Positions 1 through 64,000 of a stretch of DNA of 64,000 nt are shown here, one piece after another. Position 1 is the first letter of the stretch. Every line of letters starts with the position of its first letter. The notes under the pieces are model-generated. The model saw only the letters and a program-made list of their open reading frames with translations, searched no databases and was not told the DNA's origin. This DNA is from Coptis chinensis. Taxonomy: Eukaryota > Streptophyta > Magnoliopsida > Ranunculales > Ranunculaceae. Both the position numbers and the translations under genes were made by a program. The stretch spans positions 107,866,501-107,930,500 of the forward strand of contig CM027380.1 of NCBI GenBank assembly GCA_015680905.1. The letters are read 5' to 3'.

Positions 1-11
1 TTTTTTTTCAG

Positions 12-3000
12 GTAATGCGAGCCTTGAGGCTGCTATTAATTGGATTATGGAACATGAGAATGACGCAGACATTGACCAAATGCCCATGGTATGTTTTCCA
101 TTCTTATAAAATTGGTTTATTTTCTACATGGAGTTTTTCTACTGTAAATGCATTTAAACTCAATTGAAGTACATTCTATACTTTAGTTTGAGAATATAGT
201 CACAATGCATTATGGTTTGCCTTTTTTGCTACTTTGGCAACACTGTTATCTCAATAAAACTACTGAAAGGCATCCTTCTAATTGTTGAATGAGTTAGTAT
301 ATGCTGTATATTTGGAAGAATAATATAATTGTAAGTTCTTAAAGAAAAATAAATATGCTAAGTTGATGACAAATTCTTCTGTAGAGAGAGAGAGAGAGAG
401 TTGGTAGAAGCAAGGGTACTCTGATAATGAACTGGTAGTGTGTAATATTTAAGTCATTCACTTATATAGGCCATTTTCTTCACCCTTTTTTGGGTAATAA
501 ATATTTCCAGATTCCATAGTGTTCACTATTAATTTATATCACCTGTAACTGCATTTAGGTACCTGTGAGCGCCAAAGCTGAAGCTTCCAAACCATCTCTT
601 ACTCCAGAGGAAGCAAAGATTAAAGCACAAGAATTAAGGTTCAATCACAACCGCTCATTTATGTTGTGTGTATCATCTATTATTCAATCTGAGCCAGGTG
701 TAACTGCTTGTCCTCTTCTCTTTCATAGTTAATTTTTTTTGCATATCTACAGGGAGCGAGCCCGTAAGAAGAAAGTAGAGGAAGAAAAGAAGATGGAAAT
801 AGAAAGAGAGAAGGTACCAGCTTTTGATCTTTGTCGACTTCTCTCCCATTGATATTCTTGTATTTCCATTCATCCTAGAATATCATTTACTCTTTTGATA
901 TAATCTGTTCCTTGTGTGGTTTATTACACACAAAAAAAGTTTGCTATGAAGGTTGTTGAAGTTGGTTCCTCATTCCTGTGGTCTACTATGTTGTCTTAGG
1001 CACCAAATTTTTTAAAGACACTTGCAAGTTGTGCGAGGCGCCGCCACTAAGGCTCTTACTTGGGAAGCCTAGTGCCTCGCCTTGCCCTGGCAACATGTGT
1101 GGTATGTTAAAAAAAAATTTGCATAGTCAATATAATTAATTCACCTAATACAATTATATTTTTTGTTTGCTAATAAAATATTGTGCCAGAATTTAAAATT
1201 GACATGTGCTTTGATCCCCAAAACGTTTCCCTGTCGTTGCTTTGAAAAGAAAATGTTTGATGAAGGCATAGCTCCATATTTTATTACCTTTTTTGTGCAA
1301 ACTGTGTGGGTGTTATTCTGCTCTCTACATGGTACATCATTATGGTTATTAAGGTTCATCATTATGTATAACGTAGCTGTGTTTTTTGTTTTGTAGGAGA
1401 GAGTTCGTATAGGTAAAGAACTTCTTGAAGCAAAGCGAATGGAGGAAGAAAATGAAAGAAAAAGGTTTGTCTTAAATTCTTGATGCTCATATATATATAT
1501 ATTTTTTCTTTTGTAAAGTTATTTATTTTATTACCTGGCCGCTCTGTATCCATTCTATATGTTTGTTAAGAAAAAGGTGCTTCCTTTTGGCTTCCTAGGT
1601 TAATGGCCTTTCGAAAAGCAGAGAAAGAGGAAGAGAGAAAAGCAAGGGAGAAAATACGTCAGAAAGTTGAAGAAGATAAGGTATCAGTAGAGTTTTTGCC
1701 AAGTTGATTCTGTCTTGTAATCACTGGTGATGATTATCTTTGTTCAGTTAAAATGTAAAAGGAATACTGAAAATCATACAAGTACTTTAAGAGTCTTGAT
1801 ATACAAAACTGTCCTACCCCACCATGAACCTATCAGAACATCTACCCTTTGGAAGAACAAAAGACAAATCCCATATCTTTCTTTTGATGGCATAATTCAC
1901 TTGTTCTGCAGTACACACTTTGTCTTCAAACACTCTACATATTGTTTTTAAGCAAATACCCCAGCAGCAACCATGAAATGGTACTTTCCATACCACTCTT
2001 CCAACTGAAGAAAGATTATTGCCTTTCCATCTCCTCAAGACATCTCTCTTTTTAACTTTAGCATTTCAGATCTCCTCCCCCCTCTTTAAATAACAGCTGT
2101 AATCAATTTGAATTACAGATGCATTTGGCTAAAGTGGGGGTCCTTAAAATGTATGGTTTGCATAAAAACTTTCATTGTCGAATTATTCATATATATATGA
2201 ACTTGGCTTTTCATTTTCTCTGGGCCTTCTGAAAAGTTGCTCACCTTATTTTACTCACACTATTCACTAGTAAAATTAATTTTCCAATTTATAAAAGCAT
2301 ATCTTGGACTGCTCTTTGGTGAAAAGTTATTTTTCAAGGCTGCTGATTGTTTTCCAGTTGTTACTTTAGAAAGTGAACGGATAATACTTTACGATGGCAC
2401 AATTAATGATGTTGTGACAAAACCTTTGCAGGCTGAAAGAAGGCGGAAACTTGGATTACCAGCAGTGGATCCTACAGTTTCAAAACCCGCAGCACCAGTT
2501 GTGCAAGAGAAAAAGGTATACCTCACTTCCTGTACTGTAAATCAAGAGCTGTATATCTTATCTGAATTTGGGTAAAATGGAGAAAGATCTTTGATATACT
2601 TTTTATTAATAAAATGCAGAGCTCGCTTCCTATTAGACCTGCTACAAAAGCAGAGGGCATGAGGAATTGTTTGCGATCTCTGAAGCTCAATCACAAGGTA
2701 AGCACTACTGTTTATTATGTGGATGATTTTAAAGCATTCACTTTGGAACTCTATTCTTTCTTTTTCTTTTTGTTTCTTTCTAGTATTAGTTTGTACTGGT
2801 TAGCCAAGTCTGGAAACAATATATTATTTTGTAGGCGTTGTACATTATTGAACTTGCAGCATGGTTAATGAAATTAGTGATGGTACATTAAGTGACATAC
2901 ATCAGGTTAATTAAGTTACCAGGTTGCTTGTACCTCAGGTTTTCCGAACGGTGGTCAAAAGTGAAGAAATTACTCACTGATTGGCAACAAAGTTATAAAG

Positions 3001-4171
3001 TTCACTATTCAATTAAATTATAATTTGATGTGGCGCTTGTATTATAGCTAACCATTTGGGATGCTCTAAGTTATGCAGTACACAATTATCTACATCCAAA
3101 TGAGCCTTTTCTTTCATCTGCAAACTAATGATGACCCCATATATCTTGTGCACATTTTAATGATGACCCCCCTTATGATATACTCTTGTATGTAGCATCA
3201 TCTGTTTTCTGTTTCTGTGGGATAGGATGAAGATGCCAAAGTTAAGAGGGCTTTCCAGACTCTTCTAACATATGTGGGAAATGTTGCAAGGAATCCTGAT
3301 GAGGAGAAATTCAGGAAGATTCGACTCAGCAATCCATCTTTTCAGGTATGAATATCCATAAATGTATAATTGGTTAATTTTATAGTCATAATGGTTAGGT
3401 TTTTACTTTTTTGTAATATTACTGTACTTATTTCCAAGTAGTGGATAAAAAGTTGGCATGTCCAGAATTTAGGGAAAAGGGAAACTAATAGAATGATCCC
3501 ATCCATATACATCTCAGGTTTTTTCATGTTATTTTTCTCTCAAAATACAGAAGTTTAGCTCCTCTATATGTTGCTCAATCCAATGTTATAGGTGTTTGGG
3601 GTAGTACGCTGCTTTTATTTTAGTGTAGTAGCATTGTACCAAATCATCGATGGTAGTGATCTATTCCATTTGTGAGCAGACTTCAGTAGAAGTATCAGAA
3701 TGACCTTGGGGCCATTATCAAGAAAGCAGTTGCTTATGGGTGACCACATCACACCTTATAATTGGGACTGCCTGTAAAATTCGGGGTGGGGGGGGGAGAC
3801 CCAATTTATGGTCTTAAGTGATATCTAGATATCAATATATACGTACGAGTGTAAGATAATATATAAGTTTAATGGTAAGATCATCTAAAACCTTTTTCTC
3901 TCTGTACAGCAGCACCCAGTACACTGACCTTTACATGTTTCAGAATAATCCTGTCAAGTAACATAGTTTTCTTCTTTCAAACAATGATCAACAGGATAGA
4001 GTTGGTAGCTTGAAGGAAGGCATCGAGTTTCTTGAGGTCTGTGGATTTGAAAAAATTGAAGGGGGTGAATTTTTGTTCCTACCTAGGGACAAGGTGGACA
4101 TGGCAGTGCTGAATTCTGCTGGATCAGAGTTGAATTCTGCTATAGTTAATCCTTTCTTTGGAGTTCTTTAA
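12..4171 (+). CDS. UBA-PUB domain protein, 3' part (nine exons, 5' end outside window)
   Basis: Exons by GT/AG junctions and open frame: 12-88, 559-638, 753-813, 1397-1464, 1599-1680, 2432-2515, 2620-2697, 3226-3345, 3995-4171 (TAA). The first exon reads [16 protein letters not shown], the end of a UBA helix bundle, so the gene starts before the window. Exons 2-6 encode a long charged Glu/Lys/Arg helix ([27 protein letters not shown]). Exons 7-9 form a PUB/PUG-like domain ([21 protein letters not shown], then [20 protein letters not shown], then [20 protein letters not shown]). By family, UBA binds ubiquitin and PUB binds the C-terminal tail of the p97/CDC48 ATPase, so a cytosolic CDC48 adaptor role is inferred. 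All junctions keep frame and no stop is seen. The last exon with its flanks is copied at 28026-29240. Confidence 0.85.
383..400. repeat. (GA)n microsatellite
   Basis: Uninterrupted AG dinucleotide run inside the first visible intron of the UBA-PUB gene. Confidence 0.9.
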
Positions 4172-4567
4172 GTTATGTTTGACATCATTTTGAACATGAA
4201 GGTTGTGAGACGACAGCGTGAAGAATTCTCAGAAAAGTCATTATGTATTAACAGTAGTTACTTGGTACATTTTCTTTTTGTGATGAGCAAGTGTTTATTT
4301 TGTGACTTTACTGTCATACTTTTTATTATAAAAAGAAAAGGAAAACTTGGAGCAGTTATCAGTTTATAGCACATGTGCGCATAAATTTGCAACTAAACTA
4401 GTTACAGAATTCTCAAATGATTAATAAAGGGTTTGTTGTCTTCTTCTGTAGTTATGTTATTTTATCTTTTAAGCCCAATTATGTAACATTAAATTTTGCC
4501 AAAAAAAAAAAACGTAACCTTAAAAAAACAATAGATCTTCAAGAATATTTTTGCTCTTTGGTGGAAG

Positions 4568-4920
4568 TAGGGCAGTCAATGGATTGGTTTGGGTTGGGTT
4601 TTGGAAAATCCAAACCTGAACTAATAAGAAAATTGGGAACATGAAACCGAACCGAATCGATAATATTACATCTAATTAGAAATCGAACTGAACTGATAAG
4701 ATATATTGCAAACCGAACTCAAACCGATCCGAACTGAAAACTATAAAATCAATTAAATCTTAAATTAAATTTATTAATTTTAACCACACAATTGATAAAC
4801 ACATACAAAATTAATCATAAATATTACTAAAATGCTATCGTTCATATTGGTTCGGTGGAGGGCAAATAAATTATCACTCCAAGAATATATTACATGCTAT
4901 TGCTTAAAATTTGGACAGAA
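4568..4920. other. AT-rich insertion-like sequence after the UBA-PUB 3' flank
   Basis: The copy of this locus at 28026-29240 stays almost identical up to the base before 4568 and then differs. From here on this copy carries an AT-rich stretch with repeated AACCGAAC / GGTTTGGGTT motifs on both strands, as in degenerate non-autonomous elements. No clean target duplication was found, so its class is open. Confidence 0.35.
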
Positions 4921-4934
4921 TAGACTTAAGCAGT

Positions 4935-5080
4935 GTTCTTAAAAACGGCCTAGGCGGCCATCTAGGCGGTGCCTACCTGTACTGATTTTCATCCTAAACG
5001 GTTGATAAAACGGTGGACCGATTAATCGGGACTAGGCGGCGGATTAATCGGCCTAGGCGGGCTGGACGGTTTATAAGGTC
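4935..5080. repeat. CCTAGGCGG-rich degenerate repeat
   Basis: The motif CCTAGGCGG and its variants occur several times on both strands (CGGCCTAGGCGGCC, CATCTAGGCGG, GACTAGGCGGCGG). A similar GAGGCG/CGCCTC inverted stretch lies at about 1035-1090 in an intron. Both look like decayed MITEs; ends not resolved. Confidence 0.35.
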
Positions 5081-5230
5081 TAGTTAGTTTTTTGGGCCCA
5101 ATTTGTTACAAGCCCAATTAAAAAAACAATCTCTTCTTCAACAAACAAACAATCGGTCTCCTGGTCTCTCTTCAACAAACAATCTGGTCTCTCTTCAACA
5201 AACAATCAGCTGCTTTTCTTCTTCTTCTCG

Positions 5231-5472
5231 GTATGTATTTCTTCTCTCCAATTCTGCTTTTTTTTTTTCTTCTCTTTTTTTTTTCTTCTCTCCAGCAACC
5301 AAAATAAATTAAGTTGTAGTGAGTGTGAAAGAATCCATCTTTAATATTATAATGGGAATTTCAAAAAGTTGGAAATCATCAAGTCTTAAATGAGGGGAAG
5401 AAGTTTTGAGTGTCTTTTTTTGTTGCAGAGAAAATGAGAAATGAAGATAAAATTTTCTTTTTGTTGAATCAG
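5231..5472 (+). other. Possible 5'-UTR intron of the bS6m gene
   Basis: A consensus donor (CTCG/GTATGT at 5231) follows a pyrimidine-rich leader, and an acceptor (TTGAATCAG at 5470-5472) sits 5 bases before the start codon at 5478. The stretch has a long T/C-rich tract. Inferred from splice-site shape only. Confidence 0.4.
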
Positions 5473-5477
5473 GAAAA

Positions 5478-7291
5478 ATGCCGCTGTATGATTGTATGCT
5501 GTTATTGAAGCCCCATGTTAGCAGAGAACTGATAATGGACTTGGCAGCTCGAATTGGTAAACATGTTCACATGAGAAATGGTGTGGTTACTAATATTAAG
5601 TCATTTGATAAAGTGTACTTGGGTTATGGTATTAAGAAGCTTGATGGAAGATTTTTTAAGGTATACATTCTGCAATTTATTTTTATTTTTTTTACTTTCT
5701 ATATCATTTTTGCCAACATAAACAAACTCATAATCGTTTGGGCATTTCCAAGTTATAAATTAGGCTAATTTGTGTAGATTTGATCTCCTAATGATTTTTA
5801 ACCATAAGAATGAAGAATTCATACTTATATATACAATTTAGGTTAAATGAGGAACCCACAAACAATTAGCAATTTTCATTCATAATTTGTATCATTGTTG
5901 TTTTTTTTTTTACTAGCCGGGTGTTCGGGCCAGCTTACGCACACCTCGACTAATCCCGGATCCCCGTTGGAACTAATATCCTTGGTTTCAAACTATTTAT
6001 AAGACACACATACTTAAATAACCACCTACTAAGTTATCTTATAACACTAACATCCTATCACCGACTTACAAGAATCACTCGTCCACAATAGAATTACGTT
6101 TACCACTTATATTAAACTTAATCTAGTATATGTAACAGCACATTTTGAACACAGGCACATCTGGAAGGGTGGAGCCAATGGTGTGCAAGGGTCTTCAGCT
6201 GCACACCCTGAAATTTTGGCAATAATATAGTTAGTAGCTGAACTTTTAGTTGAAGGTTTGGTTATAATTATATGATAATTATATGATACTGGCCCTAGCC
6301 AGTGTTAGCGAGGGACCTGGCCCAGTGGGTTGGACGGCTCATTGGGTTCATAAATTTGATTGGGACTGGGTCACCAGTGGGTTGGACTGGGCTATTGGGT
6401 TGAACTGCATAAATTTGATAGTACAGTACTAGGGATTTCAAGACATGCGCATGTATACTTGACAATGTTGTTGTACATAATTTGTGTTGAGCTTTGAACA
6501 ACACTTCCACCGTTGGATTGAGGAATCATTTAATTAGTAGATAATGATGACAACATGACAAGTAGGCATTGACCAATTTTACAATATGTCACACTGTCTT
6601 TTGGACTGGTGATGGGCAATGCTTGTATGGTAAATACTCGTGCACAAGGGAATTAGTTTTAGTTTATATTTTTTAATGAAAAATGAGATGCTTACCTGGA
6701 TATGAAATATTGTGAGTTCTTTAGTTGACTTTACTCTTTTATATACCTGCATGTTTGATGATTTATGCTATTCAGAACAGTATGACTCACTATACCTTCT
6801 ATCATTTCAGACAAGATCACAAGACAGTTATAGATGATAACAACATTCTTTGCGTGCCTGATACAGAAAAATTCTTTGTTCTTATAGGATATATTAGAGT
6901 TAATGATTTGTAACAGTTTTGTGGGAAGGGACAACTTATAGCATTCCTCAGAAAATATTAATGAAAGAAAAATAATTTTCTGAAACTGCTGTCCTTTGTA
7001 CAGGGTCAATTGGTGCAGATGACTATGATGGCTACTCCCAATATCAACAAGGAATTGCATTACTTAAACAAGGAAGATCGGCTGCTGCGTTGGCTTCTAG
7101 TGAAACACAGAAACACACAATATGGAGCGGACATGATGAATGAAGATGCTGGAAAGTTTGATTTTACCAACTTCAGTGGGAGAAACCTATATGATGGTGA
7201 TGATGACATTGATGATGATGACTCCGATGATTATGAGGAATATAAGGAGGAGGGCGAAACAGAGAAGAATGGTAATCTAATCGATATCTAG
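5478..7291 (+). CDS. Mitochondrial small-subunit ribosomal protein bS6m
   Basis: Two exons, 5478-5660 and 7004-7291, joined by GT/AG in phase 0, give 156 residues. Exon 1 starts MPLYDCMLLLKPHVSRELIM and ends IKKLDGRFFK; exon 2 continues GQLVQMTMMATPNINKELHY and LNKEDRLLRWLLVKHRNTQY. This is the fold core and the 'NKEDRLLRWLLVKHR' signature of the plant nuclear-encoded S6 family that joins the mitochondrial 30S-like subunit and binds 16S-type rRNA with S18. The tail (about residues 125-150) is strongly acidic (DGDDDIDDDDSDDYEEY), usual in plant members. The 1343-bp intron has no coding signal. The start is the first ATG of the frame and matches the family N-terminus. Gene looks intact. Confidence 0.87.
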
Positions 7292-9574
7292 CTTATGCTT
7301 GATCATGTTATCTTTCATTATGAGGACTAGTTATGATACTGGTTATTTTTGTTCCTTGCTCAAAATAATCTATGCTCCTTAAGTCTTAATAATCAGCACG
7401 TTAGGATCTCATAGTCCTCACATTTAGTAATGTTTTTGAATGCAAAAGGTAGTGATTTTGGATGTCTTTGCTATTCCAAACCAGTGAAACCACTTTAGCA
7501 ATTGTATGCTACTTAGGCTTGTTTGCCCCACGTGACGTGATTTGGTGCCTTATTTTTTTTTCCCGGTTTAGGCATTTACATGCATATGCTCTTGAATTAT
7601 GAGTAATGTAATGTTGTGACCGAATGCATCTTTTTGTGGTTTTGCTCTCTTCCAAATTCCCTTTTGCCAATATAGATCAATGGTAGTAGTAAAGGTCTTG
7701 CTACATGAATGTTGGTTGGTAAGTAGGTTCTGATTTGGTCAGGTTTATTTATCAAACTAGATCCGGTGTATGTCGTGGTAGGATGTCCACTAAGAATCCA
7801 TATAATGGCTTTACAGTGTAGCTATATGGTATTTGATTAGGTTTACCCTCATCTGGGTCGTGATTTAGATTTCTGAGGAAAACTGTGATGATATTTGCTT
7901 TTTAAATGGTACGATCAGAGAGCCTAAACGGATAAGCTTCTGCATATACTCAGAACGTTTTGGCTGTTCGCTTGACAAAAAGTTTACTTAGCAAATTTTA
8001 GGCTGGACAAATATTTTCAAGTGTTTAGGCGCCCTTACCAATTAGGAATGTCATAGTGCTAACTTCCATCCAAACTTTGCTTCCTTTGCTAAGTTGGATA
8101 GAAATCTTGACTACCATTTGCTATCTGATTTTGTACTATGAGGATACAACAGATGCACCCTTCCCACACTAAATAGCTTGCCCTTTCCCCTCATTCTTGT
8201 TAATGATGAGTTACTTCCACAAGACGAGAGAGAGAAAAAAAAAGAATGGCACACACAACCTGTGTCTTTGAACAAAGTAGAGAGGCAAACACATGGACCT
8301 GCTAGATTGCTGATGCCATAGTGCCATACCGTAGTTATTCTTTATAGTTATGGTTTTTTTCCAAACTATTGACTGCTGAAATTTTGGTATGCTGTCAAGT
8401 AAACCTTCCGCCAATCGAAGTAGAAATTTGAAGACCAAAACCAGGGTTTGGAATTCTACTCTATAGAAAACATAGGACGTTGAAATTCTAAGCTATTGAT
8501 AAAAAAAAGGAAAAAACAAAAGAAAACATATCACGTTCTAATTAATGGGAATTTGCCCCCACATCATAGGCTTGTTAGTAAATGGCCAAAATCACTGATT
8601 GATTTCAACCTGCATATATTTATATGCTTTTGACCTCATAAGCCGAGTTCTAAATGGTTTAACGAAGAGCAGGGCTGCACAGAATTCCCCATTGTGGTCA
8701 TCACTGATAGTGAGAAATTGACTAGTCCAGGGACCAGTGTGCATGATCTCAATTTTGACAGAGATTCAGAATTCTGAGTACACTTTGTATTGAATTTCAT
8801 ACAGTTGGATCTGATCGAATGATAGCGAAGACCTTTTAATGTCATTGAATTGTAGCACATGGATAGCTCCCCCAGATGACTTGGATCTTAAACCAATAAG
8901 AATCTCAATAATAAGGAAACACTTGTATGGTTTCCCGCTTTCTTCCTCCACCTTTCCTCATTTTCTTTCTCTCTCCAGCTAGGTTCTATTAAAGTGAACT
9001 TAAACATAAGCATGAGTAAACATTCAATTGTTTATTAATTATTTTGAAGAATAACTACAAAACCATAAGCAAAATGGGTCTGAATGGATTGTGAAAGCTT
9101 CTTGTTGTGTATTGTGGAGTCAAGATCTATTTTTAATCAAGAGAATGTTTCTTATGCTCTTCTAACAACATTACTTCTTCTGGTTTTAGTAGAATATGTT
9201 CAAAACTAAAAGTAAGAAGATCAACCAAAGTCAAGTTTCTTCCAATTCGTTAAAAGAAAAAAAGGAACACTCAGTTACCAAAAAAAATAAGAAACACTCC
9301 ATATATATATATGTTTGAATTCCAATATCAAATTAGTAATAACAAAAGAAAAAAGAACGACTTTGTTAATTTGGAAGAAAAACATTTCCTTTGTGTTTAT
9401 GGTGAGAAGGATGAACTCCTTGGAGAGAGAAGAAAGAGAGGATATACGAGTGGGTAGAGATTTCTTAATTAGTTTCGTGGGGTCCCACTTTCTATATCAT
9501 GTGAGAAAAAAAATACGAGAGATTCCTGTTTTTTTGACAAGTCCGTCTCACGGACGTCCACTTAAGAGCCCCAC
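7292..9574. other. Intergenic, no gene recognised
   Basis: About 2.3 kb between bS6m and the TANGLED-like pseudogene. The first few hundred bases are probably the bS6m 3' UTR. Short open frames on both strands show no domain, no conserved look and no splice pattern. Confidence 0.5.
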
Positions 9575-9600
9575 TATATATATATATATATATATATATA
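9575..9600. repeat. (TA)n microsatellite
   Basis: Thirteen uninterrupted TA units downstream of the TANGLED-like pseudogene. Confidence 0.95.
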
Positions 9601-9819
9601 TTGAATGAATACTATCTTAAATTCCTTTCACCTGAAAGAAAGATATAAGTTTATTTGGATCGAGTTTTCCAATACAATAATTTAATTTGGAGCAAGGGAT
9701 TCTTGCTTTATAAAATACCTCACAAACTTGTACATCGAATTTTTTTTATATAAAAAATAAATAAAATATAGACATTGAGAAAATATGTCAAGAGATCCCT
9801 CAACACTCGAAGAACACAA

Positions 9820-11276
9820 ACAAAACTCTTTAAGCTCTCTAGTCCACTTCCCATTGAGTCCATTTCCCATTTGAGCTGACATTCTGTTCTTCAATGGAGA
9901 TACAAATCGGCTTGCCAACTTCGCTGGCGAAAGGGATCTTCGCAGCTTTGTGGCTGTAGAAACCTTTTAGGATTTCTTATTTACAATGTTGACTCTTGTG
10001 GGTGACAATGGTTTGGGTGAGAAAGACCGCCGCTGCTTTGTAACTGTAGAAAGCTTTGGGGACTTTTTATTCAAAATGTTGGCTCTTGTCGGCGACAAAG
10101 AAATAGGTGGACTCTTAATCTTGACTTGAAATTTGGAATTGGATGGACGTGACTTGATCAAGAACTTATGAGGTGTCCACTGTCGGGTTCTCGCAATTAC
10201 AGGAGACCTTGTGTCTTGCAGAGTTTATGTTGTTGTGATGTTGGTGATGAATAAAACAAAGGGTTGCGAAAGAGGACTGTTTTCTTAGCCCAAGGTTTGT
10301 TCCTTGGCGATATCCGGTTGGCAGAATTATGCCAATTCTCTTTTCCAACTTCTCTTTTACTAGGTGAAACCTTGAAAGTTATACGTGATGTAGCTATGCG
10401 AACGCCTGGGGAATCAGCTTCCAAGCGTATCTTTTGTAGAACTACTTGCTTCTTCTTTCTTCTTGCTCTCAATTCTGTATTTTCAGGATTGACCTTGTGG
10501 TTTTCTCCTCTGACTCATTGGTCTCTTGGGGTCATCATGAGAAATTTTGTTTGTCTTAGCCTCAACCGCTGCGACGATCTCCTTTGCAAACTGACTAGCT
10601 TGCATAATCTCTCCTAGTGTTTCTCCAACAAGCATGGCTGGTAATGACATGCGACGCCATTTCCCTATTAAAGTGACAATACATTTAAAAAATGAGTCAA
10701 ATGAAAGAACTACTCATTGAAAATCCATTCGAAATGTGAACATCTCAAACAGTTCATCATTAATACATCAATCCAATCTTAAAAAGTACAAATAAAGGTT
10801 TCAACTAAAGATCATACCTCCAGAACTTCCTGGAAACTTCCCAACTGGAGATTTCCGAGAGCAGTGTTGTTCTTCATCCTTGATACAAACAAAAAACACA
10901 AAATCAAAACATTTCAATTACAAAAAGCCCATTCCCAAAAAAAATCCCCATTTCTCTCTTACCTTAAAGATTCTTGCTTGTATTTCATACTAGTCCTTAA
11001 ATAACCTCTAGTACTTCTAGGACTTAAATTCTTTCCACCAATTACTTTACTCCCACCTGAAAATGTATACTGAAGTTCTTGCAATCTAGCCATACATTGA
11101 TCCACCTTCAAAATACAAAAAAGAAGAAACTCAAAATCACCATGCAAGACAAAATGGACAGAAAGAAAACTTAATAATAGTACTTTACCTTCTTTACTGT
11201 TTCTCTTAATAGATTTGGATTAAGTGGAGGTGCCATGACCTTGGTTCTAAGTTTTGGTGGGGGTTTTGGCCACCGT
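9820..11276 (-). pseudogene. TAN1: TANGLED1-like microtubule-associated protein, disabled
   Basis: Minus-strand exons: 11189-11236 (with possible older 5' coding to 11276), 10963-11105, 10818-10878, and from 10664 down to about 9820. Exon 2 carries [20 protein letters not shown] and [14 protein letters not shown]; exon 4 starts WRRMSLPAMLVGETLGEIMQ, the hallmarks of plant TANGLED, a basic protein that marks the preprophase-band / division site on microtubules. Further on come NTELRARRKKKQ, NRISPRNKPWAKKTVLF and repeated SPTR-N-KKS blocks. Disablements seen: the codon at the ancestral start (11274-11276) is ACG; frame slips near 11250, in exon 3 (about 10850-10865), near 10500 and near 10200; an in-frame TAA after NIVNKKS at about 9967. 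Exon-intron structure is kept, so this is a decayed gene rather than a processed copy, unless the assembly carries indel errors. Confidence 0.8.
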
Positions 11277-12619
11277 CTCTAAAAGGAGGTTGGGGTTTGT
11301 TAGAATCTCTTTGATTCACTTTTAATTTGAAGTAAAGGTGTTTTGTGTTGTTGAAACAGAAGAGTTTCAAGAAAGGGTAAGTTTAGGTTGCAACTTATAT
11401 TTTTGCTCCAACGGCCATATGTTTTTTTATATTAAACGTATTCAACCGCTACTTATAAGACTTTTGTTTCCATTTTGGAGGGATTTTGTTTTTAAATGTT
11501 GTGATTATAAGATAAGTTAGATCGTTGATAGTGAATCGGGTAGGACTAAAGATTTTTTCAGGCAAATGGGTTAAGAAGCTCTATTCCCTTTTTAATTGAT
11601 GAAAATCGTTACGCAACAATTCAAAAGTCCACCATCTTGCTTTTTAAATCTCTAGATTATCCAAAAGACACATGCCTATATGTCGATAAATTTGCTCCCT
11701 GTAAATGTCTATTTTTATCCTGGAGGATTAACAAGACATTACACCAAAGATTTATAGCTTAGCTCTTGATTTAAATGAATAAAGGGGATGGTTTTGGTGG
11801 ATGGAAATGACTGCTCTTCATGAGTAAGAAGATGCATACGTATCTAGCACTGCTTGGATGGAGTTGGAATCAAGAGTGAGACTGGAATCAAGTGTGTTGG
11901 AATCAAGCGAATGTAGTTTTGGGGTTGACTTTTATAGATAGTGTGAACAAGTAGATGGTATGACACGTGTGGTGGTATGGACAAGTGTGCCATAAGGATG
12001 AGTGGATGAGCGACACGTGTGTAGTAGCTCTAGATGTTATGTTGTTTGAGCTAGTATAGGTGTAATGATGGTAAGAGTGTGGTTAAGGGTGTAATGATGA
12101 CAGTGATTTGAGTGTTACAATGAGCTAGTGGTGATAGTGACAAGTCTTGTGCGAGATTAGTCAAATGTGGTACGCCACGTGTCGTCAATGATGGACTGAG
12201 CATGTGTTGTCGTCATGTAGTATGAGGATAAGTCGTAGTTCGTTGGAGTTGTTTGGTGGAGTCGATATGGTCGACCTAGAGTGGTAGAGTCGATATGATT
12301 GACTTGGGGTAAGAAGTCCCTTACATAGCCCTCTCTCGTTAGGACGTTATTGGAAAGGACATGTTGACAAGAAATTCGGAAAAACATGATATGAGGCGTG
12401 AAATAATTTTTCGTCGTTTTAGTAGAGATCTGCTCTAGTGATTGATGAAGTTGGCAAATCCTTAGTTGGATGAAGTGGAGTTTGTTGTACTGAATTGCTG
12501 AGGAAATGGAGAATGTAGCCCTCGGTGTAATTTTATGTATATGAAGCCCTCGGTTGGTTTGAACTTGCATATGACAAGAAGAATCTAAAGTCGATTAATG
12601 AAAGTATAACAAGATATCC
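11277..12619. other. Intergenic, no gene recognised
   Basis: Upstream side of the TANGLED-like gene, then sequence with repeated GACACGTGT and GTGGT motifs. A minus-strand open frame at 12157-12570 has no recognisable features and low-complexity surroundings. Confidence 0.45.
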
Positions 12620-13432
12620 ATATGACAGTTTATGGTGGGGATGTCGAACCCGTATGACAGTTTATTGTGGGAATGTCGAACCCGTATGTATGACAGTTTA
12701 CTGTGGGAATATCGAACCCATATGTAAGGTAGGGAATCGGGTTGGGTTCGGGTTGATTTTCATATCCGTTTTTTTATTTGGGTCGGGTTCGGATTCGGGT
12801 CTGTTGTGTTCGGATATAATTTTTGGTTTGTTTTTCTAAAAAAATTTAGTGTTATCCGATCGGGTTTGTCGGGTTCGGCCGTTCAGGTTGAACATTGCGG
12901 TTTGGTTCGGGTTCGGATATGGTAAAACTATTCGGGTTTGGGTTTGACCATATCCGACTTGAACCTAACCCATTCCCTGCTCTACCCGTATATATGATAG
13001 TTTAGGGGAGTGTTTAGGACAGTGTCGAACCTGTATGTATGACAGTTTACGATGGGAATGTCGAACCCGTATGTATGACAACTTAGGAGAGTGTCGAACC
13101 CGTAGATATGACAGTTTAGGGGAATATCGAACCCGTATATATAACAGTTTAGGAGAGTGTCGAACCCGTAGGTATGACAGTTTAGGGGAGTGTTGAACTC
13201 GTATGACAGTTTACTGTGGAAATGTTGAACCCGTATATATGACAGTTTAGGGGAGTGTCGAACATGTAGGTATGGCAGTCTAGGAGAGTGTCGAACCCGT
13301 ATGTATAACAATTTAGGGGAGTGTTGAATGTTGAACCTGTATGTATGACAATGTATGACAGTTTAGGGTATGACAGTTTACTATGGGAATGTTGAACCCG
13401 TATGTATGACAGTTTAGGGGAGTGTAGCCGTA
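12620..13432. repeat. Degenerate minisatellite (about 33-40 bp units)
   Basis: Units of the form GTATGTATGACAGTTTA-GGGGAGTGTCGAACCC recur about twenty times, in two flavours (TTTAGGGGAGTGT and TTTACTGTGGGAATGT). On the minus strand part of it reads as repeated CHTYGFDTPLN-like peptides, a by-product of unit lengths near a multiple of three. A separate element at 12724-12983 interrupts the array. Confidence 0.85.
12724..12983. mobile_element. GGGTTCGGG-rich MITE, hAT-like, inside the minisatellite
   Basis: A 260-bp block foreign to the array, rich in GGGTTCGGGTT on one side and its complement on the other. Ends are inverted: GTAGGGAATCGGGTTGGG against CAGGGAATGGGTTAGG from the other strand. 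Flanks ACCCATAT and ACCCGTAT could be an 8-bp target duplication, but the same bases belong to the host repeat unit, so the TSD is ambiguous. Resembles the 33338-34535 element in composition. Confidence 0.5.
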
Positions 13433-13547
13433 TGCTTTGTGAACCCAGTAACTGTTGGGCACTTTAATCAGTGTTATTGAGTAAATGAAATGGAAGCACT
13501 TGTGGCTTGTAGAAATTGCGTTAAGGGCTTATCAATTGCTGTATTAA

Positions 13548-14035
13548 ATAATGAGCGGGAGAGGGCATACGAATTGCTGCTGGTAAAATATGAGTTGGAG
13601 AGGGCTTACGAATTGTCTCTGGAAAATGAGCTTGCTTGATGAGTTGATGATATGTAGTGATCTAGAGAGAGATCGAGAGGGCTTATGAATTGCCTCTATA
13701 AATAGATAGGACTTACGAATTGCCTAGTAGTGGGTTGATTTCTTGCCTTTGTGTGATACTAAGTTGGAGGTCTTACGAACTGCCTCAATAAATGTAAAGG
13801 TCTTACCAATTGTCTTAATAAAGTATGAGCTTGAGAGGGCTTGCGAATGACCTTGATAAAATACGAGCTAGAGAGGGCTTACGAATGGCCTCTGAAAATT
13901 ATACCAAGAGCCTTAATAAAATATATGAGCTAGAGAGGGCTTACGAACGACCTCTGAAAATTATACAAATAGCTTTTATAAAATATATGAGCTAGAGAGG
14001 GCTTATGAACGACTTCTGTAAATTGCCTCATTTGT
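13548..14035. repeat. Second degenerate tandem repeat (GAGAGGGCTTACGAA units)
   Basis: About ten copies of a 45-65 bp unit built on GAGCTAGAGAGGGCTTACGAATGGCCTC-AAAATTAT-type sequence, most regular at 13850-14030. It abuts the 3' end of the kinesin fragment. Confidence 0.75.
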
Positions 14036-14039
14036 GAGT

Positions 14040-17000
14040 CTGGGTGAAGGGTAGCAATTGAGACCCGCCTTCCGGGATGAATGGATGATGAAACTGAGTT
14101 GAAGTTTGAGGAGGCTGCACTGCAATTGAGACTCGCCTTGCTCGAATCAGAGTTTTGGTGTTGGTTGTTCTCACCGTCCCAGAAATATTCTCCTTTTCAT
14201 CTGTTGATGATGAGGTATGATTGGCAGTGCCTGTTTTACATGGAATCTTGGGCATTGAAGGAAGGTTAGTGATGCCTCTCATTGGAGGCCTCGACTTGGA
14301 GGGTCCAACTGGCGGCTTTTCCTGTGTCCAAACTTCTGATTTTGGTATGAAAATGCTAACAAAGAAGATGGTTTAGCTGAAGCTGCAGTGACTCTATTTT
14401 CCTGTTGGAGTCTGGCTTTCCTCTCCTCTGCCAATTGACTCTCGAGATCCCATGTCTCTGTCAAACGTGCAATAACAGAAATTTAAACTTTTGAGTTATT
14501 CACAAATAAAAAACAATTTAATCGATGTTCTCAAGTCGTTATCTTTACCTTCTCTTCTCTTGAAGACTTCTGCAGAGTTGTTTTTTGTTTTTTTTTTTTT
14601 TTTTTTGATTGGCAAGCGAGGTTGTTAACGGGGACCCCTACCCCTATTATTAATCATAAAAAAATTGTGTTTACAATCACTTCCTCACATACTCTCTTCC
14701 TATAGCATCATCATGTGCTATTTTGATTACATTTTCTGCTAATGTGCTAATTACAATTTCATGATAACTAACATTTGGGCAATTTGCCGCTATTGCATCT
14801 GCTAATGTGTTTGTTTCCCTGTAGATATGTTCTATAACGAAATATTCCACTCCTGCTAGCATATCATGGATATTCTTTATCTGCCTTCTCGCTCTCCATG
14901 GGTATTTCCTGGTCTTTATAAATGCAACCACATTTTCTGAATCCGTTTGGGCTTCTATTCTTCCTATATTCTGGCCCATAGCTAACCTGATTCCATGTTC
15001 TAATCCTTGTAATTCCACCAAAGCTATATTATGGAATTCCGATACACCATGCGCTGCTGCCACCACTACGCCCTCTTCATCTCGTATTACTGCTCCCCAT
15101 TGTCCTCTCAATCCTTTCACACTTCCATCTGTGTTTAAGGTGTAATTCCCTGCCACCGCCTTCTTCCATTTGCATTTCAAGCTTGTATGCTCCACCACCT
15201 CTACCTGCCTGTTCCAGTCCTCTTCAAACTTCTGCCTCTCGGGTCCTTCCTCCATTGTTATCTTCATCGCGTGTACCTTCACTTTCACCTCTCTCATTAT
15301 CGCTTCCACCAGCTGCTGCTCACTACTCGCTTTGTGTTCAAAAATCCTCGAGTTTCTTTCCCGCCAAACCCAATATATGAATCCTGTAAATATCAGTTTC
15401 AGAGCATCTTGCTTTCCCCCCTTCCCCTTACTTCTGTTCAGAATCCAATTCAATTCTTCCTGCCAAGTTTGCTCTCTTGTCTTGTGATAGCCTGCTCTCA
15501 TCAGCAATCCCTCCCATACCACTTTCGCATATCTGCACAGGAAGAAGAGGTGCTCTTCTGTTTCGACTCCAGTATTACACAATACACACGACTCAGATTT
15601 GACTACATCCCATTCTTTTAACCTCTGCAATGTCTTTAACCCATTTTTCAGTACCAGCCAACTTATAAATGAGTACCTTGGTATTCGATTAGTGAACCAC
15701 ACCAACCCCGACCAGTTTACTCTTTGCTTTTTGTGTCTGAGTCCCTCATATGTGTCTTTCATGGTGTAATTTCCTTCCACTGTCGCAGTCCAAACTATCT
15801 CATCATTCCCCTTATGCACCTTGACTTCTCTCTCTATGTCTTGTACTAATTCTGTACACTGCACCCTGAACCTTTGTGGAATCTGCCACTGCCCATCTTC
15901 TATTAGACATGCAACCTTACTATTCTTGTGGCATTCTGTGTATAGCAGAGCATTAGGAAACTTATCTTTCAATATGCCCTGAGGATGCCATGGATCACTC
16001 CATAGCCTTGTTTCTTCCCCATCCCCAATCAAATGCAGTGCCATCCCTTTCGCTCTCGACCTTTCCTTTAAGATGTTTCTCCAACTCCATGAACAGTCGT
16101 TTGGAATTTTAATATCCCATATATTCCTCCCTTTAATCTTATTCTTCTGTATCCATCTCACCCACAGTGTATTCTTCTTACTTATTACATTCCAGAGATG
16201 CCGTATGTTTGCTGCATGATTCGTAGTTTCCAAACATCTTATCCCAAGCCCTCCCTCACTATATGGTAAACATGAGTCCTTCCAGCTGATCAAAGCATGA
16301 GATGTGTCCCCATCAGTCCCTGTCCATAGAAAGTTTCTACATAATCTATTGATTTCATCTATTGCCCTTTGAGGCAAGACAAACGATGATAACCAATACA
16401 CGCTCAAGTTATTGAGCACTGCTTTCAACAATTGCAATCTCCCTGCATAATACAAGAATTTACTCCTCCATCCTTGAATTCTCTTTGTTACCTTTGTGAT
16501 GAGAGGCATACAATTTGTAAATGTGAGTCTTGTGGTGATGAGCGGCATTCCCAAGTACTTCATTGGCAGCACTCCTTAAGAGAATTGTAATGTCTGTGTT
16601 GCTTCCTCAATGTTTCTTTCATCCATTCCTGTAAAGAATACTTGGCTTTTCTGTACATTTACTTCTAATCCCGAGCACCTTTTAAAAACCTCAAGTGTGG
16701 CCTTCAGTGTGTTTGCTGTTCCCAAATCTCCATGCATGAATGCTATCAAGTCATCTGCAAAGGATAAATGGGTTATCATAGGATCATGACATTTATAATG
16801 AAGTTTGTAATCTCCCCTCACCACACTTTGCATCATAAGTTCTGAGAACAACTCCATGACCATAACAAATAAATATGGTGACATTGGATCCCCTTGCCTT
16901 ATTCCTCTCTTGCCTAAAAAATATCCGTAAGGCGTTCCATTCAAATAATAATAGAAGAGAATTAATGCGAATACATGCCATAACCCATCCAATGAATCTA

Positions 17001-18595
17001 GTTGGGAATCCAAACCTTGTCAATGCGAACTCGACTGTTTCCCATCTCACTGAATCATATGTCTTTTTCAGATCAATCTTTGCTGCCATTCTCGAAGGTT
17101 CCTCATCTCTATGATAATTATGTAATAACTCATGAGACAATAAAATATTATCTTGGATGCTCCTTCACGAGATGAGCGGCGATTGATTTGGAGATACTAC
17201 ATTATGCATAATATTCCTCATTCTGCTAGTCATGACCTTAGTAATGCTTTTATACATCACACTACAGCATGATATTGGTCTATAATCACTCAGCGATGAA
17301 GGACTCAAATTCTTAGGGATAAGAGTTACACAAGTCGAGTTTACCTCCTTCAATAGCATTCCAGAATTGAAAAAGTTCTTAATGGCCTTCACAAAATCAT
17401 CTCCTATTATTCTCCATGCAGATTTGAAGAAGTGTGATCCAAATCCATCTCCCCCTGGTGCTTTATCACTATCAATTCCAGCCAGCGCCTCCACTATCTC
17501 ATCTCTTGTTACATCTCTCTCCAGCTCCCCTTTTAATTCTGCGTTTAATACATATATGGGCTGTATTTCATCAAACATATCGAAATCTGGTCTTGTAAGG
17601 TTTCTTGGACTATACAGCTCCCTATAATATTCTACACATTCTCTCCCAATCTCATCCACCTCTTCAATCATATTCCCACTTCCATCTTTAAGGCATGTTA
17701 TCTTATTCGTCATTCTTCTTGCCTGCATAGACTTGAAGAAATATGTTGTGTTGTTATCCCCTAGCACTATCACTTGATCTCTTGAGTTCTGTTTCTTCAT
17801 AGATTCATCATTCAAAGAAGCTCTAACATATCCTGTTATAGCCTCTTTTTCCTCTTGCATCAGTGTTACCTCCATTGGTTGTTGTTGTAACTTGGTCTGT
17901 ACCTCATCTAGTCTCTTTTTCTCTTTCTCTAACCGAACCTCTACTTTCCCCACTCTTTCCTTGTTCCATTCTATCAAAGCTAGCTTCACATACTTTAACT
18001 TCCTCATGAATACATACATTGGATTCCCAACCACCGGAGTTTCCCATGCTTTCTGTATCAGTTCCATGTACCCTTCCTCTTTAGACCAGAAATTAAAGTA
18101 TCTGAATGTTCTTTTCTTCTTATGCCTTTGAACAACTGAGTACACCACCATGGCTGAATGGTCTGATGTTGCTCCTGGATTTAAGAACCCTGCCTCCATA
18201 TCATTATTCTCATCAACCCATTCTGAATTCACCATAACCCTATCTAGTTTACACCATACTCTGTCATCTTGTTTGTTACTCCATGTGAGAAAATTACCAC
18301 TGTATCTCAAATCTACCAGCCCAGCTCTGCAGAGTTGTTCACGGGAAGCAAACCTCAGCTGCAATGATTGCAAGCTGTTCTGTAATTTCATTATTCCCTT
18401 CTCATCCTGCTGTTGCTTCTCAGCCTGTTCAGAATGAAAGAAAGGGAAGAATTTAAACAACCATCAAGTATAAGTACCTTCGATATGAACTGCCCTTTTG
18501 ATATTCTTAGTGTAGAGAGAATATGAGAAGCGTACCATCTGCTTGTACTTGAACAACTCCTGAGGATCTGCTTGTTTATGTGCAGGTCATCAGGT
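14040..18595 (-). pseudogene. Kinesin C-terminal region (probably KIN-14 type), broken by a LINE
   Basis: Read on the minus strand, host coding pieces lie on both sides of a LINE: about 18545-18595 (PQELFKYKQ), 18340-18424 (AEKQQQDEKGIMKLQNSLQS, LQLRFASREQLCR), then, after the LINE, 14549-14582 and exons down to about 14040 (ETWDLESQLAEERKARLQQE, VGPSKSRPPMRGITNLPSMP, KTLIRARRVSIAVQPPQTST). The heptad-rich coiled coil with 'DLESQLAEERK' and the basic RARRVSIA tail fit the end of plant kinesin-14-like motors; no motor domain is in the window, so the subfamily is tentative. A frame slip near 14310 separates the QNQK and KPPVGPSK parts, and the LINE cuts an exon. Probably a dead gene or gene end. 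Confidence 0.6.
14583..18326 (-). mobile_element. 5'-truncated L1-type LINE with RT, zinc-binding and RNase H domains
   Basis: A poly(A) tail (T run just after 14583 on the plus strand) marks the 3' end. The 13-bp sequence CTGCAGAGTTGTT occurs at 14570-14582 and 18327-18339, a target duplication. Minus-strand coding, in order: end of the endonuclease (DLRYSGNFLTWSNKQDDRVW), reverse transcriptase (YRPISCCSVMYKSITKV; AAKIDLKKTYDSV; KRGIRQGDPMSPYLFV; LSFADDLIAF with the FADD active site), zf-RVT region (CNTGVETEEHLFFLCRYAKVVW), and an RNase H domain (LNTDGS at about 15130, DSENVVAFIK). The frame is broken around 17140 and 16576-16800, and the first open reading frame and most of the endonuclease are missing. 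Inactive copy. The 631-residue open frame 14677-16572 is its longest uninterrupted part. Confidence 0.92.
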
Positions 18596-19624
18596 CATGC
18601 TCAACCCCTCGAACTCGACTTGCAAAGTTCAGCGAACAGAGGGTCTCTACTGAGTCCGCGGAACTTGGGCTGATTTGAACAAACATAATGGTCTTGCAAT
18701 TTTCCCCTGTATTTCACAAAGGGCGTGCTTGTTAAATTTTCCCACTTGAGGGGCAAATATGTAATGGGAAAATATTTTCCCACTTCAAAATTGTTCGGCA
18801 AACTAATTAGTGAGAAAATATTGATTTGCCGCTGCTTGTTTCGTCAATGGCAAATGATTGGCAAATTTCATTTGTCAGGTTTTCCTCTGCTTGATAATAC
18901 AAATTTGGCAAACACAACATTCGGCAAATCTACTGTTCAATGAATTCAACCCTAGTTTTGAATCATTAGCTTCTCTCACTCTCTTTGTGATGTGAAAGTT
19001 AGCCGCCTCAACTCTCTCTCAAAGTGGATTTTTACTGTGATTGAATTAACATATTTCGCAAGGAGATTTGGTTCATCTCTTTATTCAATAAATTATCCAG
19101 GTTTCACTCATTTTTTTCTTCATTTGAAAAGTTATGTTTCTTCTGTATTTTATTCTTTGTTGTTTTTGAATGAATTTGTTGTTCTTGGTTGATTAATTGA
19201 TAGAATTGTGTTTTGTCGAGAGAAGAGTTTCTCTTTAGTGTGTGTTCTTATTTGATCAATTGTTGATTGATTCCCTTCTTTTGAGTCTAGTTGTCCATCA
19301 CAATAACCATAGTAGCTCACAAGCATCTACTTTGCAATTCGTCAGGTTTGCAGTCATATCTTCTATTGCGTGCAAGTGCATCAGTTACAAGTTTATCTGT
19401 CAGCAGTTTACAGTGTAGTTGTGTTCTGCTTGTGACTACCCTTGTATCCCATTAGGGACCTGGGTTCAATCTCGACAACCAGTTTTAATTTGAATGAGTG
19501 TCGACAATTTTGTTCCCTCATTTGATTTGTTTTAAGGGCTTATTGTAGATTCCAGACTTCTTGGACAACATTTACCTTTCTAGTCCCCCTCTTAAAGTTT
19601 TGTGGCCTTTAAAAATTTTCATGG
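18596..19624. other. Intergenic, no gene recognised
   Basis: AT-rich sequence on the 5' side of the kinesin fragment. At 18730-18940 GGCAAATTT / TTTCCCAC motifs recur, perhaps an old repeat. No conserved open frame. Confidence 0.4.
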
Positions 19625-19632
19625 CTTTATGT

Positions 19633-19815
19633 CTATGTTACATAACCACACCATATTTCAAAAAAATCCGTGTCGGATACGTATCCACGTGTCCGTGTCG
19701 GACACACATGGACACATATCATGTGTAATATACCTAAATTTTTATATCTTGCTGTGTCAGACACTTCGTATCCGTGTCGGATACGGACACACGCATCCGT
19801 GTCAATGTAACATAG
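19633..19815. mobile_element. 183-bp MITE with 8-bp target duplication
   Basis: Ends are CTATGTTACAT and ATGTAACATAG (perfect inverted repeats). CTTTATGT flanks both sides (19625-19632 and 19816-19823). The interior is made of GTGTCGGATACG / CGTGTCCGTGTCGG motifs. An 8-bp duplication fits the hAT superfamily. Confidence 0.85.
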
Positions 19816-19823
19816 CTTTATGT

Positions 19824-20655
19824 AGATTGCAGACTTCTTGGTCAACATTTTTTCATTTATATCTATTCTATTCTTGGGGGTCACGGAACAATCCACAAAT
19901 CTAAGTCTAATTAAATACCACAGTTATTATCATGTGGCTGGTTTATTTTCATCTTGGGCCGAACCAGATCAAATCCTAAAATTATTTCTTCATTTCTGTT
20001 CTACGTAATATAGCGTTGAATTGTGGATTGCTTTGATAATTGGAACTATCTACTTTGTTGTTTGTATAGTTGTATTGCTTGCTTGTGTTCTTTGAAGAGT
20101 GGGAGAGGAAAAACATGGACCTGACTTTGGTCACGTTATGGACAACAACTTCTAAAGTTAACTATTTGGTTCTTTGTTTTTTTCTTACTACTATGCTCAA
20201 CTATATCTTGTTTCACCATTCCGTGTTCGTTTGATGATTCTACTTGAGAATGTTGTTTTAATGTATTAGTATCAATAGAGATCACTGGCCATCGTAGTGA
20301 TGCTATTAGTCCCATTTGGCAATGTTACTAACTAAATTGATAGTAGATGTGCTTAGCGGTCTGCGCCTGCAGGGCAGAAACTTTAGGTCCTGCTCGAGCT
20401 CAATTTTGACTTAGAGTTAGATTTCGGTTTCAACTGCCTACACAAAAACACTAAAACACTACGCGTCTACTTTCAAGTGAACCAAGTGTCATTACTTTTC
20501 GTTGTCTGTGCAAGAAGTTGAGAAATATACAAGTTCTACTGTTCAAACTGAAATTCCCATTCCTTTTACTCACATTGATGGTGAATTATGGGAGTTTGCT
20601 TTTCAATTCTTATGCACTTAAAAAATGATTGAAGTGTACAGACAAGTATTAATTA
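19824..20655. other. Intergenic, no gene recognised
   Basis: No open frame, repeat or RNA gene that I can support. Confidence 0.4.
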
Positions 20656-20659
20656 GTGA

Positions 20660-21603
20660 TCTGGTCAGTGAACAAGTGTACCAGGTCTATGGCGCTTCAT
20701 CTTCTGCGAGTCACAAGAGAAAGCAGAGTCAACCGAGCACTGCCGAGCCCTCCTCCAAGAGACAATAGACTGACGAAGCACTTTTGGCCGAGTTTGAGCC
20801 TTTGCTACAGGAGCATCTCCTCCCCCTTGTATTTATTCCCGGCCCCTGACTATTAAACAGGTACGTAGAGAACCTGGCTTCCCAAGCCATGATCCCTTGG
20901 AATTCGATTGAAACTCAGAGATTCATCCGGATTTGGCCGAACCAGACTAGCAGTACGAGACTGTTTGGCCGAGAGGTCAAGGAGATGCTATGGTTTCCGG
21001 ACACCCAAGTCCCTCTGCCTCTAACTCCGCATATAGTTTCCCATCTCCCAGTGGAGCCGAGCCATCTACTTCTCTAAGACCTGTTCCGAGGGATCCAGAT
21101 CAATCTGCCTCGGAATGGGAAGGAAATTACCCCGGCTATCGATCTAATGGTTTTCAATATATCTCGTCCGAACCGAGACCATCAAAAGTGGCATAAGAAC
21201 CACCTGGATTCTATTCCTTTGATCCATCTACTTCGTCCGAACCAAGCAATGCAATGTAGCAGGGTCGGAGAAGGAACCTGAGAAAAATAAAGCAATCACT
21301 CTGCGGTGTAAGTAAAGCCCTCCGGTAGGTAGTTCTTCTTATGTTGCTACAAGCGTGAAATCGCCAAGGAACTCAAAAAATGGCTCAGTCCCCAGGAATG
21401 ACAAAGAATTCCAAAGCGTTTGCGAAGAAAGAAGCCTACTTGAAGAAGGCTGCCAAGAGGTCTCAATCTAAGACAAGGGCACTTACCTCAATTGTGGCAT
21501 TGCCTTCATCATCCCTCGGAAAGGTTGATGAGCTTTTGGACAATTCGATATGGATATGGCCGAACCCCAGAAGCATCAGACCGTCTGTAATGGGTCGTCC
21601 CTA
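20660..21603 (+). other. Unassigned repeat-like sequence, possibly a retroelement remnant
   Basis: GC content and codon-like phrasing differ from the AT-rich neighbours. Short plus-strand frames read as a polar protein (SASEWEGNYPGYRSNGF; KNSKAFAKKEAYLKKAAKRS), interrupted by stops. TTTGGCCGA / CCGAACCAGA motifs recur. It could be a broken gag-like region, but no protease, polymerase or LTR is present. It ends abruptly where the GCH1 fragment starts at 21604. Confidence 0.3.
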
Positions 21604-21844
21604 GTTGGAAGCTGCAAGTGCAGGAAAGGCTCACCAGGCAGATTGTGGAAACAGTTTCTTCAGTGTTTGGTGGAGATGTGATGGCTGTAGTGGAAGCCAA
21701 TCACATCTGTATGATCTCCAGGGGAATTGAGAAGGTGGGAAGTAGTACAGCTACAATTGCTACATTGGGCCGATTTTCAACTGACCCATCTGCCAAGGAA
21801 TTATTTTTGCAGACTGTTTCTGACAGCACTGCTTGTGGAGGGTG
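21604..21844 (+). pseudogene. GTP cyclohydrolase I, 3' fragment (last 79 codons)
   Basis: Begins inside the gene at WKLQVQERLTRQIVETVSSV and runs open to the normal end SDSTACGG-TGA, followed by the GCH1 3' flank. It matches the intact gene (32902-33143) at nearly every base and not the pseudogene at 40043-41334, which has VMEGNFVVLL-stop at this place. Lacks the N-terminal domain and the CEHH zinc/active-site motif, so it cannot be functional. The left junction at 21603/21604 is a breakpoint of the segmental duplication. Confidence 0.9.
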
Positions 21845-22497
21845 ACCACTTTGTTGTTGTTATATTGCATTTATATCAAGTTATTCTCTTATATTCTTTT
21901 CAAACGCCGTCCCTCCTTTTTCTCTTATCATCTTTCTTTTTGCGTGTCTGGGTGTGCAAACATGGCCAGAATAAATCATAAGCAGAGAGCTGTTACCATT
22001 GTTGTCTTTTGCACAAGTTTTGAGTTGGTTGTGCAATTGTATCAATATCAAATGCTAGTGAGCATGGGCATAACAGTTGAGATTCCATTTATTTGGCTTA
22101 TCCTTGAGCTGTAGTCCGAGATCTTCCAGAATGTACAACAATATCTTATATGCCTTGCAGTGATATTTTTTGTATTTGTTGCTTGAGGCACAAGTTGTGC
22201 TTGATCTTACTTATGTTGTCAGAGCGGTGGAAGTGAGATTTTGAAGAGCCCAAGAAAGCATTTTCAGTTTTGATCAAAGGGGTGTTGATTTTGTGAAATG
22301 AATTGTAGTCTCTTTGGATTGAGTTAAAAACAAGACTGGTATTGGGAGAGGGAGTTGTATCTCTATTAACCGGTTATTGAGTGTTCATCTACCGTTAAAG
22401 TGTGGATGTAAATCGAGAGCTTAAAATCACGAACAGTTGCGTCCAATTTTCCCAGTCAGTCACTGAAACCTTAAAATTTCAGAATCTCTATCAATCA

Positions 22498-24189
22498 ATG
22501 GCAGCAGCTAGGTTCTTACCCAAACTAATTTCCCATCCCTCAATTTCAACTGCCCCAAATCACCAAACCCATTTCTAACTTCACCACATCATTACAGACA
22601 GAATATTACTTGCAAATCTTTTACAGAGGTATGGTTTTCCACCTACTAGTCTAAATGAATTTCTAGAAAAGAATTAATTTCTGTTGAATTTTAGTTTATT
22701 AGATGTAGAAAAATCTTTGGGCTTTCTTTTATCATTTAAATTAACTCAGAAAGTTTCTGTATTGACTACTTGGGTTTTTGAAGAAATGGGAAAATGGGTT
22801 TTCAGAGTTGTTAGGAGGAGTTTCTAATAATGTTTCTACTATAATGTTAATACAAAGTGTACTTGAACATAGTAGCAAACTTCATATTGAACCTACTGAT
22901 GTTTCTATGTGTTTATGCGGTTTAAAGGGTTTGGGTTTTAGTGATGAGTGTTGGAGTTATCCCTCACATGAGGAGAAACTGAAATTCATTCTGCGTGAAG
23001 AAGGCTGAGCGTGCGCGCGCTCAGTTTGGTCTTGCACAAGGCGCGGCTCGCGCTCATGCCTTGGACGACTTCTAGTGTTTTTCAGCGCGACCCGCGTTCG
23101 ACTTGGCCTTGCCCAAGGCGCGCCTTGCGCCCATGCCTATCTTCGGCAGAATTCTATTTTTTGTGAACCACAAGTTTGCACTATAAGGTTTGGGTTTTTG
23201 GCAAAACCAAACACATGCTGAGACACGAAAATACACAGCACACAGAGAGGAAACCCAATCTTGAAAGCAATCAAGATTGAGAGATAACATTTACAGAGAA
23301 ACAACCTTGTAAAGAGAGATGAGTGATCTAGTAAGGTAAGAGACTGAAATGAGAATGTTGGTATTGGTATAAACCCCAACAATGAGAATGTTGTTAAGAT
23401 TCTACAATGATTTCCAAGAGTGATTTACTATGAGAAGATTGAGGGATATAGAGGGGCAGGATTGAGTTTTTGAAGAAGGGGTTAGGGATATCGTGCAACA
23501 GAGAAATTGATGCTATATGTTATTCGTTTTCGATGGTTTTAGGATTAGGCGTGGAAGAAAGGTTGAAGCCGCTGTTTAATGAATTTCGAAGTTAGGGGTT
23601 TGGTGGGAATGTCATTAAAAATGAGATCATTGTGAATCCAGAAATTCTCAGTGTGGAAGTTGGGGAGCTTTCTCGATGTTTAGAACTGCTCAAGGGTTTA
23701 AAATGTAGGGTACCAGTTGAGGAGAAAATTCTAGAGAAAGGGTATTTTAGAGCTGGCTTTGAAGTGAAACGAAGAGTAGATTGCCTATGCAGGCATGGGA
23801 TGATTCTTAGAGAAACTTTTAAGGTTGTGCAGAGAGAGCCGATGGTGATCTTATATGATCTAGAGGATATAGAAAAGAAGATTGAGTTTTTGAAACATAA
23901 GATGAGATTTGGTGTAGGTTGCCTCAACGAAGTTCTAGAGTATTTAGGTGTGAATTTTGATAAACAGATTGTTCTTCGACACAATGTCTTTGAGTACTTG
24001 AGGTCGAAAGGTGGACTTGGTTCTGAAGTGGGGCTGCAGGGTATGATAAAGTCTAGCAGGCTTCAATTCTACAACCTTTATGTCAAGCCATATCCAGACT
24101 GTGAGAAGATCTTTGGAAGATTCTCAAAATACAAAGAAGTTAGACCCCGACATCCTATTGGATTGTGGAAGCTGTTCAAGCCACCAAAG
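22498..24189 (+). pseudogene. mTERF-family protein, disabled copy 1
   Basis: Starts with MAAARFLPKLISHPSISTAP, then a leader that loses frame, then recognisable mTERF helical repeats: KWENGFSELLGGVSNNVSTI, DVSMCLCGLKGLGFSDE, and after the solo LTR VVKILQ-stop-FPRV, LGVEERLKPLFNEFRS-stop-GFGGN, and VGELSRCLELLKGLKCRVP. The PRV/PxIL repeat phrases (QREPMVILYDLEDIEKKIEF) are typical of organelle mTERF proteins, which bind nucleic acid in mitochondria or plastids. In-frame stops (CAATGATTTCC; AGTTAGGGG), an extra base near 23457 and the 433-bp solo LTR disable it. The two stops are shared with copy 2 (35021-36274), so they predate the duplication. The 3' end is replaced by a LINE tail. Confidence 0.85.
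22949..23381. mobile_element. Solo LTR (433 bp) inside mTERF pseudogene copy 1
   Basis: Starts TGTTGGAGTTATCCC and ends ATAAACCCCAACA (TG...CA, TGTTGG/CCAACA inverted), flanked by ATGAG at 22944-22948 and 23382-23386. The duplicate at about 35470 reads GTGATGAGAATGTTG without it, so the empty site is present in the window. It contains a GC-rich tract with GGCGCG/GCGCGC motifs. No internal retroelement sequence. Confidence 0.93.
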
Positions 24190-24965
24190 TTTTTTTTTTT
24201 TTTTTTGATAAGTGAATTTTATTGAAATATGATAATCTGGAGATAGTACAGAGGAAGTGAGAGAGAACCTCACCTATAACAACACATCGTTACAAACAGC
24301 AGTGTACCCTCAATAATGGGCAGAAACTAATTAGTCACCAGTAATAAGAAGTTCCCCGTGGAGAACCAAGTCCCTAAACCTATAATCCTTCCTCTCTGAA
24401 TAGATGGCAAGCCAATACCAAAGAAAAGATTTCACCTCCAATACAGCTTGAGCGGGTGGAGTTTCCTTATGTCGAAAGATCCGACCGTTCCTTAATCTCC
24501 ACAACACCCAAAAATGGAACAAGTCTCCACAGTTTAACACCAAAACAGTCCCATTCTTTTTTGCCTGAGCCATTGTTCAAGATGTTTTAAGTCTGAATAT
24601 AAAATGGACCACACTTCCAAAGCAAAGGAACAATGAAGGGTTAAATGGGCTAACTTGACTCCTCAAGAAAACCACACATTGAGCAAGTAGGTGAAATATG
24701 CCCCTCTGTGAATAAATACGTCCGTGAGAGTGCCCCAAGCAATGCTGACCAGAAAAACAGTATCTGTTTGATCAGCTTCATGGGAAACTTTTGTACCTCA
24801 TGATACCACCATATGCCTATAAGATGTTTTAACTGAGGTTGGACAGATCTGTTTGATCAGTAAGTGTTGATAGGAGGTTGGACAGATTGGCGTACTGTTG
24901 TACCTCCCAATCATTACATGCCCTCTGAAGTATTCTGACACCAAAGAGGATATAAGAAATATGAA
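24190..24965 (-). mobile_element. LINE 3' fragment, copy 1
   Basis: A T run at 24190-24205 (poly(A) of a minus-strand LINE) directly follows the mTERF coding sequence. Minus-strand reading gives the C-terminal zf-RVT tail (LWRLRNGRIFRHKETPPAQA, VLEVKSFLWYWLAIYSERKD). It is shorter and more rearranged than the copy at 36275-37170, with small deletions around 24570 and 24830. Confidence 0.8.
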
Positions 24966-27478
24966 GTTATTTATGGAATCTATTTCTTAGTTCCAACTTG
25001 AGTGGAAACATAAGTAGTGTGAATTGATTGGAAAAAAATCAGAAGTAGGTTAGAAGTGAAAACCTTCATTTTGTCCTGATAAACTGCATCTTCTTTTGTT
25101 TTAAAATAAGGTCAACATTGCTGCAGTTAAAATACCTCCCCATGGTATCATTAACCAGTCAACCGTGCTTATATTGGAATTACTTTCTAACTTGGTAAAG
25201 AAGTTTGCCTTGCGTGCAGTGGGTATTTGATCACCTCCACTAAACCATTGCTGTATAGATTGTGAACAATAGAATTTCAACTCCTGATGACCTAAATAGT
25301 TGCAACTGTGGTTTATGGTTCGAGCATGGTGCAAAGTGCAAACTAAGCACATCTCCTGTGTTTGGAGTTGAATGTCAATGGATGTCACAACAGAGCCATG
25401 CTCTTGGTATGTGTAGTAGATCCCTGCTGTACTTTGCAAACAGGGGGAAATAGAGAGAGAAAAAAGAAAAAAGTTAAGTGATTCTCCTTGTTCAACTTGC
25501 TATTGTACTGGGAGGAATGGATGAAATGGATTGGAAGAATGTGAAAAGGGTCTGCAAGTTCTTGAAATTTACAATTACTTTCTAACTGTTTCCATACTTC
25601 ATGGATCTGTATCGTAGAACCTTTTAAACTTCCTTTACAAGTTCTGCCTGCATATTTACATCCAACACCATTCGACCATTGAATCTTGATTGATCCAGAA
25701 ACGTAATTTGTACTCAAAATTTTCTGCAGCGTAGTTAACAGTATTTCTGGGTTCTTTAGATTTTCTACATGACATCTCTAGTATGTCTATTGATATATCA
25801 ATAAAGAGATTAGTAGGTAACTTCTGCCATATCCCCCTTGTTCAGACTATGCTCGTTTGAGTTTGGTTTGGAATTCAATCTATGATACCCTACTTCTTTC
25901 TGCTCTCACTTCGGATTGTATTCCTTATGCTATTGCTATGTATGTCTACTAGATCATGTATGACTGTTTATAGACAATAATGTTTAGTTTACTCCACAAG
26001 AACTAAGGGGAAATTGAAAAAATTCCATCTAGTTTACGTAGCAATCTGAGTTAGGTTGCGTTTGCATTGTTTTTAAGCTTCTTTCCATTGAAATTTGTAG
26101 TTTACGAACATTATAAAAACTTAATTTTTATTCCAATATATGCTAAACATTCGAGTTTAATAAGTTAAAAATAGACGCGGTCATTTCCATGCTTCTATGC
26201 TTTCTTTGTACGATTATTATTTTGCATATCCGAATTAGTAAGGGGAGATTGTTTAGTATAGCTTTTATTTTGCATATCCGAATTAGTAGGGGAGATTGTT
26301 TGGTGCACCTTATTCTATGAAATTCTAATATAAGTACTTAAATTACAATCCCTAGTAACAATAGGGCATCTAATCTCTAACTGTAGTTTTGGGAAGGTGT
26401 AAGTTGAAGTGCCTGTCCAGATGATGGTATAACTCTCTTAATAGATAGACAACCAGCAAGGTAATGGAGGAATTTCAATGGAGTTCAGTTGGCACAATCT
26501 AGTCTGCAGCTCCTCAACACATTCATAAGGCACGCTAATGTAGGCTAGACTTTATCCCCCAGCTAGTTCCCAAGTTTGGGCAGAGATAAGAAGAAAATAC
26601 TTCATATATCCGTGAGCGGGAGCGAGATCTTGGGTTGGCTTTGGAGAAGGAGTGCAAAATGACACATGGTTTCTGTCTGTCCGTCCCGAGGTCAGCTCTC
26701 CTCCCACTTATTTCTTTTTGTTCTTTCTTCGTTTGTTTATTTGATGCTGTCATTTTGGTTGCTAGACATATGTCGTAGCATTCTGCACTGTCTAACTTAA
26801 TTACATCCTTTTACTTAGACATTTTAGTTGCCAAGCATTCAACTCTTGTTATTGTACATCCATAATCTCATTTCACAAACCTTACCAACAGCTTTCACAA
26901 AATAATTGTTGTCTATGTATATGCACAGTTGCACACACCCATTAGGTTGCTTGTGCATGCCAATTTCCTCAGATATTAGCGCTCCATGCGGTTGCAAGGA
27001 TCTGTGGTAGAGTTGCCTTCGTTTGACCTTTCAAATGAAATCCATGTTCAAAATTGCAAGAAAATGTGTCCTTTTCCTCTGCGGTAGGTGTAGTGCAGGG
27101 CATGCTAGATGCACAATGAATCATCGACATATGTTGAAAATGAGCATAATAAGGCATTTGTACTACTGGGAGTCACATACATATGGTACGATGGAGTTTC
27201 TTCTGTAATGTGATTGTGCAAAAGGAACACTCTATAAGTGCAGGAATGCGTTGGCATGCCATCCGCTGATCCACCCACCGTTGTAACATCCATGTTCGTA
27301 ATACATAGGAAACATGTAAGACATCCATATACAGCAAACACATCAAATTGATTTTTAACTTACTGTAACCTAACTCTGAAATTATCTTTATGCAATGCCC
27401 CTCAATTATTTTAGTTGTAAATCAAGCAAACCTGTATTATGAAGATTAGAAGCTTTATTCCTTATTTTGATTTCTCAG
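24966..27478. other. Spacer of the duplicated unit, copy 1
   Basis: Closely matches 37171-38998 plus 39366-40042. A minus-strand stretch at 25100-25740 reads IKIQWSNGVGCKYAGRTCKG and HARTINHSCNYLGHQELKF with stops between; not recognised. 26800-27478 matches the intron of the intact GCH1 gene (for example TTTTACTTAGACATTTTAG and the CACACCCATTAGGTTGC block). GCH1 exon 1 is not found here. Confidence 0.6.
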
Positions 27479-28026
27479 GCTACAGATAAAAGGTAAGGTA
27501 TATCGTTCAAGGTGCATTGTTCCTAGACGCTGGTTTGGATGGTGATAGCGGTTGTGCAGGAGCAGCTGGTGGGTTGGTGGTTGTTAGAGACCTAGACCTT
27601 TTCTCATACTGTGAGTCTTGCTTGCTTCCTTTCAGGGTGAAGTGCCATGTTGGTTATGTCCCATCTGGGCAATGACTTGTGGGTTTGAGCAAACTTTCGA
27701 GAGTGACTGACGTGTTTGCCAAGAGTCTCTAGGATCCACAGCGTCTGGCAGATGAAGTTTGTTCATCTCTGTACAACGGAGTGGGGCCAGCTGGTGTTGG
27801 TGTTGTTCTCCAGTGTTGGCATATTGAGTTCCCTCAATTAGATTGCACTTGTCATGATCAAATCAACCACCCAACTATAATGGACATGCAAGGGCAGTTG
27901 AAGGTCTCAGTTTGTGCTGGTGCAGGAGTTTTTGTAAAGGAAGCTGGAGATGTTTGGGGTGATTTTCTAGTACTTTTAGAAGTTTAGAGGTGTAAAATTA
28001 GACAAGCTTTGCAATGGATCCTCTTC
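27479..28026 (+). pseudogene. GTP cyclohydrolase I pseudogene A (5' part of exon 2)
   Basis: Begins at the exon-2 acceptor (TTTCTCAG) and follows the N-terminal domain: GALFLDAGLDGDSG, DLFSYCESCLLPFRVKCHVG, VVLQCWHIEFPQLDCTCHDQ, VKEAGDVWGDFLVLLEV-stop. Stops occur in YR-stop-KV, PSGQ-stop-LV and KSL-stop-DP. The last two and the LFLDAG substitution are shared with pseudogene C at 40043, so A is a copy of C. The C-terminal domain is missing; at 28026 the sequence switches to UBA-PUB intron sequence. Confidence 0.9.
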
Positions 28027-29240
28027 AATTTATGGTCTTAAGTGATATCTAGATATCAATATATACGTACGAGTGTAAGATAATATATAAGTTTAATGGG
28101 TTTAATGGTAAGATCATCTAAAAGCTTTTTCTCTTTGTACAGCAGCACCCAGTACACTGACCTTTACATGTTTCAGAATAATCCTGTCAAGTAACATAGT
28201 TTTCTTCTTTCAAACAATGATCAACAGGATAGAGTTGGTAGCTTGAAGGAAGGCATCGAGTTTCTTGAGGTCTGTGGATTTGAAAAAATTGAAGGGGGTG
28301 AATTTTTGTTCCTACCGAGGGACAAGGTGGACATGGCAGTGCTGAATTCTGCTGGATCAGAGTTGAACTCTGCTATAGTTAATCCTTTCTTTGGAGTTCT
28401 TTAAGTTATGTTTGACATCATTTTGAACATGAAGGTTGTGAGACGACAGCGTGAAGAATTCTCAGAAAAGTCATTATGTATTAACAGTAGTTACTTGGTA
28501 CATTTTTTTTTTTCTGATGAGCAAGTGTTTATTTTGTGACTTTACTGTCATACTTTTTATTATAAAAAGAAAAGGAAAACTTGGAGCAGTTATCAGTTTA
28601 TAGCACATGTGCGCATAAATTTGCAACTAAACTAGTTAGGGCATCTCCAATGGGGGGTGTAAAATTACACCTCCACCCAGTTCCAATGTAGGTGTCTTTA
28701 TTAGGATTTTACACCTCTAATTGTATAGTAGTGTATAAATTTCATAAATATCCACACTCTATACTCTCCAATGGAAGAGTGTAAAAAAAATAGATTTTAA
28801 ACTCGGACGTCCCTCTTTAATTTAAACTGTAAAAAATAAAGCTTCAAACGTGTGTTGAAGTGACGTCTGAGTTTTTAAGTTAAACAGACGTTATTTTAAG
28901 TGACGTCCGGGCTTTTTATTAACTAATAACGAGAGAGGGAATTTTCCACCCTCTCTATTAGCTAATACACTATTACCTACGGTATAGTACCCCATTGAAC
29001 TATTGAAGAGAGTTTTTTGATATTTGGGGTGTAAAATTTCTACTCTATACGGTTTACACCCCCATTGGAGATGCCCTTACAGAATTCTCAAATGATTAAT
29101 AAAGGGTTTGTTGTCTACTTCTGTAGTTATGTTATTTTATCTTTTAAGCCCAATTATGTAACATTAAATTTTGCCAAAAAAAAAAAATGTAACCTTAAAA
29201 AAGCAATAGATCTTCAAGAATATTTTTGCTCTATGGTGGA
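28026..29240 (+). pseudogene. Duplicated last exon of the UBA-PUB gene with flanks
   Basis: Matches 3804-4567: the end of intron 8, the acceptor ATCAACAG, the 177-bp last exon at 28228-28404 (two base differences from 3995-4171: CTACCGAGG for CTACCTAGG and GAACTC for GAATTC) and the 3' UTR. It has no upstream exons and is fused to GCH1 pseudogene A, so it cannot make the UBA-PUB protein. The near identity points to a recent duplication. A 438-bp MITE is inserted in the 3' flank. Confidence 0.93.
28639..29076. mobile_element. Tourist/PIF-Harbinger-type MITE (438 bp) with TTA target duplication
   Basis: Inverted ends GGGCATCTCCAATGGGG and CCCCATTGGAGATGCCC, flanked by TTA at 28636-28638 and 29077-29079. 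The paralogous site at 4398-4410 reads ACTAGTTACAGAATTC with no insertion. A 3-bp TTA/TAA duplication and GGGCATCTCC ends are typical of PIF/Harbinger MITEs. Confidence 0.95.
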
Positions 29241-30306
29241 AGACTGAATCAGAAAAAGGAAATGGAGTTGAGAAGAATATTTATTTTTTCTTGATATGTC
29301 AAAAAGGACCACTGAGGAAAAATTCAGTAGCAAGAAGGGACTCGAGATCTCTACAACCGGGTACAGAGATTATCTCTGTAACCGTATTATCTCGCCGTTG
29401 ATCCGAATCCGAAATGTGTGTGCGTCAATACCTGTGTGTGCTCTGTACCCGGTTACAGAGGAACCAGACTCAGCAAGAAGTAGTAATCAAAGGACAAGTG
29501 TACTTCCCCATCATGAAGGAATGATTTCCAAATGTTTGACCCAAAAAAAAAAGTCAAAAGTAGTGGTAAGAAAGAATTTAGTGCCCACCAACCCACGCAT
29601 ATTCATTCGTTTTTAGATCCGGATCTCGTGGGCGAGTGGGTTGTTGGGTTCGACATATCTTTCTTTCCTTTCCGGGACCCACAGCACCGCTTTGAGGTCT
29701 GGGTTTGCACGCCAACCCAAATCTCAGTGACTAACTAACTTATTATTAAACCAGCAGCGGGGACCCACATGCATCGACAATAGATAGCCAAGCACAAAAC
29801 AGAGGTCCATAATCAAACCTTACCCTCATTTTTTAGGACAAAACTAAAAAGGGAAATAATACCCGTATTTTAAAAAAGATCAAGGACAATCCTTTTTTGC
29901 ATTTTTTAGATGATCTCTCTGTTTAATTTGTTATACCCTATTGATCATATATTTTTACCAAACATCGAAAAGAAAATGTTATGACGTGTTAGTGCATAAT
30001 ACACAAACGATACAAGATACCAAACATATAAAGAAAATGGTACGCATGAAGTGTCATAGCCTTAACAAAACCCAAACCCATAAAGAAAATTACGATAGTT
30101 TTGTTGATACCAAACATTGGTAAATTGGAAAGAGTAAAAATAAAAAGTCAAGTCTGTCCTTATTAATAATTAAAACGTGAAATCTGGTTTTTCTAGTACT
30201 TATAAGCAAAAAATTGTTTTTATCAATGGTTTCAAAACCCAGCTGTCCTAGACTATGATTAAAATTAGAAATTGGGCCTTTTAGCTTATTTCTTGTTTTT
30301 TTTTAT
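29241..30306. other. Intergenic, no gene recognised
   Basis: Contains a small inverted motif pair (AACCGGGTACAGAG at about 29357 and CTGTACCCGGTTACAGAG at about 29443), possibly an old MITE, and AT-rich sequence with ATTTTTTAGAT tracts related to the 30307-30807 element. Confidence 0.4.
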
Positions 30307-30807
30307 GGGATAATTTGAGATACATCCTGTTTTGCATTTTTTTTAGATACCCTCTGTTTTCAAAATAATTTGTTATATTCCTATTGATGATATATTTATC
30401 CGACACAGTGACATGGCAGATAATACATGATATGTATTATCGGGCTACACGTCTTATATCACGCCAACAGAAACCCAGTCCATACGATAGTTTTTGTTGA
30501 TTTTATTTCTTGATCCACTATTCTTGTTGCTTCTTAATAACCTGTTCACTTCATATCATCTGTTAGATTTGTCAAGTTATATTTTAGATCTAAGGGTAAA
30601 TAGGTGGGTGTGGGGGCTCACACTATTCTGCTTTATTAGATAGATCATCCTGATATATGTCATGTATCATTGTGTAAGAGAATAATATATGTCATATATC
30701 ATCCACCAGGTCAATTTCCTGTGTAGTAGGGGAGTATATCAAATGAATTTAAAAACAAGGTGGTATCTCAAAAAAAAATGCAAAATAGGGGTATCTCAAA
30801 TTATCCC
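30307..30807. mobile_element. MITE (501 bp) with about 50-bp terminal inverted repeats
   Basis: Left end GGGATAATTTGAGATAC, then CCTGTTTTGCATTTTTTTT; right end is the inverse, TATCTCAAATTATCCC, preceded by AAAATGCAAAATAGGGG. T-rich flanks on both sides make the target duplication unclear, possibly 9 T-rich bases. Lies just upstream of the GCH1 gene. Confidence 0.8.
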
Positions 30808-30952
30808 TTTTTTTTTTTTTTTTTCATTCTTCTTTTAAGTTTTATCAGCAGCCTCTCCTCGTGCTGGGCTGGGCTTATTTTATTTTTTATTTTTTATTTT
30901 TCCAGATTCGGGTCAAACTTGTGCTGCTTCATTTTTCATTAATGCTTCCTCC

Positions 30953-30963
30953 TATCTAAATAG
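30953..30963 (+). promoter_or_regulatory. Possible TATA-like box of GCH1
   Basis: TATCTAAATAG about 105 bases before the GCH1 start codon, in a pyrimidine-flanked context. Based on position and weak similarity to TATAAATA only. Confidence 0.25.
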
Positions 30964-31066
30964 AGCCTTACCAGAATTTTGGTACCTTCCTTAATCCTAG
31001 TCCCTCTAGTTGGGTTGGATTCCTAAGCTTACTTTCTTGTCTGGGTTTCTTCTTCTTGTATTGTCG

Positions 31067-33143
31067 ATGGGAGCTTTGAATGATGAGCATTTCAATGTTG
31101 AACTAGACAATGGGTTGAATCTCAATCTAGTAGAGGAACAAGAACAGGTTGTCATTTCCAACATATCCAACGCTGTCAACACACTTTTGGCAGGTCTTGG
31201 CGAGGATTCCAATAGAGAAGGTCTCATTAAGACTCCTCTTCGCGTTGCCAAGGCCCTCCGTGAAGGAACCCGAGGTCTTCTTTTTTTCATGCCTCTCATT
31301 TTAGTTAATTACACAGCTTTTACTTAGACATTTTAGTTGCCAATTGTCTATGTATATGCACACTTGCACACACACACACCCATTAGGTTGCTTGTGCTTG
31401 CCAATTTCCGAGTACTCCATGCCTTTGTTTGACCTTTCAAATGAAATCCATGTTCAAAATTGCAAGAAAATGTGTCCTTTTCCTCACAATGAATCATTGA
31501 CATATGTTGAAAATGACCATAACAAGGAATTTGTACTATAGTGATTCACATACGTATGGTACGAATCGAGTTTCTTCTGTAATGTGATTGTGCAAAAAGA
31601 AACCCTCTATAACCATTTCAGTTGTGACTTCTTTACGAAGGTCATAGGATCTGTATTATGAAGATTGGAAGCTTTATTCCCTGTATATGTTCACTATAAT
31701 TATTTTGCATCTCGCATTTAAATTTTTGAGTCGGAAATTGTCACATGCTCTCTATATGTGTCTTTTCACCTATTTCTATTTTGTGTATGAAGCTAGTATC
31801 TTATCACTTGTTTGGGCAAAGTTTTGGATTGTTAACTGATTTATTCAAGTCATTTTGCTTTCTCAGGCTACAGGCAAAAGGTGAAGGATATCGTTCAAGG
31901 CGCACTGTTCCCAGAAGCTGGTTTGGATGGTGATAGCGGTCATGCAGGAGGAGCTGGTGGGTTGGTGGTCGTTAGAGACCTAGACCTTTTCTCATACTGT
32001 GAGTCTTGCTTGCTTCCTTTCCGAGTGAAGTGCCATGTTGGTTATGTCCCATCTGGGCAACGAGTTGTGGGTTTGAGCAAACTTTCAAGAGTGGCTGACG
32101 TGTTTGCCAGGAGGCTTCAAGATCCACAACGTCTGGCAGATGAAGTTTGTTCTTCTCTGTACAACGGAATCAGACCAGCTGGTGTTGGTGTTGTTCTTCA
32201 GTGTTGGCATATTGAGTTCCCTCAAGTAGATTGCACTTGTCATGAGCAAATTAACCACCCAACTGTAATGGATATGCAAGGGTGGTTGAAGGTCTCAGTT
32301 TGTGCTGGTGCAGGAGTTTTTGAAAAGGAAACTGGAGATGTTTGGGGTGATTTTCTGGCACTTTTGAAGTTTAGAGGTGTAAAATTAGACAAGCTTCGCA
32401 ATGGATCCTCTTCGAGTCAACGCTGGTGCCCTTCTCGGTCTCTGGATCTTCTGGCCATCAATGGGCATACAAACAATTGGAACCCTTTGAGTTATAAGAC
32501 TTCCATCACTGCAGAACCTGCCCCTGCTTCCATGATAACTGCCGTGGCTACAATCCTCCTTTCATTGGGTGAAAACCCATCAAGAAAAGAGCTCGTGGGA
32601 ACTCCTCGTCGTTTTGTGCAGTGGCTGATGAACTTTAAGAGTTCCAACCTGGAGATGAATTTGAATGGTTTTGGTGCAGAAGCAACGTGTCAAATTAAAA
32701 GTAGAAAGCAGATGAACAAGGATGGTGTGCGTCTCCGTTCTGATCGAGTTGAGTTTCGATCTGAGCTGAACTTACCCTTTTGGTCCCAGTGTGAGCATCA
32801 TCTCCTGCCGTTCCATGGTGTGGTCCATATTGGATACTTCCGTACTGAAGGAATTGAACCCATAGGACGAGCCATTTTGCAGTCAATAGTGCATTTCCAT
32901 GGTTGGAAGCTGCAAGTGCAGGAAAGGCTCACCAGGCAGATTGTGGAAACAGTTTCTTCAGTGTTTGGTGGAGATGTGATGGCTGTAGTGGAAGCCAATC
33001 ACATCTGTATGATCTCCAGGGGAATTGAGAAGGTGGGAAGTAGTACAGCTACAATTGCTACATTGGGCCGATTTTCGACCGACCCATCTGCCAAGGAATT
33101 ATTTTTGCAGACTGTTTCTGACAGCACTGCTTGTGGAGGGTGA
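31067..33143 (+). CDS. GCH1: GTP cyclohydrolase I, plant two-domain form, intact
   Basis: Exons 31067-31274 and 31867-33143, intron 592 bp, 494 residues. By family it converts GTP to 7,8-dihydroneopterin triphosphate plus formate, the first step of pterin/folate synthesis, in the cytosol. Plant enzymes are tandem fusions of two GCHI domains, each lacking part of the classical active site. Here the N-terminal domain is at about residues 20-260 (SNAVNTLLAGLGEDSNREGL, DLFSYCESCLLPFRVKCHVG, VGLSKLSRVADVFARRLQDP) and the C-terminal at about 285-490 (VATILLSLGENPSRKELVGT, FWSQCEHHLLPFHGVVHIGY, VVEANHICMISRGIEKVGSS). The CEHH zinc/catalytic motif is in the C domain; the N domain has CESC instead. 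The ATG at 31067 fits the family; an in-frame upstream ATG at 31010 would add a hydrophobic 19-residue stretch. The only intact one of four GCH1 copies here. Confidence 0.95.
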
Positions 33144-33337
33144 TCACTTTGTTGTTGTTATATTGCATTTATATCAAGTTATTCTCTTATATTCTTTTCA
33201 AACGCCGTCCCTCCTTTTTCTCTTATCATCTTTCTTTTTGGGTGTCTGGGTGTGCAAACATGGCCAGAATAAATCATAAGCAGAGAGCTGTTACCATTGT
33301 TGTCTTTTGCACAAGTTTTGAGTTGGTTGTGCAATTG

Positions 33338-34535
33338 TAGGGATGTCCAAACGGGTACCCTACCCGGCCCGAACCCGATTTTTCGGGTTTTGAACGGGTA
33401 TCGGGTTACCCGGGCCCGGCCCTATTCTTTGCAGGTCGGGTTCGGGTTCGGGTATTTGTTGGATACATGTGACCAAACCCTACCCTAACCCTATATTTGG
33501 CAAAATTCGGGTTCGGGTTGGGGTTTTCGTATGGTAAAACGAAAATATATGAAATAAAAGAATATTAAATCTCTTCATCGGGAACGCCATTTTCGGTTAT
33601 TAGATCTCAAGATCTCAAGAAAAAACCTCTTTTCATCTAATTAATCAAAGCCATATTCTTTTATTAGATTTGATCTGTTTTAACTTTAACATCAGAAAGC
33701 CACCCAACAAAGCCATCAAAGATTCAAAACACACGCGATTGCATTTTGAAAAAGCAAAAGTAAAAGAAGAAAAAGTAATCGCCAAAGCAAAGAAGCAATT
33801 CCAAAGACAATAACTCAATAAGATTGATGGTTTTGGGAGTTTTAAACACTTTGTGGTGGTGTGAATCGACCATTGATTTGACAATAAGATTGATGGCTTT
33901 TGGGAGTTTGGTTTCTTGTGGTGGTGTGATCCCCGAGCGTTGATTTTCTCATTTCGGTGACCACATTTAGAAAGAGATATTTGAGAGGAGGCCGCAAATT
34001 TTCCGAAAGTGAATGCAAAACTTAAGAAGACTATCAAACCCACCAATCTCTTCATCATTAACGTGTGATTGGGTTGCTGTTTCGAGTTGCAGGGGAGTTG
34101 TTGGAGGGAATAGAGAGAAGTAGTAGTAAGGGCCAAAGGTAATTTGTCTTCAAGCACAAAAAGTAAATAAGAATGAAGCAAAAAAATAAAAGTTTGTTGA
34201 AGATAAATAGATAATAAATGAAAATATAGTTGTTTAATTAATGGTCTAAGTTAGGGTTCGGTTTTGGTGGACATTTTACCCTATATAACTGGGTTTTGTG
34301 TTCGGGTTCGGTCTGGATATGGTTTCGGGCTTTTTAACCCTTTTAACGGGTTTAGGGCCAAATTATCGGGTCGGGTTCGGGTCGGTCCGGGTTTAGATAG
34401 TGTGACCAAACCCGACCCTATGTATTTCGGTCTGGGTTCGGGTTCGGGTTTTGTCGGGCTCGGGCAGGGTTCGGTGCGGGTTTTTTTTTCGGGTTTTGGG
34501 CGGGTTTCGGGTTTCGGGCAGAATGGACATCCCTA
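33338..34535. mobile_element. hAT-type element (1198 bp) in the GCH1 3' flank
   Basis: Perfect 12-bp ends TAGGGATGTCCA / TGGACATCCCTA, flanked by TGCAATTG at 33330-33337 and 34536-34543. The two other copies of this flank (about 22029 and 41528) read TTGTGCAATTGTATCAATATC uninterrupted. Each end has about 200 bp of GGGTTCGGG-type repeats; the middle (33560-34230) is of different composition and may be captured sequence. No transposase is encoded. Confidence 0.95.
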
Positions 34536-35020
34536 TGCAATTGTATCAATATCAAATGCTAGTGAGCATGGGCATAACAGTTGAGATTCCATTTATTTGG
34601 CTTATCCTTGAGCTGTTGTCCGAGATCTTTCAGAATGTACAACAATATCTTATATGCCTTCAGTGATATTTTTTGTATTTGTTGCTTGAGGCACAAGTTG
34701 TGCTTGATCTTACTTATGTTGTCAGAGCGGTGGAAGTGAGATTTTGAAGAGCCCAAGAAAGCATTTTCAGTTTTGATCAAAGGGGTGTTGATTTTGTTAA
34801 ATGTATTGTAGTCTCTTTGGATTGAGTTAAAAACAAGACTGGTAGAGGGAGAGGGAGAGGGAGAGGGAGCTGTATCTCTATTAACCGGTTATTGAGTGTT
34901 CATCTACGGTTAAAGTGTGGATGTAAATCGAGATACTACTAGCTTAAAATTACGAACAGTTGCGTCCAATTTTCCCAGTCAGTCACCGAAGCCTTAAAAT
35001 TTCAGAATCTCTATCAGTCA

Positions 35021-36274
35021 ATGGCAGCAGCCAGGTTCTTACCCAAACTAATTTCCCATCCCTCAATTTCAACTGCCCCAAATTACCAAACCCATTTCAA
35101 ACTTCACCACATTATTACAGACAAAGAATATTACTTGCAAATCTTTTACAGAGGTATGGTTTTCCACCTACTAGTCTAAATGAATTTCTAGAAAAGAATT
35201 AATTTCTGTTGAATTTTAGTTTATTAGATGTAGAAAAATCTTTGGGCTTTCTTTTATCATTTAAATTAACTCAGAAAGTTTCTGTATTGACTACTTTGGT
35301 TTTTGAAGAAATGGGAAAATGGGTTTTCAGAGTTGTTAGGAGGAGTTTCTAATAATGTTTCTACTATAATGTTAATACAAAGTGTACTTGAACATAGTAG
35401 CAAACTTCATATTGAGCCTACTGATGTTTCTATTTGTTTATGCGGTTTAAAGGGTTTGGGTTTTAGTGATGAGAATGTTGTTAAGATTCTACAATGATTT
35501 CCAAGAGTGATTGCCATGAGAAGATTGACGGATATAGAGGGGCGGATTGAGTTTTTGAAGAAGGGGTTAGGGATATCGTGCAGCAGAGAAATTGATGCTA
35601 TATGTTATTCGTTTTCGATGGTTTTAGGATTAGGCGTGGAAGAAAGGTTGAAGCCGCTGTTTAATGAATTTCGAAGTTAGGGGTTTGGTGGGAATGTCAT
35701 TAAAAATGAGATCATTGTGAATCCAGGAATTCTCCGTGTGGAAGTTGGGGAGCTTTCTCGATGTTTAGAACTGCTCAAGGGTTTAAAATGTAGGGTACCG
35801 GTTGAGGAGAAAATTCTAGAGAAAGGGTATTTTAGAGCTGGCTTTGAAGTGAAACGAAGAGTAAATTGCCTATGCAGGCATGGGATGATTCTTAGAGAAA
35901 CTTTTAAGATTGTGCAGAGAGAGCCAAGGGTGATCTTATATGATCTAGAGGATATAGAAAAGAAGATTGAGTTTTTGAAACATAAGATGAGATTTGGTGA
36001 AAATTTGCCTCAACGAGTTCTAGAGTATTTAGGTGTGAATTTTGATAAACAGATTGTTCTTCGACACAATGTCCTTGAGTACTTGAGGTCGAAAGGTGGA
36101 CTTGGTTCTGAAGTGGGGCTGCGGGGTATGATAAAGTCTAGCAGGCTTCAATTCTACAACCTTTATGTCAAGCCATATCCAGACTGTGAGAAGATCTTTG
36201 GAAGATTCTCAAAATACAAAGAACTTAGACCCCAACATCCTATTGGATTGTGGAAGCTGTTCAAGCCACCAAAG
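35021..36274 (+). pseudogene. mTERF-family protein, disabled copy 2
   Basis: Same gene as 22498-24189 without the solo LTR. MAAARFLPKLISHPSISTAP begins the leader, which soon meets stops. Then KWENGFSELLGGVSNNVSTI, VVKILQ-stop (35495)-FPRVIAMRRLTDIEGRIEF, LKPLFNEFRS-stop-GFGGN, VGELSRCLELLKGLKCRVP, VQREPRVILYDLEDIEKKIE and NLPQRVLEYLGVNFDKQIVL. The repeat pattern is that of plant organelle mTERF proteins. From 35717 to the end a 195-codon frame remains open, but at least two upstream stops are shared with copy 1. The 3' end is cut by a LINE poly(A) at 36275. Confidence 0.85.
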
Positions 36275-37170
36275 TTTTTTTTTTTTATAAGTGAATTTTA
36301 TTGAAATATGATAATCTGGAGACAGTACAGAGGAAGTGAGACTGTGAGAGAGAACCTCACCTATAACAACACATCGTTACAAACAGCAGTGCACCCTCAA
36401 TAATGGGCAGAAACTAATTAGTCACCAGTAATAAGAAGTTCCCCGTGGAGAACCAAGTCCCTAAACCTATAATCCTTCCTCTCTGAATAGATGGCAAGCC
36501 AATACCAAAGAAAAGATTTCACCTCCAATACAGCTTGAGCGGGTGGAGTTTCCTTATGTCGAAAGATCCGACCGTTCCTTAATCTCCACAACACCCAAAT
36601 AGTTGCATACGGAACAAGTCTCCACAGTTTAACACCAAAACTAGTCCCATTCTTTTTTGGCCACCTCGTGAGCCATTGTTCAATGGAGTCGGTCTGTGCT
36701 AGTCTTGGAAAAGAGAGTCCCACGGGTCGCATTAAAATGGACCACACTTCCAAAGCAAAGGAACAATGAAGGGTTAAATGGGCTAACGACTCCTCAAGAA
36801 AACCACACATTGAGCAAGTAGGTGAAATATGCATCCCTCTGTGAATAAGAACGTCTGCCGTGAGAGTTCCCCAAGCAATGCTGACCAGAAAAACAGTCTT
36901 ACATTGAGTGGAATTGGAATTTTCCATACGAGCTTCATGGGAAACTTTTGTACCTCATAAGCTTCGCCTCTGTTGCGTACCACCATATGCCTATAAGATG
37001 TTTTAACTGAATATATGCCGTCCTTGGTCCACCTCCACCTCCAACGCCAAGTATCTGTTTGATCAGTAAGTGATACGCTAGATAGGAGGTTGGACAGATT
37101 GGCGTACTGTTGTACCTCCCAATCATTACATGCCCTCCGAAGTATTCTGACACCAAAGAGGATATAAGAA
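36275..37170 (-). mobile_element. LINE 3' fragment, copy 2
   Basis: The T run at 36275-36285 is the poly(A) tail of a minus-strand LINE joined to the mTERF 3' end. Minus-strand protein: WTKDGIYSVK-type start, VWKIPIPLNVRLFFWSALLG, CSMCGFLEESLAHLTLHCSF, VLWRLRNGRIFRHKETPPAQ, i.e. the reverse-transcriptase zinc-binding domain near the C-terminus. 5'-truncated near 37170. Present in both duplicates, so it inserted before the duplication. Confidence 0.85.
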
Positions 37171-38998
37171 ATATGAAGTTATTTATGGAATCTATTTCTT
37201 AGTTCCAGTGGAGGTTGTTCTTCCAAATTTCCTTGAGTGGAAACATAAGTAGTGTGAATTGATTGGAAAAAATCAGAAGTAGGTTAGAATTGAAAACCTT
37301 CATTTTGTCCGTCCTGATAAACTGCATCTTCTTTTGTTTTAAAATAAGGTCAACATTGCTGCAGTTAAAATACCTCCCCATGGTATCATTAACCAGTCAA
37401 CCGTGCTTATATTGGAATTACTTTCTAACTTGGTAAAGAAGTTTGCCTTGCGTGCAGTGGGTATTTGATCACCTCCACTAAACCATTGCTGTATAGATTG
37501 TGAACGATAGAATTTCAACTCCTGATGTCCTAAATAGTTGCAACTGTGGTTTATGGTTCGAGCATGGTGCAAACTAAACACATCTCCTGTGTTTGGAGTT
37601 GAATGTCAATGGATGTCACAACAGAGCCATGCTCTTGGTATGTGTAGTAGATCCCTGCTGTACTTTGCAAACAGGGGGAAATAGAGAGAAAGAAGAAAAA
37701 AAAAAGTTAAGTGATTCTCCTTGTTCAACTTGCTATTGTACTGGGAGGAATAGATGAAATGGATTGGAAGAATGTGAAAGGGGTCTGCAAGTTCTTGAAA
37801 TTTACAATTACTTTCTAACTGTTTCCATACTTCATGGATTTGTATCGTAGAACCTTTAAACTTCCTTTACAAGTTCTGCCTGTATATTTACATCCAACAC
37901 CATTCGACCATTGAATCTTGATTGATCCAGAAACGTAATTTGTACTCAAAATTTTCTGCAGCGTAGTTAACAGTATTTCTTGTTTCTTTAGATTTTCTAC
38001 ATGACATCTCTAGTATGCTTGTTTGAGTTTCCCCCGTGTTCAAACTATGCTTGTTTGAGTTTGGTTTGGAATTCTATCTATGATACCCTACTTCTTTCTG
38101 CTCTCACTTCGGATTGTATTCCTTATGCTATTGCTATGTACGTCTACTAGATCATGTATGACTGTTTATAGACAATAATGTTTAGTGTACTCCACAAGAA
38201 CTAAGGGGAAATTGAAAAAATTCCATCTAGTTTACGTAGCAATCTGAGTTAGGTTGCTTTGCATTGTTTTTAAGCTTCTTTCCATTGAAATTTGTAGCTA
38301 CTTAACATTATAAAAACTTAATTTTTATTCCAATATATGCTAAACATTAGAGTTTAATAAGTTAAAAATAGACGCGGTCATTTCCATGCTTCTATGCTTT
38401 CTTTTTGTACGATTATTATTTTGCATATCCGAATTAGTAGGGGAGATTGTTTAGTGTAGCTTTTATTTTGCATATCCGAATTAGTAGGGGAGATTGTTTG
38501 GTGCACCTTATTCTATGAAATTCTAATATAAGTACTTAAATTACAATCCCTAGTAACAATAGGGCATCTAATCTCTAACTGTAGTTTTGGGAAGGATGTA
38601 AGTTGAAGTGCCTGTCCAGATGATGGTATAACTCTCTTAATAGATAGACAGCCAGCAAGGTAATGGAGGAATTTCAATGGAGTTCAGTTGGCACAATCTA
38701 GTCTGCTGCTCCTCAACACATTCATAAGGCACGCTAATGTAGGCTAAACTTTATCCCCCAGCTAGTTCCCAAGTTTGGGCAGAGATAAGAAGAAAATACT
38801 TCATATATCCGTGAGCGGGAGCGAGCTCTTGGTTTGGCTTTGGAGAAGGAGTGCAAAATGACACATGGTTTCTGTCTGTCCGTCCCGAGGTCAGCTCTCC
38901 TCCCACTTATTTCTTTTTGTTCTTTCATCGATTGTTTATTTGATGCTGTCATTTTGTTTGCTAGACATATGTGGTAGCATTCTGCACTGTCTAACTTA
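37171..38998. other. Spacer of the duplicated unit, copy 2
   Basis: Counterpart of about 24966-26800. Near-identical apart from small indels, for example a short deletion near 38020. The unidentified minus-strand stretch of copy 1 recurs at 37330-37960. Confidence 0.6.
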
Positions 38999-39365
38999 AC
39001 TAGATAACTGCTGAGCAGTGGGGCGTGAGCGGAGGGTGGAGAAGAGAGAGAGGGAGAGATGGGTTTGTGGATGGGGAAAGAGAGAGAGTTAGGGTTTGGT
39101 TGAGAGGGAGAGGGAGAAGGAGAGAGAGATAGGTGAGGACAAATAGACAGAAACCAACCAACTTAGTTTTTGTCCCCATAACTCCCTTTCTCCCAGATCG
39201 TTCGGCTATACTGCTAAGCAGTGGGGCGTGAGTGGAGAGGGAGAGGGAGGAGTGGAGATTTAGAGTCCAGAAGAGATGAGGACAGACAGACAGAAACCAA
39301 CAAACTTGGTTTTTGTCTACATACCCCCCCTTCTGCCAAGATCGTTCGCTCCGCTCACTCGATTA
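38999..39365. repeat. Insertion with an internal tandem duplication
   Basis: Absent from copy 1, where TAACTTAATTACAT-CC runs straight into TTTTACTTAGAC at about 26797. It contains two related halves: CTGCTGAGCAGTGGGGCGTGAG ... GACAGAAACCAACCAACTT at about 39007-39200, and CTGCTAAGCAGTGGGGCGTGAG ... GACAGAAACCAACAAACTT at about 39209-39360, with GA-rich stretches between. Ends and TSD not resolved. Confidence 0.6.
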
Positions 39366-40042
39366 CACGCTTTTACTTAGACATTTTAGTTGCCAAGCAT
39401 TCAACTCTTGTTGTTGTACATCCATAATCTCATTTCACAAACCTTACCAACAGCTTTCACAAAATAATTGTTGTCTATGCATAAGCACAGTTGCACACAC
39501 CCATTAGGTTGCTTGTGCATGCCAATTTCCTCAGATATTAGTGCCCCATGCGGTTGCAAGGATCTGTGGTAGAGTTGCCTTCGTTTGACCTTTCAAATGA
39601 AATCCATGTTCAAAATTGCAAGAAAATGTGTCCTTTTCCTCTACGGTAGGTGTAGTGCAGGGCATGCTAGATGCATAATGAATCATCGACATATGTTGAA
39701 AATGAGCATAATAAGGCATTTGTACTACTGGGAGTCAAATACGTATGGTACGATTGGAGTTTCTTCTGTAATGTGATTGTGCAAAAGGAACGCTCTATAA
39801 GTGCAGGAATGCGTTGGCATGCCATCTGCTGATCCACCCACCGTTGTAACATCCATGTTCTTAATACATGAGAAACATGTAAGACATCCATATACAGCAA
39901 ACACATCAAATTGATTTTAACTTTTGTAACCTAAATTGTCAAATTATCTCTTTATGCAATGCCCCTCAATTATTTTAGTTGTAAATCAAGCAAACCTGTA
40001 TTATGAAGATTAGAAGCTTTATTCCTTATTTTGATTTCTCAG
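39366..40042. other. Former GCH1 intron in front of pseudogene C
   Basis: Matches the end of the spacer in copy 1 (26805-27478) and, in pieces, the intron of intact GCH1 (31312-31866). It ends at the exon-2 acceptor TTTCTCAG. No exon 1 upstream. Confidence 0.6.
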
Positions 40043-41334
40043 GCTACAGACAAAAGGTAAGATATATCGTTCAAGGTGCATTGTTCCTAGACGCTGGTTT
40101 GGATGGTGATAGCGGTTGTGCAGGAGGAGCTGGTGGGTTGGTGGTTGTTAGAGACCTAAACCTTTTCTCATACTGTGAGTCTTGCTTGCTTCCTTTCAGG
40201 GTGAAGTGCCATGTTGGTTATGTCCCATCTGGGCAATGACTTGTGGGTTTGAGCAAACTTTCGAGAGTGACTGACGTGTTTGCCAAGAGTCTCTAGGATC
40301 CATAGCGTCTGGCAGATGAAGTTTGTTCATCTCTGTACAACGGAATGGGGCCAGCTGGTGTTGGTGTTGTTCTCCAGTGTTGGCATATTGAGTTCCCTCA
40401 ATTAGATTGCACTTGTCACGATCAAATCAACCACCCAACTATAATGGACATGCAAGGGCGGTTGAAGGTCTCAGTTTGTGCTGGTGCAGGAGTTTTTGTA
40501 AAGGAAGCTGGAGATGTTTGGGGTGATTTTCTAGCACTTTTAGAAGTTTAGAGGCGTAAAATTAGACAAGCTTTGCAATGGATCCTCTTCAACTCAACGC
40601 TGGTGCCCTTCTCGTTCTCTGGATCTTCTGGCCATCAATGGGCATAGAAACACTTGGAACCCCTTGAGTTATAAGACTTCCATCATTTCAGAACCTGCCC
40701 CTGCTTCCATGATAACTGCCGTGGCTACAATCCTCCATTCATTGGGTGAAAAACCATCAAGAAAAGAGCTTGTGGGCACTCCTCGTCGTTTTGTGCAGTG
40801 GCTGATGAACTTTAACAGTTCCAACTTGGGGATGAATTTGAATGGTTTTGGTGCAGAAGGAATGTGTGAAATTAAATGTAGAAAGCAGACGAACAAGGAT
40901 GGTGTGCGTCTCCGTCCTGATAGAGTTGTGTTCCGATCTAAGCTGAACTTACCCTTTTGGTCCCAGTGTGAGCATCATCTCCTGCTGTTTCATGGTGTGG
41001 TCCATATTGGATACTTCCGTACTGAAGGAATTGAACCCATAGGACGAGCCATTTTGCAGTCAATAGTGCATTTCCATGGTTGGAAGCTGCAAGTGCAGGA
41101 AAGGCTCACCAAGCAGATCGCGGAAACAGTTTCTTCGGTGATGGAGGGGAATTTCGTAGTTCTGTTGTAGTGGCGGTAGTGGAAGCCAATCACATCTGTA
41201 TGATCTCCAGGGGAATTGAGAAGGTGTAAAGTAGTACAGCTACAATTGCTACATTGGGCCGATTTTCTACTGACCCATCTGCCAAGGAACTATTTTTGCA
41301 GACGGTTTCTGACAGCACTGCTTGTGGAGGGTGA
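40043..41334 (+). pseudogene. GTP cyclohydrolase I pseudogene C (exon 2, nearly full length)
   Basis: Follows exon 2 of GCH1 from YRQKVRYIVQGALFLDAG to SDSTACGG-TGA. N-domain stops at PSGQ-stop-LV, KSL-stop-DP-stop-RL and LALLEV-stop. The C domain is readable from ISEPAPASMITAVATI through FWSQCEHHLLLFHGVVHIGY (LLPF changed to LLLF), then TVSSVMEGNFVVLL-stop, where the intact gene has TVSSVFGGDVMAVVEANH. Exon 1 is missing. A 168-codon open frame (40664-41170) remains but lacks the family's C-terminal substrate-contact region. Confidence 0.93.
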
Positions 41335-42829
41335 CCACTTTGTTGTTGTTATATTACATTTATATCAAGTTATTCTCTCAATCTCTTATATTCTTTTCAC
41401 ACTCCGTCCCTCCTTTTTCTCTTCTCATCTTTCTATTTGGGTGTCTGGGTGTGCAGACATGGCCAGAATAAATCGTAAGCAGAGAGCTGTTACCATTGTT
41501 GTCTTTTGCACAAGTTTTGAGTTGGTTGTGCAATTGTATCAATATCAAATGCTAGTGAGCATGGGCATAACAGTTGAGATTCCATTTATTTGGCTTATCC
41601 TTGAGCTGTAGTCCGAGATCTTTCAGAATGTACAACAATATCTTATATGCCTTGCAGTGATATTTTTTGTATTTGTTGCTTGAGGCACAAGTTGTTCTTG
41701 ATCTTATGTTGTCGGGACTTGAGAGGGAAAGGTGCAGTATAAACATATTTTAGATTTCTCTTAGGAAGGTTGGATCATCTTTAACCAGTTAGAGGGAGTG
41801 GATCTCAGCAATCTGACTCATTCTTTCCCAGAAGCCAACAATATTATTAACATCAGTTTAATATAGGCAAAGGCGATGACGTTAAATATGTGAGAATTTT
41901 GTGTTGAATAGTTGATGATGTAATCCCTTCTTCAAAATTGTACCTGTCGATGAATTGGAGGAGTTCAGCATTCAGTTGTTGTCGCACTATTTGGGTTTGC
42001 AGTTTACACGGAGATTTTATTCAACACCCAATGTAAACATACCACACTACCATCTTTGGGGCCTTTGCAAGTGCTAATCCATCAACAGAAAGAACCAAAG
42101 GAAGATGATTGAAGATGACACAATAACGCCATATCTGGCAAAAATCTGGAGAATTAGTCCCGCCCACTACAGTACTCTAAAGTGTCACAAGCATTCAACA
42201 TCAGGCAGCTGTCTTATGAAGTTATGATTTGTGCCTTGCAGACTAATCAGTTGAGCACTGAAAGAGAATCTGAGAATGCAAACCAGTTTAGAGTAGTTAG
42301 AATTCTGAGGTAACACCTCCGTCATTCTTACTTCCTCAAGAATCAAGATCATCCATCTAACGGGTTTCATCATGGCACAAATTTCACATCTGAGCATTGC
42401 AATACATATAAACCTAACAACTGAAATATGGTTTCAAAGGGTAAAAACCAGGCAGATAACGCACTAAATTTGAAGGCTCCACCCCTAGTGCAGAGGGGAG
42501 CTAATAAAGCCAAGGAACTACATAATATACTTTCATCAATAATCAGAATTATGTAATGGGAATATCCTTTTATCAATAATCAGAAGAGTTTTACAAACAT
42601 TAAGAAATGTTGCGGCTCTAACTACTAAGCCGTCAACCAGACACAACCCAGCAAACAGAAGACATCCAATGAACTGAACACAGTCGTCCATCACACCTCA
42701 CTGTCAACGCTTGCTGCCTAAGCTGCTGCTTTCTGTGGATATATAATATTCGTCAGGAGAACAGTCAACTTAAACCAAAGAAAAGTGCCCTCACACTTTT
42801 TTATTAAAGGTCAGCAACTTACATTAGTA
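41335..42829. other. GCH1 3' flank (to about 41711), then FKBP 3' region
   Basis: 41335-41711 matches the flanks after 21844 and 33143. About 41990-42260 matches 63640-63960 (for example CAACAGAAAGAACCAAAGG and AAAATCTGGGGAATTAGACCC versus AAAATCTGGAGAATTAGTCCC). It lies downstream of the minus-strand FKBP pseudogene and is probably its 3' UTR or flank. No gene seen. Confidence 0.55.
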
Positions 42830-44850
42830 TCAAGTGTTTCTAATTTGCTCATCTTGGCAAATATGTTGCCATAAAACTGAGCGTCCTTCTTATTTAACTC
42901 CTTTCAAGACTTTATACTACAGCTTCACGTCCCTGATTCCACAAAGATTCCACCCCAACATACATTTAGTCAAGAGACAGTTGACATAATGAATTAGCCG
43001 GTACAATAAAAAGGCACAATACATACCTGTAGTTGGGATCAATTTCCAACGCCTTCTTAATATCGATCTCAGCAAGGTCCAAATCAGCCAGCTGAATGTA
43101 AGCTTGGGCTCATCTATACAGTGCCTTAACATTCGTACTCTCAAGTTCTAGCACCTACAAAATTATTATCGCAGCATTAATCCTCAGGCCCCTTGGTTTG
43201 GTGTGATTTGAGTTGTCGGTATAAGTTAATCTTCAGTTACCTTTGTGCAAAGCTTCTCTGCTTTTTAGTAGTCCTTTAGCTTCAGCTTGCAAGCTGCATT
43301 ATTCAGATTGCAGCTTACCTTCAGAACCTTGGACTTTTTGTTTTCCTCTTCACTGAAGTTGGTGTTATACTCAATAAATTTTCCAGCCTGATTACAACGA
43401 GATGTTCAGTCAGTTGCAATACAAAGAAACCATCTCTAAAATCATTCGTTCCTACTAAAAACTCTCTTACCTTTTCATATCTTTGTGAAGCCTTAGCATA
43501 TTTTCCAGCTACGAATGCTACATTTCCTTCCTCTTTCTTCTTACCAGCGGCTTCAATTTTCTCAGGAGTGTTCATGTCCCACGATTCTCTCTCCTAATGA
43601 TAGAAAAGGAAAATTTTAAACTCACTCATACCAAGCACAATGCAAGAGCCGTACTAAGAGAATTCTCACTGAAGCTACCTTGACAAAGGATTCGAGCTCA
43701 ACTTCATAGTATAATGTGGAATTAGGGGGAACAACAGCCAATTCTTGCTTGGATTCAGATGAACTGAAACCATCCATATTCTGGAGCAATAGTCAACTCT
43801 GCAACCTCCCCTTTCTTCATTGTCATGACAGCTCTATCAAGTCCATCAATAACTTGCTCTGCCAAATGTAAAGAATTACGTTCATCTGTCTTGAACTGAA
43901 ATAGCTCATCATCGTCACGACCCTTCTTCAGAAACACAGTTCCATCTTGCAACTTCCCAATACGTTTCACTGTCAGACAAATGAGATAATTTTATGCACA
44001 CTACAACGCATCCCATTCCACTAAGACCTCCTATAATTTGTTACTATAACATAAAACAAATTAATACTCCTTATTATCCACTGGTTCCTTCATTTGGACG
44101 CTCATAATTCACCTTTAGCCACTGTTCATTCCTTCATTTGGACGTTCATAACCTTCTCCTTCCTTGATGATCTTCTTTATAACCTTCTTGTCAATTACTT
44201 CAATCACAGTCTTCCACAAAACCAATTCAAGAGTTATAACAAGTGTGGCACATGGTGGCACAACACCTTCAGCACTAGAGGCTGGCCGACCCATCTCCAC
44301 AAAGCCATCTGAAAGTACAAAAATGCAATGTAAGTGACAGGTTCCACAATATGTACAAGTCGGTGATTTCCGTTTCAAGCAAACTTACACTATGGCTTCA
44401 CTGTTAGGAGAACCTTCTCTCGCTTCTTCATTGTCTTTACAGCTTTTCGATAGTGCTGGGCAGAAATAACATGGTTGCAAAGGTAGAACATCATGCAAAT
44501 CCTGTTAGAAAAGTCACAACAAAGACAACCAACTAGTATTCACCCTAAAGTAAGGTACAAAACTCTCACCATCACCAATGGTAAACTCCACCCTTCAAAT
44601 TTGGAAACCACTGTACCATCCTCAAGCTGAGCATCATATTTAACTGCAAAACGGACAAAAGAGAAGCAGGAAACATAACCAAGCAATTCCATCTCACTAA
44701 AATCAACTAAATGATGCAATATGCAGGTCAATAACATACCAACCGCTTCATCGAGGGCATCCATAGACCATAGTGACTTAAGGCTACCCACATGCTCTTG
44801 CATCTCTGACAACACTGAAGTGAATTCATCCATTCTGTAAAACACCAAAT
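42830..44850 (-). pseudogene. FKBP62/ROF1-type peptidyl-prolyl isomerase, 5'-truncated and disabled
   Basis: Minus-strand exons include about 44640-44550 (VKYDAQLEDGTVVSKFEG), about 44460-44395 (KAVKTMKKREKVLLTVKP-stop), about 44310-44147 (ASSAEGVVPPCATLVITLEL; KEGEGYERPNEG), 43970-43678 (VKRIGKLQDGTVFLKKGRDD; VIDGLDRAVMTMKKGEVAEL; VVPPNSTLYYEVELESFVK), 43594-43471 (ESWDMNTPEKIEAAGKKKEE), 43387-43241 (NNAACKLKLKDY-stop-KAEKL), 43154-43027 (VLELESTNVKALYR-stop-AQAYI; EIDIKKALEIDPNYR) and about 42880-42840 (FYGNIFAKMSK). The order, second and third FK506-binding domains then a TPR domain, is that of large plant FKBPs (HSP90-associated). The first FKBP domain is absent. At least three in-frame stops and frame slips near 44590 and 43760 make it dead. 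Confidence 0.88.
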
Positions 44851-44934
44851 CTTCTTCATGTTTTCGTTCAATTGTGTAATGAAAAATGAATAATGTATTT
44901 TCCGCCACAAGAACTAACTCAGTTTCTGCCCCTT

Positions 44935-47664
44935 TTAATATCTTTCCTTTATTTCAATGATGGGAATGTGGGTTAAGATGCTCCAGTTTCTCTTAGTAAT
45001 AATAGGGCACAAATAGATTACCAATTTGCGAAGCATGGTGAGTGGTTTCAACTCCTCTGGCTTGAAATCAAGGAATTCGCAGTATCTAAAACTCAATTGT
45101 TGAAGTGACGTGAGTTGGTTTAATCCTTGGGGGAGAGAGGAATGCGGAAGAGAAAAGATTAGAAGAGTCTTGAGGTTGTTGTTGTAGGTGAGGGACATTA
45201 ACGATTTTGAAAGAACACCTACATCTCTCCATAATTCCAGAGTTTCAAGCCGAGGAGGAAAAAGGTAGTGCGGTTCCACCTTCAAATTTGGGCAATTATA
45301 AAGGAACAAGTATGTAATATTGGACATCATCCAAGTAGTAGGGAGCGTGGAGCCAACATAGTTATATATTTCCAATCGTTCCAAGCTTTCTTTATGTGGT
45401 TCCAGATTTTCAAGAACACCTTCCATCCTTCGTATCTCCTCTTCGCTGCTGACGTCTCCAATATATGGCCTATATTCTCTATCTCCGAAACTTAACCCCA
45501 ATAATGAAATGTTTTTCTTTTTATGCAATTCTGCCTGCTTGGCCTCATTCACATTTTTTACATGCCTTAACCCCATAATATATAGGCTTCCTTTTAGAAA
45601 ATTGAGATTTCCTAATTCCCCAATCACGGACCCTTTGCTGCTTCCATCACTCACAACAAACTTACTTAATGTTCGAAGCTGACTCAATCTCTCAATGCCT
45701 CCTCGCGGATAATACATTAGATCAGTAGTGCCTTTGATTTCCAAATGTCTTAGGTTAGAAAGTTCCCCAATTCCTTCTGGCAGTTTGCAAAGCTTAAAAC
45801 AACCATTAAGCTTCAATGTTTGCAAATTAACTAGACCTCTCACTGTCTCAGGCAATTCCGTCAGATTTGAATTATTCGACAAATCAAGGTACCGAAGATG
45901 TAATAATCTACTCACTTCACTTGGAAGTACGCCAAACTCAGAAAATAGGCCTTTATAACCCAAATCCAAGGTCCTAAGACATGTCAACTGGTGTAATGCA
46001 GAAAGTACCGACCTGGATGCTTTTCCTACCAACAGCGTGCGTAACTTCTTCGCTTCATAGATAGATGGATTCTTTACATCATCAACTGTCAAATGACGAA
46101 TCTTGTGACTGCTAATTTTCTCATTATTCACCAAAATAGAGCAATCAGTTTTTGTGAGGTACTCGGCAAAGTCATGTACCAGATCATGCATCTTGCATCT
46201 GAAAATGTTTCCATCATCGTATTTTTCAAAAATTTGGAAGAATGATCGCATCGCTAGAGCATCGAAATACTCGACACCAACCCTCTCTAGCTCTCTTGCT
46301 CCATCAGAGCCGAGATAACCTTGAGCCATCCATAGCTTCACCAACTGATCCTTCTCCATGTTATGGTCTTTCGGAAAGATTGCACAGTACATAAAGCATC
46401 GTTTCAAAACTGACGGCAAAGCGTGATAGCTCAACAGAAGAGCAGGTAAAAAACCTTTTTCTTGTGTTTCCCAAATGTCACTTTCTAATACACCCATCCA
46501 ATCTTCTTTTGCTTGTTTGAATCGCATTAGACTTGCTAATGTCTTGACAGCTAGTGGAACACCTTTGCATTTCTTCGCGAGTTCTTGTCCAATTCCCTTC
46601 AACCTTTCCTGCTCTTGTTGTGTTCTTCCCCAAAAAGCTATTTGCCTAAATATGTGCCAACAGTCATTATCTGACAACTGTGTAAGCCTGTGTATATAAG
46701 TTGAACCGATCATCTTCGCAACTTCCTCGTTACGTGTGGTGACGATGATTTTGCTTCCTCGCTCACCACCATCCAGAGATAATTTCAATGGCTCCCAACA
46801 ACCGGAATCTTCAGTCCAAACATCATCTAGCACAAGCAAAAACTGCTTTCCCTTTACGGAGTTGCACAAAAGTTTGCGTAGAGTTTCACTCCCAACCTCA
46901 CTTTGTGGATTTTTTCCAGTAGCTTGCTCAATGATTTCTCTTGCAACCCTTATAAGATCAAAAGGTTCGGAAACACAAACCCATATTTTCAGCTCAAAAG
47001 TGGTCATTATAGTTTCTTCGTTAAACACTACCTGCGCAAGAGTTGTCTTACCAAACCCGCCAGTTCCAACTATTGACAAGATAGGTACATGAATCCGAGT
47101 TTCTTGTTGACTAGTCTCGCACAGCAGCATGCTTAGCATCTTTTGTTTGTCGAAATCCCGACCATATATATCCATTACATCCACACCAGAGTTAGTAAGT
47201 TGTCGAGGCTCCTCCTCATGGCTATGACTCTGAACGAGGCTTAGTTGATCCTTGTTTAGAGCAATCACATCTAGTCTTTCTCTTATGCATTTAATCCTAT
47301 GAGCAATATCATGGCGTACACTAACATGTTTAAAGCAAGCACACATAGATAACAAGTAGGAACGGACCCTATTGGTAACGTGAGAGCCATTGGCAGAAAT
47401 GAGAATTCGTGAGTTCCATTCATCCAATACATCATCTGCATCATACATCACATCTTCGAGCTCTCCCAACCAAATCTTTACTGCACTATCATGTCTTGCT
47501 TTCTTTTCTGCATCTTCAAGCACTGCTTTAACCAAACGGAGCTTAGTCTCGAGGTTTTCTAATTCTTCACGAACCCCCACCACCAACCGCACCTCCTGTT
47601 CAATTTCTATTCGGATGATTGAGGCCAACTGGTCCACGACAGCAGAAAGTATCGCTTGAGCCAT
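44935..47664 (-). CDS. CC-NB-ARC-LRR (CNL) disease-resistance protein, RGA type
   Basis: A single exon of 909 residues. The N-terminal Rx-type coiled coil (about 1-140) starts MAQAILSAVVDQLASI and includes LGELEDVMYDADDVLDEW. NB-ARC (about 165-500): P-loop GTGGFGKTTLAQVVF, RNBS-A FELKIWVCVSEPFD, kinase-2 FLLVLDDVW, RNBS-B GSKIIVTTRN, GLPL-equivalent CKGVPLAVKTL, RNBS-D CFMYCAIFPKDH, MHD CKMHDLVHDFA. About ten leucine-rich repeats follow (for example LHLRYLDLSNNSNLTELPET). All nucleotide-binding motifs look intact. By family it is an intracellular immune receptor that switches from ADP to ATP state on pathogen sensing. No integrated decoy domain is visible. Its stop lies close to the 5' remnant of the FKBP pseudogene, and an hAT element sits 400 bp upstream of the start. 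Confidence 0.96.
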   Translation of the reverse strand: MAQAILSAVVDQLASIIRIEIEQEVRLVVGVREELENLETKLRLVKAVLEDAEKKARHDSAVKIWLGELEDVMYDADDVLDEWNSRILISANGSHVTNRVRSYLLSMCACFKHVSVRHDIAHRIKCIRERLDVIALNKDQLSLVQSHSHEEEPRQLTNSGVDVMDIYGRDFDKQKMLSMLLCETSQQETRIHVPILSIVGTGGFGKTTLAQVVFNEETIMTTFELKIWVCVSEPFDLIRVAREIIEQATGKNPQSEVGSETLRKLLCNSVKGKQFLLVLDDVWTEDSGCWEPLKLSLDGGERGSKIIVTTRNEEVAKMIGSTYIHRLTQLSDNDCWHIFRQIAFWGRTQQEQERLKGIGQELAKKCKGVPLAVKTLASLMRFKQAKEDWMGVLESDIWETQEKGFLPALLLSYHALPSVLKRCFMYCAIFPKDHNMEKDQLVKLWMAQGYLGSDGARELERVGVEYFDALAMRSFFQIFEKYDDGNIFRCKMHDLVHDFAEYLTKTDCSILVNNEKISSHKIRHLTVDDVKNPSIYEAKKLRTLLVGKASRSVLSALHQLTCLRTLDLGYKGLFSEFGVLPSEVSRLLHLRYLDLSNNSNLTELPETVRGLVNLQTLKLNGCFKLCKLPEGIGELSNLRHLEIKGTTDLMYYPRGGIERLSQLRTLSKFVVSDGSSKGSVIGELGNLNFLKGSLYIMGLRHVKNVNEAKQAELHKKKNISLLGLSFGDREYRPYIGDVSSEEEIRRMEGVLENLEPHKESLERLEIYNYVGSTLPTTWMMSNITYLFLYNCPNLKVEPHYLFPPRLETLELWRDVGVLSKSLMSLTYNNNLKTLLIFSLPHSSLPQGLNQLTSLQQLSFRYCEFLDFKPEELKPLTMLRKLVIYLCPIITKRNWSILTHIPIIEIKERY

Positions 47665-48060
47665 GTTTTTTATGAATCAACAAAAAAGAAATGAGGTACA
47701 AGAAGCTTATTAGGCTGCTCTAGTGTGAAGACTAATAATGGGAGAGTGAGACCAAATCAAGGAGAGATGCACTAGAGTCAAGTCCAAGCCAAATGAATTA
47801 CTGATGTTAGGTTGGAACATGTGGAACAGTGGAAGCGGGGACTGGGGATACCACAAAAGACAAGACTCAATGAAACGCAAAGGTACGCTTAAGCAGATGC
47901 AATGACTGTGTATAATAGAGACAACTTGTTCATATCTGGTCATTGTGAGATTTTCGAGTTTTATTCTTTTTTTCGCTGATTAATGAGTTTTTTTAGTTTT
48001 AACTGTAATTTGGCTTAGCATTGAAATATGTTAATGATTTAACTGTGGGATGGAGACATG
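47665..48060. other. Upstream region of the CNL gene
   Basis: About 400 bp between the CNL start and an hAT element, AT-rich; presumably contains the CNL promoter. No specific motif that I can defend. Confidence 0.4.
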
Positions 48061-48068
48061 GAGTATAG

Positions 48069-49333
48069 CAAGGACCAAAATATCGCCTATATATCCGATA
48101 TATCGCCGATATATATCGTTTTTTTTTTACACCGATATCGATATTTCCGATATATATCCACCGAATATAGAACCATTTTTTCCCGATATATATCGAAATA
48201 TCCTATATAAAACTTTATATCGCGATATAACCGATATATATCGTTTGACTTTTTGACCATTTTTTAATATAAAGATTTCTGATATATCCATATATATCGG
48301 CGAGATATCCGATATATATCCGATGACGAGACACAAGAACCTGATACTGATGATGATGATAGTGGTGGTGGTGATGGTGACAACAATGGTGGTGGTGGTG
48401 GAGGTAATTTTAACGTTCAATTGCATGACTCAACTGATGAGGAAACTCCATTGGACCCACAATTATATGAGGTTGCACCCAGAAACAATAGTGGTAGAGG
48501 AGTTCTTAATGACCATTCCCAAAGAATGTATGAGCCAGGGCGTAGAAGTGTTGGTTAAAGAAGACAACGATGACACATTATACGAAATGATGTTGATATT
48601 GATTCAGTTTCTTCTAATTTTGAAGCAATGAGTATGAGTTCAGGGACACTCGACTATGACAATGAGAAGGTATATGGTAGTGGTTGGGGATACAACCAAT
48701 TAAGAGATAACGATTCTTCTAGTGGCATGATCAGTCACCCTGCGAGTAGTGCGTCATATGGTTCTTCATATGGATATTGGATGGGGGTTGATCAACAACT
48801 TTATGGTGCACCACAACCTGAACCAACATATGGACAACTCTATCCAAGTTATGAATATGTTGGAACTGCACCTGGATTTGTTGCATTGCGCCCAATGTAT
48901 ACTTACACCAACACTCCTCGAATTAAAATCATGTTAGAATTTTCAACACAAAAATATGAGTAGCATGTTCGACAATTTCTCGACGGTGGGTATAACTCTA
49001 TATACACTTGGGTAGGGTATTGTGAAGCAGTTAGGATTCAAGAATCGGATATGGAAGTTGACCAGTCACGTCACTCGTTTATGTATTAATGTAACTTATT
49101 TATCTTATTTTGTAATTTGAGACTTTGAGTACATTAGATTATGATATTGTGGTTAATTATTTGTCAATAATTTTTTATGGTTTTTTATGGTTTTCTTGAT
49201 AAATAAATGTTGCTATTATGTCATTTGATATTTTAGATAGTTTGGACTGGTCACAAAAAAATTGGATATATCCGATATATATCGGTTTTTGGGTACACCG
49301 ATATATTCACCGAATTCAATATTTTGGTCCTTG
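48069..49333. mobile_element. hAT-type element (1265 bp) with CGATATATCG subterminal repeats
   Basis: Perfect 15-bp ends CAAGGACCAAAATAT / ATATTTTGGTCCTTG, flanked by GAGTATAG at 48061-48068 and 49334-49341 (8-bp target duplication). The left 250 bp carries a dense cluster of CGATATATCG / CCGATATATATCGG motifs, and a few more lie at the right end (GATATATCCGATATATATCGG at about 49264). The interior holds the tail of a coding sequence. Probably an internally deleted hAT. Confidence 0.95.
48321..48963 (+). pseudogene. C-terminal coding remnant within the hAT element
   Basis: Frame-shifting plus-strand pieces read DDGGGGGNF-like glycine/aspartate-rich sequence, then DPQLYEVAPRNNSGRGVLN, then, at 48628-48963, SSGTLDYDNEKVYGSGWGYN and YGAPQPEPTYGQLYPSYEYV. 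This is a low-complexity, Tyr/Ser/Gly-rich hydrophilic tail. No BED finger or dimerisation domain is left. Likely the end of the element's own transposase gene, by position only. Confidence 0.45.
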
Positions 49334-49341
49334 GAGTATAG

Positions 49342-49781
49342 AATCAGCAAGAGGTCTCAAGTATGAATAGGTTACGGTTTCCCTTGGTAGGTGTCCCAAC
49401 AAATTGGATTGATGGTGTTGCCATTAAGCATTAGCTTCCCTGCATACAATTACGACAGCAGACCAAAAGATCAAAATTGAGGATGCTACCTGGAGTTGCA
49501 AACTTAACTAATAGCCCGGGGGGGGGTGGGTGCACCCCAGAATCGGGCAAAGTTGGGTATCCGGAGATGGTCCTATAACTATCCAAGCTGCAATAGATGG
49601 GTGCAACCATGCAACTTACGTCTTTAAAAGCTCTTCCTTTCATACATTGAAAAAGAAGTTCCTACCAAATTAGGTCACAGGCTTACTTAAGTTGAGATGG
49701 CCACAAGTCCCAGCTCTCCTCATTTAACTAACCCCCCTTTTACAGGGTGATATGACAGACAAAAATGGTGCTTCATAGTGT
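49342..49781. other. Intergenic between hAT and MULE, no gene recognised
   Basis: Contains a G run (GGGGGGGG at about 49519) and no conserved open frame. Confidence 0.4.
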
Positions 49782-51548
49782 TATTAACTACCAAGAAATT
49801 GGGCCGAAGGTCCAATTTTAATTCAAAACAACTGTAGAGAACAGTGTTTTGTAGTAATCACTCTCAGACCCATTTTCCACGTCAAAACAACTCACGGACC
49901 TAGTTTTCCTATTTTAATAACCCTCAAGGACAAATTAAGTTGGCCAAGTCCGTTATAATTTTATTAAATACCCTTTTTACCCTTTTGTGTGTTAAGCAAA
50001 TCGAAGATGTTTTCAAAATTAGAAATAAACAACACGCTCTGGTTTCAATCGATTACTTCTTCTCCCTCAATTGAAAATCGAGTGGGTTCCTCAACTGAAG
50101 TTTTCAATCTATAGCTTCTTCTTCTTGCCGTCTAAAAATGTTCTTATTCAAACTTTGTATTTATAATCTATAGTATTTTGAAATCTTCATTTGATTTTGT
50201 TTTGAAATCATCTATTGTTTATAGCAATGATATTATGTGGTGTAATGATGTCTAAAAACGTTAGTTTTTATATCATATTTTGTTTTTTCATATTTTAGAT
50301 CAGATCTATGATTTTGAGATATAATTTGTTTATAGCTATGATATAGTTTTTATATCATGTTTGTTTTGAAAACGCTGTTTTATGTATTTTTCTTAATTGA
50401 ACTTTAGGGTTTGATTTTGATTTTTGCTATGAACAATTATTGTTCATACGTATTTGTTGTATGAACAATCATTGTTCCATACACAAACAGATATGAACAA
50501 CCAATGTTCATAGTAGTTGTAAATACATTGACGATGAATTTTTTCTTAATTGAACTTTAGGTTTTGATTTTGCTTTTTGCTATGAACAATTATTGTTCAT
50601 ACGTATTTGTTGTATGAACAATCATTGTTCATACCCAAACAGCTATGAACAACCAATGTTTATAGTAGTTGTAAATACATTTGATGATGCATTTTATTAT
50701 GATTTTGTAGTTTATATGGATCATAGTGTGATTGGAGTTTTTTGTTACAATGGTGGTAGTCTTTCCATTTGTATTGGGTTGGATTCTTCTATTGGTGTTG
50801 TTGTACAAGAGTTACATGAAAAATGGCCTGATTTGGGATTAACATGCTATAATATGTGTTTCAACCGTAACGAGAAAGATAACCTGATTGAATCTGATGG
50901 GGAGTTGCATTCTTTGGCTTGTTACTGTTTTGCAAAGAAGATTGCAATTGTTGAGATCAGAGTGGTTGTTTGTGTCACTTCGTTGATTACCTCTAGTGGT
51001 TCTATTTCTGCAAGTTCTTCAAGTTCATCAAGTTCTTCAGTTAGTGGTGGTGGTGGTGGTGGTGTGGTTGTTGTTCGTAAACCTTTCAAGTCTGATTTTT
51101 GGGCAAGAAACTTTGATGGTGGTGTTGGGCAGCGATTTGCTTTAGGTGCGCCTGAGTTTTGCTGTAAATTGATAGAGTATTCGATTGTCAGTGGTTACAA
51201 ATATGAATTAATAAAGAATGACGAGTTTAGAGTGACCGCGGTTTGTGAGAATAAGAAGGATGGAAACTGTGAATGGTGTATATACTCTTGCGATACATAT
51301 GAAAGTTTTGAAATTAAGAAGATTAATCTTACACACACTTGTGGTTTTGCATTTAAAGACTACAACCATCCTCCTCTCACTTCTTATCTTGTAATGACTC
51401 ATATTTTGGATTTTGCTAGAGATAAACCATCTTTGTCATTGGGAGATATTACTTCTTTTTATAGTCGTGAGTATGGGCTTAAGATTTCTAAACATATGAG
51501 TTATGCGGGTAAGAAGTTGGCATTGACAGAGTTGTATGGTGATTTTGC

Positions 51549-53248
51549 TGTAGGAACCGTTATTTTAGAATGAATATTCTACAAACCGCGAACACCACGC
51601 GCATCGGAATTAATGGGTGTCCACGATTTTGGATAGAAAGTTCATACCTTTTGAATCCGGCTTCTTGATATCTCTGAGAATCCAATAGCTATGAAATCCG
51701 AATCAACAATCAACCCCTTGATTTTTGTTGTATTCATTTAGAATAGATTGGATGTTGTGTGGGCAACGATCTACCAACCCCTTTCTTTCTCTCAAAGCTA
51801 GATCCAATTTTGGATCTATCTTTCCTTGCCTCTTTTTCTAATCCAGTGAATAGTGAATTTCGACCAGGAGAAAAAGGATTCTATTTATAGACTACAACAG
51901 GGACCATGAGGAGAAATTAGGGTTGGGCCTCCGACGGGCTTGGGATTCCCATGTTCGTCCAGAACACACGACCCAAGTCCGTCAACAAATGGCTTATTCC
52001 ACTAAAGGTCATTGTTGCACTACCGCCCTAATCCCAAATTACGTGTCAGTGTTTATGGGCTCCATATTATATACTCGTTGATCTCCCCATGTTTAAGATA
52101 TCGAATGCCCGTTGATTAAGTCAAGTTACTAACAACTACATTAATCAACTTCTTATGTCCTTGAGTAGTACCACTCAACCTCATTGTCATGTCGGAATAA
52201 ATCCACCTGCAGGGTTTACATGACAATCTTTTTGAGCTCCTCAAGGGGACATCATCAACCCGACTTCCTGCGGGTCACGGATTCCTTCTATAATCAACAA
52301 CACACCTTACATATAATGTCATTACCTAATCCATCGAGTTTGTTGATTCACAAATGAATCTCACTCATTGATGATTTAAAGCAATGTACAATGCACGTAA
52401 ATGCCCGTTATTATATCCGGATTAAGAGGACAAACATCCATAATAACAGAGGTGTTTGTTCTCTTATATAGTCAGTATAAAGAGAAACAACCTCACTTGG
52501 TCCTGTTCAATACACACAAAGTGTACTAGTGTAATCTTATAGTCAAGATAGACTAATACCAGATTATACTACAACCGTACCAATGGTTTGTCCAAATCAA
52601 TGTTTTGAAAACTGAACCGGTGATCGAACCGATTTTTTGTTAAAATGGTTCAACCAGGTTCAACCATGGTTCAACTCGGTCGGACCGATTGATGTTTATT
52701 TAACAAATTTTTTAATAATTACAATAATAAAATATATAAATATATGTTTTAATTCAATATTAATTGGTATTATATATCAAAATAAATTTATTATACAAGA
52801 AATACATAGGAGTATGTTGGTTTGGAGTTTGGATTATCTTGTTTAGGTGTTAGGTTCAACTATTATCAATTTTTCAAAAAAAAAAAAAAAAAAAAAAATT
52901 ATATAAGGGTGATCCGGTTTTAGAGTCGAACCGTTCGCCCGGTTCAACCACGGTTTAAGTTTGTAAAATTTATCGGTTCGGTCGGACCCCGGTTCAAACC
53001 GGTCCGGTCCGGTTTTCTAAACACCGGTCCAAATCCATTTAGGTCGCGGAACTATTACTTATACAACGATAATATGATCTTCGTGTGTGTTCACACCATA
53101 TCATATCATCTACAAATAAAGTATTAGACACATGCATATAACTAATAACATATATAATATGCATAACATTTGCCCATATGATTATCATTCAAAATATAAA
53201 GAATTAGAGTTAATACAAAAGTAATGCTTTTAGTATATAACCCTATCA
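51549..53248 (-). mobile_element. Solo LTR inside the MULE transposase (1700 bp including a nested MITE)
   Basis: On the plus strand it runs TGTAGGAACC ... AACCCTATCA; read on the minus strand it is TGATAGGG ... CCTACA with a TATA box (CTATAAATAGAATCC, minus, about 51870). Flanks are TTTGC (51544-51548) and GTTGC (53249-53253), a 5-bp duplication with one mismatch. Taking it out restores the reading ...LYGDF-ALSYNELLWYTKEL. There is no internal retroelement region, so it is a recombined solo LTR. A 428-bp MITE is nested in it. Confidence 0.88.
52599..53026. mobile_element. MITE (428 bp) nested in the solo LTR, 9-bp target duplication
   Basis: GTCCAAATC flanks both ends (52590-52598 and 53027-53035). 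Inverted ends: AATGTTTTGAAAACTGAACCGG on the left, and CGGTGTTTAGAAAACCGGACCGG from the right on the other strand. Rich in GGTTCAACC / AACCGG. An A run (52876-52898) lies inside. The 9-bp duplication suggests a non-autonomous MULE. Confidence 0.9.
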
Positions 53249-55700
53249 GTTGCTTTATCCTATAATGAACTTTTGTGGTATACGAAGGAGTTGAAGCGAA
53301 GAGATCCTGGGAATTGTGTTGATCTTCAGGTGAATGAAGAGAGTGGGAAGTTTGAGAGGGTGTTTGTTGTTTTTGAATCGAGTATTAATGGTTTTAAATA
53401 CTATAGAGCAATGGTGTATTTAGATGGAACCTTCTTGAGATCAGAGTATAAAGGGTGCTTGTTGGCTGCTACTACCAAAAATGGAGATCAAGGTGTTCCT
53501 TTATTTTTACTTTCATGTTTTATTGTTGAACATGTATTAGTGTTGATATCTGCTTAGAGGTATGGAGTATGAACACTCATTGTTCATGTCTGTTGTGGGT
53601 ATGAACATTCCTTGTTCAAATCTGGTTTGGGTATGAACACTCATTGTTCATATCTGTTTTGGATATGAACATGTATTGTTCATAACTTTTCAGTTATCTC
53701 ATATTTGGTTATTTTTTGTGGTTTTGTAGGATTATTCCCTCTTGATGTTGGTGTTGTTGATATTGAAAATGAATCAAATTGGTTTTGGTTTCTCAATATG
53801 TTTAAGAAGGCTTTTGGTTATGAGAGAAGGTATACCTTTTTGAGTGATAGATATCATGGTTTGCTTGTGAACATTCCTCTTGTATTTCTTGATTCATATC
53901 ACAATTGCTGCTTGTGGAACATAGAGAACAACCTTCGAACAGCTTTGTCAAAGACATGTGGTGTTTCGAAATATTTGGTGTGCTTATTCAAGAAATGTGT
54001 TTATGCTTCCATGCATGAGGAGTTTCAAGAGCACATGGCTGAATTGTTGAATATAGGTGGAGATGCAGTATCTAATTTTCTATCTAGGGCACCTTATGAT
54101 AATTGGGTTAATGCATACTTTTGTGGTGCCCGGTATGGTGAGATATGCTCTTCTTTGGGAAAGTGTTTCAATAGCTGGATAGACAAAGAGCGTCATCTGC
54201 CTATCACAGCCATGTTAGATGAAATTTGCATGAAGATGATGAAAATGGCATCGGACCAGAGGATGGAGTGCAAGAATTGGAAAACTATTCTTTGTCCTAA
54301 AATGGAAGTGAAATTGGCTAAGAGGATTGAGGAGGCTCGTTCTGTGACTGTGGCAAGGTCAGATGAGCACGTGTTTCAAGTTGTTACGGAGAAGCATGAG
54401 TATCGGGTTGACTTGCTTAGTAGATATTGCACTTGTAATAATTGGGGCATAGACAGGTTCCCGGCCTTGTCGGCATGCAATTGCGAGTATTTATTGCAAA
54501 GGGGATTCAGTGTATTCATACATTGAAGTTGCATTTCTCGCCACTTCGTTCAGCAACACGTACTCTCATGGCATCACTGCAATTAGCCGCAATGAGATCT
54601 GTTCGGATGTTTCTGATGAAGTAGAAATTTTTCCACCAGATGTGAAGAGGGCTCCAGGTATGTAGACCACGAGTTAAGAGGATTGAGAACACGGGTGCTA
54701 TGCGTTATACTGCCCACAAATGTAGAAAATGCCACAAAACCGACCGGCACGACCGAAAGACTTGTCGTGGGAAAACTTCTAACACTGCTGATGTGGAATC
54801 TAGAGCAAGGGATGAGTTGCCTAGTGGTAGTGGTGATATGGTATTAAGGTTTTGGCAATTTTTTTGATGTGGGAAGCACTAGTGAGGTTGTTTGATGTTT
54901 TTGTATTAAATATTTTTTGATTGAATGATAGTTATTAATACAGTTTATTTGGAATTCATTTTTAAAGTCTCTTATGATTTCATTCATTTATTTAATTTTG
55001 ATTGTATGATACCTATTTAGGGTATTCATACCAATTGGTGGGTATGAACAATCAATGTTCATACATGAATAGGTATGAACAATCAATGTTCATACCTATT
55101 TAGGGTATGAACAATCAATGTTGATATATCAATTCATTCATGGATATAACAATTTTCATTCATGGATATAACAATTGGTGGGTATGAACAATCAATGTTC
55201 ATACATGAATAGGTATGAACAATCAATGTTCATACCTATTTAGGGTATGAACAATCAATGTTCATACATGGTATGAACAATCAATGTTGATATATCAATT
55301 CATTCATGGATATAACAATTGGTGGGTATGAACAATCAATGTTCATACTTATTTATGAACAATGAACTTTGATTTTTCATACCATTGTTCATACTCATAT
55401 TAATACAGATGTGAAACAGTGAGAAACACAGTGATTGTTTGGGTATGAACAATAAGTGTTCATACCTATTTCGTGTATGAACAATGGATGTTCATACCCA
55501 CCAAATTTAGTTTAGGGTATTACGTGTCACGTCCTAAATAAACGGTTTCGTGTCCACTTTAAATACAAAACTAACTTCTCATTTTGCACACATTTCCAAA
55601 AAATAGCGAAAGCAAAAAGAAAACTAACACAAAAACAGTAAAACCCTAGATTCCTTTTTAAACTAAAATTGTCTCCAAAATTAGAATCAAAATATATCAA

Positions 55701-55781
55701 ATGGATGAAATTTTGTGCAATACTGAAAATTGCAAGAACCCTAGGTATGAGAACGACATTTACTGTGAAGAACACAAATAA
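55701..55781 (+). CDS. Small Cys/His-rich open frame, possible first exon of the Ulp1-gene region
   Basis: 26 codons, MDEILCNTENCKNPRYENDI then YCEEHK-stop. The C-x4-C-x10-C-x2-H spacing looks like a small zinc-binding motif. The downstream sequence in another frame is very acidic (DDEKTDTDDDDGNAEEEEE, 55830-55980). It may be a separate mini-gene or the N-terminal exon of the Ulp1-like gene with a later stop. Function not known. Confidence 0.4.
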   Translation: MDEILCNTENCKNPRYENDIYCEEHK

Positions 55782-55829
55782 GAAATATCAAATGTCGTAT
55801 AAAGTATTGTAAATGATACTGTTGAAGAA

Positions 55830-58800
55830 CAAGGTGAAGATGACGAGAAAACAGATACTGATGATGATGATGGAAATGCAGAAGAAGAAGAAGAAAAAAA
55901 AGAAGAACAAGAACAAGGAAAAGAAGAAGAAGAAGAAGAAGGGGAAGAAGATGCAGAAGAAGAAGAAGATTTAGAGGTTTTTTTTAAAAAAAATTATTGA
56001 TTTTATTTTTTGCAAGAAAGTGGTATGAACAATGTGTGTTGATACGTCTGTTTTTGCATGTTAGGATTTGAATATGTTAGGACCGCGTAGAATAGGAAAT
56101 AGGCATGAACATTTATTGTTCATACTCATATTAGATTATGAATACTCATATTCATGTAATATAGCATGATAGTAAATATGTATGAATACTGATTTTTCAT
56201 AACTTTGTTTTGCATGTTAGGATTTGAATGTTGGAAATCAAGAAGTACAACAACAACAAGATGGAGGAGAAGATGATTTGGAGGTTCCATTAAAGGTACA
56301 TTTACATTAGTGATTACTCATAACTCTGTATGAACAATAATTGGTCATAGTACACTGGGTATGAACATTAATTGTTCATAGTCCATTGGGATGAACATTA
56401 ATTGTTCATAGTCCCTGGGTATGAACATTGATTTCATACCTTTACAATAACAAAACTATGTTTATAATTTGCATGTCTTACCTTCAATTATTTGCAGTCC
56501 TTAATTCGAGGAAGGAAGAAAAGCAATATGGAGAAGAAGAAGAAAGCCGATAAGTCCCCTGTGAGTAGAAGTGTTAGTAGAAAGTTATCTTTGAGATTTG
56601 ACACACCAAACAAAAGTTGTGTTTGAGATCTGCATCCAAAAAAAGGAAACCGGAGTCGAGCAGCGCTGCCGGCCAATCTAAAAAACTAAAGACAAAGAAA
56701 ACTAGTAAAGGGAAGGTTGTGGTCAAGAATACTAGTAAAGGGAAGGTTGTGGTCAAGAATACTAGGAAAGGGAAGGTGATGGAAGAGAAGGAAGATGAGG
56801 AAGATGAGAAAGAGAATGTTAAAGGTAGCACAGTAGCACCTGTGCAGCTGCGATGTACCTTCTCACACATGATAAGTTTGGTACAAAAACTCAAAGAAGT
56901 GGGAATTCCAAAAAAGTATGTCGATGAAATGAAGAAGACACCGTTTTGGTTTATGTTTTATGAGTTATACAACAGTGGGATTGTTGAAGGAAACAAATTC
57001 AAGCCAAACAAAGAAATATTCTATCTCTTGGACAATTTCAAATCAGTACCTGAGGAGTCATTTGAGATTGTAAAAAAAAATGGTAAAGCTAACTGTAGAG
57101 GAGGTTAGTCTCATGTTTGGGCTGCCTATCACAAATACTTTGGTTCAGTTAAATAGGACTGTTGGAGATGATGAAAAGAAAACCAGCTTCATTAAAAAGT
57201 ACTTTGGTGATGGAAACACCAGGTATTCCAAGTCTCATGTTGAAGATGGCATAATGAGGACTTTGGCAACCACTGATGAGCAATCGCTTTTCATGTTGGT
57301 TACATGTTTCTTCAGCAATGCCAAATACAGAGCATCATGGCCATTGATCAAGGCTGTTGACAACTTGGATACACTTAGAAGTCTGTCTTGGCCAACTGCC
57401 ATACACAAGGAGTTAATTGATGCTGCCATTGAATACAAAGAAGCAAAAAAACAGACGATCAATGGATGCACTATAATGTTTTTAGTATATTTCTTTAACT
57501 CAATATCCTTAATTTATGGTTGTTTGTCTGTTTTATAATAATTTGTGGGTATGAACAATAAATGTTCATAGCTATTGGTGGGTATGAACAATGAATGTTC
57601 ATACATGGATACCTATTGGTGGGTATGAACAACCAATGTTCATAGCTAATGGTGGGTATGAACACTCAATGTTCATAGCTATTGGTGGATATGAACAATG
57701 AATGTTCATACATGGATACCTATTGGTGGATAGCTAATAGTGGGTATGATCAAATGATGCACTATAATGTTTTTGGTATATTTCTTTAACTCAATATCCT
57801 TAATTTATGGTTGTTTGTCTGTTTTTATAACAATTTGTGGGTATGAACAATAAATGTTCATAGCTATTGGTGGGTATGAACAATTAATGTTCATACATGG
57901 ATACTTATTGGTGGGTATGAACAATCAATGTTCATAGCTAATGGTGGGTATGAACAATCAATGTTCATAGCTATTGGTGGATATGAACAATGAATGTTCA
58001 TACATGGATACCTATTGGTGGATAGCTAATAGTGGGTATGATTAATCAATGTTCATAGCTATTGGTGGGTATGAACAACCAATATTCTAGCTATTGGTGG
58101 GTATGAACAACCAATGTTCATATATATTATTAGGGTATGAACATTGATTGATTTAATGTTTTGGTTTATTGGTGTGTGAACTAATATGGCTTTCGTCACG
58201 TGCGTTGCAGTTTTGGTTTTGTGAGCACTCTGTAGTCATCAAGAAGGTAGAGAACCATGAAACCAAATTCCCGAGGTGTGCAAGGTGGAATTTGAAGACC
58301 TTGCTTGATGCGTTTCGAAAGACACCAATAACATAAATAGCTGCAAGTTAGATTATTGTTGATGCTGAAGCAGCATCAGAGGCTGAAAAGACTTTACTTC
58401 ATGACATGTATAGTGATTTAGTCACAAACAATGAAGTAACAGTCCAGTCTACTACAGAAAACATTGATGCATTGAAATTGGAGAACAAAGAACTGAAGGA
58501 GAGGGTAATTGAGCTTGAAAAGCAAATTATGTCTTCTAGAGATGAAATTGAAAAGTTAAAGGAGCAGCAAGAGAGGGATATGTCTGATGAGGTTGAATTG
58601 CAACCTAATGAAGTAACGGATGAAGTCCACCCATCTAAAGAAGTGCAGCAGGGGCATCTTGATGAAGTCACGGATGCAGTCCACCAGGCTGAAGTGCCGC
58701 AGGGGCATTCTGACGAAGTCACAACTGAAGTAATGGATGAAGTCCACCCACCTAAAGAATTGCAGCAGGTGCATCCTGATGAAGTCACGGATGCAGTGGC

Positions 58801-60830
58801 TGAAGTGCAACAGGGGCATTCTGACGAAGCCACAATTGAAGTTGCGGATGAAGTTCAGCAGAGGAAGAATGTCACAGAACCTTTTGATGGTCCATCATTT
58901 GATCTACGCCTAACCTTGTCACCTCCAGATAAAGATGAGGAGAAGGATGTCGAGGGATCCAAGAAACCTTGCTCACTTGTAAAGCGAGTGAAGCAAAATA
59001 AAGAAAGGAAAAGTAAAGTGATTGGCGAGGATTTCATTGGAGATGGGCGAAAAAAGAAGAAGAAAGGTGACACTGGCAAGCAAACTCTTGTTGATGACAG
59101 TACCGTTCGTTCTCTGCTTGAACTGAAGACGTGTTGATACTATGTGGGTTTGGAAGAAACCCATCGAGAAGTCATTGACACGTTCTTCAAAATTGTGGAC
59201 AGTGGGTAAGTTTAAGATACCAAAAAATAATATTTTTGAGTAAATATCTTGTTAGACTAATGGTTATTTCTTATGGTTTTTGAAGAGCTATTGCTTGGTC
59301 AAATGGAACATTACAAATTCAAGGTGTTCTAGTTGAAGATATTCTCTTTGATAGAGAAATTGATCACCAGGTAAATTTTATTCATACCACAATTGGACTA
59401 TGAACAATTATTGTTCATAGTCTTTAGCTATGAACACTCATTGTTCATACCCACAATTGGACTATGAACAATCATTGTTCATAGTCTTTAGCTATGAACA
59501 CTCATTGTTCATACTCCAGCAATGGTTATGAACAATCATTGTTCATACTCGAGCAACTTGCCAATAATCTGGTAGCTATGAACACTCATTGTTCATACCA
59601 CAATTGGACTATGAACATTCATTGTTCATACTCCAGCAATGGGTATGAACATTCATTGTTCATAGTCATAAGCTATTTATGTGATGTCAATTTTTTAAAA
59701 AAAAACTTATCCATTCAACATGTCATCGACTGGTGGGCGATAGAACTTCAACAGAGGAAGACTGGAAAAGCATAAACTTGTCTAGTATCTGCAAACACTA
59801 AGGTGAATTTTTTATTAAAAAAAATATTTTTATTTCATCTATTATTATTGTCACATTCTTATTATTTCACACAATTGTTGACACAGAGATTGTTGGAAGA
59901 AGTAGGATTGGAAACCATATTGAAGAGCATTGACTTCTCTTTGAAATTCATTGCCATTCCAATTCATTTGGACAATCATTGGACTCTTCTTGTGTTGGAG
60001 TTGGTGGAGGGACAACAAACAAGATGGTATTACTTCAACTCCCTAAGCCAGACAAAAAAGGGGTTGGAAGTTGCAAAAGAATTTGTGAGTTCGACAATAA
60101 ACACTTAAATTACATAATTTTTTTTATGTTGAAATATAAAGAAATAACTTATTGTAATTTTGCAGAAGAAGGTACTAGTTGAGTCAATAAACAATCTTAT
60201 CAGAAAGGGGGATTTGAAAATCCAGCTTGTCGGTAATAAAGGAAGAATACTTTCACCAAAATGTTCGCAGCAAAACAATAGGTAATTATTTATTTATGTG
60301 TTACATGTGTGAACTATGATTGTTCATTCCTATTGGGTATGAACAATGAGTGTTCATACCTCAGACAGCTATGAACATTGGTTGTTCATGCCTCAGATAG
60401 GTATGAACATTGGTTGATTGTGATTTGACTGTGTATTCTCTAAATTGACTGTGTACTCTCTAAATTTAGGTATACAATAGGTATGAACAATGACTTTTCA
60501 TGCATCAGATAGCTATGAACAATCATAGTTCATACCCATAAGAACTATGAACAATAAATGTTTATACTCCAATACGTATGAATACAATGATTCCTTATAT
60601 TTTAGCACTGATTGTGTATTCTCTAAATTGCAGCGTTGATTGTGGGTTCCATGTATATAAAATGATGGAAATTTTGTATGAACAAGGTCATATGGATTTC
60701 TAGCAATTTATAAATGAAGAGGAAATACAAAAGTTCGCCCTCACATTGCATGCAGAATGCTTTCAGACTTGCCGAGAAGTTGGAGTAAAGAAGATCATGA
60801 TTTTCAGGAAAATTATAGAAAGGGATTGTT
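55830..60830 (+). pseudogene. MULE-borne Ulp1 (C48 peptidase)-like gene, broken
   Basis: Pieces: acidic stretch 55830-55978; exons 56221-56295 and about 56497-56561; 56617-57080 (KSKK/KGKVVV repeats, then CTFSHMISLVQKLKEVGIPK); 57080-57480 (TVEEVSLMFGLPITNT, a DUF1985-like phrase); about 58210-58340; 58372-59136 (coiled coil, then DEV/EVHP/QQGH acidic repeats); 59286-59370; 59725-59775; 59887-60084 (IPIHLDNHWTLLVLELVEG, RWYYFNSL); 60166-60281; 60634 on (VDCGFHVYKMMEILYEQG). The C48 catalytic set is His in NHW, Asp (here Asn, YFNSL), Gln in SQQNN and Cys in DCG. Damage: frame slip in the A9 run at 57072-57080, a stop at about 58337, one near 59773, TAG at 60701. By family a SUMO-type protease; here probably inactive. 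Confidence 0.85.
57465..58046. repeat. Direct tandem duplication, 291-bp unit
   Basis: 57465-57755 and 57756-58046 both start GATGCACTATAATGTTTTT(A/T)GTATATTTC and end in TGGTGGATAGCTAATAGTGGGTATGAT. Each copy contains about five of the 21-bp palindromes. It duplicates the end of an exon and the start of the following intron of the Ulp1-like gene. Confidence 0.92.
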
Positions 60831-61949
60831 TGCTGAATGAATGTGAGATTTTAGAAAGGGAATGTTTTGCTGAATGAATGTGAGGAAGGCAAAAAACATT
60901 ATATTTTATGGTGTGTTTTGTGCACAATGATATTTTGTTTATGAACAGGGAGCGACTCTAGAATGAAGCAGCAAAGAAGGCAAATTCTGTTATTTTGTGG
61001 TGTTTTTTGTGCACAATGATACCTTTTTTTGTGCACAATGATATTTGTTTATGAAAGTTAAATATTGGTGTTTTTAATGTGTATCTTATTATTATTTATA
61101 TTATGTTTATTTATAACTAATTTTCATATTATTTATATCCTTTTTTCATAACTGTTGTTCATAATTGGGGCTATGAACATTTATTGTTCATATCTTTAAA
61201 AGGTATGAACAATGAGTGTTCATAGCTCCAATAGGTATGAACATTTATTGTTCATATATGTTTTGGGTATGAACAATCAATGTTCATATCTATTTTAGGT
61301 TCATATTTTTTTTTGGGTATGAACATTGATTGTTCATATCCAAAGAGGTATGAACAATCAATGTTCATATCTGTTTTGGGTGTGAACATTTATTGTTCAT
61401 AGCTAATGTTCATAATTTGGGGTATGAACAGTTATTGTTCATATCTGTTTTGGGTTCATGTTTTCATAGCCACAATCAATGTTCATAGCTGATGTTCAGC
61501 ATGGGTAGGTATGAACAATCAATATTCATACCTATCGTGGGTATGAACAATCAATGTTCATAACTTGATCAATGTTCATACATGGATAGATATGAACAAT
61601 GTTTGTTCATAGCTAATGTTCATAATTGGGGGTATGAACAATCAATGTTCATACCTATTTGAGTTATGAACAATGATTCAGTTATTGTTCATAGCTATTG
61701 TTCATACCTACTGTGGATATGAACAATCAATGTTCATAACCGGGTTGTTTCAGTTGGGTTGGGCCGTTTATTTTTTTTCTTCAGGAGTATACTTGACATT
61801 TCATCTACCCGAGCCGTTCTAATTTCGTGAAAAGGGTAAACTTGAACTTTCATCCACCCGGTCCTTGTGAGTGATTACAAAAATAACGTGTCCTCTAGAG
61901 TTCCTCTTTCAGCTGATTTGTCTTTTAGAGTCGCTCCTGTATTAACTAC

Positions 61950-63635
61950 ATTGGCCTTGGTAGAGCATCATGGTAATATAATACAGCTACGGAGGAGGGA
62001 GCCTTCTCATAATCATTCAACATATTATCCATATAACTGAGAATTTTAAGAAATTAGCACAACGATATTTTCCAATCTGATATGTGCTGTCTATTATTCA
62101 AAATCAAAACTCAAGTCATAACACATTAACAGTGCAACAAAGTGAAACACAGGTGCAACATAATGATCCCATCACGGCATCCCTCCTTCCACTCCTTCAA
62201 AGGTCTTGCACACTCAAACCTGCAAAATGGGAAAATCAGAAACACCACTCAGAAAGTCACAGAGATGACATTAGAAACATCAAACATCCTAGAAAATTTA
62301 CTCCAATTTTGCAGTTTGCACATTGTACGTCGAGGGTTTGATGGCATAAGGAAAGGTTCATGGCAGAAAGAAAAGTGCTACTCTACCGCAATTGAAATAA
62401 CATGATTTGGATGCCTTAATATCAAAATTTCTGCCAATCAAAACATTTTGCACCATCAGAAGTTCAGAATACACTCGTGACCAGCTTGGTTCCAGCAAAA
62501 CTGGAGCATGGTTCACAAGTCAATACATGCATAAGTTGTTCAAAGAGGGCTACTGGTTTACAGGCCATTAGATGCTTAGCTATTTAAAGGAGGGTACACG
62601 CCATACAGTTAGGAGAGAAATAGAGTAAGGAGAGACAAGAAACGATGCACACCATGTTTGTTGGTGACTAACAAGGAAAGCAACTTTGTTTGTGAATGTG
62701 GGAAGTTGTTTTCAAGGGAGAGACGCAAAGAGGGAGAGTTCTGCAGACCACTTCTTTCTGCCTGCAATCACACGGATTATAAATAATTAAATACACAACA
62801 CCCGTATCTAGATGAAGAATCAGAGTTCTTTGAAGTTGTATACTTGTACGAAAGGCATAAGAAAAGGAGGAGGGGAGAAGAGTGATTAACATTATGATGC
62901 TCATCATATATCTCAGTCACTGATCACACTTGAGAATTCATGACAATACAATGCATCATTTCCTATACTTTTATAGGCATATATAGCTTATACCGCAACA
63001 CTAGAAGTTGAATCGTGTGTCTTCCTTAAATGGTATTTTGGCTAGGCTTCAACTGCATTGAATTCGTTTTGATCAGAAGGTTAGGAACAACATATCTGAA
63101 ATAAGAAATGCACAAAATAAATGGAAAGAAAAAAATCTCACCTCTTAACTACAAGAGTGAAATCATCCACGGATAGCATCATTCCACCAAGAGCAGGCGC
63201 ATACATGTCTTTAGATACTCTGTCATTAGTCAAGAGTAAATGTTTTATTTTGTTGAATCCGTCAGTTTGCATGAATTAGGAGTTTTTAGGTTGTGCCTCG
63301 TGTTTGATTGAGTTGCTACACTTTTCACAAACCAGGAGAGACATTGTTTCCACTTGGTTTGTATATATACTTGTAAGTTGTATGTGCGTACTGAAAGAAT
63401 GTGCTTGCAACTGTACTTGAAACTCTCTCTGATAGCAATATTGGAATCAGCAATTCACCGAAGAAATATTATTTAGGGAAAGTTTGAAGGAGCGTTCCTT
63501 TTTTACAGTCGTTGTGCGGTTAACAAGATTTTTGCAGCATATGTTTAGGAAGATTCTGTGCAGTTAACAAGATTTAATTGATCACCACCTGGTAAATATA
63601 CTATGGACTATGGAAGATTCTGTGCAGTTAACAAG
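61950..63635. other. Region right of the MULE, no gene firmly recognised
   Basis: Two minus-strand stretches look exon-like: about 63145-63222 (SKDMYAPALGGMMLSVDDFT, ending in a donor GTGAGAT) and about 62640-62760 (after an acceptor TGATTGCAG). The protein is not recognised. They could be two exons of one gene fragment. Confidence 0.3.
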
Positions 63636-63639
63636 ATTT

Positions 63640-63960
63640 AATTCACCACCCAATGCAAACACTCCACACTACCATCGGAATGGGCCATTGCCGAAAGTGG
63701 TAATCTATCAACAGAAAGAACCAAAGGGAAGATGAAATAAGATGACACTATAACGCCACACCTGCCAAAAATCTGGGGAATTAGACCCGCTACAGTACTC
63801 TGAAGTGTCCATATATTTTGTATGCAGATTAGTTTCAATGCCAACTACGCAATTTATGGTACAAGCATTCCGACTGTAACTGTGATCACTCAAAAATATT
63901 GGCGACCTATTGGAAAATGTTCCACATCAGGCAGCTGTCTTATGATTTGGGCCTTGGAGA
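63640..63960. repeat. Second copy of the FKBP 3' flank
   Basis: Aligns in the same orientation with about 41990-42260, including CAACAGAAAGAACCAAAGG, AACGCCA-A-CTG-CAAAAATCTGG and CATCAGGCAGCTGTCTTATGA. Because that sequence lies downstream of the minus-strand FKBP pseudogene, an FKBP gene copy may lie just beyond the right edge. Confidence 0.75.
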
Positions 63961-64000
63961 CTAATTCAACACCAACTCTGAAATGTTTTTCTTTTTCTAC

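Follow-up and report, generated by a model that had tools for sequence, protein, structure and literature searches.

Arrays of a 21-bp palindrome in the non-coding DNA of a Coptis chinensis MULE: probable sites for an element-encoded anti-silencing protein

The window, which is the whole 64-kb stretch of Coptis chinensis DNA analyzed here, harbors a MULE containing a transposase gene, a second gene that encodes a Ulp1-type protease domain, a nested solo LTR and nine arrays of a short palindrome (Table 1). The analysis concerns this one copy, in which both genes are broken. The sequence-only reading that preceded this work had called the element a MULE, and the MULE transposase domain, the target-site duplication (TSD) and the degenerate TIRs bear this out. 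The joined transposase protein matches the Pfam families MULE (1.5e-12) and SWIM (6.5e-6), and the alignment took in 11 relatives, from Coptis, Thalictrum and Camellia. The 5' exon is 90.5% identical to the paralogue P0002, which runs uninterrupted across the LTR insertion point. The 10-bp TSD TATTAACTAC is colinear with the TIR blocks and agrees with the length of about 9-11 bp of MULE duplications (lengths in other MULE groups appear in the part of PMC6446971 consulted). Outside the TIR blocks, the 105,930 pairs of flanking positions contain no exact 9-base match except its two 9-mers, and it sits 38 bp outside the block on both sides. The TIR blocks align with a score of 33, weak alone next to the 31 reached by the best of 20 shuffles; 13 of the outer 38 bases of the two ends agree.

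Table 1. Features of the MULE, with positions counted from the first base of the window.
Feature	Position	Strand	Remarks
Whole MULE	49792..61939	+	12.1 kb including nested LTR; TSD and colinear degenerate TIRs
Left TSD TATTAACTAC	49782..49791	.	10-mer made of two overlapping exact 9-mers
Right TSD TATTAACTAC	61940..61949	.	Matches left copy
Degenerate left TIR block	49830..49870	+	Local alignment score 33
Degenerate right TIR block	61860..61902	-	Aligned with left block
Transposase exon, 5' part (MuDR DNA-binding domain)	50716..51546	+	Pfam DBD_Tnp_Mut 1e-4 / 2.6e-4, below cut-off
Nested solo LTR in transposase exon	51549..53248	.	TG...CA ends, TTTGC/GTTGC flanks
Transposase exon after LTR	53252..53492	+	MULE domain begins here
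Transposase last exon	53730..54665	+	End of MULE domain, SWIM finger; frameshift near SWIM finger
Second gene	55701..60790	+	About 9 exons, several disruptions; borders by eye
Central domain of gene 2	56602..57460	+	No Pfam match reaches significance; contains a frameshift
Probable coiled coil and acidic-repeat part	58352..59137	+	Weak below-cut-off matches to coiled-coil-type families; heptads by eye
Ulp1-type protease exons	59887..60790	+	Peptidase_C48 4.1e-15, above cut-off
Array 1	50428..50664	.	Leader preceding the transposase gene; 6 sites, 4 exact; 153-bp tandem duplication
Array 2	53568..53684	.	Transposase intron; 4 sites, 2 exact; repeats every 32 bp
Array 3	55043..55496	.	Intergenic; 11 sites, 8 exact; 140-bp repeat
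Array 4	56024..56201	.	Gene-2 intron A; 3 sites, all imperfect
Array 5	56329..56440	.	Gene-2 intron B; 3 sites, 1 exact, and a half-site
Array 6	57550..58156	.	Gene-2 intron C; 12 sites, 11 exact; includes a tandem duplication of 292 bp with 96.6% identity
Array 7	59399..59664	.	Gene-2 intron E; 8 sites, all exact
Array 8	60308..60570	.	Gene-2 intron H; 6 sites, 1 exact
Array 9	61172..61738	.	3' region; 14 sites, 11 exact

The product of gene 2 comprises an acidic and basic N-terminal part, a central domain, a probable coiled coil and a C-terminal Ulp1-type protease. The protease domain contains the His, Gln and Cys residues, has an Asn in place of the SENP1 Asp and is matched by SENP1 chains at E 0.004-0.005. 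The coiled-coil and acidic-repeat part is a possible candidate for the dimerization region. Pfam hmmscan detected neither DUF1985 nor DUF287 in the scanned pieces of gene 2. The joined central domain, scanned to E = 10, returned solely HAD_2 (0.035) and Forkhead (0.14), both below cut-off, in a method that could miss a very remote relation to DUF1985. Homologue searches with the gene-2 protein, central domain included, gave nothing at E <= 0.01, and a single-sequence structure model of part of that domain reached a mean pLDDT of 46.6.

The palindrome has the form TATGAACA-N5-TGTTCATA. All 46 exact matches in the window fall within 50428-61738, against a mean of 0.00 in 100 dinucleotide shuffles. 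With up to three mismatches the window has 68 sites (shuffle mean 0.83), of which 67 lie inside the MULE, with none (46), one (14), two (3) or three (4) mismatches. The palindrome is thus absent elsewhere in the 64 kb in its exact form, as had been noted, and nearly so with mismatches. The earlier figure of about 70 copies is right when imperfect copies are counted and too high for exact ones; likewise, the 8-bp arms described as strictly conserved are so in 46 of the 67 sites and not in the others. When all interrupted palindromes with 8-bp arms and spacers of 0-12 were ranked over the 64 kb, this arm and spacer pair came out with 46 copies, and the highest-ranked family not derived from these sites was a TA-repeat sequence with 6. 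An exact left arm is followed within 23 bases by an exact right arm in 49 cases, with a spacer of exactly 5 in 46.

The outer TATGAA/TTCATA is conserved at 93-100% per base, and conservation continues into the spacer. The 5-bp spacer had been considered free; its consensus is N-T-N-A-N, with T and A each present in 62/67 sites, and its bases 2 and 4 are mutually complementary in 57/67. Since these bases are both conserved and complementary, the dyad extends into the center of the site. No CpG occurs in the 1407 bp of the sites, which leaves no place in them for CG methylation, and the array linkers are CpG-poor (observed/expected 0.18 versus 0.64 in the other non-coding DNA of the element). 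The protein search with the transposase gave 30 proteins, and none of them contains the seven- or six-residue peptide patterns expected from a translated palindrome; bare YEQ occurs in 3 of them. A scan of viral contigs gave eight stretches with one palindrome each and no arrays, which is background.

The full sites are confined to non-coding DNA. None of the 67 lies in the exons (4997 bp, approximate as their borders were set by eye), compared with 5371 bp of non-coding sequence; the nested solo LTR has none, and the outermost 636 bp on the left side of the element and 201 bp on the right, TIR blocks included, have neither a site nor an exact arm. The avoidance of exons, terminal repeats and solo LTR noticed previously therefore stands. 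Palindromes are found in the 5' leader, the intergenic region, the 3' region and 6/6 introns longer than 100 bp, intron A having solely imperfect ones. The three introns of 46-67 bp are empty, and the earlier statement that nearly every intron and intergenic part is filled applies to the intergenic DNA and the longer introns. One lone left arm (60677) falls inside the last exon.

The palindromes multiplied by tandem duplication, mostly as a unit of about 32 bp and also within larger duplications of 153, 140 and 292 bp; 37 of the 56 distances below 110 bp between neighboring sites show a 30-34-bp period. The arms were retained in this process. Among 67 units picked by an exact left arm, the unselected right arm has a mean modal frequency of 0.90, whereas the 8 bases past it average 0.46. 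In the 19 units with left arms 32 bp apart the values are 0.91 for the right arm and 0.61 for the linker (p = 1.6e-4; p = 0.0018 with one unit per block, 10 units), and the arms do not vary as fast as the neighboring bases. The sequence-only reading had held that such a pattern is not what slippage leaves: this is correct for the arms, conserved beyond their linkers, and incorrect for the arrays, which are tandem repeats. Tandem growth with retained arms thus explains the arrays. A helical phasing of site spacing was considered and is not robust, as its p value shifts with the grouping of the distances: at a period of 10.5 it is near 0 over the full set of 56 non-independent distances and 0.23 over the 19 distinct ones, and it is 0.014, 0.59 and 0.50 with 30, 18 and 4 linker groups.

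These tandem arrays and duplications are also what a neutral minisatellite would give, that is, a functionless 32-bp unit containing a palindrome by chance and spread by slippage and unequal exchange. The spacers share one orientation, the linkers of separate arrays resemble, by eye, relatives of one 11-mer, and in three recent duplicates the arms differ at 3/194 positions versus 17/381 in the rest, a difference that is not significant (p = 0.053). However, the arms and spacer bases 2 and 4 remain conserved across arrays while the linkers of those same units diverge, and sites of differing linker and spacing occupy the leader, the intergenic and 3' regions and every long intron. The neutral origin is accordingly held to be unlikely.

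The dyad symmetry would also suit a host transcription factor driving the expression of the element. The consensus of an HD-Zip dimer, for example, is CAATNATTG. This word occurs within 8 of the 67 sites, and 9 times in the element against once in the rest of the window. Nevertheless, the full word is missing from the other 59 sites, the HD-Zip consensus does not require the conserved outer TATGAA/TTCATA, and sites are present not just upstream but also in late introns and 3' DNA, which makes a host factor quite improbable.

The arms could alternatively pair in intron or leader RNA, forming hairpins that affect splicing or RNA stability, give rise to small RNAs or serve as decoys for them. The RNA of array 7 folds at -106.5 kcal/mol versus a shuffle mean of -48.5 kcal/mol (z -13.4), but such stability follows from any palindrome, and the arrays occur in intergenic and terminal DNA too. 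Among 31 altered arm pairs there are no compensating double changes, and 8 are still G-U; what the arms conserve is their sequence, not pairing as such. The filter of at most three mismatches would conceal sites with two compensating changes; an unfiltered scan of the element gave two perfect palindromes that combine this geometry with different arms, neither a compensated variant. The hairpin is therefore very unlikely, and of the two options left by the sequence-only reading, a dimeric protein site or a hairpin, the sequence favors the former. Least probable of all is binding by the element's own MULE transposase, with the palindromes serving as decoys or enhancing transposition: a MuDR-type DNA-binding domain is encoded here (below the Pfam cut-off) and the TIRs of mosquito Muta1 are described, in the part of PMC5225508 consulted, as short tandem repeats with a terminal palindromic motif, but such sites are expected in the termini, as in Muta1, and here the termini are empty.

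On balance, the palindromes are probably sites for a dimeric protein encoded by the element, most likely the gene-2 product, acting against silencing as VANC does. The number of sites, their dyad symmetry, the conserved arms, the restriction to non-coding DNA, the tandem spread and the presence of a Ulp1-type gene in the MULE are the evidence for this reading. Weighing against it are the failure of the scans and searches above to detect DUF1985, DUF287 or a homologue in or for gene 2, the shorter VANC motifs, the non-significant arm difference in the duplicates and the unstable phasing. Following this analysis, we infer protein binding of the sites, gene 2 as its source, an anti-silencing effect and, because the site is a dyad and the protein has a probable coiled coil, dimeric binding. 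A dimeric sequence-specific DNA-binding protein, probably from the second gene, would occupy the arrays; on introns, intergenic and terminal non-coding DNA it would mark the element as its own. The bound protein would then remove or block host DNA methylation, as VANC does on VANDAL transposons. As the analyzed copy is broken, this function would belong to the element family.

The closest parallels are VANDAL21/Hiun and VANDAL6 of Arabidopsis, which, in the available portions of PMC5735166 and PMC10398659, are likewise degenerate-TIR MULE with extra proteins beside the transposase. VANC21 binds a short motif tandemly repeated in introns, intergenic and terminal non-coding regions, the dense motif being spread by tandem repetition (PMC5735166, same portions), and in some VANDALs the VANC gene includes a Ulp1 domain and the elements influence one another through motifs (PMC13317346, in part). 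The sequence-only reading knew of no described MULE with internal palindromes this dense, but VANDAL elements are a described case of MULEs with dense internal motifs (PMC5735166). The VANDAL motifs, YAGTATTAY and AGTTGTCC/AGTTGTAC, are 8-9 bp long and are not described as palindromes in the portions of PMC5735166 consulted, whereas the Coptis motif is a dyad-symmetric word of 21 bp. The Coptis element shares the degenerate TIRs and the dense tandem motif in non-coding DNA; it differs in its host, from Ranunculales, and in gene 2, where no DUF1985 was detected by the hmmscan described above. Because DUF1985 was not detected, the element is not filed as a VANDAL.

In the CACTA element En/Spm, the TnpA sites are subterminal. 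They too are repeated short sites bound by the element's own protein, but the transposase is of another superfamily and the Coptis sites are internal. TnpA is linked to demethylation (PMC10398659, in part). The Kaonashi (KI) MULE and the Ulp1-carrying VANC genes, from the sections seen of PMC13317346 and PMC2528002 (grapevine), similarly combine a degenerate-TIR MULE with a Ulp1-type gene, as the Coptis element does with its Peptidase_C48 domain. Those sections do not mention a dense palindrome. The Ulp1 domain of Arabidopsis KI-MULEs is reverse to mudrA, whereas in Coptis transposase and gene 2 are both on the + strand; both orientations occur in other plants (PMC2528002, same sections). Muta1 (PMC5225508, in part) also joins 9 tandem copies of a 12-bp repeat to a palindromic motif, but within its 145-bp TIRs, whereas the Coptis sites are internal, the ends are free and the repeat unit is itself palindromic. 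Muta1, with its motif in the TIRs, is the sole palindromic-motif MULE among the literature matches listed, seen in part and short of a full survey, and none of these has palindromes throughout its introns. A non-autonomous Arabidopsis element with direct repeats is a possible VANC6 target (PMC12312487, in part). The commonest 21-mer and two of its sub-strings occur in none of the literature searched.

The new feature is therefore the 21-bp dyad symmetry of the motif, in Ranunculales, an early-branching eudicot order. If a protein of the element binds the sites, sequence-specific self-marking of transposons extends to this order, in the form of a long dyad-symmetric word that lends itself to searching. 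Because 16 of its bases form a fixed pattern, whole genomes can be scanned for it with no need of an alignment, and the co-evolution of binding protein and target may be traced copy by copy. Beside the short VANC motifs, tools for sequence-specific demethylation would also gain a second address, and a longer one. More tentatively, and with a rather low chance of being right, gene 2 may be an anti-silencing DNA-binder whose central domain is unrelated to DUF1985 and which reads the 21-bp dyad as a coiled-coil dimer. In that case, target-array anti-silencing would have arisen independently in the Ulp1-carrying MULEs of Ranunculales, or would have diverged there beyond recognition.

The exact pattern TATGAACA-N5-TGTTCATA matches 46 times in the 64-kb window, every time within the MULE, whereas shuffled sequence gives a mean of 0.00 (100 shuffles). 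With up to three mismatches 68 sites are found, 67 of them in the element. The left arm by itself occurs 67 times in the window; of the 59 right arms, one lies outside the element. Among all interrupted palindromes built from 8-bp arms and a spacer of 0-12, this arm pair ranks top with its 46 copies; once shifted readings of these sites are set aside, the next-ranked family is a TA-repeat sequence with 6 copies. By analogy with known transposons, the best-supported reading is that the palindromes are a site array for a dimeric DNA-binding protein, encoded by the element and opposing silencing.

Coordinates of the element, its sites and neighbouring features in the window
Feature	Position	Remarks
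NB-LRR resistance-type gene (resemblance by eye)	about 46000-47700	reverse strand, beside the MULE
Right arm outside the element	47927	
Element with inverted ends CAAGGACCAAAATAT	48069-49333	exact 8-bp flanking duplication GAGTATAG
Coding sequence within that element	48628-48909	
10-bp flanking duplication TATTAACTAC	49782-49791 and 61940-61949	
Exact palindromes	50428-61738	46 matches
Left arms	50428-61718	67 occurrences
Short Cys/His-rich frame	55701-55778	C-x4-C-x10-C-x2-H, then stop; start of gene 2
Ulp1-type domain, Asn for Asp	59887-60286	
Left arm without partner	60677	inside last exon

The target-site duplication of the MULE is the source of every exact 9-base match seen when 105,930 pairs of flanking positions are compared. 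On each side it lies 38 bp beyond a degenerate inverted-repeat block, which is weak by itself (score 33; the best of 20 shuffles reached 31). Gene 1 codes for a MULE transposase (MULE 1.5e-12, SWIM 6.5e-6) with a MuDR DNA-binding domain scoring below the cut-off. It contains the motif CLWN, the fourth place of which is His in 10 of 11 aligned relatives, and it is disrupted by the solo LTR and by a frameshift near the SWIM finger. The N-terminal part of the gene-2 product is acidic and basic; after it come a central domain without significant Pfam match, probably a coiled coil (weak matches) and a Ulp1-type protease domain (4.1e-15). In the HMMER alignment this last domain has the His, Gln and Cys, with Asn at the position of the SENP1 Asp; this substitution is either a trait of the family or due to decay of the present copy. 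The Cys/His-rich frame at the start of the gene gives weak Pfam matches to CxC6, WRC and TRM13-type fingers, all below the cut-off, and may serve the gene-2 product as a DNA-binding finger. Gene 2 is broken by several stops and frameshifts. Since both genes are disrupted, this MULE copy is decayed and any function is that of intact relatives.

The transposase search returned 30 proteins, 14 of them from Coptis chinensis, a member of Ranunculales; the next one is from Thalictrum and five are from Camellia. The 14 Coptis proteins are on contigs of 7 different sizes (85 to 114 Mb). Two segments of the MULE locus match one Coptis gene model, P0024 on a 108-Mb contig, at 99-100%; a third segment, immediately upstream of the element, does so at 94.7%. 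This model fuses MULE exons to a coding sequence of the neighbouring element, which is presumably hAT-like, judged by the length of its duplication.

Reading frames and splice signals, judged by eye, served to delimit the exons; these hold none of the 67 sites and cover 4997 bp against 5371 bp of non-coding DNA. Each of the six introns longer than 100 bp has sites, as do the leader, the 3' region and the intergenic region. The solo LTR has none, nor do the three shorter introns (46-67 bp) or the outermost 636 and 201 bp of the element. The avoidance of exons, termini and solo LTR described in the sequence-only reading thus stands for full sites, with exon borders set by eye. No CpG occurs inside the sites (0 in 1407 bp), and the observed/expected ratio is 0.18 in the array linkers versus 0.64 in the remaining non-coding DNA of the element, 0.49 in the window upstream of it and 0.98 in the nested LTR. 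There are three possible causes of this scarcity: the ancestral unit lacked CpG, methylated CpG decayed, or selection acted.

Conservation is 93-100% at every base of the arms (n = 67 sites). The spacer, previously regarded as free over its five bases, instead reads N-T-N-A-N, with T and A each in 62 of 67 sites. Bases 2 and 4 are complementary in 57 of 67 sites but bases 1 and 5 in only 11, so that the dyad extends into the centre and positions 1, 3 and 5 are free. Because these sites had been selected by arm similarity, the conservation test was redone with 67 units chosen solely by an exact left arm. Of these, 46 have a perfect right arm, 11 a right arm with one mismatch and 10 a right arm with at least two; the modal frequency averages 0.896 for the right arm, 0.69 for the spacer, 0.46 for the following and 0.56 for the preceding 8 bases. 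In 19 units with left arms exactly 32 bp apart, the right arm exceeds the linker (0.91 versus 0.61, p = 1.6e-4), and still does so when each block contributes a single unit (10 units, p = 0.0018); certain linker positions adjoining the arms are also conserved, up to 0.84. The contrast is weaker in three recent duplicates, where 3 of 194 arm positions differ versus 17 of 381 others (p = 0.053). Among 31 altered arm base pairs, the change is one-sided in 30 (8 of those still G-U) and the only double change does not pair. An unfiltered scan of the element found two other perfect palindromes of the same geometry and no compensated variant of the site. The arms are kept as sequence, not as pairing.

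Above all other rivals to a protein-binding array stands a neutral minisatellite. Tandem Repeats Finder reports 30-34 bp units in many arrays, with larger units of 153, 140 and 292 bp (the 292-bp pair at 96.6% identity), and 37 of the 56 distances below 110 bp between neighbouring sites are 30-34 bp, about three helical turns. Linkers from different arrays resemble one 11-mer, judged by eye, and spacers mostly share one orientation. From these features, a unit of about 32 bp was probably multiplied and moved inside the element, after which the linkers drifted and the dyad was retained. Motif density and helical periodicity are reportedly named as determinants by Sasaki et al. Helical phasing at period 10.5 gives p = 0.23 (19 distinct distances), and p = 0.014, 0.59 and 0.50 with 30, 18 and 4 linker groups; phasing beyond the common ancestry of the units is not robust. 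The lone half-site in an exon and the precedent of Muta1, a mosquito MULE with a palindromic motif in its TIRs, leave the odds of the readings unchanged.

For an array bound by an element-encoded protein, the VANC proteins of Arabidopsis VANDAL transposons are a close precedent. According to excerpts of PMC5735166, VANC21 of VANDAL21 binds YAGTATTAY, a motif that has spread via tandem repeats and is densely arrayed, for the most part in introns and in the intergenic and terminal non-coding regions; VANC21 causes methylation loss, and VANC6 targets contain AGTTGTCC/AGTTGTAC. Portions of PMC10398659 describe degenerate TIRs in VANDALs and RdDM targeting of the same non-coding regions; the group is also treated in parts of PMC6446971. 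A 2026 review (PMC13317346, in extract), citing Sasaki et al. 2022, places a Ulp1 domain in the VANC gene of some VANDALs, describes mutual effects via specific motifs and dates the Ulp1 capture to the monocot/eudicot separation. DUF1985 was not detected in the scanned gene-2 pieces and protein searches found no gene-2 homologue, for which reasons the Coptis MULE is not filed as a VANDAL. By this analogy it would nevertheless work like the VANC/VANDAL system: a dimeric protein from the element itself would bind the palindrome array and, once bound, would counteract silencing of the element.
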